A program made the position numbers and the translations under genes. Source: an uncultured Bacteroidota bacterium (GTDB lineage: Bacteria; Bacteroidota; Bacteroidia; Flavobacteriales; Flavobacteriaceae). From it: a stretch of 64,000 bases of DNA. The stretch spans positions 1 through 64,000 of the forward strand of contig CACIJH010000003.1 of assembly GCA_902586905.1 (NCBI GenBank). Reading direction: 5' to 3'. Positions 1 through 64,000 of this stretch are shown in pieces. A model generated the notes under the pieces. The model was not told the origin of the DNA and made no database searches. It saw only the letters and a list, made by a program, of their open reading frames with translations. How positions within the stretch are numbered: the stretch's first letter is position 1; each line of letters starts with the position of its first letter.

Positions 1-61
1 TAGGTTGAGGGCCTAGTGGGAGTTAAATCCCGTGGAGGTTCGATTCCTCTCGTGCGCACCA
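1..61 (+). tRNA. tRNA-Leu(GAG), 3' portion (5' end outside window)
   Basis: Only the 3' part is in the window. The anticodon arm pairs TAGG with CCTA around the loop TTGAGGG, giving anticodon GAG. A long variable arm (GGGA/TCCC) marks a class II tRNA. The T arm pairs GGAGG with CCTCT around TTCGATT. The 3' acceptor strand is CGTGCGC, followed by discriminator A and an encoded CCA at 59-61. The D arm and 5' acceptor strand are missing because the window begins inside the gene. Confidence 0.9.
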
Positions 62-84
62 TTTTTCATTTATATTTTTTTTTC

Positions 85-92
85 TATTTTTG
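85..92 (+). promoter_or_regulatory. Putative -7 element (TATTTTTG) of the carH-like gene promoter
   Basis: TATTTTTG fits the Bacteroidota -7 consensus TAnnTTTG and lies 32 bases before the ATG at 124. No clear TTTG -33 element is seen at the expected distance, so a regulated or weak promoter is plausible. The inverted repeat at 91-121 begins within the last two bases of this element, so a protein bound there should block this promoter. Confidence 0.4.
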
Positions 93-121
93 TTTAATGT
101 TTGTTAATTAAAAGTTAAACA
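91..121 (+). promoter_or_regulatory. Operator-like inverted repeat TGTTTAA-N17-TTAAACA before the carH-like gene
   Basis: The left arm TGTTTAA is at 91-97 and the right arm TTAAACA at 115-121, exact inverted 7-base arms with a 17-base AT-rich spacer. The right arm ends two bases before the ATG. The right half with its two preceding bases fits AnnTnnACA, the half-site pattern I recall for CarH proteins. Nearly the same arrangement precedes the photolyase operon (8385-8414) and recurs at 39232-39261. Autoregulation by the adjacent MerR protein is inferred. Confidence 0.5.
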
Positions 122-123
122 AA

Positions 124-1020
124 ATGAATCGGGTTAAAAATAGTTTTAGTATCAAAAATCTGGAGCACTTATCCGGAATCAAAGCCCACACAATCAGAAT
201 TTGGGAAAAAAGATACAATCTTTTTGAACCCGAACGAACAGAGACAAACATACGTCTCTACAATTTAAATAGTCTGCAGAAACTCCTCAATGTTTCGATG
301 CTATATAAAAATGGTTTCAAAATTTCGAAAATTGCAAAAATGGAGGCAGATGAAATCAAAAACAAGGTGCACTCCATAACCCTCCAAAAAAGTCCATACG
401 ACTGGTCACTTGGGTTGTTTAAGCTTTCGATGATCAATTTTGATCAACGTTTGTTTACCAACACCTTTGACGAGCTGATAGAAAAAATGAGTTTCGGTGA
501 AATCTTTCAGTCTATTTTCACACCACTCATGATTGAGCTTGGCGTTCTATGGCAAACAAACTCGATTAGTCCCTCGCACGAACACTTTATCACCAGCTTA
601 ATCAAACAAAAAATTCACTCACTCTGCGAAAAACTTCAAGAATCGCAACCAAACCATTCAGACAAAACCTATGTGTTGTATCTCCCAGATAATGAGATTC
701 ATGAGTTGGGGTTGCTGTATTTGAACTATGAAATACTCAATCGAGGATATAAAACAATTTTTTTAGGGCAATCTGTTCCTACAACCAGCTTGTCAAATTT
801 TCTAGAAAAATATGATAAAATGGTCTTTGTGTCCTGCTTTACCATTGAGCCAAACAGCGATCGTGTTAAGGAGTATTTAGATCATTTTGAGCAAGAAGTT
901 TTAGCTGGCGAGGGATCAGAATTATGGATTACAGGCTACCAATTGCAACACATGACAAACCATAAAAATCCAAAAATTCGGATTTTTGAATCTTCAGCAG
1001 ATTTAATAAAAGAGTTATAA
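124..1020 (+). CDS. carH: MerR-family B12-binding photoreceptor repressor (CarH/LitR-like)
   Basis: The 298-residue protein has an N-terminal MerR winged-helix domain (about 8-75, with IRIWEKRY at 25-31) and a C-terminal cobalamin-binding module. W143 is followed by nine residues and then E153-H154, the Wx9EH motif of CarH/LitR proteins that bind adenosylcobalamin. E191-x-H193-x-x-G196 with the downstream LG at 214-215 is the B12 fold motif, and H193 is the expected lower axial ligand. Known CarH proteins repress carotenoid genes in the dark and fall apart on illumination. The next genes, crtB and crtZ, fit that role. An inverted repeat just before the start suggests autoregulation. B12 binding and light response are inferred from motifs. 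Confidence 0.85.
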   Translation: MNRVKNSFSIKNLEHLSGIKAHTIRIWEKRYNLFEPERTETNIRLYNLNSLQKLLNVSMLYKNGFKISKIAKMEADEIKNKVHSITLQKSPYDWSLGLFKLSMINFDQRLFTNTFDELIEKMSFGEIFQSIFTPLMIELGVLWQTNSISPSHEHFITSLIKQKIHSLCEKLQESQPNHSDKTYVLYLPDNEIHELGLLYLNYEILNRGYKTIFLGQSVPTTSLSNFLEKYDKMVFVSCFTIEPNSDRVKEYLDHFEQEVLAGEGSELWITGYQLQHMTNHKNPKIRIFESSADLIKEL

Positions 1021-1091
1021 TCTTTTGTTTAGACTTGAATAAAAAATAAAAAAATTATAATTTGCATTCATAATTTGTTTAAATTTTATTT

Positions 1092-1931
1092 GTGAAATCT
1101 ATTTTTGATACTGTATCAAAACGATGTAGCAAGGAAATCACAGAATCGTATAGCACTTCTTTTTCCTTGGCAACTCGGATGCTTTCCTCTGAAATACGAC
1201 AGGATATCTATAATATCTATGGGTTTGTGAGGCTGGCAGATGAAATTGTAGACAGTTTTCATGACTATGACAAGCTTACGCTTCTCAATCGTTTTGAAGA
1301 AGATTTGTCCTATGCGCTAGATCATAAAATTAGTACAAACCCAGTGCTGAATGCTTTTCAAGAGACTGTTCATCGCTATGAAATTGACAAAGAATTTATT
1401 GATGCGTTTATGCAAAGTATGCGTTGGGATCTTTCAAAAAAAGTATATGAAACAGATGAAGAGTACAAAATCTATATCTATGGTTCAGCTGATGTTGTTG
1501 GGTTGATGTGTCTTCGTGTGTTTGTCAAGGGAGATCACAAATTGTTTAAAGAATTAAAGTCATCAGCAATGGCACTTGGGTCAGCATTTCAGAAGGTCAA
1601 TTTTCTTCGTGATCTGAAAAACGATTTTGAGCAACTCCAACGATCATACTTCCCTGGAGTTGACTTGCGACAGCTTGATGATGCCTCCAAACAAAAAATT
1701 ATAGCCGAAATTGAATCTGATTTTCACAAAGGATTATCAGGTATTTTCAAACTACCCAATGCTGCTAAATTTGGGGTTTACACTGCATACAAATATTATC
1801 TAAGGTTACTCAAAAAATTAAAACGTGTTCCCTCTGAACAAATTAAAAATAAGAGAATCCGTGTAGCAAACATTCAGAAGGTAGATGTTTTGGCTCGCTC
1901 ATATCTAAGGTATCGTTTTAATATTCTGTAA
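1092..1931 (+). CDS. crtB: Phytoene synthase
   Basis: The 279-residue protein belongs to the squalene/phytoene synthase family and condenses two geranylgeranyl diphosphates to phytoene. Both Mg-diphosphate Asp motifs are present: D50-EIV-D54 within RLADEIVD and D174-LKN-D178 within FLRDLKND. Length is normal. The start is GTG; no in-frame ATG lies nearby. It follows the carH-like gene by 71 bases, a spacer containing TGTTTAG (1026-1032) and TGTTTAA (1076-1082), which resemble single arms of the operator repeat. Phytoene desaturase (crtI), often beside crtB in flavobacteria, is not here. Confidence 0.93.
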   Translation: MKSIFDTVSKRCSKEITESYSTSFSLATRMLSSEIRQDIYNIYGFVRLADEIVDSFHDYDKLTLLNRFEEDLSYALDHKISTNPVLNAFQETVHRYEIDKEFIDAFMQSMRWDLSKKVYETDEEYKIYIYGSADVVGLMCLRVFVKGDHKLFKELKSSAMALGSAFQKVNFLRDLKNDFEQLQRSYFPGVDLRQLDDASKQKIIAEIESDFHKGLSGIFKLPNAAKFGVYTAYKYYLRLLKKLKRVPSEQIKNKRIRVANIQKVDVLARSYLRYRFNIL

Positions 1932-1934
1932 GCT

Positions 1935-2384
1935 ATGCTCCTCACTTTGCAGGTTTTTATATTTTTCTTGACGTTTGTTTTTATGGAGGGTGTGGCTTGG
2001 TTTTCTCACAAGTACATTATGCATGGTTTTTTATGGTCTCTTCACAAGGACCATCACAAAAAAGATCATGACTCGCACTTCGAAAGAAATGACGCTTTCT
2101 TTTTATTTTATGCAGCAGTGAGCGCAGGTTTTGTTGTGTTGTGGGGCGAGTATGGGTTTTGGCCAGGATTGGCGATAGCACTTGGGATATTTGCCTATGG
2201 GCTAACGTACTTCTTTGTTCACGACATCTTTATCCACCAACGTGTAAAGTGGTTCAGAAATGCCAATACTCGGTATGCAAGAGCCATTCGCAGAGCACAT
2301 AAAATTCATCATAAAAATCTAAGTAAAGAAAAAGGAGAATGCTTTGGAATGCTTTGGGTACCGATGAAGTACTTTAAAAAATAA
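1935..2384 (+). CDS. crtZ: Beta-carotene hydroxylase (zeaxanthin-forming)
   Basis: A 149-residue integral membrane di-iron hydroxylase of the fatty acid hydroxylase superfamily. It would hydroxylate beta-carotene rings at C3/C3' to give zeaxanthin. The four His clusters are intact: H25-x4-H30, H37-x2-H40-H41, H96-x4-H101 and H122-x2-H125-H126. Hydrophobic membrane segments lie at about 4-22, 53-70 and 77-97. It starts three bases after the crtB stop, so the two are almost certainly cotranscribed. It meets ribH tail to tail. Confidence 0.93.
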   Translation: MLLTLQVFIFFLTFVFMEGVAWFSHKYIMHGFLWSLHKDHHKKDHDSHFERNDAFFLFYAAVSAGFVVLWGEYGFWPGLAIALGIFAYGLTYFFVHDIFIHQRVKWFRNANTRYARAIRRAHKIHHKNLSKEKGECFGMLWVPMKYFKK

Positions 2385-2388
2385 AAGC

Positions 2389-2856
2389 CTAGAGCCTAGC
2401 CATTTGAATGGCAGCCGCAGCAGCTTCCTCTCCTTTATTTCCTAATGTCCCCCCACTTCTCGCTCGAGATTGTTCGAGGTTATCATCTGTCAGCACACAA
2501 AAAATTACAGGGGTCTTGCCCAGTGCATTGAGTTGCTGAATGCCATTGGTAACCCCCTGACAAACATAGTCGAAGTGACTTGTTTCCCCTCGTATAACAC
2601 TGCCAATAGCAATCACAGCATCATAACGTCTGTCGATAGCACTACGACTTGCATACACCAACTCGAAGCTACCAGGAACATCAATCCGATCAATTTGTCT
2701 GGCGTTTTTTTGTGTCAAAATATTTTTTGCCCCTTCGTATAAACTCTCTGTGATTTCAGTATTCCAATGGGAAACAACCAAGGCAAAACGCAACCCTTTC
2801 GCACTTGGTAGTGTATCGAGAAGTAAGTGATTGCTGTTCTGGTTTTCAGTTGCCAT
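2389..2856 (-). CDS. ribH: 6,7-dimethyl-8-ribityllumazine synthase
   Basis: Catalyses the penultimate riboflavin step, condensing 5-amino-6-ribitylaminouracil with dihydroxybutanone phosphate. Typical lumazine synthase signatures are visible: VVSHWNTEIT near the N terminus, DVPGSFELVYA, AIGSVIRGETSHFDYV and the C-terminal GGTLGNKGEEAA. I chose the ATG at 2856 (155 residues, family-typical length) over a 12-residue extension that would overlap the upstream gene. It starts four bases after the stop of the TPR protein gene, so they form a two-gene operon. Confidence 0.93.
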   Translation of the reverse strand: MATENQNSNHLLLDTLPSAKGLRFALVVSHWNTEITESLYEGAKNILTQKNARQIDRIDVPGSFELVYASRSAIDRRYDAVIAIGSVIRGETSHFDYVCQGVTNGIQQLNALGKTPVIFCVLTDDNLEQSRARSGGTLGNKGEEAAAAAIQMARL

Positions 2857-2860
2857 TTTA

Positions 2861-3613
2861 TCAATTGCTGGCCTGACCGAGCAAAGCGTCAATGTTGCTA
2901 GCTTCTACCCCATCAGAGAATTCATCTTTGATAATGGAAAAGTATTCGCTTGCTGTTTTATTTTTTCCTAATGACAAAGCAACTAGCCCAGCCTTTCGCA
3001 AATAGCGAGGATAGGTAACCTTATTGTCACTGTAAGACAATGCCTTTTCATAGTATTGAAGAGCATCAGAAAATTGTTCCAGTTCTGCAAAAGCATCTCC
3101 TATAGCTCCCAATGCAAGAGGTTGTAGTACAGGATCGGAAGATTTAAAATCTTCAAGATAGTCAATGGCTGTTTTGAATTCTTTCAGATGAAGATATATC
3201 ATACCAGCACTGTAAGTGGCAATATCTGCAGCTGGTGTTCCACTGTAATTATCAATGATATCGAGGAAACCATATTTCCCATCAGCACCATTTAATGCAT
3301 TTTGAAAAAGAGAATCACGATCGTTTTCGTTGGCAAATCCCTTTTGGAAGTAGTCTTGCGCAAAATAAATTTCAGTATTGGCCTCAGCAACTTTTGGAGC
3401 GACAACTAAGTTCTGATAGCCCAAATAGCCCAATACAACAGCGATAATCCCGACAATCAGTCCAAGAATTTGGCTTTGATAGTTTGCTATCCAATTTTCA
3501 ATTCGAGATGCACCAGCATCCAAGTTTGAAAAAACTTCTTCTGTTCTATCGACTTCTGGATTGTGCAGAGAAGTTCTCGTTTTCATTGCTCCGCGCTTTT
3601 TATATGTGGCCAT
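2861..3613 (-). CDS. Membrane-anchored TPR protein (YfgM-like)
   Basis: About 250 residues from the ATG at 3613. A charged N-terminal tail of about 40 residues precedes one transmembrane helix (ILGLIVGIIAVVLGYLGY). A helical TPR-like domain follows, with repeats such as ADIATYSAGMIYLHLKEF and ALGAIGDAFAELEQFSDALQYYEKAL. The topology suggests a single-pass protein with a periplasmic TPR domain, like YfgM chaperones, but the partner is unknown. A longer reading frame upstream (to 3679) was rejected because it adds a non-conserved stretch before the charged tail. Confidence 0.78.
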   Translation of the reverse strand: MATYKKRGAMKTRTSLHNPEVDRTEEVFSNLDAGASRIENWIANYQSQILGLIVGIIAVVLGYLGYQNLVVAPKVAEANTEIYFAQDYFQKGFANENDRDSLFQNALNGADGKYGFLDIIDNYSGTPAADIATYSAGMIYLHLKEFKTAIDYLEDFKSSDPVLQPLALGAIGDAFAELEQFSDALQYYEKALSYSDNKVTYPRYLRKAGLVALSLGKNKTASEYFSIIKDEFSDGVEASNIDALLGQASN

Positions 3614-3727
3614 AGTTTGTAAATCGTGTTTGCAAAAATATGATAAATATTGAAATGAACATTCTGTTAAAACGATCAAAAATCAATAATTTGGTGATTC
3701 GTAACAAAGTGATACAATTTTTGGCCT

Positions 3728-4816
3728 GTGAAGGAGCTATTTTTAAACAAACTTTCGATTGTAAACTACCGAAACCTCACTGGTACTGACTTCGATCTGA
3801 ACAACAATATCAATTGTTTTGTTGGAAACAATGGCGTTGGCAAAACAAATGCTTTGGATGCAATACACTTCTTAGCGATGGGGAAAAGCTATACCAATAG
3901 CATTTCAAGTCAAAACATCAATCACGAGGCGAGTTTTAGCATGATCGAGGGAATCTTTGATAAAGATGGAAAAAGCCTTCAGATTCAGTGTCATTTGGAG
4001 CGTGACGGCAAAAAAACAATCAAACGAAATCGAAAAGCATATAAAAAAATTGCTGATCATGTTGGGCTGATCCCTGTTGTTGTCATTTCTCCAACTGATA
4101 TTGACTTAATATCTGAGGGGAGTATTGTGAGAAGGAAATTTTTGGATCGCACCATTTCGCAGTCTGATAAAAAATATCTGAACAATCTAGTCACCTATCA
4201 TCGAATTTTACAACAAAGGAATGCTTTACTCAAACATTTTTCATCAACCAATAGCTTTGACAAAGACACCTTATCGACTTATGACGAAAAGCTTGTCCAA
4301 TTTGGAAACCCAATCCACGAGGCAAGAAAAAAATTCATAAAGACTTTTCATCCTTTATTCCACAATCGATATCAGTTTATCAGTGGTAATCATGAGCCAG
4401 TTACTGTGAGTTATGAATCGAAACTCGATGAACATTCTTTTAAAACTCTTCTAGAGGAATCATTGCAAAAAGATCGTATGTTACAATACACCAGTGTTGG
4501 CCCACATAAAGACGATTTACGTTTTCGAATCAATGATTTTCCGATCAAGAAATTTGGTAGTCAAGGGCAGCAAAAAACATTTTTGATCGCACTCAAACTT
4601 GCCCAATTTGATATCATTAGAAATCAGATGAATGTATTACCCATTTTGCTTTTAGATGATATTTTTGATAAGTTAGATGATAGTCGAGTGATGCAAATCA
4701 TCAATCTGGTCAATGACGATTCCTTTGGGCAGTTGTTTGTCACAGATACCAATAAGGAGCGTACAGAAAATATGATTAAAGAAACAGCGCAAAGCTATTC
4801 TATTTTTAATTTGTAA
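3728..4816 (+). CDS. recF: DNA replication/repair protein RecF
   Basis: An SMC-like ATPase that helps RecOR load RecA at gaps and stalled forks. The 362-residue protein has Walker A G33-NNGVGKT-40, the ABC-type signature around FGSQGQQKTFLIALK and Walker B PILLLDDIFDKLD. The start is GTG at 3728, with the first strand ELFLNKLSIVNYRNL in the expected place. It is followed 15 bases later by a DUF721/DciA-like gene, a pairing common in bacteria. The upstream neighbour is divergent. Confidence 0.95.
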   Translation: MKELFLNKLSIVNYRNLTGTDFDLNNNINCFVGNNGVGKTNALDAIHFLAMGKSYTNSISSQNINHEASFSMIEGIFDKDGKSLQIQCHLERDGKKTIKRNRKAYKKIADHVGLIPVVVISPTDIDLISEGSIVRRKFLDRTISQSDKKYLNNLVTYHRILQQRNALLKHFSSTNSFDKDTLSTYDEKLVQFGNPIHEARKKFIKTFHPLFHNRYQFISGNHEPVTVSYESKLDEHSFKTLLEESLQKDRMLQYTSVGPHKDDLRFRINDFPIKKFGSQGQQKTFLIALKLAQFDIIRNQMNVLPILLLDDIFDKLDDSRVMQIINLVNDDSFGQLFVTDTNKERTENMIKETAQSYSIFNL

Positions 4817-4831
4817 AATATATAAAATTAC

Positions 4832-5119
4832 ATGAGTGATGATGCGCAAAAAATAAAATCAATTATTGGAGAATTCATCTCAAAAAACGCGCTTAGCGAT
4901 GGGATTGACACAGCACGAATACAAGAAAATTGGAGTTCAATCATGGGCGAAAATATAAGTGCTTATACAAAGGAAGTGAGCTTACAACAAGATGTTCTTA
5001 TTGTAAAATTAAACTCGTCTGTACTTCGCCAGGAGCTGAGCTATGGCAAAGAAAAAATTATCGAAATGATCAATAAATCTTTGGGGAAAGAAAAGATTAA
5101 GGATATTAGGTTTATCTAA
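4832..5119 (+). CDS. DUF721 (DciA-like) protein
   Basis: A 95-residue protein with the DUF721 pattern: an N-terminal helix ([14 protein letters not shown]), a central W-SIMGENIS motif, strands [17 protein letters not shown] and a terminal helix. DciA proteins of this family bind and help load the replicative helicase. Location directly after recF agrees with a role in replication, but the specific function is inferred from the family. Its last four bases overlap the stop end of the convergent ndk gene. Confidence 0.8.
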
Positions 5120-5532
5120 TAGATTTCACGCTGAGAGAAATGAAATGCACACTCAATTGCTGCATTTTCATCACTGTCAGAACCATGAATTGCATTTCGA
5201 CCAACAGACTCAGCAAATAGTTTGCGTATCGTTCCTTCGGCTGCTTCTTCGGGGTTTGTAGATCCGATCAGTGCTCTAAAATCAGCCACTGCATTGTCTT
5301 TTTCTAATACTGCAGCCACAATTGGACCACTTGTCATAAACGCGACCAATTCACCAAAAAAGGGTCTTTCCTTATGCACCTCATAAAATGCCTCAGCTTC
5401 TCGCTGGCTGAGTTGAGTCATTTTCATCGCTTTTATCTCAAAGCCTGCGACTGCTATTTTTTCAAAAATGGCACCAACATGCCCTGCACTAACTGCATCA
5501 GGCTTTATCATCGTAAATGTTCTATTCGACAT
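5116..5532 (-). CDS. ndk: Nucleoside diphosphate kinase
   Basis: Transfers the gamma phosphate from ATP to (d)NDPs through a phospho-histidine. The 138-residue protein starts with [12 protein letters not shown] and carries the catalytic His in the family motif [10 protein letters not shown]. Other conserved blocks include [16 protein letters not shown] and [17 protein letters not shown]. Length matches the family. It is a single gene converging on the DUF721 gene with a four-base overlap. Confidence 0.96.
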
Positions 5533-5605
5533 CTATATTTTTTTTGCAAACCTACTAAAAATTCAATCTTCCCCAACTGTGAACTTTAGTTTGTAGTTTT
5601 GACTT

Positions 5606-6370
5606 ATGATTCGGATTTGTTTGATAGGCGCTGGAAATGTTGCAATTGCACTCGCAAGAGAAATCCTCGAAAACAATTCGCTTTCTCTTACACAGCTCAT
5701 TTGCAGGGAACAAAACAGGATTCCCAACGATTTGAGCCATCTGCCAATTTCGAATCAATTCAACACTCTTCCCGATTGTGATTTTGTACTCATAGCAGTT
5801 TCTGACCATGCCATCCACGAAGTCAGTCAAAAAATACCCCTGTCAGATGCCATCGTGGCGCATACCTCCGGGGCATCTTCAATCGATTTACTCAACAAAC
5901 ACAGTAAAAGAGGAGTGATGTATCCTTTACAAACATTTTCGCAAGATCGCCGATTACACTGGCAAGAAATCCCTTTGCTGTTGGAGGGAAACAACACAAA
6001 TGTCGAAGACAAGTTGGAAAAACTTTCGAAAACAATTAGTACTGTTATTACACATGCCAAAGAAGAAGAACGTTTACATATGCATCTTGCGGCTGTTGTC
6101 GTAAACAATTTCACAAACCATTTATATGTGGAAGCAGAAAAGTTCTGCAAGTCAAAAAATCTGATTTTTGACATGTTGATTCCTTTGATAGAAGAAACAA
6201 CAAGAAAACTATCTTCTCTTGACCCACAAAACAGTCAGACGGGACCTGCGTCGAGGGGAGATTTGCAAACAATTGAACGTCATAAATCGATTGCAATGAC
6301 AAAAGAGCTGGCTGATATTTACTTATTTTTTACATCACAATTATTAAAACAATACAATGAAAATCTTTAA
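5606..6370 (+). CDS. Rossmann-fold / DUF2520 oxidoreductase-like protein
   Basis: The 254-residue protein has an N-terminal NAD(P)-binding Rossmann motif (CLIGAGNVAIALAREI) and a C-terminal helical DUF2520 domain with HMHLAAVVVNNFTNHLYVEAE and TGPASRGD. The architecture resembles pyrroline-5-carboxylate or ketopantoate reductases, but the substrate is unknown. It overlaps kdsC-like by 14 bases and leads a three-gene operon (DUF2520, kdsC-like, maf) that is recurrent in Bacteroidota. Confidence 0.82.
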   Translation: MIRICLIGAGNVAIALAREILENNSLSLTQLICREQNRIPNDLSHLPISNQFNTLPDCDFVLIAVSDHAIHEVSQKIPLSDAIVAHTSGASSIDLLNKHSKRGVMYPLQTFSQDRRLHWQEIPLLLEGNNTNVEDKLEKLSKTISTVITHAKEEERLHMHLAAVVVNNFTNHLYVEAEKFCKSKNLIFDMLIPLIEETTRKLSSLDPQNSQTGPASRGDLQTIERHKSIAMTKELADIYLFFTSQLLKQYNENL

Positions 6371-6887
6371 AGAAGAACTCAAACACATAAGAAACTTAAT
6401 TTTTGATGTTGATGGTGTTTTCACTGATGGAAGCATATTGATTCACGAAGATGGATCGATGTTGAGAACGATGAACACCAAAGATGGGTATGCTGTCAAA
6501 GCTGCTTTACATGCTGGGTTTCGTGTTTGCATCATATCTGGTGGCACAAATCCTGCTGTTCAAAAAAGACTCAATGATTTGGGAGTGAAAGATGTTTTTC
6601 TAGGCATTCATGACAAGGAGAAAACACTCGAAAAATACTTGTCTGATAACAATCTTAAAGCCAGTGAGAGTTTGTTTATGGGAGATGATATCCCTGATAT
6701 ACCAGCCATGAAAATGGTTCATTTGGCTACCTGTCCAAACGATGCAGTTCCAGAAGTTCGTGCTGCTTCTGACTATATTTCTCATGTCCCTGGTGGTAAG
6801 GGATGTGTGAGAGATGTGATTGTACAAACGCTAAAAATTCATGGCAAATGGGGTGATTTTTTTGAAGCTAGAAATGATACCAAATGA
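6357..6887 (+). CDS. kdsC: HAD phosphatase, KdsC-like (KDO-8-phosphate phosphatase)
   Basis: A 176-residue HAD-superfamily phosphatase without a cap domain. The nucleophile motif IFDVDGVFTDG has D17 and D19, with later motifs CIISGG and FMGDDIPDIPAM. KdsC hydrolyses KDO-8-phosphate in LPS core synthesis. Bacteroidota homologues of the family include related KDN/Neu9P-type phosphatases, so the exact substrate is inferred. It overlaps its neighbours by 14 bases (upstream) and four bases (downstream). Confidence 0.82.
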   Translation: MKIFKEELKHIRNLIFDVDGVFTDGSILIHEDGSMLRTMNTKDGYAVKAALHAGFRVCIISGGTNPAVQKRLNDLGVKDVFLGIHDKEKTLEKYLSDNNLKASESLFMGDDIPDIPAMKMVHLATCPNDAVPEVRAASDYISHVPGGKGCVRDVIVQTLKIHGKWGDFFEARNDTK

Positions 6888-7477
6888 ACATTCCTGAAGG
6901 AGTAGAAATTATTCTGGGGTCAGGGTCGCCGAGACGACAATCCCTACTCGAGCAAATGAATATTCAGCATCGTGTTGAGTTGCGAAGCATCGAAGAAAAG
7001 TATGACTTGCGTTTACAGGCCGAGCAAATCACAGACTATTTGGCGCAACAAAAAGGAAAAGCATTTCAAGACAACCAACTCTCATCCAATCAAATTGTCA
7101 TTACTGCTGATACGATCGTATGGTTTGAGGGCAATGCTCTGGGAAAGCCTAAAAATGAGCAAGTTGCCAAGCAAATGTTACTCTCTCTTTCTGGAAAAAC
7201 ACATCGTGTGATCAGCTCCGTTTGTTTTACAACCCTGCGCCAACAACACACGATTCATTGCTTTACAGATGTAAGGTTTACAGATTTAAACGAAGATATT
7301 GTTGCGCAATATGTGGCAACTGGCAGCCCTCTAGATAAGGCAGGTTCTTATGGAATTCAAGATGCTTTTGGACTGTATGCTGTTGCAGAAATCAATGGTT
7401 CCTACACCAATGTAATGGGACTTCCATGTATGCAAACCTACAAGGCACTAGAGGAATTGATCCAAGCTCGTTTGTGA
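6884..7477 (+). CDS. maf: Maf-like nucleoside triphosphate pyrophosphatase
   Basis: A 197-residue Maf/YceF/YhdE protein that hydrolyses non-canonical or modified nucleoside triphosphates to monophosphates. The N-terminal signature ILGSGSPRRQSLL and the central TADTIVW, GKP and KAGSYGIQ blocks are all present. The ATG overlaps the preceding stop by four bases (ATGA), indicating translational coupling. Substrate preference (dTTP/UTP or m7GTP) cannot be read from the sequence. Confidence 0.9.
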   Translation: MNIPEGVEIILGSGSPRRQSLLEQMNIQHRVELRSIEEKYDLRLQAEQITDYLAQQKGKAFQDNQLSSNQIVITADTIVWFEGNALGKPKNEQVAKQMLLSLSGKTHRVISSVCFTTLRQQHTIHCFTDVRFTDLNEDIVAQYVATGSPLDKAGSYGIQDAFGLYAVAEINGSYTNVMGLPCMQTYKALEELIQARL

Positions 7478-7483
7478 ATTCAA

Positions 7484-8323
7484 TTATCTTTCAGTCCACT
7501 CACGCAACTGCTTTTTGTTGAGGTTCACATACTGTTGATTGCCTGCTGATTCTGCCAATTCGAGTGACCTTTGAGCAGCATCTATCGCCATCTTCAATTC
7601 TCCAAGCGCTTCGTGTATCAAAGATTTTTGACGATAAAACCAAAACGCATCATCTTTCAATGCAACTGCCTTAGTGATCCACACTTTAGCCTTTTGAAGA
7701 TCTTTATCATTGTTAAGATAATAAACTGCTGCTGTATATAAATCGTTGGCAGATGCAGTATCGACATTCATTTTTGATAAATTAGACTCCATGATTTTAC
7801 TTGTTGGAAAAACAATTGGAAGCTGTATCGCTGTTTTTTCCCAAGCCAATTGCAAATCTGCAGTCTCAAAGGTGATGTTTTCGATAGAAATCCGAAATGA
7901 TTCTGTGTGAGAAACATCTTGCACATCTGCGCGAATAGCAAGGCTTATTTGTTCTTCTTCCCATTGGGCTGGGGTTCCCCAATTGTCAGTTTTATTATAA
8001 AAATACACCCTCCAAGCATCTTTGTTTGGAGTTGTGTACAATGCATAAGTGCCCTTCGACAGGGGCTGACCAGAGATGACAACATCATGTGAAAAAGTAA
8101 TCAAAGTGTTTCGATTGGCACCTGTTCGCCAAAGGACATTGTAAGGAACCAAATCTCCAAAAATCGTTCGCTTTCGAACAGATGGCCTAGAGAAATCGAT
8201 AGTGACCTCTGAAAGGCCAACAATTTGCACTAACTTGGCTTTTGGGCTGAGTTGTGGCCTTGGTATTTGAGCATGAATGCTTAGCGTGAAAAAAAGAATG
8301 GAAAGGAAAAATATAGGTTTCAT
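7484..8323 (-). CDS. Secreted DUF2911 protein
   Basis: The 279-residue protein begins with a Sec signal peptide (MKPIFFLSILFFTLSIHAQ, cleavage likely after HAQ). A DUF2911 domain follows (about 20-170), with PRPQLSPKA, VTIDFSRPSVRKRTIFG and VLWRTGANRNTLITFS. The C-terminal 90 residues are helical and TPR-like (ALGELKMAIDAAQRSLELAE). The family is widespread in Bacteroidota and its function is unknown. It stands alone, convergent with maf and divergent from the photolyase operon. Confidence 0.85.
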   Translation of the reverse strand: MKPIFFLSILFFTLSIHAQIPRPQLSPKAKLVQIVGLSEVTIDFSRPSVRKRTIFGDLVPYNVLWRTGANRNTLITFSHDVVISGQPLSKGTYALYTTPNKDAWRVYFYNKTDNWGTPAQWEEEQISLAIRADVQDVSHTESFRISIENITFETADLQLAWEKTAIQLPIVFPTSKIMESNLSKMNVDTASANDLYTAAVYYLNNDKDLQKAKVWITKAVALKDDAFWFYRQKSLIHEALGELKMAIDAAQRSLELAESAGNQQYVNLNKKQLREWTER

Positions 8324-8384
8324 TTTAATTGGGTTTAATTCTCAAAGCTACACATTTCATTCAAACGAATGTATTTTAATTTTT

Positions 8385-8414
8385 TGTTTAATCTTTTTTT
8401 TAATTAATTAAACA
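8385..8414 (+). promoter_or_regulatory. Operator-like inverted repeat TGTTTAA-N16-TTAAACA before the photolyase operon
   Basis: The left arm is TGTTTAA (8385-8391) and the right arm TTAAACA (8408-8414), with a 16-base spacer. As in front of the carH-like gene, the right arm ends exactly two bases before the ATG, so both genes start TTAAACAAAATG. The right half reads AATTAAACA, fitting AnnTnnACA. No exact TAnnTTTG -7 element is seen; TAATTTTTTG at 8377-8386 is the closest. Binding by the CarH-like protein is inferred. Confidence 0.5.
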
Positions 8415-8416
8415 AA

Positions 8417-8896
8417 ATGATATATTTGAAAAAAAAAGTGTACAGCTATACATCAGAGCAAAATTTACCAATCGATATTAAAGAGGCATGGGAATTTTTG
8501 TCAGATCCCAATAATCTAAAGACGATTACGCCAGATTATATGGGTTTTGATATCATTTCGGGTGCAGATCGTAAGATGTTCCCAGGGCAAATCATACAGT
8601 ATATCCTCACTCCTATTCTCAAGATTCCTTTTCGCTGGGTGACTGAAATCACTCATGTCGAACATGAGCGATACTTTGTTGACGAACAACGCTTTGGACC
8701 CTATACTTTTTGGCATCACAAACATTTTATTGAGGAAATCCCCAACGGGGTAAAAATGACAGATATCGTTGATTACAAACTTCCTTTGGGTTTGTTGGGA
8801 CGTTTTGCGCACTGGCTCTTTGTCAAGAACAAAGTGCGATCCATTTTTAATTATCGCGAGCAAAAGCTCGAAAGCATCTTTGGAAAATATAAATAG
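8417..8896 (+). CDS. SRPBCC (START-like) family protein, head of photolyase operon
   Basis: The 159-residue protein has the SRPBCC/polyketide-cyclase pattern. It opens with the strand YSYTSEQNLPIDIKEAWEFLSDPNNLKTITP, the central part includes RWVTEITHVEHERYFVDEQ, and a C-terminal helix (VRSIFNYREQKLESIF) would cover a hydrophobic pocket. There is no signal peptide. It is the first gene of a run in which every later gene lies within three bases of, or overlaps, its neighbour. Similar genes accompany photolyases in other bacteria, but the ligand and role are unknown. Confidence 0.8.
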   Translation: MIYLKKKVYSYTSEQNLPIDIKEAWEFLSDPNNLKTITPDYMGFDIISGADRKMFPGQIIQYILTPILKIPFRWVTEITHVEHERYFVDEQRFGPYTFWHHKHFIEEIPNGVKMTDIVDYKLPLGLLGRFAHWLFVKNKVRSIFNYREQKLESIFGKYK

Positions 8897-8899
8897 AAC

Positions 8900-9592
8900 A
8901 TGAAAAAGAATATCTTATTTATTGGAGGGTCGAGTGGCATTGGCCTCGCAACAGTGAAACTGCTTGCCGAAACCCACGAAGTATATGTAGCCTCTCGGAC
9001 ATCAGAGGCTCTAGCAGGGCTATCCATCAATCATCTCCCTTTTGATGTGACAACTGATGATTTATCAACGCTTGAACTGCCTGATGAATTGACGGGGCTG
9101 GTGTATTGTCCAGGCAGTATCAATTTACGTCCATTTAAAGGGCTTAAGCCAGAAGCTTTTGAAGCAGACTTCAAGATCAATGTTTTGGGCTTTGTCAATT
9201 GCATGCAAGCTGTTTTACCAAAGTTGACTACCAACAGTAGTGTGGTGTTGTACAGTACAGTCGCAGTGAAAGTGGGGATGCCATTTCACGCAAGTGTGGC
9301 TGCATCTAAGGGAGCCCTTGAGGGGCTTGGCAAGTCACTTGCTGCTGAGCTAGCACCCAACACTAGAGTCAATGTGATTGCTCCGTCAATTACCAATACC
9401 CCATTAGCAGATCGCTTTTTGAACAATGAAACAAAAATGGAAAAATCGGCACAGCGACACCCATTGAAGCGTGTTGGCAAAGCTGAAGACGTCGCATCAA
9501 TGACGCGTTTCTTGCTCAGGGATGAAAGCAGTTGGATGACTGGTCAAATCATTGGCTTGGATGGAGGGATGTCATCGCTAAACACACACTAA
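8900..9592 (+). CDS. Short-chain dehydrogenase-like protein lacking the catalytic Tyr
   Basis: The 230-residue protein has the SDR cofactor motif (FIGGSSGIGLATV, 7-19), an NVLG motif near 94 and the C-terminal GQIIGLDGG. The active-site Tyr of YxxxK is absent: the stretch reads HASVAASKGAL, placing K137 correctly but V133 where Tyr should be. Ser/Thr 119-120 fill the usual Ser position. It may bind NAD(P) without classical catalysis or use another acid. It begins three bases after the SRPBCC gene and ends one base before the photolyase start. Confidence 0.85.
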   Translation: MKKNILFIGGSSGIGLATVKLLAETHEVYVASRTSEALAGLSINHLPFDVTTDDLSTLELPDELTGLVYCPGSINLRPFKGLKPEAFEADFKINVLGFVNCMQAVLPKLTTNSSVVLYSTVAVKVGMPFHASVAASKGALEGLGKSLAAELAPNTRVNVIAPSITNTPLADRFLNNETKMEKSAQRHPLKRVGKAEDVASMTRFLLRDESSWMTGQIIGLDGGMSSLNTH

Positions 9593-9593
9593 A

Positions 9594-10895
9594 TTGGATT
9601 CTATTGCATTGTTTTGGTTTCGCAGAGACTTACGTCTAGATGACAATGTGGGTCTTTATTATACCTTGCAGAAAGAAGCGAAGGTACTTCCCATCTTTAT
9701 TTTCGACACTGATATCTTGAGTCGTTTGCCCAAAGACGATGCTCGTGTTTTCTTTTTGTTTCAGCAAATCGAAGATATGAACAGTCAGCTTGCCCAATCA
9801 AAGAAGAAAATTCATGTTTTCAGTGGCAAGCCGATCAATGTATTTAAAGAGATTTTAAAATCAAATAAGGTTCATGCCGTTTACACCAATCGAGATTATG
9901 AACCTTACGCCACTACAAGAGACTCCGAAATCAAAACTCTACTGGAAAAGATCAATATTACTTTCTCAACTTTCAAAGATCATGTCATTTTTGAGCAAGA
10001 CGAGGTCGTCAAGTCAGATGGAACTCCCTATCGTGTATATACACCTTATTCCAGAACTTGGCTGGCTGCCTTTTCAGAGGATAGAGATCTCAAGGACTAC
10101 ACTGTTGGGTCTTTTGAAAAACTTGTGAAACTTACAACACACAACAATCCAAGTTTGTCAGAGATTGGCTTCACAACATCAAAAATTGCTGTGCCGCAAT
10201 ATAATACTTCAAAACAAATCATCGATCAATATGAGGAGTTGAGAAATACACCCTCAGTTGCAGGCACTTCAAAAATAGGAGTTCACTTGCGTTTTGGTTC
10301 TGTGAGTGTTCGAAAAGCAGTTGCCAGAGCATTGCAATCTACAAATCAAACTTTTTTGAAGGAGTTGATCTGGCGTGAGTTTTTTATGCAAATATTATGG
10401 CATTTCCCACACACCGAAAATCAAAGTTTCAAGCCCCAATACGATCGAATAGAGTGGCGCAACAGTCCAGAAGACTTTCAGCGTTGGTGCGATGGCGAAA
10501 CAGGTTATCCATTTGTGGATGCTGGTATGAAGGAAATGAACCAAACTGGATTTATGCACAATCGAGTACGTATGCTTGTTGGTAGTTTTTTATGCAAACA
10601 TTTACTGATCGATTGGCGTTTGGGTGAGGCATATTTTGCCCAAAAGCTTTTGGATTATGAAATGGCGAGTAATGTTGGTAATTGGCAATGGGTCGCAGGA
10701 TGTGGGGTTGATGCAGCTCCCTATTTTAGGGTTTTTAATCCAACAGAGCAAATTAAAAAGTTTGATAAAAACCATGACTACATCAAAAAGTGGGTGCCCA
10801 ACTATCAATCGCCATCTTATCCCAAGCCGATCGTTGATCACAAAATGGCACGAGAGCGTTGTTTGGAAACCTATAAATCTGCCTTAAACAAATGA
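9594..10895 (+). CDS. phrB: Class I deoxyribodipyrimidine photolyase (CPD photolyase)
   Basis: The 433-residue flavoprotein would use blue/UV-A light to split cyclobutane pyrimidine dimers. The N-terminal antenna domain starts ALFWFRRDLRLDDN. The C-terminal FAD domain carries HLRFGSVSVR, ELIWREFFMQILW, GYPFVDAGMKEMNQTGFMHNRVRM and the flavin loop VGNWQWVAGCGVDAAPYFRVFNP with the Asn-containing NWQW segment intact. The start is TTG, one base after the SDR stop. The stop overlaps the next ATG (ATGA). Length is usual for class I enzymes. Confidence 0.93.
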   Translation: MDSIALFWFRRDLRLDDNVGLYYTLQKEAKVLPIFIFDTDILSRLPKDDARVFFLFQQIEDMNSQLAQSKKKIHVFSGKPINVFKEILKSNKVHAVYTNRDYEPYATTRDSEIKTLLEKINITFSTFKDHVIFEQDEVVKSDGTPYRVYTPYSRTWLAAFSEDRDLKDYTVGSFEKLVKLTTHNNPSLSEIGFTTSKIAVPQYNTSKQIIDQYEELRNTPSVAGTSKIGVHLRFGSVSVRKAVARALQSTNQTFLKELIWREFFMQILWHFPHTENQSFKPQYDRIEWRNSPEDFQRWCDGETGYPFVDAGMKEMNQTGFMHNRVRMLVGSFLCKHLLIDWRLGEAYFAQKLLDYEMASNVGNWQWVAGCGVDAAPYFRVFNPTEQIKKFDKNHDYIKKWVPNYQSPSYPKPIVDHKMARERCLETYKSALNK

Positions 10896-11038
10896 GAGGA
10901 GTCAAAAAAGCTGACCTCCCCGAAAAGCTTTGTTTGGTATGTGATCGACCCTTCAAGTGGCGCAAAAAATGGGAAAAAAATTGGACTGAAGTTAAATATT
11001 GTAGTCAAAAATGCAGGAAAAACAAAACACAGCTTTAG
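10892..11038 (+). CDS. DUF2256 zinc-finger-like mini-protein
   Basis: A 48-residue ORF, MRGVKKADLPEKLC... to ...KTQL. It has two CxxC-like pairs (LCLVCDRPF and YCSQKCRKN) separated by a W/K-rich stretch, the DUF2256 pattern that recurs beside cryptochrome and photolyase genes. A bound zinc is likely from the four Cys. Its ATG overlaps the photolyase stop by four bases and its 3' end overlaps the CRY-DASH gene by 28 bases, strong evidence of real translation despite its size. The function is unknown. Confidence 0.85.
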   Translation: MRGVKKADLPEKLCLVCDRPFKWRKKWEKNWTEVKYCSQKCRKNKTQL

Positions 11039-12306
11039 TTTGGTTTAGGAATGATCTTCGGATCGATGACAACCAATCGCTTTATGATGCAACAACAAAG
11101 CACGACAAGGTCATAGGGCTTGTTTTGATAGCAGATTTTTGGTTAAAAGAAACAGCGTTTGGATTCAAAAAAATGGAAGTTTTCAGAGCACGTTTTTTGA
11201 TCGAAACCATTGAAGATTTAAGGCAAGAACTCAAGACATTAAACATCCCTTTGATCGTAAAGGTTGACGATGGAACTTCTTTGAAACAACTTTGCGATCA
11301 ATATCAAATCACTGATTTGTACATGCAAGAGGAATGGACAAAAGAGGAAGTTGATCAAGAAAAAAATATTCCTGATACTGTCATTGTCCACAAGTCTTAC
11401 AGTCAATTTCTATTTCACCCTGATGATCTGCCTTTTGCAATTGAAAATCTTCCTGAAATTTTTACTGTTTTTCGTAAAGCTTGTGAAAAAAATAGTACAG
11501 TTCGACCCTGCACCCCAAAGCCCAGAAAGCTAGCAGACGAAAACGATCAAATTCTATCTAGTAAACCATTGACTTTACAGGAGCTCGGATATGCGCCATT
11601 TGAGATTCACCCCAATAGTGCCTTTCCCTTTCAAGGGGGGAGTCGTGCAGCAAGTGAACGATTAAATCACTATTTTTGGATAACTAAAAAGTTATCTTAC
11701 TACAAGAAAACAAGGAATGGATTATTGGGAACTGATTACAGTTCCAAATTTTCTTCATGGCTAGCAAACGGATCTATCTCTCCCAAATCAATTTATTGGT
11801 CGGTAAAAGATTATGAGCAAGAAATTGGTAAAAATCAATCGACTTATTGGCTCATTTTTGAATTGATATGGAGAGATTATTTCAAGTATGTTTCGTTGCG
11901 TCATGGCAATTCTATTTTCGTTGTTGGGGGAATCAAAAATAGGGAGTATGATTGGCGACAAAATCATCATGTATTCGACCAATGGATAAACGGCTCAACA
12001 GCCGAACCATTTGTGAATGCCAATATGCTGGAACTAAAAAATACTGGGTTTATGAGTAATCGTGGGAGACAAAATGTAGCTAGTTATTTTGCAAAAACAT
12101 TGCAAATGGATTGGCGTTTGGGTGCTGCTTATTTTGAATCCATGTTAATCGATTATGATGTCCACAGCAACTACGGCAATTGGATGTATAACGCTGGAGT
12201 TGGAAATGATCCTAGAGATCGCGTGTTTAATGTAGGCCTACAAGCAGAGCGTTATGATGGAAAAGGGAAATATCAGTCCACTTGGCTGCAAAAAACACTG
12301 TTTTAA
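11011..12306 (+). CDS. Cryptochrome DASH
   Basis: The 431-residue protein fits the CRY-DASH family: N-terminal ALVWFRNDLRIDDN, LIWRDYFKYVSLRHG, TGFMSNRGRQNVASYFAK, and the signature YDVHSNYGNWMYNAGVGNDPR in the flavin loop. CRY-DASH proteins bind FAD and a folate antenna and repair CPDs mainly in single-stranded DNA, sometimes with photoreceptor roles. It starts inside the DUF2256 gene. Its stop TAA shares one base with the next ATG. Confidence 0.93.
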   Translation: MQEKQNTALVWFRNDLRIDDNQSLYDATTKHDKVIGLVLIADFWLKETAFGFKKMEVFRARFLIETIEDLRQELKTLNIPLIVKVDDGTSLKQLCDQYQITDLYMQEEWTKEEVDQEKNIPDTVIVHKSYSQFLFHPDDLPFAIENLPEIFTVFRKACEKNSTVRPCTPKPRKLADENDQILSSKPLTLQELGYAPFEIHPNSAFPFQGGSRAASERLNHYFWITKKLSYYKKTRNGLLGTDYSSKFSSWLANGSISPKSIYWSVKDYEQEIGKNQSTYWLIFELIWRDYFKYVSLRHGNSIFVVGGIKNREYDWRQNHHVFDQWINGSTAEPFVNANMLELKNTGFMSNRGRQNVASYFAKTLQMDWRLGAAYFESMLIDYDVHSNYGNWMYNAGVGNDPRDRVFNVGLQAERYDGKGKYQSTWLQKTLF

Positions 12307-13838
12307 TGGAAGTTCGACTCATTCTTGGCGATCAACTCAATACCGAACACAGCTGGTTCGAGCAAGTCAATAGCGATGTGATTTATGTGATGTTTGAAAT
12401 GCGTCAGGAGACAAACTATGTCAAACATCATATACAGAAAGTCGTTGCCTTTTTTGGCGCCATGAGAAACTTTGCAAAAGCAAGAGAAAACGAAGGTCAT
12501 CAGTTTTTGTATTACACCCTCGATGACCCTGAGAATGAGCAAGATCTAACGTCTAATCTCAACAAAGTCATTTCACTTTTAGACGCAAATCGGTTTGCGT
12601 ATCAACTGCCGGATGAGTTTCGCCTAGACGACCAACTTCGTTCGTTTTGCAAGGGCTTAAGCATTCCTTCAAAGTCATATGACTCTGAACATTTTCTCAC
12701 CACAAGAGACGAGATGGCGCATTTTTTTGAAGGCAAAAAAAAATGGGTAATGGAGTTTTTCTATCGTTATATGCGTAAAAAATTTGATATCCTCATGGTG
12801 CATGACCAACCAGAGGGCGGGTCGTGGAATTATGATAAATTCAATCGCAACAAATGGAATGGATCTCCTGATATCCCAACTCCGTTTTATCCAAAAGTTG
12901 ATAATATCGATGTCATACAGAAAATGATTGAAGATGAGGGAATCAAAACACTTGGAACTTTCTCGAAAGACGATTTTCTCTTTCCAGTGACAAGAGAAGA
13001 AAGTATCGCCCAACTCGATTACTTTTGCGAGCATCTTCTTGCGCATTTTGGTACCTATCAAGATGCAATGCATCAAAAGCAAACCAATCTTTTTCATGCG
13101 AGAATATCTTTTGCCTTAAATGCAAAAATCATCAATCCACTCGAGGTGATAAACCATGCGGTTGATACTTATAGAAAACAGCCAGATGTCATTTCCCTTT
13201 CTCAAGTTGAGGGTTTTGTCAGGCAAGTGCTGGGTTGGCGTGAATACATCAGAGGGTTGTATTGGAAGGAAATGCCCTCTTACAAAAAGTTGAATGCTTT
13301 GGAAAACAACAACCCCCTTCCAGATTTCTATTGGACTGGAAAAACAAAGATGAATTGTCTGAGCACAACCATAAAAAATAGTTTAGAACACGCATATGCT
13401 CATCACATTCAAAGGCTTATGATTACTGGAAATTTTGCGCTACTTGCGCAAACCCATCCTGATGCTGTCGACGAGTGGTATTTGGGTATATATGCAGATG
13501 CTGTCGAATGGGTACAACTCCCAAATACGCGGGGAATGAGTCAATATGCAGATGGTGGTATGGTTGCTACCAAACCTTATGTTTCCTCGGGGTCTTATGT
13601 CAATAAGATGAGTAACTATTGTTCGTCGTGCAGCTATAACAACAAAAAGAGATTGGGAGATGACGCTTGCCCATTTAATAGCCTCTATTGGAATTTTTTA
13701 GATGATAAAAAAGACCAGCTCAAAAACAACAATCGCATGGGAATGATGCTGAATCTGTTGCGAAAAATCAATCCAGAGGAGTTGGCTGCCATCAAAACAC
13801 GAGCTTACGAAATCATTGCCAATCCCGATGCCTACTAA
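12306..13838 (+). CDS. Iron-sulfur bacterial (6-4) photolyase / cryptochrome (FeS-BCP)
   Basis: The 510-residue protein begins MEVRLILGDQL, the family's typical start. Four Cys at positions 351, 439, 442 and 455 match the 4Fe-4S ligands of Agrobacterium PhrB (Cys 350, 438, 441 and 454, as I recall). Other blocks are WREYIRGLYW and LEHAYAHHIQRLMITGNFALL. Family members repair (6-4) photoproducts and bind FAD and a lumazine antenna, whose precursor enzyme RibH is encoded nearby. I chose the ATG at 12306 over a TTG at 12282 that would reach into CRY-DASH. Confidence 0.92.
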   Translation: MEVRLILGDQLNTEHSWFEQVNSDVIYVMFEMRQETNYVKHHIQKVVAFFGAMRNFAKARENEGHQFLYYTLDDPENEQDLTSNLNKVISLLDANRFAYQLPDEFRLDDQLRSFCKGLSIPSKSYDSEHFLTTRDEMAHFFEGKKKWVMEFFYRYMRKKFDILMVHDQPEGGSWNYDKFNRNKWNGSPDIPTPFYPKVDNIDVIQKMIEDEGIKTLGTFSKDDFLFPVTREESIAQLDYFCEHLLAHFGTYQDAMHQKQTNLFHARISFALNAKIINPLEVINHAVDTYRKQPDVISLSQVEGFVRQVLGWREYIRGLYWKEMPSYKKLNALENNNPLPDFYWTGKTKMNCLSTTIKNSLEHAYAHHIQRLMITGNFALLAQTHPDAVDEWYLGIYADAVEWVQLPNTRGMSQYADGGMVATKPYVSSGSYVNKMSNYCSSCSYNNKKRLGDDACPFNSLYWNFLDDKKDQLKNNNRMGMMLNLLRKINPEELAAIKTRAYEIIANPDAY

Positions 13839-15306
13839 GTCAGAAGTATCGGTTTTTTGGTTTAAGAGAGATCTTAGGGTTCTCGATAACCCTGCGCTTC
13901 AAGCTGCTGTAATTGACCCTACACCTACCCTTTTGGTATATAATTTCGAACCTCTATTGACAGAGAACCATCACTATGACAAAAGACATTGGCAATTTGT
14001 ATTCGAAAGTTTGGAGGAACTCAATCATTTCTTTTCCCAATATGACACAAGAATCCTCATGAGCAGTTCAGACATACTGCAAACGTTTGAAGAAATACAG
14101 AAGCAATACACGATCAAAACGATATACAGTCATCAAGAAACTGGGCTTGCTTGCACCTATGCTAGAGATCAAGAGGTGGCTGAGTTTTGTAGTTCAACAT
14201 CGATCAAATGGAAAGAGTTTACGAATAATGGTGTTTTTCGGGGTTTGTCGAATCGAAAAAATTGGCGTAAAAAGTGGTATCAGTTTATGTCAGAACCCAT
14301 ACAAAAATGGGAAGCAACAAAGGAAGCATTTGTATCTATCGCTGCGATAGATGAGATCAATTTGCGACCTTTTGAATGGGCAAAACATACGACCGATCAA
14401 ATTCGCCAAAAGGGTGGCACAAAGCAAGGACTTGCCTATTTGAATAGTTTTATAAATGATCGTCATAAGTCGTATCAAAACTCGATTTCAAAGCCAGAAT
14501 TATCACGAAAAGCTTGTAGTCGATTATCTCCATATATTTCTTGGGGCAACTTGTCGGTTCGCTATGTTTGGCAAACTGCCGAGCAGGCCAAACGAAAGGG
14601 AGCATCGAAATTTCAACTCAATGCTTTCACATCAAGATTGCGATGGCAAGCCCACTTTATTCAAAAGTTTGAGATGGAGGATCGAATGGAGTTTGAGAGT
14701 ATCAACAAAGGATATGCATCACTGGACAAAGCAGTTGATGAAAGTTTGATACAAGCCTGGAAAGATGGGCAAACAGGCTTTCCATTGGTCGATGCATCCA
14801 TGCGATGTTTGGCCCAAACAGGTTACATCAATTTTCGAATGCGTGCGATGTTGGTATCGTTTTTCACCCATCATTTGTGGCAACCCTGGCAACTAGGCGT
14901 TTCACATCTGGCAAAACAGTTTTTAGATTTTGAACCTGGCATTCATTATCCTCAATTCCAAATGCAAGCAGGTGAAACTGGTATTAATATGTTGCGAATC
15001 TACAATCCAGTAAAAAATAGCTTAACACATGACCCTGAGGGGGTTTTTCTTTGTAAATGGGTTCCAGAGTTGAGTAAGCTTCCATTGCATCTACAGCATG
15101 AACCTTGGAATATCACAGCTATTGAGGAAGAACTTTATGATTTTTCTCTGGGGAAAGACTATCCTAAACCTGTTGTTGACTTACAAACTGCAGCAAGACA
15201 TGCTTCCAAGCAACTTTGGTCGATAAAAGGATCTGCAAAAGTCAGGAAAGAATCGAAACGCATACTTCTAAAGCACACATTGGCAGATAGAAACAACTTT
15301 GATTAG
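13828..15306 (+). CDS. Photolyase/cryptochrome-family protein with divergent flavin loop
   Basis: The 492-residue protein has the photolyase N-terminal domain (SVFWFKRDLRVLDNPAL) and FAD domain (SRLSPYISWGNLSVR, GQTGFPLVDASMRCLAQTGYINFRMRAM). The loop that reads NWQW...DAAPYFRIFNP in class I enzymes here reads FEPGIHYPQFQMQAG...IYNP (about 368-394), so the Asn facing flavin N5 is not in its usual context. This is a distinct subfamily I cannot name with certainty, and repair activity is unproven. I chose the ATG at 13828 over the TTG at 13816. It overlaps the preceding gene by 11 bases. Confidence 0.88.
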   Translation: MPTKSEVSVFWFKRDLRVLDNPALQAAVIDPTPTLLVYNFEPLLTENHHYDKRHWQFVFESLEELNHFFSQYDTRILMSSSDILQTFEEIQKQYTIKTIYSHQETGLACTYARDQEVAEFCSSTSIKWKEFTNNGVFRGLSNRKNWRKKWYQFMSEPIQKWEATKEAFVSIAAIDEINLRPFEWAKHTTDQIRQKGGTKQGLAYLNSFINDRHKSYQNSISKPELSRKACSRLSPYISWGNLSVRYVWQTAEQAKRKGASKFQLNAFTSRLRWQAHFIQKFEMEDRMEFESINKGYASLDKAVDESLIQAWKDGQTGFPLVDASMRCLAQTGYINFRMRAMLVSFFTHHLWQPWQLGVSHLAKQFLDFEPGIHYPQFQMQAGETGINMLRIYNPVKNSLTHDPEGVFLCKWVPELSKLPLHLQHEPWNITAIEEELYDFSLGKDYPKPVVDLQTAARHASKQLWSIKGSAKVRKESKRILLKHTLADRNNFD

Positions 15307-15588
15307 ATGGAAAAAAAACAATTTAGTGTTGAACAAATCGATCGAATTATCGAAATGGCATGGGAAGACCGCACCCCTTTTGATGCGATTAAGTATCAGT
15401 TTGGCATCAAGGAGCAAGAGGTTATTTCTCTGATGCGCAACAATCTAAAACCCTCAAGTTTTAAGCTATGGCGAAAACGTGTACAAGGCAGAAAGACCAA
15501 GCACAGCAAACAAAGAGGCGAGGATGTTAATCGATTTAAATGTAGTCGTCAACGAGGGTTAAGCAACAATAAGATTTCAAAACGATAG
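15307..15588 (+). CDS. TIGR03643/DUF2805 family protein, last gene of photolyase operon
   Basis: A 93-residue basic protein. The first 60 residues (QIDRIIEMAWEDRTPFDAIKYQFGIKEQEVISLMR...FKLWRKRVQGR) match the TIGR03643 (DUF2805) pattern of a helix-turn-helix-like fold with conserved W and RxxLKPSSFKLWR. The family is known mainly from its neighbourhood with cryptochromes. The Lys/Arg-rich tail suggests nucleic acid contact (inference). The ATG follows the preceding stop with no gap, so the two genes are coupled. The function is unknown. Confidence 0.82.
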   Translation: MEKKQFSVEQIDRIIEMAWEDRTPFDAIKYQFGIKEQEVISLMRNNLKPSSFKLWRKRVQGRKTKHSKQRGEDVNRFKCSRQRGLSNNKISKR

Positions 15589-15601
15589 GAATCAGCAGAT
15601 C

Positions 15602-16909
15602 TTATACACGCTTGATTTCAGCACCGATAGATTGTAGTCTCTCAACGATGCGTTCATAGCCACGATCGATCTGTTCGATGTTGTGAATCGTACTTTTTCC
15701 TTTTGCAGACAAAGCAGCAATTAACAGCGATATTCCAGCACGAATATCAGGAGATGTCATTGTTGTTCCTTTGAGGGAAGATGAAAAGTCATGCCCAATA
15801 ACAGTCGCTCGGTGAGGGTCACAAAGAATAATTTTTGCCCCCATATCGATGAGCTTATCAACAAAAAACAAGCGGCTTTCAAACATCTTTTGATGAATCA
15901 GTACACTCCCTCTAGCCTGAGTAGCGACCACAAGCATAATGCTTAAAAGATCGGGGGTGAAACCAGGCCAAGGCGCATCGGAAATGGTCATTATTGAACC
16001 ATCGATAAAACTCTGAACTTCATAACCATCAGTATGTGCAGGGATATAAATATCATCCTCGCGCTTTTCAATGCGAATCCCCAATTTTTGAAATACACTT
16101 GGAATTTGACCCAAATTGGCCCAAGAAACGTTCTTGATTGTCAATTCGCTACGTGTTAGTGCTGCCAAACCAATCCAACTGCCGATTTCAACCATATCAG
16201 GTAAAACACGATGGGTGGTTCCAGAAAGGCTGTCAACACCTTCAATGGTCAATCGATTTGATCCAACGCCAGAGATTTTGGCACCCATTCTGTTGAGCAT
16301 ACCACAGAGTTGTTGTAAATAGGGCTCGCAGGCAGCGTTGTAGATTGTTGTTATGCCTTCTGCAAGAACAGCTGCCATCACCAAGTTGGCTGTTCCAGTG
16401 ACAGAGGCCTCATCAAGAAGTAAATAGGCTCCTTTCAGTCTGTCTGTCTCAACACTGTAAAAGTGGTTTTCGCGATCATAGTTGAAATCAGCACCCAATT
16501 TTATGAGTCCATCAAAATGAGTATCGACTCGTCTTCTTCCGATTTTATCTCCACCAGGTCGTGGAATATAGCCTTTACCAAATCGAGTCAGCAAAGGCCC
16601 AACCAACATAATCGACCCTCTGATTTTTCTTCCATCAGACTTAAAATCATCTGACTTGAGATAATCTAGATTGATTTGGTCAGCTTGAAAAACATAGTGA
16701 TTGTCACTCTTTTTTTGAATACGAACACCCAGTGCTTCTAAAATTTGAAGTAATTTGTTGATATCAACGATATCTGGAACATTGGTAATTTCGACTGGCT
16801 CTGCTGTGAGAAGAACTGCACATAAAATTTGAAGTGCCTCGTTTTTTGCGCCTTGCGGCTCAATGGTACCCGATAGCGACTTTCCACCCTCTACAACAAA
16901 TGTTCCCAT
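15602..16909 (-). CDS. murA: UDP-N-acetylglucosamine 1-carboxyvinyltransferase with Asp in place of the catalytic Cys
   Basis: The 435-residue enzyme adds enolpyruvate from PEP to UDP-GlcNAc, the first committed step of peptidoglycan synthesis. The N terminus is FVVEGGKSLSGTIEPQGAKNEAL with the usual Lys-Asn pair. The mobile loop reads PRPGGDKIG, so D121 stands where E. coli has Cys115, the residue alkylated by fosfomycin. Cys-to-Asp MurA enzymes are active and fosfomycin-resistant in other bacteria. It lies two bases downstream of the DUF4290 gene. Confidence 0.95.
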   Translation of the reverse strand: MGTFVVEGGKSLSGTIEPQGAKNEALQILCAVLLTAEPVEITNVPDIVDINKLLQILEALGVRIQKKSDNHYVFQADQINLDYLKSDDFKSDGRKIRGSIMLVGPLLTRFGKGYIPRPGGDKIGRRRVDTHFDGLIKLGADFNYDRENHFYSVETDRLKGAYLLLDEASVTGTANLVMAAVLAEGITTIYNAACEPYLQQLCGMLNRMGAKISGVGSNRLTIEGVDSLSGTTHRVLPDMVEIGSWIGLAALTRSELTIKNVSWANLGQIPSVFQKLGIRIEKREDDIYIPAHTDGYEVQSFIDGSIMTISDAPWPGFTPDLLSIMLVVATQARGSVLIHQKMFESRLFFVDKLIDMGAKIILCDPHRATVIGHDFSSSLKGTTMTSPDIRAGISLLIAALSAKGKSTIHNIEQIDRGYERIVERLQSIGAEIKRV

Positions 16910-16911
16910 TT

Positions 16912-17559
16912 TTACTTTCGACGTTTGTGTCGATATTTTTTGTTTCTGTTGGAGTGTTGCTGCTTTTGACGACCAAATCGTTTGTTGCTAAGTCGAATCA
17001 GTTCCTCAGAGCTCGTTAACATTTCGTTTGAATTTTTGAGGTTGATTGCTCCATTTGAAATCTCAAACAAGTGCTCAAAAATAACAGCATCTTCAACAGT
17101 ATCTTTGTTCCAATTCAAAAAACATTTTTTCATGTGATTTGCAATCACATAAACCAACGCATCTTTCTGCTCACCCTCAGAAAACGTAAGTGCAGCATCA
17201 ATCATACGCTTGATGTTATTTCCATAAAAACGATACTTTGGGAAATTTTGTGGATAGTTCAATGGGTCTGGACGTGCAGTGAGAACTTCTTTTTCAGGGA
17301 TTGGAAATGGTGAATCTACATCGAGAGAAAAATCAGACATGATAAACAACTGATCCCATAATTTGTGCTGAAAATCTGGGACATCACGAAGGTGAGGGTT
17401 TAAATTTCCCATCACTCCTATGATGGCATGAGCCATTTTGTTTCGTTGTTCTTTTTTGGGTTCTTTCAAAGCCTGGTCTACCATCTTTTGAATATGACGA
17501 CCATATTCGGGTATTCGTAAATGGCTTCGTTGGGTGTTATACTGAAGTGTTTCTTCCAA
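16912..17559 (-). CDS. DUF4290 protein
   Basis: The 215-residue protein starts LQYNTQRSHLRIPEYGRHIQKMVDQAL and matches the DUF4290 family, confined largely to Bacteroidota and commonly adjacent to murA. It is helical, with no signal peptide or membrane segment. The last 25 residues are Lys/Arg/Gln-rich (RFGRQKQQHSNRNKKYRHKRRK), suggesting contact with nucleic acid or membrane. The function is unknown. It ends two bases before murA, in the same operon. Confidence 0.85.
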   Translation of the reverse strand: MEETLQYNTQRSHLRIPEYGRHIQKMVDQALKEPKKEQRNKMAHAIIGVMGNLNPHLRDVPDFQHKLWDQLFIMSDFSLDVDSPFPIPEKEVLTARPDPLNYPQNFPKYRFYGNNIKRMIDAALTFSEGEQKDALVYVIANHMKKCFLNWNKDTVEDAVIFEHLFEISNGAINLKNSNEMLTSSEELIRLSNKRFGRQKQQHSNRNKKYRHKRRK

Positions 17560-17598
17560 TGTTAATGATTAAATGATACTGTAAAAATACTAAAATTA

Positions 17599-17889
17599 CT
17601 ACAACTGAATGATGCCTTCTATCTGTGAAACCTGTTTATATTTTGATATAATCTCATCTGGCGAATCAAATACACCTTCAATCGAAATGCTTACATAGGT
17701 GTTTTTTGAGGAATTTCTCTGTTTGATTTTGACAGGATTGTTTATAAAAATATTCTGTAAAGTCGACTTTTTTTCATCATCAGCTGGCAAAATAAACTTA
17801 AACATATAGTTTGAAGGCCAATCTGTTGACTCTGCAAGTTGCTCACGAAGTCGGTTGTAAAAAGATGTGGTTTTATCTGCTTCAGACAT
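17599..17889 (-). CDS. DUF493 (YbeD-like) protein
   Basis: A 96-residue protein from the ATG at 17889 with the small alpha/beta ferredoxin-like DUF493 pattern: WPSNYMFKFILPAD..., a central strand TYVSISIEGVFDSPDEIISKYKQVSQIEGI. A nine-residue upstream extension beginning MFKKNIFVK is possible but less likely. The family has no firmly known function. It lies 39 bases upstream of DUF4290 on the same strand. Confidence 0.82.
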   Translation of the reverse strand: MSEADKTTSFYNRLREQLAESTDWPSNYMFKFILPADDEKKSTLQNIFINNPVKIKQRNSSKNTYVSISIEGVFDSPDEIISKYKQVSQIEGIIQL

Positions 17890-17951
17890 CTTGACAAAGA
17901 TATTCTTTTTAAACAAGAATAAAATTGAAAAATTGTAAATTGGCTAATCAT

Positions 17952-18482
17952 ATGGATAAACATAAAAGATATGTCCTCACTGGTGCTCCTGGAAGTGGAA
18001 AAACCACCCTTTTAGAAGCATTGCGAAGCGATCAGGTAACGTGTTTTGACGAGGTGTTTCGGAAGCTCTTTCTCGAAGCTAAGAATCGAGGAGTTGACTC
18101 TCCTTTTCAAGATGAGCCACTGTCGCTGAGTTTGGAAATTATCAAAGGGCGTGTTGCTGATTTTAAGGCTGCTGCTGTATCTAAAATTCATCTCTATGAC
18201 AGAGGCGTTCACGATGCAATTGCATACTTGGATGGTATTCGAGTTGGTGTGCCAGCACACTTGATCGAAATATGTAAATCACATGTTTATGACAAGGTGT
18301 TTATACTTCCTCCATGGGAAGATATTTTTAGAAATGATAAAGAGAGAATTGAAGAATTTAGCGAAACAGAAGCGATTCATCTAGAACTTGTCAAAACTTA
18401 TACCTTATATGGCATGCCGCCCATAATTGTGCCAAAACTATCTGTCGAAGAACGTGTTTCTTTTATCAAAAATCACCTATGA
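17952..18482 (+). CDS. AAA-type ATP/GTP-binding protein (AAA_28-like)
   Basis: The 176-residue P-loop protein has Walker A VLTGAPGSGKTTLLEAL near the N terminus, followed by CFDEVFRKLFLEAK. A central LYDRGVHDAIAYL resembles nucleotide- or nucleoside-kinase-like AAA_28 domains. The substrate is unknown. I chose the ATG at 17952; a TTG at 17925 would add nine residues without family support. Its stop overlaps the recQ ATG by four bases. Confidence 0.8.
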   Translation: MDKHKRYVLTGAPGSGKTTLLEALRSDQVTCFDEVFRKLFLEAKNRGVDSPFQDEPLSLSLEIIKGRVADFKAAAVSKIHLYDRGVHDAIAYLDGIRVGVPAHLIEICKSHVYDKVFILPPWEDIFRNDKERIEEFSETEAIHLELVKTYTLYGMPPIIVPKLSVEERVSFIKNHL

Positions 18483-20353
18483 GCAAAGCCCACGACCTAC
18501 TGAATAAATATTGGGGCTGGTCTGATTTTAGGCCAGGTCAGGAAGAAGCTATACAAGCTTCACTTTCGTCTGAAAACACCCTTGTTGTATTGCCAACTGG
18601 GGGTGGAAAGTCCTTGTGTTATCAAATGAGCGCGCTTTTGCAAGAGGGGATATGTGTGGTTGTCAGTCCACTTATCGCCTTGATGATTGACCAAGTCAAT
18701 TCGCTCAAAAGAAAAAACATTCGTGCGATGTCTATTCATGGAACAATGCGCGAAAATGAATTGGTGGAAGCCTTGGATCAATGTGCTTTTGGAAATATCA
18801 AATTGTTGTACCTATCGCCTGAACGCCTACTCAACCCTATTGTAGCCCAGCGTTTGAAAACATTAGATATATCTCTTTTAGCAGTGGACGAAGCGCACTG
18901 TATCTCTCAATGGGGTCATGACTTCCGACCTGCCTATCGCAAGATTGGTGAGTTTCATAAACTGATCAATGAACCCCCAATCATGGCACTCACTGCCACT
19001 GCAACACCAAAAGTTAAAGAAGATATTATTGCATCGCTGGAATTGAAAGACACAAAGCTGATTCAGACCTCTTTTGCTCGAGAAAATTTATCATACAGGG
19101 TTATACATACTGAAAACAAACTCGGGGCAATCAAACAGATGATTGCCAATCGCTCAGAGACCATCATCATTTATTTGCGTACGAGAAAGCACTGCGAAAC
19201 ACTAGTCGAACAGCTTCAGTTGGAGGGTATTGCTGCTCGATATTTTCATGGTGGTAGCACAAACAAACCCCAGCTCATCGATGAATGGCAAAGTGGAAGA
19301 TATCCAATTATGGTGGCAACCTCGGCATTTGGGATGGGAATTGACCAGTCTGATGTGCGACAAGTGATTCATCTTGCACTTCCAGAAAGCATCGAAAACT
19401 ACTATCAAGAAGCTGGGCGAGCTGGACGTGATAAGAAACCTGCAACAGCTTCAATTGTTACGAGTACTCGAGATGTTCAAGTTGTAGAAAGACAATTAAT
19501 TGATTCTATTTCAGACCCTGCTTTTATTCGTCAAGTCTATTTCAAATTGTGCTCCTTTTTTCAAATTGCCTATGGAGAACTGCCACAAGATCCACTTGAT
19601 TTATCTTTTGAGACCTTTACAAACTCATATGACCTACCACCAAAAAAAACCTATGAGGCTTTTAAAGTTTTTGATCGTATTGGAAGTATTCGTTTGACAA
19701 ATCTTGTTGTCGAAAGGTTTCGATTACAAGTGCTATACAAGGGAAAAGAACTCCAAAAGCTGATTGCGAAAGATTCGGTTTTGTCCACCCTGCTGAACAC
19801 GTTGGTGAGACTGTATCCAAATATCACAGAAACAGCACAGTCGGTAGATGGCAACCAACTGAGTAAACGAACTGGGATTGGAATGGAAAAGCTCAAAGAT
19901 TATTTTGCTGCATTGGAGCAAAACAAATATGCTGAAATCACATCATGGAATTGTGATACTCGATTGTATTTTCTCGATCCACGTGAGGACGATTATATTC
20001 TAAATCGTGCAGTAAATCATGTCAAGCAAAGCATACAGACTAGAAAAAATCAGTTGCAAGCTGTGAAAGACTATATCAACGACGACAAAAACTGTAAGCA
20101 GGCTTTTCTGCTCAACTATTTTGGGGAGACGAACAACAATTCGTGTGGTCAATGCAGTAGTTGTGTTTCTTCACCAAGTGCTACGCAACTTCAAACTTCT
20201 ATTTTGGATGTTTTAAAACAACAACCAGCAACAGTGAAAAAGCTTTCAAAATTGCTTGAGACAGAGGAAAAAACTATCATTGCAGTCGTAATGGAAATGC
20301 TCAACGAGGAGCTTGTTTTAGAAAAAAATCAGTTATTTCATATCAACCAATGA
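18479..20353 (+). CDS. recQ: ATP-dependent DNA helicase RecQ
   Basis: The 624-residue 3'-5' helicase acts in recombination and repair of stalled forks. Motif 0 is FRPGQEEAI (17-25), Walker A TGGGKS (40-45), and the DEAH box sits in AVDEAHCISQWGHDFRP. Motif VI is YYQEAGRAGRD. The RQC zinc-binding region has C-KQAFLLNYFGE...CGQCSSC. A winged-helix-like C-terminal segment follows, and a canonical HRDC domain is not obvious. It is coupled to its neighbours by ATGA overlaps at both ends. Confidence 0.94.
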   Translation: MSKAHDLLNKYWGWSDFRPGQEEAIQASLSSENTLVVLPTGGGKSLCYQMSALLQEGICVVVSPLIALMIDQVNSLKRKNIRAMSIHGTMRENELVEALDQCAFGNIKLLYLSPERLLNPIVAQRLKTLDISLLAVDEAHCISQWGHDFRPAYRKIGEFHKLINEPPIMALTATATPKVKEDIIASLELKDTKLIQTSFARENLSYRVIHTENKLGAIKQMIANRSETIIIYLRTRKHCETLVEQLQLEGIAARYFHGGSTNKPQLIDEWQSGRYPIMVATSAFGMGIDQSDVRQVIHLALPESIENYYQEAGRAGRDKKPATASIVTSTRDVQVVERQLIDSISDPAFIRQVYFKLCSFFQIAYGELPQDPLDLSFETFTNSYDLPPKKTYEAFKVFDRIGSIRLTNLVVERFRLQVLYKGKELQKLIAKDSVLSTLLNTLVRLYPNITETAQSVDGNQLSKRTGIGMEKLKDYFAALEQNKYAEITSWNCDTRLYFLDPREDDYILNRAVNHVKQSIQTRKNQLQAVKDYINDDKNCKQAFLLNYFGETNNNSCGQCSSCVSSPSATQLQTSILDVLKQQPATVKKLSKLLETEEKTIIAVVMEMLNEELVLEKNQLFHINQ

Positions 20354-21300
20354 AACCACTTCGAATCATATATATGGGAACACCAGCTTTTGCAATATCA
20401 CCTTTGCAAAAGATTCTTAATAGCGAACACGAAGTAATTGCTGTTGTCACTGCACCAGACAAAAAATCTGGCAGAGGAAAACAATTGACTGCATCCCCTA
20501 TAAAGGTTTTTTGTACAGAAAACAATCTCCCCGTTTTACAGCCCCCCAACTTAAAAGATGAGTCATTTATTTCCGAGTTAAAAGAGCATAACGCAGATGT
20601 GTTTGTGGTCGTTGCATTTCGAATGCTCCCAAAAGAAGTTTGGTCTATACCTTCAAAAGGATCATTTAATTTGCACGCTTCTCTATTACCCAAATATCGT
20701 GGTGCTGCCCCTATCCATTGGGCAATTATCAATGGAGAAGAGGAAACAGGCGTAACTACGTTTTTTATAAATGAACACATCGATACAGGAGAAATCATTG
20801 CACAAAAGCAAACAACGATATTACCTGATGAAAATACAGGAATCCTTAGCAACAGGTTGGAAAGTTTGGGTGCTGACTTAGTTCTTGAAACGCTTCAATT
20901 TATCGCAGCTGGGAAAGTAAATTGCATTCCACAACCAAAAACTGAAGAGCATCTTGCCCCTAAATTAAAACGAGAAAACACCCAACTGCAATGGAATGAA
21001 GATGGGAAAGTGATTGAAAGGCTCGTCAGGGGATTACAGCCCTACCCTTGCGCATGGACAAACCTTCAGAACAATGGGACATCAACCTACTGCAAAATTC
21101 ATCAAGTCGAATTTTTTGAGGGGAAACAAATGCATCAACCTGGTCGCGTTTTTATAGACAACCGAAAACTCATGGTTTCTGTACAAAATGGAAGCATTCA
21201 TGTCAAAAGACTTCAACTTCAAAACAAAAAACCAATGAGCGATTTCGAACTGCTCAACGGATATGAAATGAACGACCAGGCATATTTCGAAAATCCATAA
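20350..21300 (+). CDS. fmt: Methionyl-tRNA formyltransferase
   Basis: The 316-residue enzyme formylates initiator Met-tRNA with 10-formyltetrahydrofolate. The catalytic segment FNLHASLLPKYRGAAPIHWAI contains the family SLLPxxRG motif, followed by GVTTFFINEHIDTGEII. The C-terminal OB-like domain is present. The ATG overlaps the recQ stop by four bases. Confidence 0.95.
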   Translation: MKPLRIIYMGTPAFAISPLQKILNSEHEVIAVVTAPDKKSGRGKQLTASPIKVFCTENNLPVLQPPNLKDESFISELKEHNADVFVVVAFRMLPKEVWSIPSKGSFNLHASLLPKYRGAAPIHWAIINGEEETGVTTFFINEHIDTGEIIAQKQTTILPDENTGILSNRLESLGADLVLETLQFIAAGKVNCIPQPKTEEHLAPKLKRENTQLQWNEDGKVIERLVRGLQPYPCAWTNLQNNGTSTYCKIHQVEFFEGKQMHQPGRVFIDNRKLMVSVQNGSIHVKRLQLQNKKPMSDFELLNGYEMNDQAYFENP

Positions 21301-21321
21301 AAAAATTCGTACATTGTTGGA

Positions 21322-21888
21322 ATGAATACAAATCTTTCAAATGGAAAGTTGCTTGTCGCTGATCCATCAATCATTGGAGACTTTTCATTTACTCGTGCAG
21401 TCATCTTGTTGGCAGACCACAACAATGAGGGTTCTGTTGGTTTTATTCTAAACAAGAAAATGGCACATGATTTAAGCACATTTGTTCCTGAAATTTCCAA
21501 ACGCTTTTCTGTATTTGAAGGAGGGCCTGTCGATCAAGATCGGTTGTATTATATTCACAGTCGAAGCGACTGCATTCCCAACTCAAAACCCATATCTAAA
21601 AATCTTTTTTGGGGAGGCGATTTTGATGTGATTAAGAATATGATTAACGCTGGTGAGTTGTCAAGTGCTGATATCAAGTTTTTTTTGGGTTACTCTGGCT
21701 GGAGTTCTGATCAACTCAAGGAAGAAGTCAAACGCAACACATGGATTGTTTTGGATGATGGTGATGACGATAAAAAAGCCAATATCTCTTCCTCAAACGA
21801 TGCAACGTTTTGGAAGTCCAAAATGATTCGGCTGGGTGGGCATTACGCCATCTGGGCCAATTCGCCCAGTCATCCACACTTAAACTAG
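21322..21888 (+). CDS. YqgE/AlgH family protein
   Basis: A 188-residue UPF0301 protein. Conserved blocks are GKLLVADPSIIGDFSFTRAVILL, GSVGFILNK, FEGGPVDQDRLYYIH and FFLGYSGWSSDQLKEE. The biochemical function of the family is not settled. It follows fmt by 21 bases, probably in the same operon. Its 3' end overlaps the convergent aminotransferase gene by nine bases. Confidence 0.9.
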   Translation: MNTNLSNGKLLVADPSIIGDFSFTRAVILLADHNNEGSVGFILNKKMAHDLSTFVPEISKRFSVFEGGPVDQDRLYYIHSRSDCIPNSKPISKNLFWGGDFDVIKNMINAGELSSADIKFFLGYSGWSSDQLKEEVKRNTWIVLDDGDDDKKANISSSNDATFWKSKMIRLGGHYAIWANSPSHPHLN

Positions 21889-22719
21889 TGCCTTTTCATT
21901 GAGAAGACCAACAGCTTGCGCATACTTTTTTGATTGATACTCTTTTCTTCTGTAATTGGTCACTACTCGAATTCCTTGAATACTGTTTGTGAGCCAGAGT
22001 TCATCGGCTTTTTGTAGGTCGAAAGGATTCAATGTTGTTTCTTTACAACTGAGATCTAGCTCATTTGCCATGCTAATGAGTTGTTTTCTAATAATACCAT
22101 CCAAACAACCTGATGTTAAAGGGGGTGTGTGAATTTCGTTGCCAAAAAGTAAAAAAATGTTTGATTGAAGTGCTTCGACAACTTCTTTTTTATCATTCAC
22201 CAAAATACAGTTATCCAAGTCATTCTCTTTGGCAAAAATCGAAGCAAGTACATTGAGAATTTTATTGTTTGTTTTTAGATTGGATAGCAATGCTGGTTGC
22301 ACATAGTGATCTTTATACAAATCAACTCTATAATTAGGTATTTCACTCGAAAAGCTAGGTTGCTCTAAAGGCTTACAGTTAATAACAAATGAGACTTTAT
22401 TTTCATCAGGGGTATATCGCCCAGCGCTGTCGCGAAAGCAAGTTAAGCGCAGACGCCATGCAGCAGAGCTAACAGCTTGAGATTCGATCAAACGATTGCA
22501 CTGCTCAACAAAATACTCGGGAGTGAAAGTCATTGGAATCTCCATTCGTAGCAATCGCATACTGGCCATGAGACGAAAGTAGTGATCTTCCCAAAAAATC
22601 AATTTACCGCCCACTGCTTTGACAGTCTCAAAAACTGCATCGCCATAGGAGAACCCTCGATTAAAAAAGGGTAACACAGAATCGGAAGGTTGTACAAGAT
22701 TTCCGTTGAAGTTGACCAT
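21880..22719 (-). CDS. Class IV aminotransferase (BCAT / aminodeoxychorismate lyase type)
   Basis: A 279-residue PLP enzyme of fold type IV. It starts MVNFNGNL, carries FNRGFSYGDAVFETVK, the Schiff-base Lys in NLKTNNKILNVLA, and VEALQSNIFLLFGNEIHTPPLTSGCLDGI, which binds the PLP phosphate. The sequence fits either branched-chain aminotransferase or 4-amino-4-deoxychorismate lyase; I cannot decide which. I chose the ATG at 22719, which overlaps the upstream stop as ATGA, over a longer frame from 22767. Confidence 0.85.
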   Translation of the reverse strand: MVNFNGNLVQPSDSVLPFFNRGFSYGDAVFETVKAVGGKLIFWEDHYFRLMASMRLLRMEIPMTFTPEYFVEQCNRLIESQAVSSAAWRLRLTCFRDSAGRYTPDENKVSFVINCKPLEQPSFSSEIPNYRVDLYKDHYVQPALLSNLKTNNKILNVLASIFAKENDLDNCILVNDKKEVVEALQSNIFLLFGNEIHTPPLTSGCLDGIIRKQLISMANELDLSCKETTLNPFDLQKADELWLTNSIQGIRVVTNYRRKEYQSKKYAQAVGLLNEKALV

Positions 22720-23105
22720 CAAGCAGAGCCCAAAACTTGTTTGAGGTTTGAAATTTGATTCTCCCAAAACATTTTAGACTCTTCCAACTCGTCTTGATCG
22801 GCAAAATCAGAAACAATGAGAGAAACATCTTTGGTGATTTCATCAACTTGAATACGCATTTCAAAGTAGTACTTATCGAAGTCATCTTCGTAAGTCAACC
22901 ATTGAAAACGAACAAAATCGTTTTGCTTGTTTTTAATGAGCATGGCTTCCTCGCTGGAATCATCCCAGAAAAACTGATATTTTTCAGAGCGTGAGTTAAC
23001 ATTATCAGCAAACCACTCAGATAAACCAGAGGGCGTAAAGAGGTATTGGTAAAGCAGTTGTGGTGATGACTTAATTACGAATTCAATCTCAAAATGATCT
23101 TTCAC
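22719..23105 (-). CDS. START-like (AHSA1-type) domain protein
   Basis: About 128 residues from the GTG at 23105. The start of the domain, FEIEFVIKSSPQLLYQYLFTPSGLSEWFADNV, is typical of a small START/SRPBCC protein conserved in Bacteroidota. It is acidic overall and lacks a signal peptide. The ligand and function are unknown. A TTG/ATG reading that extends to 23195 would add about 30 unrelated residues and run through promoter-like DNA, so I rejected it. It is coupled to the downstream aminotransferase gene. Confidence 0.75.
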   Translation of the reverse strand: MKDHFEIEFVIKSSPQLLYQYLFTPSGLSEWFADNVNSRSEKYQFFWDDSSEEAMLIKNKQNDFVRFQWLTYEDDFDKYYFEMRIQVDEITKDVSLIVSDFADQDELEESKMFWENQISNLKQVLGSA

Positions 23106-23178
23106 AGATATTATTTTTATCAAAAAACCAATATAATATCTTTTTTGGTTGCACAAAAATTTAATCGTAAAAATATAG

Positions 23179-23210
23179 TTTGACATCTGAGACAAAACCC
23201 TCTATATTTG
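23179..23210 (+). promoter_or_regulatory. Bacteroidota-type promoter for tRNA-Met (TTTG-N20-TATATTTG)
   Basis: TTTG at 23179-23182 and TATATTTG at 23203-23210, separated by 20 bases, match the phylum's -33/-7 consensus exactly. The predicted start is about five bases downstream, just before the tRNA at 23222. Confidence 0.75.
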
Positions 23211-23221
23211 CAGTCGAATAT

Positions 23222-23295
23222 GGCGAGGTAGCTCAGGTGGTTAGAGCGTCGGATTCATAACCCGGAGGTCGGGAGTTCAAGTCTCCCCCTCGCTA
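23222..23295 (+). tRNA. tRNA-Met(CAT)
   Basis: A complete 74-base cloverleaf: acceptor GGCGAGG/CCTCGCT, D arm GCTC/GAGC, anticodon loop TTCATAA (CAT) and T arm GGGAG-TTCAAGT-CTCCC, with discriminator A. CCA is not encoded. The anticodon stem has one A-C pair next to the loop. CAT could also belong to a lysidine-modified Ile tRNA, but elongator Met is the simpler call. Confidence 0.9.
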
Positions 23296-23310
23296 CACTT
23301 ATTTTTATTC

Positions 23311-24330
23311 ATGATTCTAGTCACAGGCGGTCTCGGATACATTGGTGCCCATACAGTCGTATCATTGTTGGAAAACAATAGCCCAGTGGTGATTGTTGAT
23401 GATTTGTCCAACACCACAATTGATGTGCTTGACGGTATTGAAAAAGCTTGTGGAAAGAGACCGATTTTTGAACAAGTTGACTTGAAAAACAAAGCAAAGG
23501 TTCAGAAAGTTTTTGAGGACCATAAAATCAATGGCATCATCCATTTTGGTGCCTTTAAAGCAGTAGGAGAAAGTGTAGAAAAACCACTCTCCTATTATGA
23601 CAACAACCTCACTTCCTTAATAAATCTGCTGAGTGCTGCAAAGGATCAAAAACGTAAGATTCCCTTTATCTTTAGCTCATCTTGTACAGTATATGGCGAG
23701 CCAAAAACACTTCCGATTACTGAAAATGAGCCTAGTAAACCAGCCTTGTCACCCTACGGAAACACCAAACAAATTTGTGAAGAAATATTGTCAGATCTTA
23801 CAAAAGTAAATGACCTAATCCCTGTGATTGCTTTGCGCTACTTCAATCCAATAGGTTCACATTCATCGGCGGAAATTGGAGAACTCCCGCTGGGTGTTCC
23901 ACAAAATCTTGTTCCATTTATTACTCAATCGGCTGCAGGAATTCGAGGGCCAATTACTGTTTTTGGAAATGATTACCCAACCAAAGACGGTACATGCGTT
24001 CGCGACTACATACATGTAGAGGACTTGGCTGAAGCTCATGTGAGTGCGCTGGAATATCTCAAAAAAATCAAAAAATCCAATGTCTTTGATGTATTTAATG
24101 TTGGTACTGGAAATGGAAATTCGGTATTGGATATTATCACTACATTTGAACGTGTAACAGGTGTGACTTTGCAATACTCTATTGGGGAACGAAGAAAAGG
24201 TGATGTTGCAATTACCTATGCAGATACGTCAAAAGCAAATCGTATACTTGACTGGAAATTTTCAAAAACACTTGAAGAAGCTTTATTCTCAGCATGGCAG
24301 TGGGAAAAAAAGCTTAGGGGGAAGCGATAA
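23311..24330 (+). CDS. galE: UDP-glucose 4-epimerase
   Basis: The 339-residue extended SDR enzyme interconverts UDP-glucose and UDP-galactose. The NAD motif GGLGYIGAHT is at the N terminus. The catalytic Ser/Thr and YxxxK lie in SSSCTVYGEP and SPYGNTKQ. The substrate-binding blocks ALRYFNPIGSH and GTCVRDYIHVEDLA are present. Length is standard. The gene sits 15 bases after tRNA-Met. Confidence 0.94.
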   Translation: MILVTGGLGYIGAHTVVSLLENNSPVVIVDDLSNTTIDVLDGIEKACGKRPIFEQVDLKNKAKVQKVFEDHKINGIIHFGAFKAVGESVEKPLSYYDNNLTSLINLLSAAKDQKRKIPFIFSSSCTVYGEPKTLPITENEPSKPALSPYGNTKQICEEILSDLTKVNDLIPVIALRYFNPIGSHSSAEIGELPLGVPQNLVPFITQSAAGIRGPITVFGNDYPTKDGTCVRDYIHVEDLAEAHVSALEYLKKIKKSNVFDVFNVGTGNGNSVLDIITTFERVTGVTLQYSIGERRKGDVAITYADTSKANRILDWKFSKTLEEALFSAWQWEKKLRGKR

Positions 24331-24448
24331 ACCCCAATACTGAATCATTTAAAAGACTTTTATTATTTACTAACAAATTATTTTGTTTTTAATTTAAAAA
24401 TAAAATGATGAAATTATGTATTCGTAAGTTTTTAAACAAAACATTCAT

Positions 24449-24745
24449 ATGGCATCAGATATGCATAATAGAATTGAGTACATAATTGGCTCCGATCGAC
24501 TCTCTATTTCAGCATTTGAGTGTCAAATTGGTGTGGGCAGAAATTCCATTTCTACTTCTTTGCGCAAAAAATCATCTATTTCTCATGAAGTTATTAAGAA
24601 AATTCACATTTACTTTCCTAACTATTCTGTGGACTGGATTATTTTTGGGAATGAAAATGAAACGGAAGTTGTAATAAAAAAATTATCTGTAGAACTTTTG
24701 GGAATTTTCAAACGATGGAAAAACGAAAACGACAAAAATTTTTAA
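24449..24745 (+). CDS. Small HTH protein, repressor N-terminal domain-like
   Basis: A 98-residue protein with an XRE/cI-like DNA-binding domain: RIEYIIGSDRLSISAFECQIG, then GRNSISTSLRKKSSISHEVIKKI, ending YFPNYSVDWIIFG. In Bacteroidota this sequence pattern is usually the N-terminal part of phage or mobile-element repressors with a C-terminal S24 peptidase. Here that part is absent and replaced by about 30 charged residues. It may be a stand-alone regulator or a remnant. Its last bases overlap the hisS stop by four. Confidence 0.65.
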   Translation: MASDMHNRIEYIIGSDRLSISAFECQIGVGRNSISTSLRKKSSISHEVIKKIHIYFPNYSVDWIIFGNENETEVVIKKLSVELLGIFKRWKNENDKNF

Positions 24746-26112
24746 CAACTCTGAACAAAATCCCAATTCAGATTTTTTAATTGAACCACTTTTTGGTTTC
24801 CTGTATTTAGATTTTTGACAATACATTTCTTTTCTTTCCACTCATCTTCACCCATAATTAGCGCAAATGGAGTTTTGAGCTGGTTTGCCATACCCAATTG
24901 CTTTTTTAGACGAGCAGCAGCTGGGTACACATACACCCGCTTGCCACTTCTCCTCAACTCATTGATGTAGGGCAGCAGAGCTGTCATCATTTCCATATTG
25001 AAATACACAACAAATAAGTCAATCGAAGTATGTATTTCAGGTGGAAATAAATCAAGTTCGGAAAGAACCAATTCGATGCGATCTAAGCCAAAAGAAATAC
25101 CAATACCACTCATGCCTTTCATGCCAAACACCCCAGTTAAGTTATCATATCGACCCCCAGCCCCAATTGATCCAAGGGACACACTTTTTGGTGCTGAAAT
25201 TTCAAATATCGTACCTGTATAATAATCCAATCCTCTGGCAAGTGTCCAATCAAAAACAACATCTATAGAAGTCATTTTTTCCATGTTTGAAAACAAAAAA
25301 TTTAGGTCGTCAAATGGGGTGCTTTCAATAAAATCATCTGCTATCAACTGCTGCAGGATTTCTAATTGGTCTGCATTCGATTTGCCTTCTAATGCTTCCT
25401 GAATCGTATTGATCATTTGGTTGTCAAACCCAGCTTGTGCTAGTAGCTGCTGAACCTCATCCCAACCCACTTTATCAAGCTTATCGAGTATTGTAAGAAA
25501 AGTTGCTGTTTGATCCTCAGCTCTAGATTTTCTTGAAATAGCCTCTAACAGTTTTCGATGATTGACGCGCAAGGTACAGCCCTGAAGATTTAAGCCTGAA
25601 AAAACAGCATCAATCATTTGTATAAACTCTAGTTCGAGTAGTATGCTGTCAGAGCCAATGGAATCGGCATCACACTGCATAAACTCTTGAAAACGACCAT
25701 GTTGTGGACGATCAGCACGCCAAACTGGCTGCATTTGATATCGCTTGAATGGAAAACTTAATTCGTTTTGGTGTTGGACAACAAACCGGGCAAGTGGAAC
25801 AGTAAGGTCATAGCGCATTGCCTTCTCAGCGATCGAATTGCCAAAACGTGACAGCTCCCCCTTTTCCAAAGCATCTAGATCTGCTTTTTTTACTTTTTCG
25901 CCAGAGTTTAAAACCTTGAATACCAATCGGTCTCCCTCATCGCCATATTTGCCTAGTAAGAGGTCTCTCCGCTCCATAGAAGGTGTCTCAATTGGCAAAA
26001 ATCCAAAGCGTTCAAATTGTGTTTTTATCACATCCATGATATAGTTGCGACGTATCACTTTATGCGGTAAGAAATCCCGCATACCCTTGGGTGTGTTGGG
26101 CTTATTTGACAT
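24742..26112 (-). CDS. hisS: Histidyl-tRNA synthetase
   Basis: A 456-residue class II aminoacyl-tRNA synthetase. Recognisable blocks are PNTPKGMRDFLP, the motif 2 loop RYQMQPVWRADRPQHGRFQEFMQCDAD, the histidine-specific RGLDYYTGTIFE and GGRYDNLTG, and motif 3 GIGISFGLDRI. The C-terminal anticodon-binding domain ends the protein. I chose the ATG at 26112 (MSNKPN); an ATG two codons upstream is possible. Confidence 0.95.
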   Translation of the reverse strand: MSNKPNTPKGMRDFLPHKVIRRNYIMDVIKTQFERFGFLPIETPSMERRDLLLGKYGDEGDRLVFKVLNSGEKVKKADLDALEKGELSRFGNSIAEKAMRYDLTVPLARFVVQHQNELSFPFKRYQMQPVWRADRPQHGRFQEFMQCDADSIGSDSILLELEFIQMIDAVFSGLNLQGCTLRVNHRKLLEAISRKSRAEDQTATFLTILDKLDKVGWDEVQQLLAQAGFDNQMINTIQEALEGKSNADQLEILQQLIADDFIESTPFDDLNFLFSNMEKMTSIDVVFDWTLARGLDYYTGTIFEISAPKSVSLGSIGAGGRYDNLTGVFGMKGMSGIGISFGLDRIELVLSELDLFPPEIHTSIDLFVVYFNMEMMTALLPYINELRRSGKRVYVYPAAARLKKQLGMANQLKTPFALIMGEDEWKEKKCIVKNLNTGNQKVVQLKNLNWDFVQSC

Positions 26113-26189
26113 GTGCATAAAGGTACAGTAAAATTAAGAAGTAAAAAAAGGAGTCAAGTGCTTTTATTCCATGCAAACCATCAACCAAA

Positions 26190-27497
26190 CTAGCGTTCGA
26201 TTGGTTTTGCATAAAGGTCAAAATCCTCTGCTTGTTCAATGATTACATCAATAAAATCCCCAATACGCAAATAATGTTCCTTTGCATCAATACGTATTTC
26301 ATTATCTACATCTGGCGAATCATACTCCGAACGACCGATATAATAATTTCCTTCTTTTCGATCAATCAAACAACGAAGTGTTTTCCCAATCAGATTTTGA
26401 TTTTTTTCCCAAGATATTTGAGACTGTATAGCCATAATTTCATTGGCACGTTCTTGCTTGATTTCAGCAGGCACATCATCGACCAAATGAAAAGCATGGG
26501 TATTTTCCTCATGACTGTAGGTGAAACAACCCAATCGTTCAAAGCGTGTATCTGCAACCCATTGTTTGAGGAGCTCAAAGTCTTCTTGCGTTTCGCCAGG
26601 GTAGCCAACAATCAAGGTTGTTCGTAAGGCCATATTGGGCACACGTTCTTTACATACACTCAACAAGGCATTGGTTTTTTCAAAGGTTGTTCCACGACGC
26701 ATTGATTTTAAAATTTTATCAGAAATATGTTGTAAAGGCATATCGATATACTGACAGACTTTGGGTTCATCTCGAATCACGTCGAGCACATCTTCTGGGA
26801 AACCAGTTGGAAAGGCGTAGTGCAAGCGAATCCATTCGATACCATCTACTGTGACAAGATGTCGCAACAAATCAGCCAGTCGTCGCTTTTTATACAAATC
26901 AAGCCCATAATAGGTCAGGTCTTGTGCAATCAAAATCAACTCTTTCGCGCCATCTACTGCAAGTTTTTTGGCTTCTTTAAGCAAGTCCTCAATTGGGGTT
27001 GAACGATGTTTACCCCTCATCAGTGGAATGGCACAAAATGAGCAAGGACGATCACAACCCTCCGAAATTTTGAGATAGGCATAGTGCTTGGGTGTCGTTG
27101 TGAGGCGTTCACCGATTAATTCATGTTTGTAATTTGCGCCTAATGCTTTGAGAAGAATAGGAAGATCTGTTGTGCCAAAAAATTGATCGACTTCTGGAAT
27201 TTCTTGTTCCAAATCGTCTTTATAACGTTCACTCAAGCAGCCTGTTACAAATAATTTATCGATTGATCCTTCTTCCTTTTTTTTGGCAAAATTGAGAATG
27301 GTTTGCACCGATTCTTCTTTGGCATTGTCGATAAACCCACAAGTATTGACCACTACGATATTCCCCTCTTTTTCATGAACGACTTGTTTGTCGTTGGCTT
27401 GAAGTTGACCCATCAAGACTTCAGAGTCATAGATGTTCTTTGAGCAGCCCAAAGTCACTACATTGATGGTATTTTTTTTAAGAGATTTTGTTCGCAT
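26190..27497 (-). CDS. rimO: Ribosomal protein S12 methylthiotransferase RimO
   Basis: The 435-residue radical SAM enzyme adds a methylthio group to Asp of ribosomal protein S12. The N-terminal UPF0004 domain has VTLGCSKNIYDSEVLMG with conserved Cys (others in NTCGFID and GCLSERY). The radical SAM cluster motif is CDRPCSFC. A C-terminal TRAM domain follows. It begins five bases after the amidase stop. Confidence 0.94.
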   Translation of the reverse strand: MRTKSLKKNTINVVTLGCSKNIYDSEVLMGQLQANDKQVVHEKEGNIVVVNTCGFIDNAKEESVQTILNFAKKKEEGSIDKLFVTGCLSERYKDDLEQEIPEVDQFFGTTDLPILLKALGANYKHELIGERLTTTPKHYAYLKISEGCDRPCSFCAIPLMRGKHRSTPIEDLLKEAKKLAVDGAKELILIAQDLTYYGLDLYKKRRLADLLRHLVTVDGIEWIRLHYAFPTGFPEDVLDVIRDEPKVCQYIDMPLQHISDKILKSMRRGTTFEKTNALLSVCKERVPNMALRTTLIVGYPGETQEDFELLKQWVADTRFERLGCFTYSHEENTHAFHLVDDVPAEIKQERANEIMAIQSQISWEKNQNLIGKTLRCLIDRKEGNYYIGRSEYDSPDVDNEIRIDAKEHYLRIGDFIDVIIEQAEDFDLYAKPIER

Positions 27498-27502
27498 TGG
27501 TC

Positions 27503-29155
27503 TTATTCGTATCCTTTTGGCAACTGTCTGTGAAGGGTTAGATTTTCGTAGGCCGCACCTAGGGCATAGAGTTTTGGTTCTGTAAAACTTTCAGCTACAA
27601 AAGTTAAGTTTTTAGGCTCTCCTTGATCAGTATATCCCATTGGCACAGTGAGACAGGGATAAAATGCCACTGCTGCATGGGCCGCATGATAATTATTGAT
27701 GGTCAATATAGCATCCAAATTGTATGTCATCATGGGTTCTCTGAAAAAGGAAATACCTGATATATGAAGTTTATCGATAACTGTTTTCAGTTCTTCATCT
27801 GTGATATCTTCTTCAATAACACCCATAAGTCGGCCCTGGCCATATGGCATTCTCAGCAAGGAATCTTGCTGGTTGAATGCAACAACCGACTGCACATTAT
27901 CATCAGCAAAATTTTGATTTGATTGGGTGGAGAAGTAGTTTGGCAGATCGTTTTTCATCTCCTTATTTAGCAAGGACAAAAAACCTTTAAATTCAATATT
28001 TGGGGGGTCAAACTCAACAACAGTTGCCCCATTGCTACGCAAAGTGCTTATGGCTTTTCGATATAAAGAATCTGTTTTTACAAGGGATTTGATTGCCCCC
28101 AGTCGATACGCTGAAATACTTCGATTTTGACTCGCAACAATATAATCCCCAATTTGATCTGGCGCTTTGGTCGTCGAAGGGTCTGAAGCATCTTTGCCTT
28201 GCATTGCATTGAGCAAAATCGCATTGTCGATTACATTTTTTGTCATTGGTCCTGCCGTGTCAAGGGTACTAGAAATGGGAACGATCCCTGTTCGACTGAC
28301 CAATCCGATGGTGGGTTTGCAACCAACCACTGCATTATGACCCGAGGGTGATAAAATTGATCCAGAGGTTTCAGAACCAATAGCAGCTACAGCATAATTA
28401 GCAGCTACAGCAACACCACTTCCAGAACTGGAACCTCCTGATTCAAAGACTTTTCTACCATAAGGGTTTAAGGTCTGTCCTCCAACAGCACTATAACCCA
28501 ATGGGCAGCCATCACAAAAATAATATGCCCATTCACTTAGATTGACTTTCCCCAAAATTAAAGCACCCTTGGCTTGTAATTGAGAAACAATATAGGCATC
28601 GTTATATGGCACATGAGACTGTAAGAAGGCTGCGCCAGCTGTCGTTGGCATATCTTGGGTATTGATATTGTCTTTCAGTAATATGGGCATTCCAAAAATG
28701 AGGTGCTGTTGGGTGTTTTTTTGTCGATCTTTGGCTTTGGCTTGTTCGATTACCTTAGGGTTCAGCGCTAAGATGGCATGAAGGGTTGTGTTGGGATCAC
28801 TTTCCAATTTTCGTATGCGATACAAATAAAAAAGTGTCAATTTCTCATAACTGAGCAACCCAGACTTTATAAGTGACTGTAAAGTGGGTATGTCTTGTTC
28901 AATAATCAAGGGTTTTAGAGCCTGATATTGATCTTCTCCAAAACGATTTAAAGCTTTTTCATAAGTTACCCACAGATCATTTTTGTCCAATAATTTAGAT
29001 TGAATGAGTTGAAACTGCATCCTCTGATTTTCATGTGTCTGATTGGCTTGAAGTTCTGCCGTTTCATCATAAGGCTTCCAATATTCTGAAGATGGATTTG
29101 TACATGCTACAAGGCAAATAATCATTACAATAAAAGGATAAATACGCATATTCAT
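27503..29155 (-). CDS. Lipoprotein amidase (amidase signature family)
   Basis: 550 residues from the ATG at 29155. The N terminus is a lipoprotein signal with lipobox LVAC (C18), so the enzyme is probably anchored facing the periplasm or cell surface. The amidase-signature triad is complete: K161 in LLKDNI, cis-Ser S242 in GGSSSGSG and nucleophile S266 in GSETSGSI. Substrates could be peptide or other amides and cannot be inferred. Cytoplasmic GatA is the best known relative, but a lipid anchor excludes that role. It starts four bases after the ftsY stop. Confidence 0.87.
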   Translation of the reverse strand: MNMRIYPFIVMIICLVACTNPSSEYWKPYDETAELQANQTHENQRMQFQLIQSKLLDKNDLWVTYEKALNRFGEDQYQALKPLIIEQDIPTLQSLIKSGLLSYEKLTLFYLYRIRKLESDPNTTLHAILALNPKVIEQAKAKDRQKNTQQHLIFGMPILLKDNINTQDMPTTAGAAFLQSHVPYNDAYIVSQLQAKGALILGKVNLSEWAYYFCDGCPLGYSAVGGQTLNPYGRKVFESGGSSSGSGVAVAANYAVAAIGSETSGSILSPSGHNAVVGCKPTIGLVSRTGIVPISSTLDTAGPMTKNVIDNAILLNAMQGKDASDPSTTKAPDQIGDYIVASQNRSISAYRLGAIKSLVKTDSLYRKAISTLRSNGATVVEFDPPNIEFKGFLSLLNKEMKNDLPNYFSTQSNQNFADDNVQSVVAFNQQDSLLRMPYGQGRLMGVIEEDITDEELKTVIDKLHISGISFFREPMMTYNLDAILTINNYHAAHAAVAFYPCLTVPMGYTDQGEPKNLTFVAESFTEPKLYALGAAYENLTLHRQLPKGYE

Positions 29156-29159
29156 TAAA

Positions 29160-30080
29160 TTAGAATAGAGAATCAACAAATTCTTTTGGGTTAAACTCTT
29201 GTAAGTCCTCCATCCCCTCACCAACTCCAATATACTTGACAGGGACTTGCATTTGGTCAGAAATACCCAATACCACACCTCCTTTGGCAGTGCCATCAAG
29301 TTTTGTAATTGCTAGTGCTGTGATCTCTGTTGCCTGTCCAAATTGACGTGCTTGTTCGAAGGCGTTTTGTCCTGTCGAGCCATCGAGAACCAATAAAACT
29401 TCATGAGGTGCTTCGGGAATCGACTTTTGAATGACCCTTTTTATTTTTACCAATTCATTCATCAAATTCACCTTGTTGTGCAGTCGTCCAGCAGTATCGA
29501 TAATCACGTGATCAACTCCTTGTGAAAGTCCAGACTGGACTGTATCATAGGCCACTGAAGCAGGGTCGCTACCCATCTTTTGCTTTACGATTTGAACACC
29601 AACCCGATCAGACCACATACTCAACTGGTCAACTGCTGCTGCACGAAAGGTATCTGCTGCACCCAAAAGTACTTGCAGACCAGTGGATTTATAGAGATGA
29701 GCAAGCTTTCCAATCGTAGTGGTTTTACCAACGCCATTGACCCCTACAACCAAAGTGACTTTAGGCTTCACATCTGTTTGGGTTTCGTCATGCAACTCCA
29801 ACAAGCTGGTGATTTCTTCTCGCAGAATACTTTGTAGCTCTTTGGCGTTCATGTATTTGTCTTTGGCGACTTTTTTCTCGAGTAAATCAATAATTTTTAG
29901 AGTCGTATCTACGCCAATATCTGCACTGATAAGGGCTTCTTCAAGTTGATCCAACACACTTGCATCGACAGTACTTTTGCCAGCAACAGCTTTACCAATT
30001 TTATTTAAAATCGACTTCTTTGATGGTTCGAGCCCTTTATCTAATTTCTCTTTGGAAAAAAAACGTTTAAAAATTCCCAT
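29160..30080 (-). CDS. ftsY: Signal recognition particle receptor FtsY
   Basis: A 306-residue SRP GTPase that docks ribosome-nascent chain-SRP complexes at the membrane. The N domain precedes the G domain with G1 GVNGVGKTTTIGKLA, AADTFRAAAVDQL, DTAGRLHNK, TKLDGTAKGG and the C-terminal GVGEGMEDL. The acidic A domain is short, as in most Bacteroidota. It follows the rpmB-rpmG-DUF4295 group, separated by a terminator hairpin. Confidence 0.95.
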   Translation of the reverse strand: MGIFKRFFSKEKLDKGLEPSKKSILNKIGKAVAGKSTVDASVLDQLEEALISADIGVDTTLKIIDLLEKKVAKDKYMNAKELQSILREEITSLLELHDETQTDVKPKVTLVVGVNGVGKTTTIGKLAHLYKSTGLQVLLGAADTFRAAAVDQLSMWSDRVGVQIVKQKMGSDPASVAYDTVQSGLSQGVDHVIIDTAGRLHNKVNLMNELVKIKRVIQKSIPEAPHEVLLVLDGSTGQNAFEQARQFGQATEITALAITKLDGTAKGGVVLGISDQMQVPVKYIGVGEGMEDLQEFNPKEFVDSLF

Positions 30081-30106
30081 TCCTGTTTTTTGTAAATGTA
30101 AGAAAT

Positions 30107-30129
30107 AAAAAAAGCCACATAAAGTGGCT
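30107..30129 (-). terminator. Intrinsic terminator after the rpmB-rpmG-DUF4295 operon
   Basis: Read on the minus strand, AGCCAC-TTTAT-GTGGCT forms a six-base stem and is followed directly by seven T. It lies 24 bases after the DUF4295 stop and before ftsY. Confidence 0.8.
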
Positions 30130-30152
30130 ATTCAATTAATTTGTGATTTAGG

Positions 30153-30305
30153 CTATTTTTTAGACAGCCATTCGTTCACTTTTTCGGGAAGCATCATTGA
30201 CTCGACGAAAGTGTATGACCCAGATTTTTCACTTTTCACCATTTTGATGGCTTTGGTCAATCGCTTCGATGAAGTCTGTAAAGTTGCTACTGTTTTCTTT
30301 GCCAT
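30153..30305 (-). CDS. DUF4295 protein
   Basis: A 50-residue basic protein starting MAKKTVATLQTSSKRLTKAI and ending KVNEWLSKK, matching the DUF4295 family found next to rpmB and rpmG in Bacteroidota. The small size, basic composition and strict linkage suggest a ribosome-associated role (inference). The ATG lies two bases after the rpmG stop. Confidence 0.9.
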   Translation of the reverse strand: MAKKTVATLQTSSKRLTKAIKMVKSEKSGSYTFVESMMLPEKVNEWLSKK

Positions 30306-30307
30306 GT

Positions 30308-30490
30308 CTATTTAATTTCTTTGTGGACAGTCATTTTCTTCAAAATCGGGTTGAATTTTTTCAACTCAATACGATCAGGTGAATTTTTTTTGTTCTTAGT
30401 CGTGACATATCGAGAAGTACCTGCAAGACCTGAGTCTTTGTGCTCTGTACATTCTAATATTACTTGAACTCTGTTTCCTTTCTTCGCCAT
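30308..30490 (-). CDS. rpmG: Ribosomal protein L33
   Basis: A 60-residue large-subunit protein: [39 protein letters not shown]. It has one Cys and lacks the CxxC pairs of zinc-binding L33 paralogues, so it is the zinc-free type. It sits nine bases after rpmB. Confidence 0.95.
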
Positions 30491-30499
30491 AACAATAAA

Positions 30500-30733
30500 T
30501 TATAATACGCCTTGCGCTTTTGCCTCTTTCAGTACAGCAGAAAGCCCTTTTCTGTTAATGGTTTTTAAAGCTGAAGTCGAAAGCTTGAGCGTGATCCATT
30601 TCTCTTGATCGGTCAAGTAAAATCGCTTCTTGATAAGATTCACTTCAAAGCGTCTCTTTGTTTTATTCATCGCATGTGAAACATTGTTTCCAACCAACGC
30701 TTTTTTACCAGTAATTTGACAAACTTTTGACAT
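30500..30733 (-). CDS. rpmB: Ribosomal protein L28
   Basis: A 77-residue large-subunit protein with the typical N terminus MSKVCQITGKKALVGNNVSHA and the block KRRFEVNLIKKRFYL. First gene of the rpmB-rpmG-DUF4295 operon. Confidence 0.95.
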   Translation of the reverse strand: MSKVCQITGKKALVGNNVSHAMNKTKRRFEVNLIKKRFYLTDQEKWITLKLSTSALKTINRKGLSAVLKEAKAQGVL

Positions 30734-30807
30734 TGCAAAAATTGATTTTTGTAATCGGAGTGCAAATAAACGATATTTTTAACGTACAAACAAATGTTTT
30801 TTACTGT

Positions 30808-32049
30808 CTACATCAGCATTTTTCTTGCCAGCTCAAGTGCCTTATTGACTGCCTTTTGGACTGTTTTTTCTCTGTTTTTTCCAAAATTATAAGATTCTAC
30901 CCTTTCAAAATCAGGGCCGACTAGAGCTATACAGACAGCTCCAACTTCAGCATCAGAATCGCCTTTGGTAGGACCAGCATTGCCAGTAGTTGCGATAGCA
31001 TAATCGCTTTTCATCTGATTACGAACACCTTTGGCCATTGCCAATGCAACCTCCTCACTCACGACAGAGTGGCTCGCAATCAGTTCCGCTGACACCCCCA
31101 ATACTTTGCTCTTAACTGATGTTTTATAAGCAACAATACCCCCAAAAAAATAGGCAGATGCACCAGGTATAGACGATAGCAAGGCAGCGATACGACCACC
31201 AGTACAGCTTTCTGCTACTGCAATTGATGACTGTTTTTCAGTCAATATATTTCCAATTTGTGCCTCAATCGGGCGATCTCCTTCAAAGTCAGTAATGATA
31301 TCACCAATCAATGGATAAAGGGTCTCAAACTGCTGATCGATCTCTTTTTGAAGTTGATCTTCATTTTCTCCTCTCGCTGTTAATCGTAATCTCACCCGAC
31401 CCAAATTGGGAAGATATGCGAGTTTGATATGAGAAGGTAAGGCCGCCTCCCAATCATGAATCACCTCTGCAATGCGACTCTCACCCCATCCATAAGTCAT
31501 CATGGTTTTATGAATCAACACAGGTCGTTTAAAATGAGTTTTAAGCTTGGGAATGAGTTGAGTATTAGTGATGCTCTTCATTTCGTAGGGAACTCCAGGC
31601 AGAGCAATAAAAACAGTTGTGTTTTTTTCCATCCACATACCAACTGCTGTGCCAAATCGATTCTCCAAAATAACAGCCTTGGAAGGCAACATGGCTTGCG
31701 CTCGATTGAGATCGTTGATTGGCACATTCACATATTGTGCAAAAAGTTTTTCAATATGATCCAAAACATCTTGGTTGTGTACCAAATGGTCATCAAAAAA
31801 TTTACAAAAAGAAGTTTTAGTAATATCGTCTTTTGTAGGACCTAAACCCCCTGTAAGCAGCACAAGCGAAACACGCTTTTGGGCAGTTTCCATCGCACTG
31901 ATAATCGCCTGTTCCTGATCAGAAACTGAGGTGATCTGAGAAACCTCAATACCAATTTTGTTCAGTGATTTGGCAAGAAATGCAGAGTTTGAGTCAACAA
32001 TCTGACCAATCAGAATTTCATCGCCAATCGTGATAATTTCTGCTTGCAT
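30808..32049 (-). CDS. cinA: CinA family protein (NMN deamidase / ADP-ribose pyrophosphatase type)
   Basis: The 413-residue two-domain protein has an N-terminal MoaB/CinA domain (EIITIGDEILIGQIVDSNSAFLAK, LLTGGLGPTKDDIT) and a C-terminal nicotinamide-nucleotide amidase domain (AVAESCTGGRIAALL, GNAGPTKGD). It probably recycles NMN and clears ADP-ribose. Its ATG overlaps the stop of the FAH-family gene by one base, in a four-gene minus-strand chain (E2, exonuclease, FAH, cinA). Confidence 0.92.
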   Translation of the reverse strand: MQAEIITIGDEILIGQIVDSNSAFLAKSLNKIGIEVSQITSVSDQEQAIISAMETAQKRVSLVLLTGGLGPTKDDITKTSFCKFFDDHLVHNQDVLDHIEKLFAQYVNVPINDLNRAQAMLPSKAVILENRFGTAVGMWMEKNTTVFIALPGVPYEMKSITNTQLIPKLKTHFKRPVLIHKTMMTYGWGESRIAEVIHDWEAALPSHIKLAYLPNLGRVRLRLTARGENEDQLQKEIDQQFETLYPLIGDIITDFEGDRPIEAQIGNILTEKQSSIAVAESCTGGRIAALLSSIPGASAYFFGGIVAYKTSVKSKVLGVSAELIASHSVVSEEVALAMAKGVRNQMKSDYAIATTGNAGPTKGDSDAEVGAVCIALVGPDFERVESYNFGKNREKTVQKAVNKALELARKMLM

Positions 32050-32660
32050 TATTTGATATTGAGCATAAATGCTTGTTCTCCTTCCAAATGTCCTGTAAGT
32101 ATGTCTCCCCTCTCTACAAGACCTACACCAGCAGGTGTTCCTGTAAACAATATATCTCCAATTTTCAGGGTAAAATAACGCGAAACATAGCTGATGATTT
32201 CATCGATTTTCCACATCATATTGGCAGTTGTATCTTTTTGCACAACCTCATTGTTTTTAGTCAACTGAAAACTGAGGTTGTTCAGATCTGAAAATTGAGA
32301 CTTATCAAACCAATTGCCAATGTATGCGGCACCATCAAAAGACTTTGCCTTCTCCCAGGGAAGTCCTTTGCTCTTGAGACCCAGCTGCACATCTCGCGCA
32401 GTAAAGTCCAACCCCAACCCTATTTCGCTATAGTACTTGTGTGCAAATTTGGTTTGTATATGCTTACCTATTCTGTTGATTTTTACAAGAACCTCCACTT
32501 CGTGATGAATTTCGTTGGAAAAGTCAGGCATGAAAAATGGCTGACCTTTTTGGCCCAAACATGAATCAGGCTTCATAAAAATGACTGGCGCATCAGGCCG
32601 ATCGTTGTTTAGCTCTTCTATATGTTTAGCGTAGTTACGTCCAACACATATAAGCTTCAT
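32049..32660 (-). CDS. Fumarylacetoacetate hydrolase family protein
   Basis: 203 residues from the ATG at 32660, starting MKLICVGRNYAKHIEEL. The metal-binding HHEVEVLVKI and the downstream block GLGLDFTARDVQ, with LFTGTPAGVGLV near the C terminus, mark a single-domain FAH family protein of the YcgM/FAHD1 type (acylpyruvase or oxaloacetate decarboxylase). The substrate is unknown. The longer frame to 32741 only copies exonuclease sequence in another frame. Confidence 0.9.
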   Translation of the reverse strand: MKLICVGRNYAKHIEELNNDRPDAPVIFMKPDSCLGQKGQPFFMPDFSNEIHHEVEVLVKINRIGKHIQTKFAHKYYSEIGLGLDFTARDVQLGLKSKGLPWEKAKSFDGAAYIGNWFDKSQFSDLNNLSFQLTKNNEVVQKDTTANMMWKIDEIISYVSRYFTLKIGDILFTGTPAGVGLVERGDILTGHLEGEQAFMLNIK

Positions 32661-33430
32661 GACCCACTGTTTAAGGTGTTGAGACGAATCGCAGTGAGAA
32701 CCTTTTTGGTATATAAGGGAAAATCTGCTTCCATTAGCCATCCAAAATATCCTGGCTCACGCTGAAGAACTTCAACGACTTTTTTTCCTTTGTGCTTTCC
32801 AAAACCGAAAATTGGCTCGTTTTCTTTATTCCTTCGAATATACCCTGCAAAATCTACACTACTGTGCCGGGTGGTAAACTGGCTTAGCATGTCCACATCA
32901 TTCTCCAAGTCTTCATAATGATCGATCTGGGCTTTGAGTACCTCAAAAGTCGCTTTGGTGTCTGCGCTAGCACTGTGTGCATTTTCAAGGTCTTTTGCAC
33001 AATAAAATTTATATGCAGCAGTAAGGGTTCGCTGCTCCATTTTGTGAAAGATCGTTTGCACATCAATTGATTTTTGCTTTTTAAAATCAACATCAATTTC
33101 GGCACGAAGCATTTCCTCAGCAAGCAAGGGAATATCAAACCTATCAGAGTTATAACCTGCTAAGTCTGAGCCTTTAAACCAACTGAATATTTCAGCTGAA
33201 ACTTCTTTAAATATTGGTGCATCAGCTACCTTTTCGTTTGTAATACCATGCACTGCTGTTGCCTCTGCTGGGATAGGCATTTCTGGATTGACCAACCAAG
33301 TCTTTTCTTTCTCAGATCCATCTGGAAAGGCTTTTAGTATAGAAATTTCAACAATTCGATCTTTGGCGATGTTCACACCAGTCGTTTCAAGATCGAAGAA
33401 ACAAATTGGTCTTTTTAATTGCAGTTGCAT
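32657..33430 (-). CDS. 3'-5' exonuclease (DnaQ/ExoX-like)
   Basis: The 257-residue protein has a DEDD exonuclease fold: ExoI FFDLETTGVNIAKDRIVEI, the block AEATAVHGITNEKV, ExoII GYNSDRFDIPLL and ExoIII HSASADTKATFEVL. A C-terminal extension (FGFGKHKGKKVVEVLQREPGYFGWL) is seen in ExoX-like proteins. It probably acts in DNA repair or RNA processing and is not the polymerase III proofreading subunit. It overlaps the FAH gene by four bases. Confidence 0.88.
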   Translation of the reverse strand: MQLQLKRPICFFDLETTGVNIAKDRIVEISILKAFPDGSEKEKTWLVNPEMPIPAEATAVHGITNEKVADAPIFKEVSAEIFSWFKGSDLAGYNSDRFDIPLLAEEMLRAEIDVDFKKQKSIDVQTIFHKMEQRTLTAAYKFYCAKDLENAHSASADTKATFEVLKAQIDHYEDLENDVDMLSQFTTRHSSVDFAGYIRRNKENEPIFGFGKHKGKKVVEVLQREPGYFGWLMEADFPLYTKKVLTAIRLNTLNSGS

Positions 33431-33431
33431 A

Positions 33432-34724
33432 TTATACTTGTTGTGAGACGTCCCAGTTCTCTATTTTGTTTTTTAACTCTTTGATAAACAGGCCTCCCAT
33501 GGCTCCATTGACGATGCGATGATCATAACTGTGAGAGAGAATCATTTTTCGACGAATACCAATGAAGTCTCCTTTATCTGTTTCGACAACTGCAGGCACT
33601 TTTCGAATGGCTCCCAGGGCCAGAATTCCAACTTGTGGCTGATTGATAATAGGCGTTCCCATCAAGCTATCAAACATGCCTACGTTGGTCACTGTGTATG
33701 TTCCATCAGTAACATCGTCGGGAGAGAGGGTTCCTGTTCTGGCACGTTTGGCTAAGTCATTTACCCTTTTGGTGAATCCAACCAAACTCAATTGATCTGC
33801 ATTTTTTATGACTGGAACAATAAGATTTCCATCTGCGAGCGCAGTTGCCATACCCAAATTAATATCCCTCTTTTGAATAATTTTATTTCCACTCAAAGAC
33901 GAATTTAGCAAAGGAAAATCACGAAGTACTTGAGCAGTAAGCATCATGAAAATCGGGGTAAATGTGATTTTTTCTCCTTCTCTTTGGAGAAATGATTGCT
34001 TGATGCCCTCACGCCAATCCCATAAATCTGTAACATCAACTTCGATAAAAGATTGTACATGCGCAGACGTTTGTGTGCTTTTGTGCATATGCTCGGCAAT
34101 CAGTTGCTCCATGCGAGACATGTCTCGCACCTCACCTTTTTCAATATTGCTAGCGATTGTCGTCGTAGCAGGAGGTGGTGTTGGTGTTTGCTTGGGTTGC
34201 GATTGACCAGACTTGAGATGATTGAGTATATCCTTTTTGGTTACTCGACCATTTTTTCCAGTGCCCTTTATTTGATATAACTCGACATCTGAAATCCCTT
34301 CTTCTTTAGCGATGCTTTTGACCAGTGGAGAAAAGTAAATATCTCCTGTTTTTGACTGTTCGACTACAGGGGGCGGAGCAAGGATTTCTTTTGCCTTGCT
34401 TTCTAAAAAATCTTCTTTGACTTCGACATCTTTTGCAACCTCAGTTGGGGGTTCATCTTGCGTCAATTCTTCGAGGATATCTTCATCTGTTTCGATAATT
34501 GCCAATGGTTCTCCAACACGAACAACTTGGTTTTCTTCAACAAGTTTTTGGAGAAGTTTCCCTGAGATTTCAGAAGGGACCTCAGAGTCAACTTTATCTG
34601 TGGCAATTTCTACAACAGCATCATCTGCTGCGATAACATCACCTTCGTTTTTGAGCCATTGGGTAACTGTTGCCTCATCGACACTTTCTCCCATGGCAGG
34701 TAGTAACAATTTGTACTCAGCCAT
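33432..34724 (-). CDS. Lipoyl E2 subunit of a 2-oxo acid dehydrogenase (probably branched-chain)
   Basis: A 430-residue dihydrolipoyl acyltransferase. The lipoyl domain (1-80) has the lipoylated Lys in ATDKVDSEV. A Pro-rich linker, the E3/E1-binding domain (SPLVKSIAKEEGISDVELYQIKGTGKNGRVTKKDIL) and the catalytic domain follow. The catalytic motif reads H402-RIV-N406-G; the usual HRxxDG Asp is Asn, a change also known in some active E2p enzymes. Domain sequence suggests the branched-chain complex. No E1 or E3 gene is nearby. Confidence 0.9.
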   Translation of the reverse strand: MAEYKLLLPAMGESVDEATVTQWLKNEGDVIAADDAVVEIATDKVDSEVPSEISGKLLQKLVEENQVVRVGEPLAIIETDEDILEELTQDEPPTEVAKDVEVKEDFLESKAKEILAPPPVVEQSKTGDIYFSPLVKSIAKEEGISDVELYQIKGTGKNGRVTKKDILNHLKSGQSQPKQTPTPPPATTTIASNIEKGEVRDMSRMEQLIAEHMHKSTQTSAHVQSFIEVDVTDLWDWREGIKQSFLQREGEKITFTPIFMMLTAQVLRDFPLLNSSLSGNKIIQKRDINLGMATALADGNLIVPVIKNADQLSLVGFTKRVNDLAKRARTGTLSPDDVTDGTYTVTNVGMFDSLMGTPIINQPQVGILALGAIRKVPAVVETDKGDFIGIRRKMILSHSYDHRIVNGAMGGLFIKELKNKIENWDVSQQV

Positions 34725-34741
34725 GCTGCAAAATTACGAAT

Positions 34742-35944
34742 TTAAACAATGCTTGTTTTCGATTTCTTTTTGGTATTCGGAATGACTGCTCCACTCCCTC
34801 TTGATAACACATCACTGCTGCCAATAATTCGCTTGTTATCAACTGAGATAAACTTATAAACATAGCCTGTTTGATGAACCTGCATAAAGTTGATGACCTC
34901 GCTCCATTGCGTGGTGCGCATATCAAACACAATTCCCATCAATCTTTTGGGCTCTAGCTGAAGGACCTCTAGAAGATTTTGACAGTGTTTGATGCCAGGA
35001 AACATATTCATTTTTACATTTTTGAAGAGCTTGGGGTTTTTGGATACCAACGTCCAATCATTTACAAGTATGGGTGAGGTTTTATCTCGTCTGGATGACA
35101 CAACCCTCTTAAACTTACTAAACAAATAAGACCCTGTGATGAATATCGAATTTAAAAGCCAATTGTGAGAGAAGTTTTTGTTGTAGTAATACGACATCGC
35201 ATTGAAAAATCGCTTTTCATAGGTTTTGTTTTTTGGGGTACTCTCTCCCTTAAAATGAATCACTTTGGATTGAGAAAAATAAAAGTTTATGTATCCTAAC
35301 TTCAAACTTCGATGTGAGATGTCAATATCCTCTCCATACATAAAAAAGTTTTCATCAAACCCCTCAAGTTGATCATACAAACGCTTGCGCATAAACATAA
35401 ATGCCCCTGCAAGTACATCGGTCTTGCCATTTTGGTTTTGAGGAAGGCTTAAATTGTAATACTGCCCAAAAAAGCGAGCAGACAACCTGAAAAGTCCCAA
35501 AGACTTAAACACCGCCGCCTTTATTGTTGGCAATCCTCGTTTGGACTCCAATAAAAATTGTCCTGTTCCATCAATCATTTGAGGACCTGAAATCCCAATT
35601 GTAGGGTTTGCCTCATGGAATTGCATAAATTTATCAAAGGTTTTTTGAGAAACAATAGTATCTGGATTTAGGATACATACATAGCGACCTTTGGCAAGTT
35701 TTGCAGCTTTGTTGTTGGCCTTTCCAAATCCAAGGTTATCAACATTGGAAATCACACGTGTAGAAGGGAATTTTTTTCGCATCATTTCAACGCTGTTATC
35801 AGCTGATGCATTGTCGATAACGATGATTTCAGCATTGATGTTATTGATCGCAGCATTAACACTTTCCAAACACAGATGTAAAAAGTGCTCTACATTGTAA
35901 CTTACAATGATGACTGAAAGGTCGATTGATTTAGATTGTTCCAT
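34742..35944 (-). CDS. Family 2 glycosyltransferase
   Basis: The 400-residue protein has a GT-A domain (about 9-250): [60 protein letters not shown], and ED-x-D in [18 protein letters not shown]. The C-terminal 130 residues form a second, less recognisable region. It likely makes cell-surface polysaccharide; donor and acceptor are unknown. Its start overlaps the recR 3' end by 14 bases. Confidence 0.87.
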
Positions 35945-36542
35945 CGAATGGGATTCTTTTTACGATACTTCTTCCTAATGACACTTCATCTGTATATTCC
36001 AACTCATCACCAACAGAAACACCTCTAGCAAGTACAGTTATTTCAACATCATATGAGCTGATCTGCTTGTAAATATAGTAGTTGGTGGTGTCACCTTCAA
36101 CTGTACTACTCAACGCCAAAATGACCTCTTTTATTGTACCGTCTTTCAACTTTTTGACCAGGCTATCGATTCTCAATTCTTGAGGACCAATTCCATCAAG
36201 AGGTGAAATTTTACCTCCCAATACATGATATAGGCCAGTAAATTGAGCAGTGCTTTCGATCGCTATCACATCACGAACATCTTCGACCACACAAACCAAT
36301 TGGCGATCTCTTTTGGGATTCGCACATAGACTACAAGTTGGCTGATCCGAAATATTAAAACATGATTGGCAGTATTGGATTTCAGTTCTCAAAAGTCGAA
36401 TTGCTTCTGACAAATCCAAGCTAATGGACTCAGGCTGACGAAGTAAATGCAAAACGAGTCGCATTGCTGTACGTCGTCCAATCCCGGGTAGCTGTGAAAT
36501 TTCATCAACAGCTTGCTGCAATAACTTTGATGCGTATTCCAT
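35931..36542 (-). CDS. recR: Recombination protein RecR
   Basis: A 203-residue clamp-like protein acting with RecF and RecO in gap repair. From the ATG at 36542 it has the N-terminal HhH motif ([18 protein letters not shown]), a Cys4 zinc finger ([16 protein letters not shown]) and a Toprim domain ([17 protein letters not shown]). The six-residue upstream extension is not supported. recF lies about 32 kb away in the same window. Confidence 0.94.
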
Positions 36543-36595
36543 CGCGGCAAAGGTAAGCATTTGAAAGTATGAGGCAATCCAAGTATCTTTGAAAA

Positions 36596-38044
36596 ATGAG
36601 CAGTTATCTTCTTTTATCCATTCTTCTAGGGTATTTCATTGTGTTGATGGTCATTGCTCGTTTAACGAAAGGCAAAGAAGACAACCAAACGTTTTTTATC
36701 GCAAACCGATCTGCTCCATGGTATCTCGTGGCTTTTGGAATGATTGGCGCCTCCCTCTCTGGTGTTACCTTTATCTCTGTTCCTGGCTGGGTTGAAGATA
36801 CAGGGTTTAGCTATTTCCAAATGGTCTTGGGCTATATCGTTGGCTACTTTGTCATTGGTACTGTTCTTTTGCCAATTTATTATAAATACAAACTCACTTC
36901 CATCTACACCTATCTATCTACACGATTTGGCGCAAAGACCTACAAAACTGGGGCATCCTTTTTTGTTTTGTCACGAATCGTTGGTGCTAGCTTTCGCCTG
37001 TATCTAGTCGCAAGTGTACTACAGTGGGTTATTTTCGAACAAATGGGGATTCCTTTTTGGTGTACTGTCATTGTTACCATAGCCCTGATTTGGCTTTATA
37101 CACACAAGTCCGGCATCAAAACAATTATTTGGACAGATGTATTGCAAACACTTTTTATGTTGATTGCCCTATGCCTGGCATTATACTACATCACAGCCTC
37201 TCTAGAAATTGAGCATCTGTTTGGATGGCTTGGCCAACAAGACAATACACAAATCTTTTTCTTCGATGATTATAAAAGTCCTTATTTCTTTTGGAAACAA
37301 TTTTTGTCTGGTGCCTTAATTGCCATTGTTATGACAGGTCTTGATCAGGACATGATGCAAAAAAATCTTGCGTGTAGAAGTCTGTCTGATGCACAAAAAA
37401 ATATGTTTTGGTTTACCATCATATTAACAATCGTCAATTTTGTATTTCTGATATTGGGGGCTTTGCTCACTGCCTATGCATTGGCAAATGGTATTGATGC
37501 ACAAGGAGACAGGCTCTTTCCTATCATCGCCACCCAATCTGATCTCGGTCTTGGGTTATCAATTGTTTTTCTTCTAGGGCTCATTGCAGCTGCATACAGC
37601 AGTGCTGATAGTGCCTTGACATCCCTCACGACAAGCATAAGCATCGATTTGCTCGATATCGAAAAAAGACTTCAACAAGATCGGCAAGAACACACACGTA
37701 AAAGAGTTCACCTCCTCGTATCACTGTTGTTGATTCTTGTGATTCTCGCATTTAATTATTTGATAACTGATAAAAGTGTGATTGCAAAATTATTTGAGTT
37801 CGCAGGCTACACCTATGGTCCCCTCCTTGGGTTATATGCTTTAGGAGTGTTGACAAAGGTTCAAGTGCGCGATCGATGGGTACCATGGGTCGCTGTTTGC
37901 ACACCTATCGTAGGATATCTAATCAGTCAATGGACTTTAACAAACTATGATTTTGACTTTGGATTCTTCATCTTGGCCCTTAATGGGGCATTGTGTTTTT
38001 TGGGTTTGCTGTTGATTCGCAGCAGTCAGCCTACACCCACTTGA
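36596..38044 (+). CDS. Sodium:solute symporter (SSS family)
   Basis: A 482-residue inner-membrane transporter with about 13 hydrophobic helices. SSS signatures include [45 protein letters not shown] near the N terminus and [26 protein letters not shown], containing the sodium-site Ser/Ala residues, in the middle. The substrate (sugar, amino acid or carboxylate) cannot be inferred. Its 3' end overlaps the convergent FabH-like gene by 14 bases. Confidence 0.9.
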
Positions 38045-39050
38045 TGAGTGAGCTACCCCATGTAAACCCACTTCCAAAAGCAGCAAGCATTACATGATCA
38101 CCTGAATTGATTTTCCCTTCTTCCCACGCCTCACAAGTTGCAATCGGTATCGAGGCAGCAGTCGTATTGCCATAACGCATGATGTTATTGTACACTTGAT
38201 CGTCTTGTAAACCAAACTTCTTTTGCACAAACTGGGCAATTCTCAAATTGGCTTGATGAGGAATCAGCATATCGATATCACTTGGCTTCAGATTGTTTTT
38301 TGTTAGTGCTTCACCAATCACTTCCGAAAACCTTACAACAGCATTTTTAAAAACCAGTTGCCCATTCATATATGGGTGATAATCAGGATCATTTGGATCA
38401 TAATTTTCAAACACTTCATGCACCCATTTTTTGGTGCTTGGACCAATTAAAGAAAGTTCCTTGGCATGCTTCCCTTCCGAGTGAAGGTGCGTGGAGAGTA
38501 CCCCCTCCTCTGGATTTTCATGACGACTGACAACAGCAGCACCAGCACCATCGCCAAAAATGACAGAAACTGTACGTCCACGAGTGGTGAGATCCAGACC
38601 ACCCGAGTGATGCTCAGATCCAATGACTAAGACATTTTTATAGGTCCCCGTACATATATATTGATTTGCAACAGAGAGGGCATATATAAATCCAGAACAC
38701 TGATTTCGGACATCAAGTGCTGGACAAGTACCGATTCCCATTAAGTCTTGCACCAAAACACCAGAACCAGGGAAATAATAATCAGGACTTAAGGTAGCAA
38801 AGACAATCAAGTCGATGTCATCTTTGCTAATCCCAGCACGATCGATTGCCTGTTGGGCAGCCTTAACACCCATGGAGGCTGTGCCTTCAGTAGAATCTTT
38901 TGCTATAAATCGTCGTTCTTCAATCCCAGTTCGTTCTACGATCCAATCGTGGCTCGTGTCCATGAGTGTGGACAAATGATCATTTGTAACTTTATTTTCA
39001 GGCAAGTATTTACCAAGACCTGAAATTTTTGAGCTATACTTTTTTATCAT
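38031..39050 (-). CDS. Beta-ketoacyl-ACP synthase III-like (FabH family)
   Basis: A 339-residue thiolase-fold condensing enzyme. The catalytic Cys is in ALDVRNQCSGFIYAL, the His in MLIPHQANLRIA and the Asn in RYGNTTAASIP. FabH starts fatty acid synthesis from acyl-CoA and malonyl-ACP, but this may be a specialised paralogue, since the usual rpmF/plsX neighbours are absent. It is preceded by a promoter, an operator-like repeat and a structured leader with a small ORF (39060-39261), so it may be regulated. Confidence 0.9.
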   Translation of the reverse strand: MIKKYSSKISGLGKYLPENKVTNDHLSTLMDTSHDWIVERTGIEERRFIAKDSTEGTASMGVKAAQQAIDRAGISKDDIDLIVFATLSPDYYFPGSGVLVQDLMGIGTCPALDVRNQCSGFIYALSVANQYICTGTYKNVLVIGSEHHSGGLDLTTRGRTVSVIFGDGAGAAVVSRHENPEEGVLSTHLHSEGKHAKELSLIGPSTKKWVHEVFENYDPNDPDYHPYMNGQLVFKNAVVRFSEVIGEALTKNNLKPSDIDMLIPHQANLRIAQFVQKKFGLQDDQVYNNIMRYGNTTAASIPIATCEAWEEGKINSGDHVMLAAFGSGFTWGSSLIKWV

Positions 39051-39059
39051 GTGATAAAT

Positions 39060-39173
39060 TTAGTCAATTATTGTACAAAAAGTAAAAGGTGTGCAAGTGC
39101 ACACCTTAAACAACTTAACCAAAAAAACAAACAAACCAAGAATTTGTTGAAAAGAAGCTATCCGTTTTTTCAT
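39060..39173 (-). CDS. 37-codon leader ORF upstream of the FabH-like gene (uncertain)
   Basis: The ORF starts MKKRIASFQQILGLFVFLVK and ends with a Cys/Thr/Phe-rich tail (VCTCTPFTFCTIID). It has a hydrophobic centre. It stops nine bases before the FabH-like ATG. The start codon lies in the loop of a seven-base stem (39157-39163 with 39198-39204). A terminator-like hairpin (39086-39107) covers its 3' third. This arrangement resembles a regulatory leader peptide, but I recognise no family, so chance is possible. Confidence 0.35.
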   Translation of the reverse strand: MKKRIASFQQILGLFVFLVKLFKVCTCTPFTFCTIID

Positions 39174-39213
39174 AGCAATAATTCCCAATTAAGAGTAGGA
39201 TAGCACCCTTTTC
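39075..39213 (-). ncRNA. Candidate structured leader or small RNA upstream of the FabH-like gene
   Basis: From the predicted start near 39213 the transcript first forms GCTATCC (39204-39198) pairing with GGATAGC (39163-39157) around a 34-base loop. It then forms a perfect nine-base hairpin AAGGTGTGC-ACTT-GCACACCTT (39107-39086) followed by TTTACTTTTT, a terminator-like end. The product would be a free RNA of about 140 bases or an attenuator controlling the FabH-like gene 25 bases beyond. No Rfam family could be assigned from memory. Confidence 0.45.
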
Positions 39214-39218
39214 GTGTA

Positions 39219-39250
39219 CAAATATATATTATGTTTAACTTTCTTACAAA
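39219..39250 (-). promoter_or_regulatory. Bacteroidota-type promoter reading toward the FabH-like gene (TTTG-N20-TATATTTG)
   Basis: On the minus strand TTTG (39250-39247) and TATATTTG (39226-39219) are separated by 20 bases, identical in spacing to the tRNA-Met promoter. The predicted start is near 39213. Operator arms of the inverted repeat at 39232-39261 fall between and beyond the two elements. Confidence 0.7.
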
Positions 39251-39261
39251 TTAATTAAACA
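39232..39261. promoter_or_regulatory. Third operator-like inverted repeat TGTTTAA-N16-TTAAACA
   Basis: The arms are TGTTTAA at 39232-39238 and TTAAACA at 39255-39261, with a 16-base spacer as at 8385-8414. The right half reads AATTAAACA, the same as in the photolyase operon site. It covers the -33 element and spacer of the minus-strand promoter and lies 77 bases before htpG on the plus strand. The regulated gene could be the FabH-like gene, htpG or both. Confidence 0.5.
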
Positions 39262-39338
39262 AAAAATATTAAAGTGTCATCTTGTCAGGGGGCAAACAAT
39301 GGTATTTTTTTTGCTAATACAACTGTAAATTTTAAAAA

Positions 39339-41216
39339 ATGAGTACAGGAAAAATTAATGTTGCAGTTGAAAATATCTTTCCACTAATCAAAAAATTTCT
39401 ATACAGCGATCATGAAATCTTTTTGAGAGAGTTGATTTCAAATGCAACAGACGCAACACTAAAACTAAAGCATCTCGCCCAAATAGGAGAAGCAAAAGTT
39501 GAGTATTGCAACCCACTGATTGAAGTCAAGGTTGACAAAAAAGGAAAAAAACTCCACATTATTGATCAGGGGGTTGGGATGACATCTGATGAAGTCAATA
39601 AATATATCAATGAAGTTGCCTTTTCTGGTGCAGAGGAGTTTTTGGAGCAATACAAGGACAGCGCGAAAGACAGTGGCATTATCGGACACTTTGGTTTAGG
39701 GTTTTACTCGGCCTTTATGGTTGCCAAAGAAGTTGAGATTATCACCAAATCATACAAAGATGAGCCAGCAGCCCATTGGACTTGTGATGGGTCTCCCGAA
39801 TTCACCTTGAAAAAGCATGACAAAAAAGAAAGAGGTACAGAAATCATTTTGCACATCGACAAAGATTCGAAAGAATTTTTGGAAGACACGCAGATTCGTT
39901 CTTTACTCACAAAGTACAACAAGTTTATGCCCATTCCTATCAAAATGGGTACAAAAGAAATTGCAAAGACTGAAGGGGATGGTGATGATGCCAGGGAAGT
40001 AAAAGAAGTTGTAGATGATATCATCAATAACCCCTCACCTGCTTGGATTCAAAAACCGACAGATTTGAAGGATGAAGATTATAATGATTTTTATCGAGAG
40101 CTATATCCGACGCAATTTGAAGAACCTTTATTTCAAATACATCTCAATGTTGACTATCCCTTTCACCTCACTGGAATTCTCTATTTCCCAAAAATTTCCA
40201 ACGATTTAAACTTTCAAAAGGATCGTATTCAACTCTATCAAAATCAAGTGTTTGTCACTGATAATGTAGAAGGGATTGTACCAGAATTTTTGACCATGCT
40301 TCGTGGTGTTATCGATTCTCCAGACATTCCTTTAAACGTGTCTAGAAGCTATTTGCAAGCAGATGGAAATGTCAAAAAAATTAGCAATTATATCACTCGA
40401 AAAGTAGCAGACAAGCTCAAATCACTCTTCAAAAAAGACAGAGAGGCTTTCCAAGAAAAATGGAATGATATAAAAGTTGTGATTGAGTACGGCATGCTTT
40501 CAGAAGACAAGTTCTTTGAAAAGGCAAAGGATTTTGCACTGTTTCCAACCACAACAGGCGACTATTTCACTTTTGAGGAGCTGAAAGAACAAACAAAAGA
40601 TGCGCAAACCGATAAAGACGGAAAGCTTGTTCAGCTTTACGCATCAAATATAGATGAGCAACATGCATATATCGAAGCTGCAAAAGCAAAAGGATACACT
40701 GTCTTATTGCTTGATTCACCAATTGTGAGTCATCTTCTTCAAAAATTAGAAACAAATGAAGAAAATCTCACCTTCACAAGGGTGGATGCAGATCAAATCG
40801 ATAAGCTTATTGTTAAAGAAGATTCAACGCCATCAAAATTGAGTGAAGAAAATCAAGAAAAACTCAAAACACTTGTTTTGGGAATCGTACCAAAAGCAAC
40901 CTATACTGTACAACTCGAACCAATGGACAGTAAAGCTTTGCCGTTTTTGATTACGCAACCTGAGTTTATGCGAAGAATGAAAGAGATGCAGCAGACAGCT
41001 GGAGGTGGTATGTTTGGTGGAAATATGCCAGAAATGTACAACCTGATTGTAAACATGAACCATCCATTAGTCAGTCAGATTTTAGAAACGAAAACGAAGA
41101 AAAAACAAGAACGACTGATCAAACAATCTGTCGATCTTGCACGACTGAGCCAAAACCTGTTGAAAGGAGAAGAACTCACTTCCTTTATCAATCGAAGTTT
41201 TGACATGATCAAATAA
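39339..41216 (+). CDS. htpG: Chaperone HtpG (Hsp90)
   Basis: A 625-residue ATP-dependent chaperone. The GHKL ATPase N-domain shows FLYSDHEIFLRELISNATDA, IIDQGVGMT and GLGFYSAFMVA. The middle domain has FPLYNVSRSYLQAD-type features (IPLNVSRSYLQAD). The C-terminal dimerisation domain is MRRMKEMQQ onward with a short gap typical of Bacteroidota. A strong terminator follows. It is divergent from the FabH-like gene. Confidence 0.95.
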   Translation: MSTGKINVAVENIFPLIKKFLYSDHEIFLRELISNATDATLKLKHLAQIGEAKVEYCNPLIEVKVDKKGKKLHIIDQGVGMTSDEVNKYINEVAFSGAEEFLEQYKDSAKDSGIIGHFGLGFYSAFMVAKEVEIITKSYKDEPAAHWTCDGSPEFTLKKHDKKERGTEIILHIDKDSKEFLEDTQIRSLLTKYNKFMPIPIKMGTKEIAKTEGDGDDAREVKEVVDDIINNPSPAWIQKPTDLKDEDYNDFYRELYPTQFEEPLFQIHLNVDYPFHLTGILYFPKISNDLNFQKDRIQLYQNQVFVTDNVEGIVPEFLTMLRGVIDSPDIPLNVSRSYLQADGNVKKISNYITRKVADKLKSLFKKDREAFQEKWNDIKVVIEYGMLSEDKFFEKAKDFALFPTTTGDYFTFEELKEQTKDAQTDKDGKLVQLYASNIDEQHAYIEAAKAKGYTVLLLDSPIVSHLLQKLETNEENLTFTRVDADQIDKLIVKEDSTPSKLSEENQEKLKTLVLGIVPKATYTVQLEPMDSKALPFLITQPEFMRRMKEMQQTAGGGMFGGNMPEMYNLIVNMNHPLVSQILETKTKKKQERLIKQSVDLARLSQNLLKGEELTSFINRSFDMIK

Positions 41217-41237
41217 TAATCTATCTGAAAAGCGATC

Positions 41238-41276
41238 AATCCCTTAACTCTTTTATTCAGTTAAGGGATTTTTTTA
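41238..41276 (+). terminator. Intrinsic terminator after htpG
   Basis: A perfect 12-base stem, AATCCCTTAACT (41238-41249) with AGTTAAGGGATT (41259-41270), has a nine-base loop and is followed by a T run. It lies 21 bases after the htpG stop. Confidence 0.9.
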
Positions 41277-41307
41277 ACTTAGGTTGATTCAAACTATATC
41301 TTTAATT

Positions 41308-41601
41308 ATGTTCATTTTCAAAAGCATTATTTCTTTTTTAAAAGACAAATCCTACAGAAATTTATTATTTACAACGAATTTTTTTATTGCACTTGGCACA
41401 GTCGTTTATAACTATATTGAGGGCTGGTCATGGCTCGATTCGCTTTATTTTTCAGTGATTACACTAACCACGATTGGCTATGGTGATTTTTCGCCACAAA
41501 CAGATTTGGGGAAAATTTTTACCCTGCTTTATATTGTTGTTGGAGTCGCTTTGATATTAGGGTATTTTAATTCCTTGATGCTACATTTCAATAAGAAATA
41601 A
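41308..41601 (+). CDS. Two-helix potassium channel protein
   Basis: A 97-residue protein from the ATG at 41308 with two transmembrane helices (LLFTTNFFIALGTVVYNYI and IFTLLYIVVGVALILGYF) flanking a pore helix. The selectivity filter is TLTTIGYGDFSP, the K+-channel signature. No cytoplasmic RCK or TrkA domain is present. A TTG at 41284 would add eight residues but overlaps the terminator tail region. It probably forms tetramers in the inner membrane. Confidence 0.88.
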   Translation: MFIFKSIISFLKDKSYRNLLFTTNFFIALGTVVYNYIEGWSWLDSLYFSVITLTTIGYGDFSPQTDLGKIFTLLYIVVGVALILGYFNSLMLHFNKK

Positions 41602-41613
41602 ACTACACCAACA

Positions 41614-42219
41614 GTGAATATCATTCAGTATACTGATTTAAAACAACTCCCCAATGCAGAGATTAGCTATGTGCCTGATTTTTTGAGTACGCCTACAGCC
41701 AATGCTTTTTTTGAAGATCTATATCACAACATCCCATGGCAGCAGGATCCCATTACTGTTTTTGGAAAGACCTATCCCCAACCACGACTGACATCACTTC
41801 ATGCGAACACCTTGGATTCATACACCTATTCGGGGGTAACAATGACGCCAAAGCCGATGACAGAAACACTAAAACAGATTGAGAAAAGATTACAACAATA
41901 CTCCGATGCTTCATTTACCTCAGTCTTACTAAACTTGTATCGCGATGGAAAAGACAGCAATGGATGGCATGCCGATGATGAGCCAGAGTTAGGGATCAAT
42001 CCAATCATAGCATCAGTGAGTTTGGGAGCATCCCGGTTTTTTCACCTTCGTCATAATCACGATCGTGAGAAACGTTATAAAATATCACTTGAGCATGGCA
42101 GCTTGTTGCTCATGGGTGGTGAGACACAACACTTTTGGAAACACCAAGTTGCGAAGACAGCAAAAAAAATAAATCCACGTATAAATTTGACCTTTAGAAA
42201 AATCAATCATTCAAACTAA
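41614..42219 (+). CDS. alkB: AlkB-like 2-oxoglutarate/Fe(II) dioxygenase
   Basis: A 201-residue protein that would oxidatively demethylate alkylated bases in DNA or RNA. The metal-binding HxD is in GWHADDEPELG, the distal His in QHFWKHQV, and the 2-oxoglutarate-binding Arg region is PRINLTFRKI. The length and motifs fit the AlkB-homologue group close to ALKBH2/3. The start is GTG at 41614, 12 bases after the channel gene. Confidence 0.9.
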   Translation: MNIIQYTDLKQLPNAEISYVPDFLSTPTANAFFEDLYHNIPWQQDPITVFGKTYPQPRLTSLHANTLDSYTYSGVTMTPKPMTETLKQIEKRLQQYSDASFTSVLLNLYRDGKDSNGWHADDEPELGINPIIASVSLGASRFFHLRHNHDREKRYKISLEHGSLLLMGGETQHFWKHQVAKTAKKINPRINLTFRKINHSN

Positions 42220-42237
42220 TTACTCATATTTGCAGTG

Positions 42238-42936
42238 ATGAAACAGAACATAATCAAGTTATTATTTGTTCTTTTTTTGGGAAGTTGTTCAGCACCAAAA
42301 AAAGACATGCAAGTCGAAGTTTTTGTAAAGGATTTAAAAAAGGGAACACTCTACCTCGAACGAGTACAAGACAGCATTTTGGTTGCAGTCGATTCGATGC
42401 AAATCACCCAAGAAAAACCCATTGTTTTAGAAGCTGACTTGAATCATCCTGAATTGTTTTATGTTCTTTTGGATCGAAACAAAGCTGATGACTTTGACAA
42501 TCGAATTCCATTTTTTGGAGAGGCTGGTAACATATCAATCCAAACAACTTTGGAGGGTTATGTCACAAAAGCTGAGGTTGTTGGTTCTCCAACCCAAGAT
42601 ATTTTCAATTCATACAACAAAGTCATTAGTCAGTTTAACAATGAGGAACTCGATCTTCTAGCAGCCTATTTGCAAGCGCAAATAAGTCAGAATAGTGATA
42701 GTTTGGCATTACTTGAAAAGCAATCTACTAGTCTAGTAAAGAGAAAAATTTTATTTACTGCAAATTTTGCAGTCAACAACAGGACGAGTGTTATTGCTCC
42801 TTATTTGGCATTATATAACCTTACATCAGATTCCAAAAGTCTTCTCGACACCATAGCCGCCTCAATGTCAGACGATGTTCGAAACTCCAGTTATGGAAAA
42901 CAGTTGAGGGATTATTTAGCAGATGCTGAAAAATAA
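42238..42936 (+). CDS. Lipoprotein, DUF4369-like
   Basis: A 232-residue protein from the ATG at 42238 with a lipoprotein signal (LLFVLFLGSCS, lipobox LGSC). The next 100 residues (VEVFVKDLKKGTLYLERVQDSILVAVDSMQI...FYVLLDRN...IPFFGEAGNISIQTTLEG) match the DUF4369 beta domain usually fused to thioredoxin-like domains. Here the C-terminal half is helical without a CxxC thioredoxin motif. It is probably anchored in the membrane; the function is unknown. A GTG three bases upstream is an alternative start. Confidence 0.75.
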   Translation: MKQNIIKLLFVLFLGSCSAPKKDMQVEVFVKDLKKGTLYLERVQDSILVAVDSMQITQEKPIVLEADLNHPELFYVLLDRNKADDFDNRIPFFGEAGNISIQTTLEGYVTKAEVVGSPTQDIFNSYNKVISQFNNEELDLLAAYLQAQISQNSDSLALLEKQSTSLVKRKILFTANFAVNNRTSVIAPYLALYNLTSDSKSLLDTIAASMSDDVRNSSYGKQLRDYLADAEK

Positions 42937-42947
42937 ATTGATACTTG

Positions 42948-43913
42948 CTAAATGGTAATCATCAATACTTTTGAATGGTCTGCCTGAATTGTAAATGAAC
43001 TCAAACAGGCAGGTAGCAAAACGGTTGATCCAAATGGAAGTTGATAGGTAGTGTTGTCCACAATGATTTCGTTGTCTCCATCCACAGCCATCAAAACAAC
43101 AAACGAGTCCAACTTATCCATATTGATACTCACTTCCCCCTCCAATGGGATAATGTCTGTTTTGAAGTAAGAAGAATTCACCATGGCATTCCTGTGATTG
43201 GGCTTTTGATCATATTTTACTTTATGGTCATCACGCTTAGAGAAATCGATTGCATCAAGGGCGAGGGCTGTGTGCAGCTCTCTCGTATTCCCATCTTTAT
43301 CCTTTCGGTTCCAATCAAAAATGCGATAAGTCACATCTGAAGCTTGTTGAATTTCGGCAAGTAAAATTCCAGCGCCAATGGCATGAACAGTTCCTGTTCG
43401 AATAAAAAATGTATCGCCACTGTTTACACTTTCGTAGTGAAGTAAACTTTCGATCTGATCATTTTCGAGATATTGTTGATATTCATTCTGATCAGTGTTT
43501 TTAGAAAATCCAGTGATGAGTTTTGATCCTGCATCAGCATTCATAATGTACCACATCTCATTTTTACCAAACGAATTGTGACGCTCTTTGGCGAGCTGGT
43601 CATTGGGATGTAATTGAACAGACAAGTCTTTTTGTGCGTCAATATACTTGATGAGGATGGGGAAATCGTCGCCAAAACGATCGTAAACAGACTTTCCTAC
43701 AAGATCTGCTTTATGTATTTCTATGAGCTCTTTTAACTGCTTGCCTTCAAGATGACCATTTGAGACGACTGACTCATCACCCGAAACAGCTGACAATTCC
43801 CAGCTTTCGCCTATCCCTTCGCCCTTAAATGGCTTTTCTAGATAGCTGATCAATTTCTCCCCACCCCAAAGTCTTTCTTTGGAAATTGGTTTAAAAAAAA
43901 GTGGATATAACAT
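42948..43913 (-). CDS. manA: Mannose-6-phosphate isomerase, class I
   Basis: A 321-residue cupin-fold zinc enzyme interconverting fructose-6-P and mannose-6-P. Metal ligands lie in SVQLHPNDQLAKE and TGTVHAIGAGILLAEIQQASDVTYRIFDW. It is the shorter prokaryotic form. It ends a three-gene minus-strand operon after idi and queD, two bases from queD. Confidence 0.92.
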   Translation of the reverse strand: MLYPLFFKPISKERLWGGEKLISYLEKPFKGEGIGESWELSAVSGDESVVSNGHLEGKQLKELIEIHKADLVGKSVYDRFGDDFPILIKYIDAQKDLSVQLHPNDQLAKERHNSFGKNEMWYIMNADAGSKLITGFSKNTDQNEYQQYLENDQIESLLHYESVNSGDTFFIRTGTVHAIGAGILLAEIQQASDVTYRIFDWNRKDKDGNTRELHTALALDAIDFSKRDDHKVKYDQKPNHRNAMVNSSYFKTDIIPLEGEVSINMDKLDSFVVLMAVDGDNEIIVDNTTYQLPFGSTVLLPACLSSFTIQADHSKVLMITI

Positions 43914-43915
43914 TA

Positions 43916-44323
43916 CTACCCTTTGTAGTTTACATAATTTCTTGGTGTCTCATAAAGAGTAACTTCCAATTGCTTGTCAGAAGAAATGTGGGGGCGAAGT
44001 TTATCCCAAATCACAACAGCGATGTTTTCAGCAGTTGGGTTTAAATTCTTAAACTCAGGCACTTGCTCATTTAGATTTTTATGATCGAAAGCATCCTCAA
44101 TCTCTGCCTTGATGAGGTCTTTCAGTACTTTCATATCCATAACATAGCCTGTTGATTTATCGATTTCGCCTGTGATATGTACAATCAACTCGTAGTTGTG
44201 GCCATGGTATAAGGGGTTGTTGCACTTGCCAAAAATCTTTTCATTTTTAGCATTATCCCAATCAGGCCTGTAGAGGCGATGAGCAGCGTTGAAATGTGCC
44301 TTACGGCTGATGGTTACAATCAT
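43916..44323 (-). CDS. queD: 6-pyruvoyl-tetrahydropterin synthase / QueD family
   Basis: A 135-residue protein with the zinc-binding His set: FNAAHRL, then YHGHNYEL, and Cys in FGKCNNP. C-terminal NLNPTAENIAVVIW and VTLYETPRNYV complete the family pattern. QueD makes 6-carboxytetrahydropterin for queuosine. PTPS for folate-like pterins is the alternative. The start overlaps the idi stop by four bases. Confidence 0.88.
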   Translation of the reverse strand: MIVTISRKAHFNAAHRLYRPDWDNAKNEKIFGKCNNPLYHGHNYELIVHITGEIDKSTGYVMDMKVLKDLIKAEIEDAFDHKNLNEQVPEFKNLNPTAENIAVVIWDKLRPHISSDKQLEVTLYETPRNYVNYKG

Positions 44324-44841
44324 AAATTGTTTTTTAAATAATCATAAAACTTTGTAAAGATAATCACAAACCAAACAGTGTAATGTTCAGGGTAAGTGTC
44401 AATATCATTTTTGACGTCTTCTAAAGGCATCCACTTCCAATCTGCAACTTCATCATGATTGATGATTGGGCTATCTTCATAATGCCCTATCAGCACATGA
44501 TCAAACTCATGTTCGGTCAATCCATTGTCAAAAGGTGCTTTATAGATAAAGGAGATGATTTCTTTCAAGTCTGTTGTAAAGCCCATTTCTTCTTGCAAAC
44601 GTCTCATGCCTGCATGAATATTCGTCTCTCCCTGTCGCTGATGACTACAGCAAGTGTTTGTCCATAACCCCGGCGAGTGATACTTGTGCTTGGCACGCTG
44701 TTGTAACATCAATTCTCCTTTTGAATTGAGGATAAAAACAGAAAATGCACGATGGAGCACTGCCTTTTGATGTGCCTCTAATTTTGGCATCAACCCGATG
44801 GGATTGTCTTGCTCATCAACCAATATAACTTGTTCCTCCAT
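44320..44841 (-). CDS. idi: Isopentenyl-diphosphate delta-isomerase, type 1
   Basis: A 173-residue Nudix-fold enzyme interconverting IPP and DMAPP. Signatures are HRAFSVFIL, LMLQQRAKHKYHSPGLWTNTCCSHQR (active-site Cys in TNTCCSH) and the Nudix-like RLQEEMGF. I chose the ATG at 44841; the frame extends another 36 codons upstream across the prfC promoter and start, with no family support. The product feeds the carotenoid pathway represented by crtB and crtZ. Confidence 0.92.
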   Translation of the reverse strand: MEEQVILVDEQDNPIGLMPKLEAHQKAVLHRAFSVFILNSKGELMLQQRAKHKYHSPGLWTNTCCSHQRQGETNIHAGMRRLQEEMGFTTDLKEIISFIYKAPFDNGLTEHEFDHVLIGHYEDSPIINHDEVADWKWMPLEDVKNDIDTYPEHYTVWFVIIFTKFYDYLKNNL

Positions 44842-44924
44842 ACAGACCCAATGAATAAGCAAAAATACAAATAATCGCTTTGAGAAAATGGAAATCCCAA
44901 AAAAGCAAATACTTTTGCAATCGA

Positions 44925-46511
44925 ATGAATTTTGAAACTGAAATCTCAAGACGACGAACCTTTGGCATCATCTCTCACCCAGATGCTGGAAAAACAACCT
45001 TGACTGAAAAGCTTCTTCTCTTTGGTGGAGCGATTCAAGAGGCAGGTGCTGTAAAGTCCAATAAGATTAAAAAAACAGCAACAAGCGACTTTATGGAAAT
45101 TGAACGTCAGCGTGGTATTTCTGTCGCAACATCAGTTTTGGCATTTCATTACAAAGACAAAAAAATCAATATCCTAGACACCCCTGGTCATAAAGATTTC
45201 GCTGAAGACACCTTTCGAACCTTAACTGCAGTCGATAGTGTGATTGTGGTGATTGATGTTGCAAAGGGAGTTGAGGAACAAACAGAAAAGCTCGTTGAGG
45301 TCTGTCGCATGCGAAACATTCCAATCATAGTCTTCATCAACAAACTCGATCGAGAAGGAAAAGATGCTTTTGATTTGTTGGATGAAGTAGAACAGAAACT
45401 CGGATTTAAGGTAGTTCCCTTAAGTTTTCCTATTGGTATGGGCTACGATTTTCAAGGGATTTACAATTTGTGGGAAAAGCGATTGCGTTTGTTTAATCAC
45501 GGGAATAAAACCCAAATTTCAGACAGTATCGACTTTGACAACATCAATGACGCCAGTTTATCCGAGCACATAGGTGAACAGGTAGCAGGTCAGTTGAGAG
45601 AGGATATTGAATTGGTTACAGAGGTATATCCTTCTTTTGACCCTAGTGCCTATCTCAATGGTGAGCAACAACCTGTTTTCTTCGGTTCTGCTTTAAATAA
45701 CTTTGGTGTACAAGAACTGTTGGATGCCTTTATTGAGATTGCGCCTCCTCCATTGGCCAAAAAAAGTGAGGAACGATTGGTTAATCCCGATGAAAAAAAC
45801 TTTAGTGGTTTTGTGTTTAAAATTCATGCCAATATGGATCCAAAACACAGAGATAGGCTGGCATTTGTCAAGATTGTTTCTGGCACATTTTTACGCAACA
45901 CGCCCTACTTGCACGTTCGGCTTGATAAAAAATTGAAATTCAGTAGTCCAAATGCTTTTTTTGCAGACAGAAAAGAAGTTGTCTCCACCTCATTTCCAGG
46001 AGATATTGTGGGGCTACATGACACTGGAAACTTCAAGATTGGAGATACCCTAACATCAGGAGAGCTGTTGCAATTTAAAGGCATTCCAAGCTTTTCGCCT
46101 GAGCACTTTAGGTATATCAATAATGCCGATCCGATGAAGGCCAAGCAGCTTGCCAAGGGGATCGATCAATTGATGGACGAAGGGGTTGCTCAACTTTTCA
46201 CCCTCGATCTCAATGGACGTAAAGTGATTGGGACTGTCGGAGCCCTTCAGTTTGAGGTTATTCAATATCGATTGGAGCATGAATATAGTGCAAAATGTAG
46301 TTACGAAAACCTCAATGTTCATAAAGCCTGTTGGGTAGAGACTCCCGAAGCCAACCACCCTGAATATATAGACTTTGCGCGTGTGAAATCAAAATTCTTG
46401 GCCAAAGACAAGCAAGGACAACAGGTGTTTTTGGCCGACTCGGCTTTTTCACTTCAAATGACAAAAGAAAAATACCCCGCCTTAGAGTTCCACGCGACTT
46501 CTGAGTTTTAA
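44925..46511 (+). CDS. prfC: Peptide chain release factor 3
   Basis: A 528-residue translational GTPase that releases RF1/RF2 from the ribosome. The G domain has G1 SHPDAGKTTLTEKLL, DTPGHKDFAEDT, NKLDREG and the RF3-specific FMEIERQRGISV. Domains II and III follow. I chose the ATG at 44925; the 15-codon extension lies in upstream DNA shared with idi. A terminator lies downstream. Confidence 0.93.
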   Translation: MNFETEISRRRTFGIISHPDAGKTTLTEKLLLFGGAIQEAGAVKSNKIKKTATSDFMEIERQRGISVATSVLAFHYKDKKINILDTPGHKDFAEDTFRTLTAVDSVIVVIDVAKGVEEQTEKLVEVCRMRNIPIIVFINKLDREGKDAFDLLDEVEQKLGFKVVPLSFPIGMGYDFQGIYNLWEKRLRLFNHGNKTQISDSIDFDNINDASLSEHIGEQVAGQLREDIELVTEVYPSFDPSAYLNGEQQPVFFGSALNNFGVQELLDAFIEIAPPPLAKKSEERLVNPDEKNFSGFVFKIHANMDPKHRDRLAFVKIVSGTFLRNTPYLHVRLDKKLKFSSPNAFFADRKEVVSTSFPGDIVGLHDTGNFKIGDTLTSGELLQFKGIPSFSPEHFRYINNADPMKAKQLAKGIDQLMDEGVAQLFTLDLNGRKVIGTVGALQFEVIQYRLEHEYSAKCSYENLNVHKACWVETPEANHPEYIDFARVKSKFLAKDKQGQQVFLADSAFSLQMTKEKYPALEFHATSEF

Positions 46512-46542
46512 ACTTTCAGAAGATTTTTTTTCAAAGTAGTTT

Positions 46543-46573
46543 AAAAAAAATCACGCCATTCGGCGGGATGATT
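46543..46573 (-). terminator. Probable terminator after rpoC-DUF3467
   Basis: On the minus strand AATCA...CGCC-GAAT-GGCG...TGATT pairs with a three-base bulge and is followed by a run of T. It lies just after the DUF3467 stop, facing convergent prfC. Confidence 0.65.
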
Positions 46574-46577
46574 TGAT

Positions 46578-46886
46578 TTATGCTTCTCCAGGAGGACCAA
46601 AATTTAATGGTATTGGAGGCTGTTCGTAATCCTTAATCTCTCCATGCGCATTTTCAAAGCGATGAACATTATCGTTCAGTGCCTTTAAAAAACGCTTGGC
46701 GTGTTGTGGCGTAAGAATAATACGTGAGCGAACCTTGGCTTTTGGTGAGCCAGGCATGATGTTGATAAAATCAACAACAAACTCAGAAACAGAGTGATTG
46801 ATGATTGCCAAATTCGAGTAGGTCCCCTGTGCAGTTTCCTGATCTAACTCAATGTTGATCTCCTTTTTCTTCTTTGAATCACTCAT
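46578..46886 (-). CDS. DUF3467 protein
   Basis: A 102-residue protein: [65 protein letters not shown]. It matches the DUF3467 family, small proteins recurrently found at the end of rpoBC operons in Bacteroidota. The function is unknown. Its ATG overlaps the rpoC stop by eight bases. Confidence 0.88.
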
Positions 46887-49800
46887 TGCTACTCAAATTA
46901 AACTCCTTTTTGGCTAACAGCTCTTCGTACTCATCTGTGTAACCAACAATGATGTCATTGTAGGCGCGGTTTCCTGTACCAGCTGGAATTTTATGTCCAA
47001 CGATCACATTCTCTTTCAAACCTTCAAGAGTATCGACCTTACCACTAACAGCAGCTTCGTTCAATACTTTTGTTGTTTCTTGGAAAGATGCCGCAGAAAT
47101 AAACGACTTTGTTTGTAGAGAAGCACGTGTAATACCTTGCAAAATAGGCGTCGCTGTTGCATTTACAGCATCACGAGCTTGGACAAGTGCCTTGTCATCA
47201 CGTCTCAACAATGAGTTTTCGTCACGCAGTTCACGAGCAGTAACAATTTGACCGGCTTTTAGGTTTTCAGAATCACCCACTTCAGTAACGACTTTACAAC
47301 CAAACAATTGATCATTTTCAGTGATAAAATCATACTTGTGAACAAGTTGATTTTCGAGGAAAGTTGTATCTCCCGAATCTTCGATTCGAACCTTACGCAT
47401 CATCTGACGCACAACAACTTCAAAGTGTTTATCGTTGATTTTAACCCCTTGTAAGCGATATACTTCTTGTACTTCATTCACGAGGTACTGTTGAACAGCC
47501 GATGGCCCCTTGATACTGAGAATATCATTTGGTGTAATTGCACCATCTGAAATAGACATCCCTGCTTTCACAAAGTCATTCTCTTGAACCAAAATCTGAT
47601 TGGAAAGTTTTACCAAATATTTTTTGATTTCGCCAGTTTTAGACTCTACGATAATCTCGCGATTACCTCGCTTGATTTTACCAAATGAAACAACTCCATC
47701 AATCTCTGAAACAACAGCAGGATTTGAAGGGTTTCGAGCCTCAAATAACTCAGTAACTCTTGGAAGACCTCCTGTAATGTCACCAGATTTAGCAGACTTA
47801 CGTGGAATTTTAACAAGGATTTTACCACCCTTTATCGCTTCTCCATCATCAACCATGATGTGTGCTCCCACAGGTAGATTGTATGACTGAAGTGTGTTCC
47901 CTTTGTTATCTTGAATCAATAGGGTTGGAATCATTTTCTTATCCCTTGTCTCAGTGATTACCTTTTCTTGGAAACCAGTTTGTTCATCAATTTCAACCTG
48001 GAAAGTCACACCCTGTTGGATGTTTTCATATCCAATCTTACCAGAAAACTCTGAAACAATGACGCCATTATATGGATCCCATCGGCAAATCTCATCACCT
48101 TTTTTGATCTTTTTACCATTCTTTACAGAGATGAAAGACCCATAAGGAATGATATTATTACTCAAGGTAATACCAGTGTTGCTGTCAACCAACTTGAATT
48201 CGGTTGTACGAGAAATAACCACATCAGCATCGTTGCCATCAGCATCTTTACCTGGGACTGTCTTCAGGTCTTCTAATTCAACCTTACCATCAAACTTCGC
48301 AATGAGCTTGTTTTCCTCTGAGACATTCCCAGCAATACCTCCTACGTGGAAGGTACGTAGTGTAAGTTGCGTTCCTGGTTCACCAATCGATTGTGCAGCA
48401 ATCACACCAACAGACTCACCTATCTGAACCATTTTACCATTGGCCAAGTTTCTTCCATAGCATTTGGCACAGATTCCCTTTTTGGCTTCACAAGTCAATG
48501 GAGAACGAACCTCAACCTTATCAATTGGTGAGTTTTCGATTTGTTTGACATGATGATCCAAAATTTCTTGACCTGCTTCGACGATCACTTTTCCATCATT
48601 TGCATTTATAACATCGGACAAAGCAACTCGACCAATCACACGATCCCCAAGTTTTTCAACAACTTCTTCGTTTTTCTTTAGCGATTCTACTGTGATTCCA
48701 CGAAGGGTACCACAATCTTCGGTGTTGACAATTACGTCTTGTGCAACATCGTGAAGGCGACGTGTGAGGTATCCAGCATCAGCAGTTTTGAGTGCTGTAT
48801 CTGCAAGACCTTTACGAGCACCGTGAGTGGAAATAAAATACTCAAGAATCGAAAGTCCTTCTTTAAAGTTTGAGAGGATTGGGTTTTCAATAATCTCACC
48901 TCCTCCTGCAGTTGATTTCTTTGGCTTGGCCATTAAACCACGCATTCCTGTCAGCTGACGAATTTGCTCTTTTGAGCCTCTCGCACCAGAGTCAAGCATC
49001 ATATATACTGAATTGAAGCCTTGTTGGTCTTCACTGATCCTCTTCATTGCCAACTCTGTAAGGGTTGCATTGGTTGATGTCCAGACATCAATAACCTGGT
49101 TGTAACGCTCATTGTTGGTAATAAGACCCATGTTGTAGTTGGTCATAATACCATCAACAAGGCCATTGGCTTCATCAATTAATTTTTGTTTATCTGCAGG
49201 AATGATAATATCCCCAAGACTAAACGAAAGTCCACCTTTGAAAGCAAAGGAGTATCCCATTTCTTTTATTTCATCTAAGAAAGCAGCAGTTTCAGGAACA
49301 GAAGTCACTTTTAAAATATCACCAATAATATCACGAAGTGATTTTTTGGTAAGAACTTCATTGATAAAACCTGCCTTTTCAGGAACAACTTGGTTAAATA
49401 ATACTCGACCAACTGTTGTTTCTATCAATTGATTTGTCAACTCCCCATCCTCGTTAAAGTCTTTTGCTCTGACTTTTACAATCGCATTCAAGTCAACAAT
49501 CTTTTCATTAAAAGCAATGTTGACCTCCTCAGCGCTATAAAAAGTTAAACCCTCTCCCTTGACAGGATGCTCTTTGGTTGAATTTCTGGCTTTGGTCATA
49601 TAATATAGCCCCAATACCATATCTTGAGAAGGTACAGTAATTGGGGAACCATTTGCTGGGTTCAGGATGTTATGCGATGCAAGCATCAGTAGCTGAGACT
49701 CTAAGATTGCCTCAGGACCTAGTGGAAGGTGTACTGCCATTTGGTCACCATCAAAGTCAGCGTTAAATGCAGTACACGCCAAAGGGTGAAGCTGAATCGC

Positions 49801-51186
49801 TTTTCCTTCGATGAGTTTTGGCTGGAATGCCTGAATCCCCAAACGGTGAAGTGTGGGAGCTCGGTTCAAAAGAACAGGATGCCCTTTAATCACATTCTCC
49901 AAAATATCCCAAACAACTGGCTCGCGCTTGTCAATAATCTTTTTGGCAGATTTTACTGTCTTAACAATTCCCCTTTCAATTAATTTACGAATAACAAAAG
50001 GCTTGTATAGCTCGGCAGCCATATTTTTGGGCAACCCACACTCGAAGAGTCTAAGCTCAGGTCCAACGACGATTACTGATCGAGCTGAGTAATCTACACG
50101 TTTACCAAGTAGATTTTGACGAAAACGTCCCTGCTTTCCTTTTAATGAATCTGAAAGAGATTTTAAAGGACGATTGGCGTCAGATTTTACAGCTGATGAC
50201 TTTCTTGTATTGTCGAAAAGTGAGTCTACCGATTCTTGCAGCATACGCTTTTCATTACGTAGAATTACTTCAGGTGCTTTGATTTCTACCAAACGCTTCA
50301 AACGATTGTTTCGAATGATAACTCTTCGATATAAATCATTTAAGTCAGAAGTCGCAAAACGACCGCCATCAAGTGGTACCAATGGGCGAAGCTCAGGTGG
50401 AATGACAGGAATGGTTTTCAAAATCATCCACTCTGGTCGATTCTCGCGGTTTTTGTTGGCTTCTCGTAGAGCTTCAACGACCTGAAGACGCTTTAAAGCC
50501 TCTGTTTTTCGTTGTTTAGATGTTTCATTGTTGGCTTTGTCGCGCAACTCGTATGAAAGTTCATCCAAATCAATTCGGCTCAATAGTTCGATGAGACACT
50601 CTGCACCCATTTTGGCAATGAATTTTTCAGGGTCTGTGTCTTCAAGATATTGATTGTCGGTTGGTAATTTTTCAAGAATATTGAGATACTCCTCTTCAGT
50701 AAGGAAGTCCATTTTTTGTACTGGCTCTCCTTCTTCATTGGTTGCTCCACCAGGTTGAATCACCACATAACGCTCATAATAGATAATCATATCGAGCTTT
50801 TTGGACGGAAGTCCAAGAAGATATCCAAGCTTATTAGGAAGCGAACGGAAATACCAAATGTGTGCTACAGGTACAGTAAGGCTGATATGCCCTACACGAT
50901 CTCTTCGCACTTTTTTCTCAGTTACTTCAACTCCACAGCGATCACAAACGATACCCTTGTATCGAATTCGCTTATATTTTCCACAAGCACATTCAAAATC
51001 CTTTACAGGACCGAAAATACGCTCACAAAACAGACCATCACGCTCTGGTTTGTGGGTACGATAATTAATCGTTTCGGGCTTTAACACTTCACCTCTCGAC
51101 TCTGCAAGAATCGTTTCTGGTGATGAAAGACCAATAGAAATTTTGTTAAAACTGATGGGTTGCTTATTGTCGTTAAATCTTGCCAT
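46879..51186 (-). CDS. rpoC: DNA-directed RNA polymerase beta' subunit
   Basis: A 1435-residue RNAP subunit. The N-terminal zinc finger has C-x-C...C-x2-C ([19 protein letters not shown]). The catalytic Mg-binding motif [12 protein letters not shown], the bridge helix region and the second zinc site (CxnCxnCAKC in [15 protein letters not shown]) are present. Length is normal for Bacteroidota. It starts 19 bases after the rpoB stop. Confidence 0.97.
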
Positions 51187-51205
51187 TATTCCTAAGCGAA
51201 TTAAA

Positions 51206-54200
51206 TTATTCTTCTAAACGTATATCGAGTCCAAGACCCTTGAGCTCGTGCATCAAAACATTGAAAGACTCTGGTAGTCCAGGTTTCGGCATTGCTTCAC
51301 CCTTGACTATCGTTTCGTATGTTTTTGCACGTCCGACCACATCATCCGATTTGACCGTTAGTATTTCTTGTAGTGTACTGGATGCCCCATAGGCCTCAAG
51401 TGCCCAAACTTCCATTTCACCAAATCGCTGTCCACCAAACTGGGCTTTACCACCAAGTGGCTGCTGTGTAATCAGTGAGTATGGACCAATTGATCGTGAG
51501 TGCATTTTATCATCGACCATGTGTCCAAGTTTAAGCATATAAATCACCCCAACAGTCGCTGGTTGATCGAATCGCTCACCTGTTCCACCATCATAGAGAT
51601 ACGTGTGTCCATATTGTGGAATACCAGCTTCTTCAGATATTTTTTCGACCTCTTCGCTAGATGCGCCATCAAAAATTGGCGTAGCAAAGGTCTTACCTAT
51701 CTTTTGCCCTGCCCAGCCCAACACTGTTTCATAAATCTGACCAATGTTCATTCGGGAAGGCACTCCAAGAGGGTTGAGTACTATATCAACTGGTGTACCA
51801 TCTTCCAAGAAAGGCATATCTTCTTGACGTACAATTCTTGCAACAATTCCTTTGTTTCCGTGACGACCAGCCATCTTATCTCCAACCTTAAGCTTACGCT
51901 TTTTAGCGATATAGACCTTGGCAAGTTTTAAAATTCCCGGAGGTAGTTCATCACCAACAGAAATCGTAAACTTTTCACGTCGCAGTGCTCCTTGCAAATC
52001 GTTTTCTTTGATTTTATAGTTGTGCATCAAATTGTTGACAAGGCCATCAATGTGATTATCAACTGTCCAAGTGCCACTTAACAAGTGTGCATAATCATCT
52101 ACTGCATTCAACATTTTTAGGGTAAACTTTTTACCTTTTGGTAAAACTTCTTCACCCAAATCATTGAATACACCTTGACAAGTTTTGCCACTGAGAAGAG
52201 AGAATAACTTTTCAACAAGTAGCGATTTGAGTTCTTTGAATTTCACCTCAAATTGCTCATCAAGCTCAAGTAACTCTTGCTTGTCTTGCGTTCGACGTCT
52301 TTTGTCTTTGACAATTCTAGTAAAGAGCTTTTTGTCTATGACGACTCCGTTGAGAGATGGTGGTGCTTTCAGAGAAGCATCTTTTACATCTCCCGCTTTG
52401 TCACCAAAAATAGCACGCAAGAGCTTTTCCTCTGGTGTTGGATCTGACTCGCCTTTCGGGGTGATCTTACCAATCAGTATATCACCAGCTTCAACCTCAG
52501 CACCGATACGGATCATTCCATTTTCGTCCAAATCATTTGTTGCTTCTTCACTGACATTGGGAATATCATTGGTCAACTCCTCTTTACCTAGTTTGGTATC
52601 GCGAACTTCCATCGCATATTCGTCAATGTGAATCGATGTGAAGATGTCATCTCTAACTACTTTTTCTGAGATCACAATCGCATCTTCAAAGTTGTATCCT
52701 TTCCAAGGCATAAATGCAACTTTCATGTTGCGTCCTAATGCTAGCTCACCTTTTTGTGTAGCATAACCTTCACACAAGACCTGACCTTTTTCAACACGAT
52801 CACCAACTTTAACAATTGGCTTAAGGTTGATGGTAGAACCTTGATTGGTTTTTCTAAACTTCACCAAAGGATATTCTTTTTCATCAGATTCAAAGCTGAT
52901 CAGACGATCTTCTTCGGTAGAGTTGTATTTGATTTTGATCACGTTTGCATCAACATATGTGACCACACCATCGTCCTCTGCATTGATCAATACCCTAGAG
53001 TCTTTTGCAACTTGACGCTCAAGTCCAGTTCCAACAATAGGTGCTTCTGGACGTAATAGAGGCACTGCTTGTCGCATCATATTTGATCCCATCAAAGCCC
53101 TGTTCGCATCGTCATGTTCCAAAAATGGAATAAGCGAAGCAGATATCGATGCAATCTGGTTTGGTGCAACATCCATATAATCGACTTGTGATGGTTCGAC
53201 TACTGGATAGTCTGCCTCAGATCTAGCAATCAACTTATCGATGTTAATTTTTCCATCTTTATCTTTTGGCACGTGTGCTTGTGCAAACAACTTTTCTTCT
53301 TCTTCCTCAGCTGTTAGATATTTCATATCACTGAAGTCAACAACACCATCTTTTACTTCTCGATAAGGCGTTTCAATGAATCCTAAGTTATTCACCTTGG
53401 CGAAAACACTTAAGGATGATATCAAACCAATGTTTGGTCCTTCAGGCGTTTCAATTGGACACATACGACCATAGTGGGTGTAGTGAACATCACGCACCTC
53501 AAATCCAGCGCGTTCTCTTGAGAGACCACCAGGGCCTAAGGCAGATAGTCGACGCTTGTGAGTAATCTCAGCAAGTGGATTTGTTTGATCCATAAACTGA
53601 GAAAGCTGATTGGTACCAAAGAATGAGTTAATGACTGAAGATAATGTTTTGGCATTAATCAGATCAATTGGTGTAAACACTTCATTATCACGTACATTCA
53701 TTCGCTCACGGATGGTACGTGCCATTCGTGATAGTCCCACACCAAACTGGGATGAGAGTTGCTCCCCCACTGTGCGAACACGACGATTTGACAAGTGATC
53801 AATATCATCGATCTCCGACTTGGAATTGATCAACTCAATAAGATATTTGATAATGGTAATGATATCGTCTTTGGTCAAAACCTGCTTGTCCATTTCAATA
53901 TCAAGACCAAGTTTTTTGTTCATTCGATAACGACCAACTTCACCGAGATTGTATCTCTGGTCAGAGAAGAACAGCTTATCGATAATCCCACGCGCAGTTT
54001 CTTCATCTGGTGGTTCAGCGTTACGCAGCTGTCGATAGATATGTTCAACAGCTTCTTTTTCTGAGTTTGTAGGGTCTTTTTGTAGTGTGTTGTGAATAAT
54101 TGCATAGTCAGCAGATGCTAAATCTTCTTTGTGAAGAAGAACTGTTTTTGCATTTGCTTCAACAATCTGATCGATATGATCTTTTTCAAGGATGGTATCT

Positions 54201-55012
54201 CTGTCAAGAACAATTTCATTTCTTTCAATAGAAACAACCTCACCAGTATCCTCATCCACAAAGTCCTCAAACCATGTGTTCAAAACACGTGCGGCCAGTT
54301 TTCTACCCAAGACTTTTTTCAAGCCAGTTTTGGTGACTTTTACTTCCTCAGCGAGGTCAAAAATTTCTAAAATGTCTTTATCTCTTTCGAAACCAATCGC
54401 ACGAAAAAGAGTCGTGACAGGTAACTTCTTTTTACGATCGATGTATGCATACATAACACTGTTGATGTCAGTTGCAAATTCAATCCATGACCCTTTAAAA
54501 GGAATCACTCTAGCAGAGTAGAGTTTTGTTCCATTTGCATGAAATGACTGTCCAAAGAAGACACCTGGAGATCTGTGCAATTGAGAGACAACAATACGCT
54601 CAGCACCATTGATCACAAAGGTTCCACTTGGAGTCATGTAAGGGATTGTACCCAAAAACACATCTTGAACAATAGTTTCAAAGTCCTCATGTTCAGGATC
54701 AGTACAGTACAATTTCAGACGAGCTTTTAGAGGTACACTATAGGTCAGTCCACGTTCGATACACTCAATAATGGAGTATCTTGGAGGATCGACGAAATAG
54801 TCGAGAAACTCTAAAACAAACTGATTCCGAGTATCGGAAATAGGAAAGTTTTCTTTAAACGTATTAAAGAGACCTTCGTTGTCACGTTCGTTTGATTTTG
54901 TTTCAAGTTGAAAAAAGTCTTGAAAAGATTTGATTTGTATGTCCAGGAAGTCAGGGTATTTAGGCGTGTTGATCGCCGAGGAAAAATTGAGTCTTTCGGA
55001 TGTTGTAGACAT
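51206..55012 (-). CDS. rpoB: DNA-directed RNA polymerase beta subunit
   Basis: A 1268-residue RNAP subunit. Fork and rifampicin-binding segments [34 protein letters not shown] look wild-type. The C-terminal [12 protein letters not shown] and [13 protein letters not shown] blocks are intact. I chose the ATG at 55012 over a TTG two codons upstream. A 116-base gap containing a hairpin separates it from rplL. Confidence 0.97.
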
Positions 55013-55080
55013 GAACAAAAATGTGTTTTTTACAAAATTAATACAGCACTGCTGCTAACGTTTATTTAAAAACGCAGCTA

Positions 55081-55105
55081 AGGCCAACGGCAAAAACCGT
55101 GGCCT
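55081..55105 (-). terminator. Hairpin between rplL and rpoB (attenuator-like)
   Basis: AGGCC...ACGG pairs with CCGT...GGCCT with one bulged A around a CAAAAA/TTTTTG loop. On the minus strand a short gap and GTTTTT follow, so it may partially terminate or be processed before rpoB. Confidence 0.4.
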
Positions 55106-55128
55106 CAGTTATGTTTGTTGAACAGGGG

Positions 55129-55506
55129 TTATTTAAGCTCTACCTCTGCTCCAGCTTCTTCTAAAGAAGTTTTTAGGCCTTCTGCCTCGTCTTTGGCTAC
55201 ACCCTCTTTGATTGGGCTTGGTGCGTTATCAACCAATTCTTTCGCTTCTTTCAAGCCAAGACCAGTCAATTCCTTAACCAATTTCACCACAGCAAGTTTA
55301 GAACCACCTGCGGCTTTGAGGATCACGTCAAATTCTGACTTTTCCTCACCACCAGCGTCACCACCTGCAGCAGGGCCACCAGCAACTGCAACTGCAGCAG
55401 CGGCAGGCTCTATGCCATACTCTTCTTTTAAAATTTCTGCCAACTCATTCACTTCTTTAACTGTGAGGTTGACCAACTGTTCTGCAAAATCTTTTAAATC
55501 TGCCAT
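55129..55506 (-). CDS. rplL: Ribosomal protein L7/L12
   Basis: A 125-residue stalk protein. The N-terminal dimerisation domain [31 protein letters not shown], an Ala/Gly hinge and the C-terminal domain ([13 protein letters not shown]...[15 protein letters not shown]) are intact. Confidence 0.97.
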
Positions 55507-55542
55507 TTTGAACGTATTTATTATAAAGTTATGTTAACAATT

Positions 55543-56064
55543 TTATGCTTCCTTTTCAGCAAGCGTTTTTATAATTCCAGCGAGGGCTCCACCACTTGAT
55601 TGAAGTGCAGAAACCACATTTTTTGCAGGCGATTGAAGTAGGGTAATAATTTCCCCAATCAATTCATCCTTAGACTTAATGTTGACTAGTGCTTCTATTT
55701 GGTCATCGCCCAAATAAACAGCTTCTTCGATATAGGCACCTTTCAAAATCGGACGTTCCGATTTCTTGCGAAAGTCTTTGATTACCTTGGCAGGTACGTT
55801 TCCTGATTCAGAAAACATCATTGCTGTGTTTCCTTTGAGGACACCTGTTAGATCACCAAAATCTTTATCTGAAGCTTCCATGGCTTTTGCCAACAATGTG
55901 TTCTTAACAACGGTCAGTTTTACACCCGCCTTAAAACATGCGCGACGCAAGTTTGAAGTCGTGAGGGCATCCAAATCAGAAACATCAGTTAAATAGATGT
56001 TTTGGTTTTCTGCCAACTGTGCTGTTAGGTCTTTGATAGCTTTTACTTTCTCTTGTTTTGTCAT
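55543..56064 (-). CDS. rplJ: Ribosomal protein L10
   Basis: A 173-residue stalk base protein binding L7/L12 dimers through its C-terminal helix. N-terminal KVKAIKDLTAQLAENQNIYLTDVSDL and RRACFKAGVKLTVVKNTLLAKA are typical. It lies 36 bases before rplL. Confidence 0.96.
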   Translation of the reverse strand: MTKQEKVKAIKDLTAQLAENQNIYLTDVSDLDALTTSNLRRACFKAGVKLTVVKNTLLAKAMEASDKDFGDLTGVLKGNTAMMFSESGNVPAKVIKDFRKKSERPILKGAYIEEAVYLGDDQIEALVNIKSKDELIGEIITLLQSPAKNVVSALQSSGGALAGIIKTLAEKEA

Positions 56065-56084
56065 AATATCAAATTCGCTATCAG

Positions 56085-56774
56085 TTATACATCTTTAAAT
56101 TCCACAGGGATGCCTGGACTCATTGTACTCGACAAGGATACACTTTTGATGTAGACTCCTTTTGCGCTTGAAGGCTTGAGTTTGACCAATGTTTGCATGA
56201 ACTCATTGGCGTTGCCCAAGATTTTATCAGCTTCAAAAGAAACTTTTCCTATCGAGGCATGAACGATGCCTGTTTTGTCGACTTTAAAATCAATCTTACC
56301 ACCTTTCACGTCGCTAACGGCCTTGCCCACATCCATCGTAACGGTACCCTTTTTTGGATTAGGCATCAAACCGCGAGGACCAAGCACACGACCCAAAGGC
56401 CCTAGCTTACCCATTACGCTCGGCATGGTAACGATGACATCAACATCTGTCCATCCATCTTTGATTTTCTGCAAATATTCATCTAGTCCCACATAATCGG
56501 CTCCAGCTTCTTTTGCTTCAGCTTCCTTATCTGGTGTGACAAGGGCTAATACCGAAACAGTTTTACCAGTTCCGTGTGGAAGAGTAACTACACCACGTAC
56601 CATTTGGTCAGCTTTTCGAGGGTCTACACCCAAGCGAACAGCCAAGTCAACAGATGCGTCAAACTTTGTCGTCGTTATCTCTTTAACCAACGATGCAGCA
56701 TCTGCCAAGGAATACAAGCTCGCACGATCTATTTTAGATAGTGCCTCTTTTCTTTTTTTGGAAATTTTTGCCAT
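56085..56774 (-). CDS. rplA: Ribosomal protein L1
   Basis: A 229-residue L1 stalk protein, also an autogenous translational regulator of the rplKA unit in other bacteria. Signature blocks are [26 protein letters not shown] and [17 protein letters not shown]. Confidence 0.97.
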
Positions 56775-56791
56775 TGTATTTCAATTGATGG

Positions 56792-57229
56792 TTAAAAAGG
56801 AGCTTGACCTTTTACTGTTAGCCCCATTGATCTAGCGGTTCCTGCAACCATTTTCATGGCTGATTCAACCGTAAATGCATTTAAATCCTGCATTTTGTCT
56901 TCAGCAATGTTGCGCACTTGATCCCAAGTTACGCTTGCTACTTTGCTTCGGTTGGGTTCGCCTGATCCTTTTTTAACCTTCGCGGCTTCCAATAGTTGAA
57001 CGGCTGCAGGTGGTGTCTTTACAACAAATTCAAATGATTTGTCTGCATAGACGGAGATCACTACTGGCAATACTTTTCCAGCTTTGTCTTGGGTTCTTGC
57101 ATTAAACTGTTTGCAGAACTCCATGATGTTCACTCCTGCGGCACCTAAAGCGGGTCCAACCGGTGGCGATGGATTCGCTGCACCTCCCCTAACTTGTAGC
57201 TTTACTACTTTACTTACTTCTTTTGCCAT
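56792..57229 (-). CDS. rplK: Ribosomal protein L11
   Basis: A 145-residue GTPase-centre protein. N-terminal [37 protein letters not shown] and C-terminal [10 protein letters not shown] are typical. It is 17 bases upstream of rplA. Confidence 0.97.
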
Positions 57230-57291
57230 TATTTAAATGTATTGACCTCGCCGCATGGAAGCTGCTTTGAAATCGGATAATTGTAACAATT

Positions 57292-57843
57292 TTATATTTT
57301 CTCTACTTGCATGTAGGATAGTTCAAGTGGCGTTTTTCGTCCAAAAATTTTCACCATCACTTCCAACTTGCGTTTTTCTTCATTAATTTTTTCTATCGTT
57401 CCATTAAATCCATTAAATGGACCATCGATTACTTTGACAGTCTCAGAAAGTGTGAAAGGAATCGCAACATTGTCTGACTGAACAGCCAATTCATCTACTT
57501 TTCCGAGCATCCTGTTAACCTCCGATTCGCGAAGGGGAACAGGTTCACCACCTTTGGTTTCTCCCAAAAATCCAATCACATTTGTAATCGAACGAATCAC
57601 GTGTGGAACTTCTCCTGACAGGTTGGCTTTCACCATTATGTATCCAGGAAAGAACACACGCTCTTTATTGATTTTTTTTCCTTTACGGATTTGTATTACT
57701 TTTTCTGTGGGCACCAAAACATCATCGACAAAACTCGAGAGACCATGTCTATCGATTTCAGACTCTATATAGGTCTTAATTTTGTTTTCTTGGCCACTCA
57801 CTGCCCGAACAACATACCACTTTTTTACATCTGTATCAGTCAT
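57292..57843 (-). CDS. nusG: Transcription elongation/antitermination factor NusG
   Basis: A 183-residue protein with an N-terminal NGN domain (KWYVVRAVSGQENKIKTYIE, RVFFPGYIMVKA) and a C-terminal KOW domain (GPFNGFNGTIEKINEEKRKLEVMVKIFGRKTPLEL). It binds RNAP and couples it to ribosomes or Rho. It lies nine bases after the secE stop. Confidence 0.96.
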   Translation of the reverse strand: MTDTDVKKWYVVRAVSGQENKIKTYIESEIDRHGLSSFVDDVLVPTEKVIQIRKGKKINKERVFFPGYIMVKANLSGEVPHVIRSITNVIGFLGETKGGEPVPLRESEVNRMLGKVDELAVQSDNVAIPFTLSETVKVIDGPFNGFNGTIEKINEEKRKLEVMVKIFGRKTPLELSYMQVEKI

Positions 57844-57852
57844 TGTTTCGGA

Positions 57853-58038
57853 TTATGAAATGAGTTCAAAATAAAATTTAACCACTCGTGAAAGAACAGA
57901 ATCGGCACCCCATATGGCAAGGGAAAAGAGAATGGAAAACACAATGACGACAGTCGTCAGTCGTTGCAACTCGGACCAAGATGTCCAAGTCACATGTTTT
58001 TTTAGTTCCTCAAAAGAGTCTTTCACATATTGTATCAT
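57853..58038 (-). CDS. secE: Preprotein translocase subunit SecE
   Basis: A 61-residue single-pass membrane protein of the SecYEG channel, from the ATG at 58038: YVKDSFEELKKHVTWTSWSELQRLTTVVIVFSILFSLAIWGAD. It is the short form with an amphipathic helix and one transmembrane helix. The 16-codon upstream extension would run toward tRNA-Trp and was rejected. Confidence 0.93.
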   Translation of the reverse strand: MIQYVKDSFEELKKHVTWTSWSELQRLTTVVIVFSILFSLAIWGADSVLSRVVKFYFELIS

Positions 58039-58056
58039 AGCAATACTAACGTTTTG

Positions 58057-58129
58057 CACGGGTTGAGAGGCTCGAACTCCCGACACCTGGTTTTGGAGAC
58101 CAGTGCTCTACCAACTGAGCTAAACCCGT
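58057..58129 (-). tRNA. tRNA-Trp(CCA)
   Basis: A 73-base cloverleaf: acceptor ACGGGTT/AACCCGT, anticodon loop CTCCAAA (CCA), T loop TTCGAGC, discriminator G. The 3' CCA is not encoded. It sits between tuf and secE, the usual order in Bacteroidota. Confidence 0.95.
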
Positions 58130-58198
58130 CTCTGTTGGTGTTCGCGCTCCTGTACCTAACTTTCGAAGTTCGATACACCTAATCAAAATTTGTTACAA

Positions 58199-58226
58199 AA
58201 GGTGTCATGCATCAGCATGACACCTT
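58199..58226 (-). terminator. Hairpin after tuf, probable terminator
   Basis: A perfect 12-base stem, AAGGTGTCATGC (58199-58210) with GCATGACACCTT (58215-58226), has a four-base loop. On the minus strand it is followed by TTTG, so the U tract is weak. It lies 24 bases after the tuf stop and before tRNA-Trp. Confidence 0.6.
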
Positions 58227-58249
58227 ATATAATGAACGTATAAAATAAT

Positions 58250-59437
58250 TTAGTCTAGGATTTCTGTAACCTGACCAGCTCCTACTGTACGACCTCCCTC
58301 ACGGATAGCAAATCGCAAACCAACGCTCAATGCAATTGGTTGGATCAAATCTACCTCGATTGTAAGGTTGTCACCAGGCATTACCATTTCAACTCCACTT
58401 GGAAGGTTGATGTTTCCAGTAACGTCTGTTGTACGGACATAAAACTGAGGACGATAATTGTTATGGAATGGCGTATGGCGTCCACCCTCTTCCTTTTTAA
58501 GGATATAAACCTCAGCTTTGAACTTGGCGTGTGGAGTAACTGAGCCTGGCTTACAAATTACCATACCTCTTTTGATATCTGTTTTCTCGATACCACGTAG
58601 AAGAATACCTACGTTGTCACCCGCTTCACCACGATCTAATATTTTTCGGAACATCTCTACACCAGTAATGGTAGAGTCTAATTTTTCAGCTCCCATACCG
58701 ATAATGTCAACAGCTTCTCCAGAGTTGGCAACACCAGTTTCTATACGACCTGTTGCTACTGTTCCACGACCAGTGATCGAGAATACATCCTCGATTGGCA
58801 TTAAGAAGTCTTTCTCGACATCACGCTTTGGCAATTCGATCCAGTTGTCAACTTCTTCCATGAGCTTCATGACAGAGTCAACCCACTTTTGCTCACCATT
58901 TAAGGCCCCAAGAGCAGATCCAAGGATTACAGGTCCATTGTCTCCATCATAGTCATAAAAGCTTAGCAATTCACGAACTTCCATTTCAACGAGTTCTAAA
59001 AGTTCCTCGTCGTCCACCATATCGGCTTTGTTTAGGAATACTACAATACGTGGCACTCCAACCTGACGCCCAAGTAGAATGTGCTCACGAGTTTGTGGCA
59101 TCGGTCCATCAGTTGCAGCAACCACAAGAATTGCTCCGTCCATTTGTGCAGCACCAGTAACCATGTTTTTCACATAGTCGGCGTGACCAGGACAGTCAAC
59201 GTGTGCATAGTGACGATTAGATGTTTGATATTCGACGTGTGAGGTATTGATTGTAATTCCTCTTTCTTTTTCCTCAGGTGCATTATCAATTTGATCAAAG
59301 CTTCTAGCTTCTGAAAATCCAGCGTCAGCTAGGACTTTAGTGATCGCAGCTGTAAGGGTTGTTTTACCGTGGTCAACGTGCCCAATTGTACCTATGTTTA
59401 GGTGGGGTTTCGACCGATCAAAAGTTTCCTTTGCCAT
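58250..59437 (-). CDS. tuf: Elongation factor Tu
   Basis: A 395-residue translational GTPase delivering aminoacyl-tRNA. G1 is [11 protein letters not shown]3 [12 protein letters not shown] and G4 NKADM. Domains II and III are intact, ending [19 protein letters not shown] element on the minus strand at 59477-59470 is a likely -7 sequence. Confidence 0.97.
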
Positions 59438-59469
59438 AATGTTATACGTTTATGCTTTTAAAATGAGCG

Positions 59470-59477
59470 CAAATATA
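59470..59477 (-). promoter_or_regulatory. Probable -7 element (TATATTTG) of the tuf promoter
   Basis: TATATTTG on the minus strand matches TAnnTTTG, 33 bases before the tuf ATG. No well-placed TTTG -33 element is seen; ATTG at a 15-base spacing is the nearest. Confidence 0.55.
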
Positions 59478-59533
59478 ATTATTTATTCTTAACAATCCTT
59501 GTTGAGATGTTAAAAATTTTTATTTTAAAAACA

Positions 59534-59658
59534 AAGGGCATTCATGCGACTTTACTCACGATCAAAATCGGCAAATCACAGCACTTGCCCGATGCAGTTA
59601 GGCAAGAGACCAAAGTCACTCAATTTTCATTTACAAAGCAAATGGGGTGTATGCCCTT
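59534..59658. other. Nested inverted repeats between tuf and the 2TM gene (candidate structured RNA or remnant)
   Basis: Three helices are nested: AAGGGCAT (59534-59541) with ATGCCCTT (59651-59658), GACTTT (59548-59553) with AAAGTC (59612-59617) and CTTGCC (59584-59589) with GGCAAG (59601-59606). On the minus strand a T-rich run follows the outer helix. No convincing ORF lies here. It might be a terminator-like element, a small RNA or a decayed insertion; the strand is undecided. Confidence 0.3.
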
Positions 59659-59664
59659 ACGACA

Positions 59665-59925
59665 TTATTGGTCAATCGATCTTTTATGTTTTTCGGTCAG
59701 TTTTTCCACTTCCTTTTCGACAGAAAAGAAGGGATTGAAAACAGAGATATAATGAGAAAGTAAACCAATGCCCCATCCCATTAGCGAGAAAAAGGCCCAG
59801 TTGATATGCCCATTGTCATACAGATGAACGCCAAATAAAAGGATGTTGACCAAAATATAAACCAGAAGATGTGATTTGAAGCTGACAATGTTTTCAGCTT
59901 TTTCAAGGATTTTTTGTTCATTCAT
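59665..59925 (-). CDS. 2TM domain protein
   Basis: An 86-residue protein from the ATG at 59925 with two hydrophobic helices (FKSHLLVYILVNILLFGVHLY and WAFFSLMGWGIGLLSHYISVF) and a charged C-terminal tail (EKEVEKLTEKHKRSIDQ). This matches the Bacteroidota 2TM domain family, where it also occurs in LytTR-type sensor proteins. The function is unknown. It lies in the small accessory pocket between tuf and the tRNA cluster. Confidence 0.75.
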   Translation of the reverse strand: MNEQKILEKAENIVSFKSHLLVYILVNILLFGVHLYDNGHINWAFFSLMGWGIGLLSHYISVFNPFFSVEKEVEKLTEKHKRSIDQ

Positions 59926-59969
59926 GATATTGAGATTTAGAACCACAAGATAATAAATATCAAAGTGAT

Positions 59970-60194
59970 TTAAAAAAACCGAAAGATAGAAGTATAACCT
60001 AAGGGAATGATGGCTTCTTTATGTTTCTTTTTCAAAAGTTTAATCCAATCATTTATACCAATACTAAAGCCTAACCCCATCATAAGCATACCTTGAAAAT
60101 AACTGCTATCGTAGATGACAATGTAGAGTCCGAACACAAATAATGCAAGATATACTACGATGCTGGTAAAAAATAAAATTTTGACTTTCTTCAT
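59970..60194 (-). CDS. Small hypothetical membrane protein
   Basis: A 74-residue protein with two hydrophobic segments (ILFFTSIVVYLALFVFGLYIVIY and FQGMLMMGLGFSIGI) joined by a short loop, then a basic stretch (LLKKKHKEAI). I recognise no family. It precedes the 2TM gene by 44 bases on the same strand and may be cotranscribed with it. Confidence 0.55.
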   Translation of the reverse strand: MKKVKILFFTSIVVYLALFVFGLYIVIYDSSYFQGMLMMGLGFSIGINDWIKLLKKKHKEAIIPLGYTSIFRFF

Positions 60195-60281
60195 CGTATT
60201 GTTTATCGTAGTATAAATATATTAAATTCCAGAAAGAGGGCTTAAAGTAGCAGAACTAAAAGAAGAAGATATACCTATGGT

Positions 60282-60579
60282 TTAGTTGTTGCTTTTTTTA
60301 GTAATCACTTCAATCACTCCGTGCTTACCTTTTTAACCATATTTGTCAGTTGCCTTTTCTTCTTTAAGTACATATATATACTTCTGCAATTGAAGAGGGT
60401 GCTATTGCTATAGTATCAAGACTGATTATGCTTATTATAACCCCATCCAAAACTAACAATGGTGCAGGGTTTCTATTGAATGAGTTGAGAGTTATAGCAT
60501 CTTGTAAAACTGTATCATTACTGCTACAACCGAAGATGAATAAAGCGGAAAGTATTAGTAGTTTTTTCATAGTATTCAT
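60282..60579 (-). pseudogene. Decayed TonB-plug-like lipoprotein gene
   Basis: The frame starts MNTMKKLLILSALFIFGCSS (lipobox FGCS) and continues through PLLVLDGVI, then stops after IAEVYICT. In another frame the expected continuation follows: VLKEEKATDKYG, an in-frame TAA, then KGKHGVIEVITKKSNN and a stop at 60282-60284. This is the end of a TonB-receptor plug-like domain. The frame breaks in an alternating TA run, and the inner TAA sits where Glu is usual (GAA to TAA). Two lesions suggest a pseudogene; assembly error is a lesser possibility. Confidence 0.65.
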
Positions 60580-60713
60580 TTGAGTACAACTAAAATAAGA
60601 AAAAATATAAGTAGGTAAAAACAGAAACCAAAATAAGCGAAGACAGTTCGCTATTGGTTCAGAATGAGATATAAAAAATAGAGTGGATTACTGTAACTCT
60701 CTGATAATCAATG

Positions 60714-60785
60714 AGCCAATGACGAGATTTGAACTCGTGACCTCTTCCTTACCAAGGAAACGCTCTACCCCTGAGCTACATCGGC
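60714..60785 (-). tRNA. tRNA-Thr(GGT)
   Basis: A 72-base cloverleaf: acceptor GCCGATG/CATTGGC with one G-T pair, anticodon loop TTGGTAA (GGT), T loop TTCAAAT, discriminator T. No encoded CCA. Last of a four-tRNA operon. Confidence 0.94.
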
Positions 60786-60814
60786 AGTGTAGGTCGTTTG
60801 GCTTGACCTTGTAG

Positions 60815-60887
60815 AGCGGGAGACCGGGTTCGAACCGGCGACATTCAGCTTGGAAGGCTGACGCTCTACCAACTGAGCTACTCCCGC
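60815..60887 (-). tRNA. tRNA-Gly(TCC)
   Basis: A 73-base cloverleaf: acceptor GCGGGAG/CTCCCGC, anticodon loop CTTCCAA (TCC), T arm CCGG-TTCGAAC-CCGG, discriminator T. No encoded CCA. Confidence 0.95.
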
Positions 60888-60906
60888 ATTATCATAATAT
60901 TAGGTG

Positions 60907-60989
60907 TGGGGAGAGCAGGATTCGAACCTGCGAAGGTAAAAACCAACAGATTTACAGTCTGTCCTCGTTGGCCGCTTGAGTATCTCCCC
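60907..60989 (-). tRNA. tRNA-Tyr(GTA)
   Basis: An 83-base class II tRNA: acceptor GGGGAGA/TCTCCCC, anticodon loop CTGTAAA (GTA), long variable arm, T arm GCAGG-TTCGAAT-CCTGC, discriminator A. No encoded CCA. Confidence 0.95.
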
Positions 60990-61014
60990 AAAATGTCAAT
61001 GATCTAAATAGTTG

Positions 61015-61088
61015 AGCCGATGGAGGGACTCGAACCCACGACCTGCTGATTACAAATCAGCTGCTCTAGCCAGCTGAGCTACATCGGC
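61015..61088 (-). tRNA. tRNA-Thr(TGT)
   Basis: A 74-base cloverleaf: acceptor GCCGATG/CATCGGC, anticodon loop TTTGTAA (TGT), T loop TTCGAGT, discriminator T. First gene of the minus-strand tRNA operon. Confidence 0.95.
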
Positions 61089-61112
61089 AACTACCGCCCT
61101 TGAAGCGGTTTG

Positions 61113-61144
61113 CAAATGTATCTAATTATTTTTTTTTATTCAAA
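61113..61144 (-). promoter_or_regulatory. Bacteroidota-type promoter for the tRNA operon (TTTG-N20-TACATTTG)
   Basis: On the minus strand TTTG (61144-61141) and TACATTTG (61120-61113) are separated by 20 bases, the same layout as at tRNA-Met. The predicted start lies about 20 bases before tRNA-Thr(TGT). Confidence 0.75.
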
Positions 61145-61166
61145 GCATTTTTAAATCAAAAATCTT

Positions 61167-61466
61167 TTACGAAATCCGCGATTTTTCTTTTCGACGTTTC
61201 AGCATGCGTTCTGCACTCGACGCAGCCATGTCTAGCGACTTCTCGAACGATTCGCTTTTTTTGCCAACAACCACATCATCTCCAGGGATGTTGACACGCA
61301 ATTCAACCGACTTGTTGGTTTGATCATTATGATTGTCGAGATTTAAATACAAGTCAACACTCACAATGCGATTGTAATATAAATTGAGCTTTGACAGTCG
61401 TTTTTCAATATATTTTTGAAGATTGGAATTCATAGAAAAGTGAACGGTTTGAATATTTATTTTCAT
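61167..61466 (-). CDS. hpf: Ribosome hibernation promoting factor (HPF/RaiA family)
   Basis: A 99-residue short-form HPF/YfiA protein: INIQTVHFSMNSNLQKYIEKRLSKLNLYY, VDLYLNLDN, KSVELRVNIPGDDVVV and the Ala/Arg-rich helix SLDMAASSAERMLKRRK. It binds the 30S decoding centre and silences ribosomes in slow growth. It lies 24 bases downstream of xerC. Confidence 0.9.
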   Translation of the reverse strand: MKINIQTVHFSMNSNLQKYIEKRLSKLNLYYNRIVSVDLYLNLDNHNDQTNKSVELRVNIPGDDVVVGKKSESFEKSLDMAASSAERMLKRRKEKSRIS

Positions 61467-61490
61467 AACTCTGTTGTTTGTGCCCCGCGA

Positions 61491-62372
61491 TTAGGCGCGT
61501 GGATGGGCGGTTAAATAATCCTTTTTCATTTTGGGGAGTTGAACTTTGGCATAGATTTGAGTCGAAGACAAGCTTTTATGTCCCAAAATTTCTTTAATAC
61601 TGTTGATGTCAGCACCTCGATTGAGCAAGTGCGTTGCAAATGTGTGTCGCAATACGTGAGGGCTGATTTTCTCTTTTGTCGATACTTTGGAGAGGTAGTT
61701 CGTCACACACTTATATATGTCTGCTGGCTTCAGTGCATTGCCTTTGGCGTTGATGAGCAACCAATCGCTCGGCTTGGCTTGGTCGATACGATTGCGATAA
61801 GACAAATAGATATCGATTTGAGAAATGACTTTTGCCAACAGTGGTATAATTCTCGTTTTGTTTCGCTTACCAACCACTTTTAATTGTTGGTTGTTTCTGT
61901 CGATGGCGTCGAGAGTGAGTGAGAGCAGCTCTGCACGTCGCATGCCAGTGGTGTATAGCAATTCTAAAATGAGCGCATCACGAGCACCTTCAAAATGGGA
62001 GTTGTCATACATTTCAATCACCATGCGAAATTCTGATTCAGTCAAAGGAACAACCAGTTTTGGTGATGCTTTTAATTGACGATGAAACTGCATGGGGTTC
62101 TGATCGATTTCTCCCAATTTTTGTAAAAAATTAAAATAGCTTTTTAGGGATGAGCATTTTCTATTGATGCTTTGATTTTTTAGACCTGAAGATGACAAGT
62201 GTACAATCCATTCCCTTATCATAACATACGCAACAGACGAGAGACTGTTGAGTTGATAATGGGACTTGCAATAGTTGGCAAAGTCTTCTAGATCTTTTTG
62301 ATATGCATTTTGGGTGTGTGAGGAATATCGTTTTTCCGATGAAATGTATTCGATAAAATTTGGAATAGACAT
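61491..62372 (-). CDS. xerC: Tyrosine recombinase XerC/D-like
   Basis: A 293-residue tyrosine recombinase from the ATG at 62372. The N-terminal SAM-like DNA-binding domain includes SSHTQNAYQKDLEDF. The catalytic residues are Arg in TGMRRAELLSL, Lys in KVVGKRNK, HxxR in HVLRHTFATHLL, His in LGHKS and Tyr in TQIYAKV. Housekeeping chromosome-dimer resolution is likely; XerC versus XerD cannot be told with certainty. Confidence 0.9.
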   Translation of the reverse strand: MSIPNFIEYISSEKRYSSHTQNAYQKDLEDFANYCKSHYQLNSLSSVAYVMIREWIVHLSSSGLKNQSINRKCSSLKSYFNFLQKLGEIDQNPMQFHRQLKASPKLVVPLTESEFRMVIEMYDNSHFEGARDALILELLYTTGMRRAELLSLTLDAIDRNNQQLKVVGKRNKTRIIPLLAKVISQIDIYLSYRNRIDQAKPSDWLLINAKGNALKPADIYKCVTNYLSKVSTKEKISPHVLRHTFATHLLNRGADINSIKEILGHKSLSSTQIYAKVQLPKMKKDYLTAHPRA

Positions 62373-62387
62373 AGGCAAAAACTAAGA

Positions 62388-62423
62388 CACCGAACACAAT
62401 TTAGTAAAAACTCATGTTCGGTG
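62388..62423 (-). other. Hairpin between rpsU and xerC
   Basis: A perfect nine-base stem, CACCGAACA (62388-62396) with TGTTCGGTG (62415-62423), has an 18-base loop. On the minus strand TCTTAGTTTTT follows, so it may partially terminate rpsU transcripts or regulate xerC. Confidence 0.4.
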
Positions 62424-62450
62424 CAATGTTTTTGTACTTTAATTGGAGGT

Positions 62451-62645
62451 TTAGATTTCCTCTTTATCGCGAAGCTTTTGAATGTATTGTGCTTTTTGAA
62501 TCACAGCACGACGAGCAACAGAAGGCTTCGTAAAAGTCTTGCGTTCACGTAGTTGGCGCATCTTTCCTGTACGATCAAATTTTCTTTTGAAACGCTTGAG
62601 CGCGCGATCGATATTTTCTCCGTCTTTGATTGGTATTATTAACAT
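62451..62645 (-). CDS. rpsU: Ribosomal protein S21
   Basis: A 64-residue small-subunit protein: IPIKDGENIDRALKRFKRKFDRTGKMRQLRERKTFTKPSVARR. Family-typical length and composition. Confidence 0.95.
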   Translation of the reverse strand: MLIIPIKDGENIDRALKRFKRKFDRTGKMRQLRERKTFTKPSVARRAVIQKAQYIQKLRDKEEI

Positions 62646-62711
62646 AAACTACGACCTCCTTCCTTTAATGTTGGCTGCAAATATAAGTTTAATTTGCAAG
62701 TTGACAACGGT

Positions 62712-63878
62712 TTATTTTAAAATTTGCTTGGCAATCACAACTTTCTGAATCTCAGAAGTTCCCTCCCCGATTGTACAGAGTTTTGAGTCGCGATAAAATT
62801 TCTCGACTGGAAATTCTTTGGAGTAACCATATCCTCCAAAAATCTGCACTGCTTCATTGGCAATACTCACACAGGCCTCAGATGCAAATAGCTTACAAAT
62901 GGCGCTTTCTTTGGTCATCTTCTTCCCTTGATTGATCAGTTGACTTGCGTTTTGGGTTAGCAGTTCAGCTGCCTCGATTTGTGTTGCCATTTCAGCGAGT
63001 TTGAAAGAAATGCCTTGAAAGCTGCTGATCGGTTTGCCAAACTGAACACGCTCTTTAGAATATTGAAGAGCAGCTTCATAAGCACCACGTGCGATGCCAA
63101 GCGAAAGAGCAGCAATTGAAATTCGCCCACCATCAAGTATTTTCATAGACTGGATAAAACCTTCTCCCAATTCTCCAAGTCGGTTTTCGTCAGGAACCCT
63201 GCACTGATCAAAAATCAGCTCAGCAGTTTCTGACGCACGCATACCGAGTTTATCTTCTTTCTTGCCAGATGAAAATCCAGGTGTTCCACGTTCAATCACA
63301 AAGGCAGTCATGCCATGACTATCACCTTTTTCTCCAGTTCTAAAAATCACTACGGCCACATCAGCAGAGATGCCATGTGTGATAAAGTTTTTTGTGCCAT
63401 TCAGCACCCAATGATCTCCATCCTTGACTGCAGTTGAGTTCATTCCACCAGCATCAGAGCCTGTATTGTGCTCTGTCAAACCCCAAGCGCCAATCCAATC
63501 ACCAGATGCCAATTTGGGCAACCAACGAGATTTTTGAGACTCTGATCCAAATTTTAAAATATGATTTGTACACAATGAATTATGTGCTGCAATAGACAAC
63601 CCAATCGATGGATCAACTTTGGAAATCTCTTGCACCATTGCCACGTATTCGTGGTATCCAAGTCCTGATCCGCCATAATCTTCTGGAACAAGCATTCCGA
63701 GAAAACCATATGAACCAGCTTGCTTCATCACCTCGACAGGAAAGTACTGGGCTTCATCCCAATCCATAACATGAGGTTTTATAAATTGATGTGCAAAATC
63801 ACGTGCCGAATCTGCGACAAGTTGTTTTGTTTCTGTAGTTTGTACGATCATATCGTGAGGTGAGACAGATGTGTCCAT
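62712..63878 (-). CDS. Acyl-CoA dehydrogenase
   Basis: A 388-residue FAD enzyme introducing the trans-2 double bond in acyl-CoA. Signatures: [22 protein letters not shown] (FAD binding), [36 protein letters not shown], and [34 protein letters not shown] with the catalytic Glu in GEGT. Short-chain, branched-chain or isovaleryl preference cannot be fixed. Confidence 0.93.
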
Positions 63879-63890
63879 TCAAGCAAATTT

Positions 63891-64000
63891 TTATTTCAAA
63901 TATAACGCAATTCTTGTAATGTGTATCGAATCTAATTCAAATTTATTGGCAATGGTATCCCAGTTGATTTCGTTTTCACTATTGGTACGATAAGCCACAA
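63891..64000 (-). CDS. C-terminal end of an unidentified protein (partial)
   Basis: An open frame enters from the right edge and ends NKFELDSIHITRIALYLK with TAA at 63893-63891. Thirty-five codons are visible, too few to assign a family. It ends 13 bases before the acyl-CoA dehydrogenase ATG and is probably in the same operon. Confidence 0.5.
   Translation of the reverse strand, partial: VAYRTNSENEINWDTIANKFELDSIHITRIALYLK

Follow-up and report, generated by a model that had tools for sequence, protein, structure and literature searches.

Does a MerR-type regulator encoded at the edge of a flavobacterial contig sense light through adenosylcobalamin (AdoCbl), in the manner of CarH, and which genes would respond to it? 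The question is raised by an open reading frame at positions 124-1020 (+) of the window, the whole 64,000-nucleotide stretch of DNA analyzed here (C3:1-64000 of a 1.35-Mb assembly, G000, that is 69.8% complete). Among named relatives, Flavobacteriaceae bacterium UBA5950 is the nearest (94%); it is taken as a sister genome of the same genus (G192). A sequence-only reading of the locus had proposed that the protein carries the residues that place the adenosyl group and the lower axial ligand in CarH, and that it senses green, blue or UV light. The analysis described below makes it probable that the protein is a CarH/LitR-type, AdoCbl-dependent repressor of a photoprotection regulon from which it would be released by light. 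Ahead of the gene, positions 1-60 resemble the end of a tRNA gene whose 5' part is cut off by the contig start, without an ARAGORN call, and the contigs of several relatives likewise start just upstream of the regulator.

The regulator and its conserved residues

The reading frame starts with ATG, encodes 298 amino acids (ORF translation), and is assigned to the CarH/LitR type by Pfam, motif search, an AlphaFold model, and structure comparison. Its domain order is a MerR helix-turn-helix (HTH, about residues 8-74), a four-helix bundle with the Wx9EH motif (143-154), and a Rossmann part with the ExHxxG motif (191-196). A regular-expression search of the translation located Wx9EH as WQTNSISPSHEH at 143 (W143, E153, H154) and ExHxxG as EIHELG at 191 (E191, H193, G196), exactly the residues that the sequence-only reading had listed. 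Two Pfam families match above cut-off, MerR_1 (4e-13) and B12-binding_2, the four-helix cap (5.5e-10); PF02310, the B12-binding Rossmann domain, gives no match in the regulator in the Pfam scan, a point that the earlier reading had missed. The closest solved structures by sequence are those of Thermus LitR/CarH (3whp, 5c8d), at about 1e-11 over residues 8-228, and the NCBIfam CarH model matches with 1.9e-17 and 63.5 bits, a score that does not reach the curated cut-off of 400.

Residue conservation was counted in 107 distinct flavobacterial orthologue sequences, window included, and in 13 of a divergent paralogue group; the orthologue set consists of the best 30 plus hand-picked sequences, and covers part of the 150 genomes that carry an orthologue. 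W143, E153, E191, H193, G140 and G215 are invariant (107/107). H152, directly before E153, is present in 102/107 and G196, with the D/ExHx2G/P lower-ligand motif, in 100/107, while H154 is kept in 94/107, which is also the strict Wx9EH count, and is replaced by Arg in 10. This conservation, together with the two Pfam matches above cut-off, indicates that the agreement with Wx9EH and ExHxxG is not due to chance. The classical B12 motif, which includes x41-SxT/V-x22-27-GG in the available text of PMC9304148, is not matched by the regulator in its remaining part, where the spacing is 40, the sequence is SCFT, and a single glycine, G271, occurs; among the orthologues, SxT/V is found in 0/107 at the aligned place (7/107 under a loose search) and GG in 2/107. 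The SignatureFinder light signature (PMC11796333, available text) is represented in part, by GxxW, EH and GxxxP, with GxxH absent (N190; G in 10/107 orthologues). W143 is followed by Gln in 101/107 orthologues and by His in four; this position aligns with His132 of Thermus thermophilus CarH (TtCarH), the upper ligand of the light state, whose replacement in H132A mostly blocks tetramer disassembly (PMC10442372, available text). In the divergent paralogue group (L087-L097 and L100, 30-39% identity), Wx9EH is present in 12/12 and Gly, Thr or Ser replaces Gln144.

The AlphaFold2 model of the regulator, obtained from an alignment of 56 sequences (the window and 55 related loci), has a pLDDT of 86.4 and a pTM of 0.79. 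Every one of its top 12 Foldseek matches is a full-length TtCarH chain, and the comparison with Thermus CarH that the earlier reading had suggested as a check came out in its favor, the cobalamin domain of TtCarH being the best VIA-align match (Z 18.2, rmsd 2.4 Å, 195 aligned), followed by CtMerR (17.8) and SasPcob (17.2), with MetH (1bmt; 14.3) and AppA (14.1) lower. Since AppA, used in the available text of PMC11796333 as a light-sensitive flavoprotein without cobalamin, is also among the structural matches, the shared fold alone is no demonstration of cobalamin binding.

Cofactor supply in the family genomes

A survey of 199 genomes of the family found a regulator-type match in 162. In 150 of these it is an orthologue, with E values under about 1e-55, and the remaining 12 show no more than a divergent or weak match. 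PF02310 occurs in 192/199 (190 over cut-off), the PduO-type adenosyltransferase PF01923 in 184/199, and methylmalonyl-CoA mutase PF01642 in 177/199, leaving 22 without the latter. The window genome encodes the adenosyltransferase at C2:12367-12858 (TIGR00636 over cut-off), and its incomplete assembly yields neither a PF02310 nor a mutase match. Among the 22 mutase-less genomes, the enzyme is present in 12/13 with an orthologue vs 1/9 without (12/1/1/8; Fisher 2.4e-4), the exceptions being G064 (99% complete), which has the regulator but no transferase, and G180, where the reverse is true. Across the full set of 199 genomes, the figures are 146/150 and 38/49. A phylogenetic control, a tree of 19 ribonucleotide reductases (RNR), is mostly unresolved and offers 3 pairs on supported branches, about 1.9 of them agreeing and 0 opposing; because it is so poorly resolved and gives no significance, the association of regulator and adenosyltransferase is not proven free of shared ancestry. 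The reductases of G065 and G149 (L273, L274) are of a different and very distant type, about five changes per column separating them from those of the other 17 genomes. At the order level, mutase-less genomes are dominated, among the matches listed, by one family of 600-kb genomes.

Other consumers of the cofactor were sought in the same genomes. PF02310 has no match in G000, G192 and G067 (70, 78 and 87% complete), all with orthologue and adenosyltransferase, and G165 (89% complete, likewise with both) shows one weak match of 7.8e-5; if MetH is ancestral and independence is assumed, multiplying the fractions missing from the four assemblies gives about 0.001 for its chance loss in all of them, which speaks against such a loss. 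Class II RNR (NrdJ) was rejected as an alternative AdoCbl user, with 0/22 mutase-less genomes over cut-off and sub-cut-off matches equal with and without the adenosyltransferase. No MetH, mutase or class II RNR over cut-off was found in the two genomes of the genus to which the window belongs or in two nearby ones, and all four have kept the adenosyltransferase.

As regards uptake, a cobalamin riboswitch was detected in 11/26 genomes examined, namely 10/12 mutase-less genomes with regulator and transferase, plus G180; it was found in 0/13 transferase-less genomes examined, and neither in G000 nor in G067. Among these four genomes of the genus and its vicinity, two have the riboswitch before a TonB receptor, whose best NCBIfam match in the sister genome G192 is TIGR01779 (vitamin B12 receptor, 2e-47, below cut-off); the survey for B12 genes that the sequence-only reading had recommended has revealed a riboswitch and a BtuB-like receptor in a close relative. 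Riboswitches before TonB receptors are seen at L252 1501-1690 and L244 1501-1687, in genomes without MetH or mutase, and in L252 a DUF6580 gene lies divergent beside the riboswitch. A tentative suggestion for this streamlined marine lineage, to which we give less than even weight, is that AdoCbl is imported and activated only for light sensing, the regulator being its sole client, with a changed tail pocket and no bis-His light state.

It could also be envisaged that the regulator responds to light independently of B12, the cobalamin fold being a relic. Light would then be perceived either by a partner, namely a LOV protein or a cryptochrome belonging to the regulon, or, as CarA does, by way of singlet oxygen. 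The alteration of SxT/V and GG across the whole clade would fit such a scheme, as would the operation of class II LitR with a LOV partner (PMC9758184, available text) and the retention of the regulator in four genomes without a detected adenosyltransferase (G008, G048, G062 and G064), which the alternative enzyme PF02572, found in 0/28 genomes, does not rescue. However, all four keep W, E, H, E and H, adenosyl-contacting and ligand residues that a relic would not keep; the Rossmann part that is missing from class II LitR is present here; and the adenosyltransferase tracks the regulator among mutase-less genomes. This explanation is improbable. The four genomes argue against a strict one-to-one dependence, or for the import of ready-made AdoCbl.

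The inverted repeat and its candidate regulon

At three places in the genome, an inverted repeat, TTGTTTAA-N16/17-TTAAACAA, stops 1 nt short of a start codon. The first, a perfect match with N17 at 90-122, precedes the regulator ATG; the second, with N16 at 8384-8415, precedes the ATG at 8417 and is kept in UBA5950/G192 (L161); the third lies on contig C4 before the ATG of msrA, which is followed by folE. All are proposed as operators. With spacers of 10-22, these are the only places in the whole assembly, where a reversed control pattern occurs once, and Markov copies of the window (40 copies) hold 0.0 perfect sites per 64 kb. The ORF at 39339-41216, HtpG/Hsp90-like by eye, is preceded at a distance of 76 bp by a one-mismatch copy (39231-39262) and is a possible further target; such a copy is within chance expectation (about 0.9 sites/64 kb at <=2 mismatches).

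The genes behind the sites in the window fall into two units. The regulator gene is followed by a crtB-type phytoene synthase (1092-1931, +; SQS_PSY 9.9e-48) and by an FA_hydroxylase-family protein (1935-2384, +; PF04116 8e-13), probably a crtZ-like carotenoid hydroxylase to judge from its position. A site of its own was considered for crtB and rejected: before this gene there is only a lone half-site TTGTTTAA (1075-1082, +), with no full palindrome and missing in most close relatives. The second unit, 8417-15306, is a run on the + strand that opens with an SRPBCC-like protein (8417-8896; sub-threshold Polyketide_cyc 0.055 only), the first gene of a photorepair operon, and continues with a short-chain dehydrogenase (SDR; 8900-9592; Pfam) and four photolyase/cryptochrome-family proteins, at 9594-10895 (PF03441 1.1e-75, PF00875), 11011-12306 (PF03441 4.3e-37, PF00875), 12282-13838 (photolyase-related, DPRP family; PF04244 8.7e-72), and 13816-15306 (PF03441 3.8e-62, PF00875). 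Between two of these genes, at 10893-11039, lies a small Cys-containing ORF of about 48 codons, shorter than the limit set for the ORF list and zinc-ribbon-like by eye.

The repeat accompanies the regulator across the family. With spacers of 14-18 it is found in 137/199 genomes, and is present in 131/150 orthologue genomes vs 6/49 others (Fisher 3e-22); the six comprise three with a divergent or weak match and three incomplete ones without a match (G022, G079, G147). Genomes with only the divergent paralogue form are without the repeat in 9/11 cases. In 16/16 close relatives examined, it stands before the regulator ATG, the half-sites being kept with few single changes; in L168 it is found with spacer 17 and not with spacer 16. 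By a rule of <=2 mismatches, 47/89 orthologue loci have a site up- or downstream of the regulator and 42/89 have none, so that this layout is common, not universal. Among crtI-type starts in the fetched loci, 45/93 have the repeat (<=3 mismatches; 46 without position limit) and the other 48 do not, its position being mostly 1 nt inside to 3 nt before the ATG. Other genes behind it in relatives are msrA, fasciclin lipoproteins, and SDR genes. In L039, L040, L041, L044, L048, L050, L055 and L056 (around 1501-1573), the repeat is flanked by a gene that by eye resembles mnmA and by a lipoprotein gene in divergent orientation; the lipoprotein that was scanned, the one of L041, has a fasciclin domain, and so do target-side proteins in L035, L037 and L054. 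Some fasciclin proteins bind carotenoids.

These target genes bear on the idea that the protein reports B12 supply by the same chemistry, without any role for light. Such a status sensor would explain the co-occurrence of regulator and adenosyltransferase equally well; nevertheless, all three target units have carotenoid, photorepair or oxidative/photo-damage functions, and 0/3 repeat sites precede a B12 gene, which makes it quite unlikely. A further point concerns TAnnTTTG, which we take to be the Bacteroidota -7 promoter element: it lies between the half-sites, adjoining the second one, in 34/41 crtI-type sites with spacer 16, so that part of the repeat region is promoter, and is absent from the window sites. 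This motif might suggest that the palindrome is the site of a different factor, or simply an AT-rich element of promoters, and that the regulator has another function. Such a reading is very unlikely, given that the reversed pattern occurs in 18/199 genomes against 137 for the repeat, that the repeat tracks the orthologue and is missing in 9/12 genomes with a divergent or weak match only, and that half-sites are conserved while spacers vary.

Proposed mechanism and relation to known systems

A light-released, AdoCbl-dependent repressor would operate as follows. In the dark, AdoCbl would sit between two parts of the regulator, the four-helix bundle with W143, E153 and H154 on one side and the Rossmann part with H193, the lower ligand, on the other, and the bound oligomer would occupy the inverted repeat, covering the promoter as far as the start codon. 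On illumination, the Co-C bond would break and the repressor would leave the DNA; the SDR-photolyase operon, msrA-folE and the regulator's own gene, the last probably along with crtB-crtZ, would be released together, giving access to carotenoid, photorepair, methionine-sulfoxide repair, and pterin genes, with the regulator under negative autoregulation. Repression rather than activation is suggested by the position of the sites and by the family.

The earlier proposal of light sensing through AdoCbl is thus plausible and strengthened by genome context, and unproven. In its favor stand the CarH fold, the invariant adenosyl-contacting and lower-ligand residues, the predicted photoprotection regulon, the riboswitch and BtuB-like receptor of the sister genome, and the fact that genomes lacking other AdoCbl users keep the adenosyltransferase when they have the regulator; what does not hold is a simple equation with Thermus CarH, in view of His132 -> Gln and the absence of SxT/V and GG, and of G064, in which the regulator keeps its four key residues and neither adenosyltransferase nor riboswitch is found. 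The association with a cofactor enzyme and the regulon motif are the new parts. A literature search, mostly without subscription papers, found no article describing a flavobacterial CarH-like clade or the repeat, and none joining CarH, Bacteroidetes, MerR, cobalamin and light; an earlier description is possible. Should the mechanism be true, most Flavobacteriaceae, major surface-ocean heterotrophs, would rely on vitamin B12 for light-dependent photoprotection, and some of the B12 that they need would serve sensing, not metabolism. The clade might also account for light-induced carotenoids in Bacteroidota, as in Chryseobacterium lacus, where the available text of PMC7064467 reports no regulator found, and would show a CarH-like protein with Gln replacing the light-state histidine. 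The repeat itself is a ready regulon motif for testing.

The closest known system is CarH, or class I LitR (Thermus thermophilus, 5C8D, 5C8E), with which the regulator shares the order of MerR HTH, four-helix bundle and Rossmann part, Wx9EH, ExHxxG, and a carotenoid gene adjoining the regulator gene. It differs from TtCarH in being 16% identical in structural alignment, in having Gln for His132, and in the absence of SxT/V and GG. The operator also differs: TAAACA inside each half-site (e.g., TTAAACAA) fits TnnACA, the CarH operator core (PMC9304148, available text), yet the halves are inverted, about 24 bp centre to centre with a 16-17 bp spacer, whereas known CarH has tandem 11-bp direct repeats; regular 11-bp direct repeats of TnnACA were not seen here, and the inverted repeat explains the sites better. 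Photorepair genes and msrA-folE are among the targets proposed here, a further difference from CarH. The cobalamin photoreceptors SasPcob and CtMerR (8J2W/8J2X, 8JBS/8JBT) are close in structure (Z 17.1-17.8). In SasPcob, a photoreceptor tested as such, the His132 place is likewise taken by Gln (PMC11796333, available text), which renders Gln compatible with light sensing, although a different light state is to be expected; SasPcob differs in a predicted biliverdin-binding region described in the same text, and CtMerR in having Arg at that place.

Class II LitR of Pseudomonas (PplR1-3, PmlR2) resembles the present system in its light-induced target set, photolyase PhrB, SDR, FolE and the cryptochrome-like CryB, and in spaced 6-bp elements, TGTACA-N12-TGTACA, but consists of the four-helix bundle only, the Rossmann part being lost, and PmlR2 has a LOV partner (PMC9758184, available text); LitR classes I-V are presented in the available introduction of that article with no Bacteroidota named. 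CarA of Myxococcus has the same domain order and acts on a crt promoter; the contrast with B12-independent paralogues drawn by the sequence-only reading is fair, in that CarA keeps the B12 motif and EH without the Trp of Wx9EH (PMC9304148, available text), whereas W143 is kept throughout the orthologues here. Since the regulator departs from CarH in three features, the rest of the B12 motif, the curated score, and the direct-repeat operator, it is best regarded as a member of a CarH-like clade and not as a plain CarH.

Follow-up and report, generated by a model that had tools for sequence, protein, structure and literature searches.

A candidate small RNA in a putative CarH-type regulon of Flavobacteriaceae carries a start-codon-like loop complementary to a second small RNA

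The region upstream of the fabH-like gene in the window, by which we mean the whole 64,000-nucleotide stretch of DNA analysed, appears to be a stand-alone gene for a small regulatory RNA, designated A, rather than a leader of fabH, and sequence comparison across the family supports this assignment well. The hairpin loop of A is predicted to pair with a second small RNA, designated B, and both the A–B complementarity and the structure of A are strongly supported by the genomes compared. We consider it probable that A acts in trans as a CarH-switched mimic that captures B and relieves whatever B represses.

Results

Organization of the small RNA A locus

Features of the locus and of related sites in the window are listed in Table 1. 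The first-pass annotation had described, on the minus strand, a promoter of the form TTTG-N20-TATATTTG that is overlapped by an inverted repeat and followed by a seven-base stem enclosing a start codon and by a terminator hairpin with a T-rich tail, and each of these elements was found. Three copies of the inverted repeat were present in the window, compared with 0.04 expected from shuffles. The seven-base stem (GCTATCC/GGATAGC), which encloses the ATG at 39173-39171, proved to belong to a longer, imperfect helix of ~15 bp formed by the two arms of hairpin I. The terminator was kept in 145 of 150 homologues, and its tail stops ~27 bases short of the fabH-like gene, in agreement with the annotation. 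Transcription of A probably starts near 39213, and the folding of the unit was more stable than that of shuffled sequences (z = -3.9).

Table 1 Positions of small RNA A, its parts, and associated features in the window
Feature	Position	Strand	Remarks
Operator before CarH-like gene	91-121	.	Same repeat as that of A; from repeat search of the window
CarH-like regulator	124..1020	+	MerR + B12-binding_2; Wx9EH at residue 143, ExHxxG at 191
Second regulon operator	8385..8414	.	Before SRPBCC-SDR-photolyase gene cluster (8417-15306)
37-codon ORF of first-pass annotation	39060..39173	-	Judged not to be a gene
Small RNA A	39078..39213	-	~136 nt; both ends predicted from the positions of promoter and terminator
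Intrinsic terminator	39078..39107	-	Hairpin 39107-39086 and T-rich tail
U-rich conserved linker	39108..39148	-	Core TTGGTTAAGTTGTTT
Hairpin I, 3' arm	39149..39163	-	GGATAGCTTCTTTTC
Loop	39166..39186	-	GGGAATTATTGCTATGAAAAA; complement of a segment of B, with two U-U mismatches in own genus
Hairpin I, 5' arm	39198..39213	-	GAAAAGGGTGCTATCC
Bacteroidota-type promoter	39219..39250	-	TTTG 39250-39247, N20, TATATTTG 39226-39219
Operator of A	39232..39261	.	Inverted repeat TGTTTAA-N16-TTAAACA; overlaps -33 box
htpG	39339..41216	+	Divergent from A and kept next to it in most genera

The sequence of hairpin I changes from genus to genus while that of the loop, AUUGCUAUGAAAA, stays constant; within the genus, hardly any change is seen in the loop, linker, and terminator, and the stem varies on both sides. 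Hairpin I was examined by permutation of its arms between genomes, a test that needs no alignment. The arms belonging to the same genome gave a mean pairing energy of -12.05, compared with -8.48 for permuted arms (z = -17.9), with the related sequences in the test being non-independent. When 59 sequences were aligned by model fitting, standard pairs made up 88.9% of the pair cells compared with 59.2% after shuffling, and the covariation score was 0.641 compared with 0.201. Given that this alignment leans towards structure, the arm-swap test is the stronger evidence. Hairpin I thus appears to be maintained by compensatory change, a conclusion that is strongly supported.

The U-rich linker is conserved about as well as the loop. 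A search of 14 genomes for its 13-nt complement, with one mismatch, yielded no excess over a reversed control, and the linker is perhaps a protein site.

Distribution of small RNA A

Small RNA A was detected in 12 of the 13 genomes of the genus; the sole member without a detected copy (G011) is 86% complete and contains B. The family was searched with a covariance model and then with an IUPAC pattern, and A was found in 54 of 299 sampled Flavobacteriaceae genomes, representing 48 of 236 genera, nearly always as a single copy and with no match to the reversed-pattern control. Named genomes among the matches listed include those of Zobellia, Maribacter, Flagellimonas/Allomuricauda, Croceitalea, Pricia, Robiginitalea, Galbibacter, Aequorivita, Cellulophaga, and Ulvibacterium, along with others. 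Positions used to collect the sequences are conserved through the pattern selection itself, and two model matches (L026 and L031) in which nothing but the 3' part of A seemed to be shared were excluded. A TAnnTTTG box lies within 100 nt in 96 of the 152 homologues, and the -33 and -7 boxes are conserved. An order-wide search gave weak matches outside Flavobacteriaceae, of which those with the loop motif, as judged by inspection, were without the whole unit; we therefore claim A for Flavobacteriaceae only.

A covariance search over flavobacterial genomes had been put forward in the first-pass annotation as a check on the unit. The stem of A covaries and the unit recurs; the ORF does not. A small RNA of a CarH-like regulon with its 3' end at the hairpin, one of the two possibilities that the annotation had raised, is well supported by the operator, promoter, covarying stem, and terminator conserved in 48 sampled genera.

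Small RNA B and its complementarity to the loop of A

The complement of the A loop, TTTTCATAGCAA, was sought in 14 genomes, and 30 of the resulting loci were examined. Among these, five genera had TTTTCATAGCAA 110-127 nt upstream of one shared gene for an ABC-transporter ATPase and behind dnaJ, both genes having been named by inspection of their translations. The site is laid out like a small RNA gene, with a TATATTTG box, a small hairpin, a fixed UUUUCUUUUUCAUAGCAAUUUUUUUCCC segment, and a terminator. Among 77 unique B sequences, the terminator was present in all 77 and a TAnnTTTG box in 76 (7.5 in shuffles), the latter at a near-fixed distance. The B pattern matched 237 of the 299 family genomes and 192 of the 236 genera, with no match in the control, and across 395 genomes of the class its matches were found in Flavobacteriaceae only. 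In the genome that contains the window, B lies just behind dnaJ (G000:C2:1168). A wider pattern matched all 13 genomes of the genus, with some of these matches being the antisense strand of A. Within a single genus, two genomes (G282 and G057) carry 6 to 8 B pattern matches each; several copies of B stand there in tandem at intervals of a few hundred bases, and every copy has a hairpin and terminator of its own (L351 and L352).

The consensus of the A loop, GGGAAAAAUUGCUAUGAAAAAG, is the complement of the fixed segment of B. For 40 genome pairs, the A–B duplex had a mean energy of -26.0 kcal/mol, whereas shuffling B gave a mean of -10.0 kcal/mol; the native energy lay beyond every one of 100 shuffles in each of the 40 pairs. 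The longest perfect A–B run was up to 20 nt, with a median length of 14 nt; in the genome of the window a run of 14 nt is followed by two U-U mismatches and then by GGGAA. B was present in 53 of the 54 genomes with A (p = 2.5e-5, calculated with kinship ignored). The first base of the loop AUG is A in 147 of the 152 homologues and G in 5, either of which pairs with the U of B, although this is weak support for pairing because the collecting patterns permitted those two bases only.

Additional A–B covariation (GUGGGA/CCCAC, AUGGGA/CCCAU) was considered and fitted in 6 of 7 cases; these are too few and are phylogenetically dependent, and this candidate was set aside. In the genome of the window, the linker of A is predicted to contact the 5' end of B through UUGGUU-AACCAA. 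Outside A and B, the 12-nt complement of the loop occurred at ~37 sites in 14 genomes compared with 35 for the reversed control, a number not clearly above background. In a target scan of 51 window genes with the loop and the linker, rplK and rplA came out at the top for the loop (z of about -3.8 and -3.7, respectively), and the predicted rplA site covers the rplA start codon; these are tentative candidates that we do not put forward as targets.

CarH-like regulator and its operator

The Wx9EH and ExHxxG motifs, which are marks of CarH photoreceptors (PMC8156234), were found in the regulator encoded in the window and in all 30 relatives examined. A scripted search of the window protein for the SxV/T part of the full ExHx2G-x41-SxV/T-GG motif gave no match, and we therefore refer to the regulator as CarH-like. 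Repeats of the TGTTTAA-N16-TTAAACA type occur at five sites in the entire genome, three of them in the window. The half-sites match the CarH core AnnTnnACA by inspection, but they are inverted instead of direct.

GTTTAA-N16-TTAAAC was found in 93 of the 152 A promoters, compared with 0.2 in shuffles, and with identical spacing in 91; this strict operator was absent from the other 59, a considerable gap in the case for control by CarH. A looser pair of AnnTnnACA half-sites was found in 39 of the 152 promoters, compared with 2.0 in shuffled sequences. Of the 54 genomes with A, 53 also encode a CarH-like protein (p = 8e-5, kinship again being ignored). Control of A by CarH, for which the circumstantial support is good, is what these observations suggest.

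Operator copies were also seen elsewhere in the genome. One stands beside an msrA-folE pair (L142, G000:C4:26135), with gene names read from the translations, and folE next to an operator would fit the folate antenna of photolyases. Another precedes a TrpF-like gene, so named from its translation, that is followed by a gene for a small membrane protein (L143, G000:C21:6012). In nearly all carH relatives (L092-L117), a TTTGTTTAA half-site adjoins the -7 box immediately ahead of the start codon, an arrangement that suggests carH autoregulation. In one of these (L102, from G120), the spacer of the carH operator contains the same sequence as the A loop, TTGCTATGAAAA, read in the direction of carH, which may be either chance or a further B site.

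Discussion

Proposed action of A and alternative readings

Of the mechanism that we propose, the anatomy of the genes, the structure, the complementarity of A and B, and their co-occurrence are supported by sequence, whereas the binding of CarH, the light response of A, the direction of the A–B effect, and the mRNA targets of B are inferred. The AdoB12-bound CarH-like repressor would occupy the inverted repeat in the dark and block the promoter. Light or a shortage of AdoB12 would release CarH, and A would then be transcribed from ~39213 to the terminator near 39078. The 5' hairpin of A would present the fixed loop (GGGAA..AUUGCUAUGAAAA), which would base-pair with the single-stranded UUUUCUUUUUCAUAGCAAUUUUUUCCC segment of B, so that A, as a mimic of a translation start, would sequester B and its targets would be relieved. 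A role for A as a sponge is favoured because B is widespread in genomes where A was not detected whereas A is nearly confined to genomes with B, and because A resembles the start of a translated gene but is non-coding. Whether a B12-photoreceptor regulon acts here at the RNA level, with A as a light-induced, dedicated sponge RNA that neutralizes family-wide B by start-codon mimicry and with the translation of B's targets shifting at once, we regard as evenly balanced.

The direction might also be the opposite, with A being an effector that acts on mRNAs through its loop or linker and B being an antagonist that keeps A silent as long as light has not raised A above B. The A–B complementarity is symmetrical and would serve either direction, and the linker is a second conserved, single-stranded part of A for which B does not account. 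However, B occurs in many genomes without detected A (237 compared with 54 of 299), and the complement of the linker is at background level, so that we rate this direction as a possibility of lesser weight than capture of B by A.

That A might be an independent small RNA of the CarH regulon, or a binder of protein through its loop and linker, with the match to B reflecting a protein or target motif common to the two RNAs, would also provide a place for the linker, which is conserved like the loop and has no explanation from B. This account is unlikely: the match is long (median run of 14 nt, up to 20), exceeds shuffles in 40 of 40 pairs, and is antisense, which argues against a shared motif, given that the two RNAs would carry such a motif in one and the same orientation.

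The other possibility raised by the first-pass annotation, attenuation of the fabH-like gene with a leader ORF, was not borne out, since the ORF is unconserved and fabH lies downstream in only some loci. The usual constant neighbour of A is the divergent htpG. The promoter side of htpG (39262-39330, plus strand) is conserved too, with TGTCATCTTGTCAG and a GGTATTTTTTTTG stretch recurring in relatives. In part of the loci only, fabH follows A, at 126-387 nt from the loop core; the others have different genes downstream and no fabH within the stretch examined. A variable downstream gene together with a constant htpG argues against a fabH leader. In the genus of the window, fabH shares the strand of A and begins a short way past the terminator; inspection showed no clear promoter for it, and partial read-through into fabH may occur there. 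A leader with conditional read-through of the terminator is nevertheless highly improbable, given that many loci have another gene downstream, that fabH is elsewhere as far as 387 nt from the loop core, that the A unit is conserved whatever lies downstream, and that no leader peptide is conserved.

The 37-codon ORF in the annotation is present but is not conserved: it is open solely in L001-L003 and is reduced to 3-5 codons in L004-L012, with an in-frame ORF also being present in L013. Among 152 unique homologues, the ORF has a median length of 7 codons and comprises 10 codons or fewer in 86 and 5 or fewer in 62; no conserved coding sequence was found in A among them. The base at -3 of the loop AUG is G in all 152, G having been part of the search pattern. 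In Flavobacterium, A at -3 favours initiation (PMC6847099), and the G at this position of small RNA A therefore counts against translation of the ORF. The start codon in the loop appears to be better explained by pairing with B than by a leader ORF. Although the ORF is open and similar in L001-L003 and in frame in L013, the short ORFs and the invariant G, rather than A, at -3 make it exceedingly improbable that the locus is a gene for a 37-residue small protein.

Comparison with known systems

Post-transcriptional regulation is little known in Flavobacteriaceae. If the proposed reading is true, each of two small RNA families points to the other as its partner, one of the two being close to universal across a major marine family, and a small RNA is placed inside a CarH-type regulon. 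The A–B model is directly testable in cultured genera, among them Zobellia, Maribacter, Cellulophaga, and Robiginitalea.

The regulon resembles the CarH/LitR regulons of Myxococcus and Thermus (PMC8156234) in that it has a MerR-B12 regulator with Wx9EH and ExHxxG and a putative operator over the promoter, and in that carotenoid-type and photolyase genes here share one repeat. It differs from them in the arrangement of the AnnTnnACA half-sites, which are inverted here and form 11-bp direct repeats there, and in the putative inclusion of a small RNA, for which there is no precedent in the open literature searched. Small RNAs of Flavobacterium psychrophilum have been described as Rfp1-89, with Rfp18 being conserved in its genus (PMC9723704). 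They are independent structured transcripts from this same family, as A and B are predicted to be; no link to light was found for them in the literature searched, whereas one is proposed for A. Models of Rfam 15 gave nothing credible for A or B at gathering or relaxed thresholds, and both families are likewise absent from the limited open literature searched, where the Rfp RNAs (PMC9723704) were compared by description only.

Both sponges and CarH regulons are of known kinds, and it is their combination that is unrecorded in Rfam 15 and in the limited open literature searched. Bacterial small RNA sponges include SroC for GcvB and RbsZ for RybB. Like these sponges, A contains a sequence that resembles a target and is complementary to the region through which another small RNA would pair; unlike them, it is preceded by a promoter of its own that bears a CarH-type operator, its display hairpin covaries, and its loop resembles a start codon. 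The role of A as a sponge is putative. Small RNAs related to light and singlet oxygen are known in Rhodobacter. Their regulators and sequences are unrelated to those described here, but the proposed system would share with them a layer of small RNA in the response to light stress.
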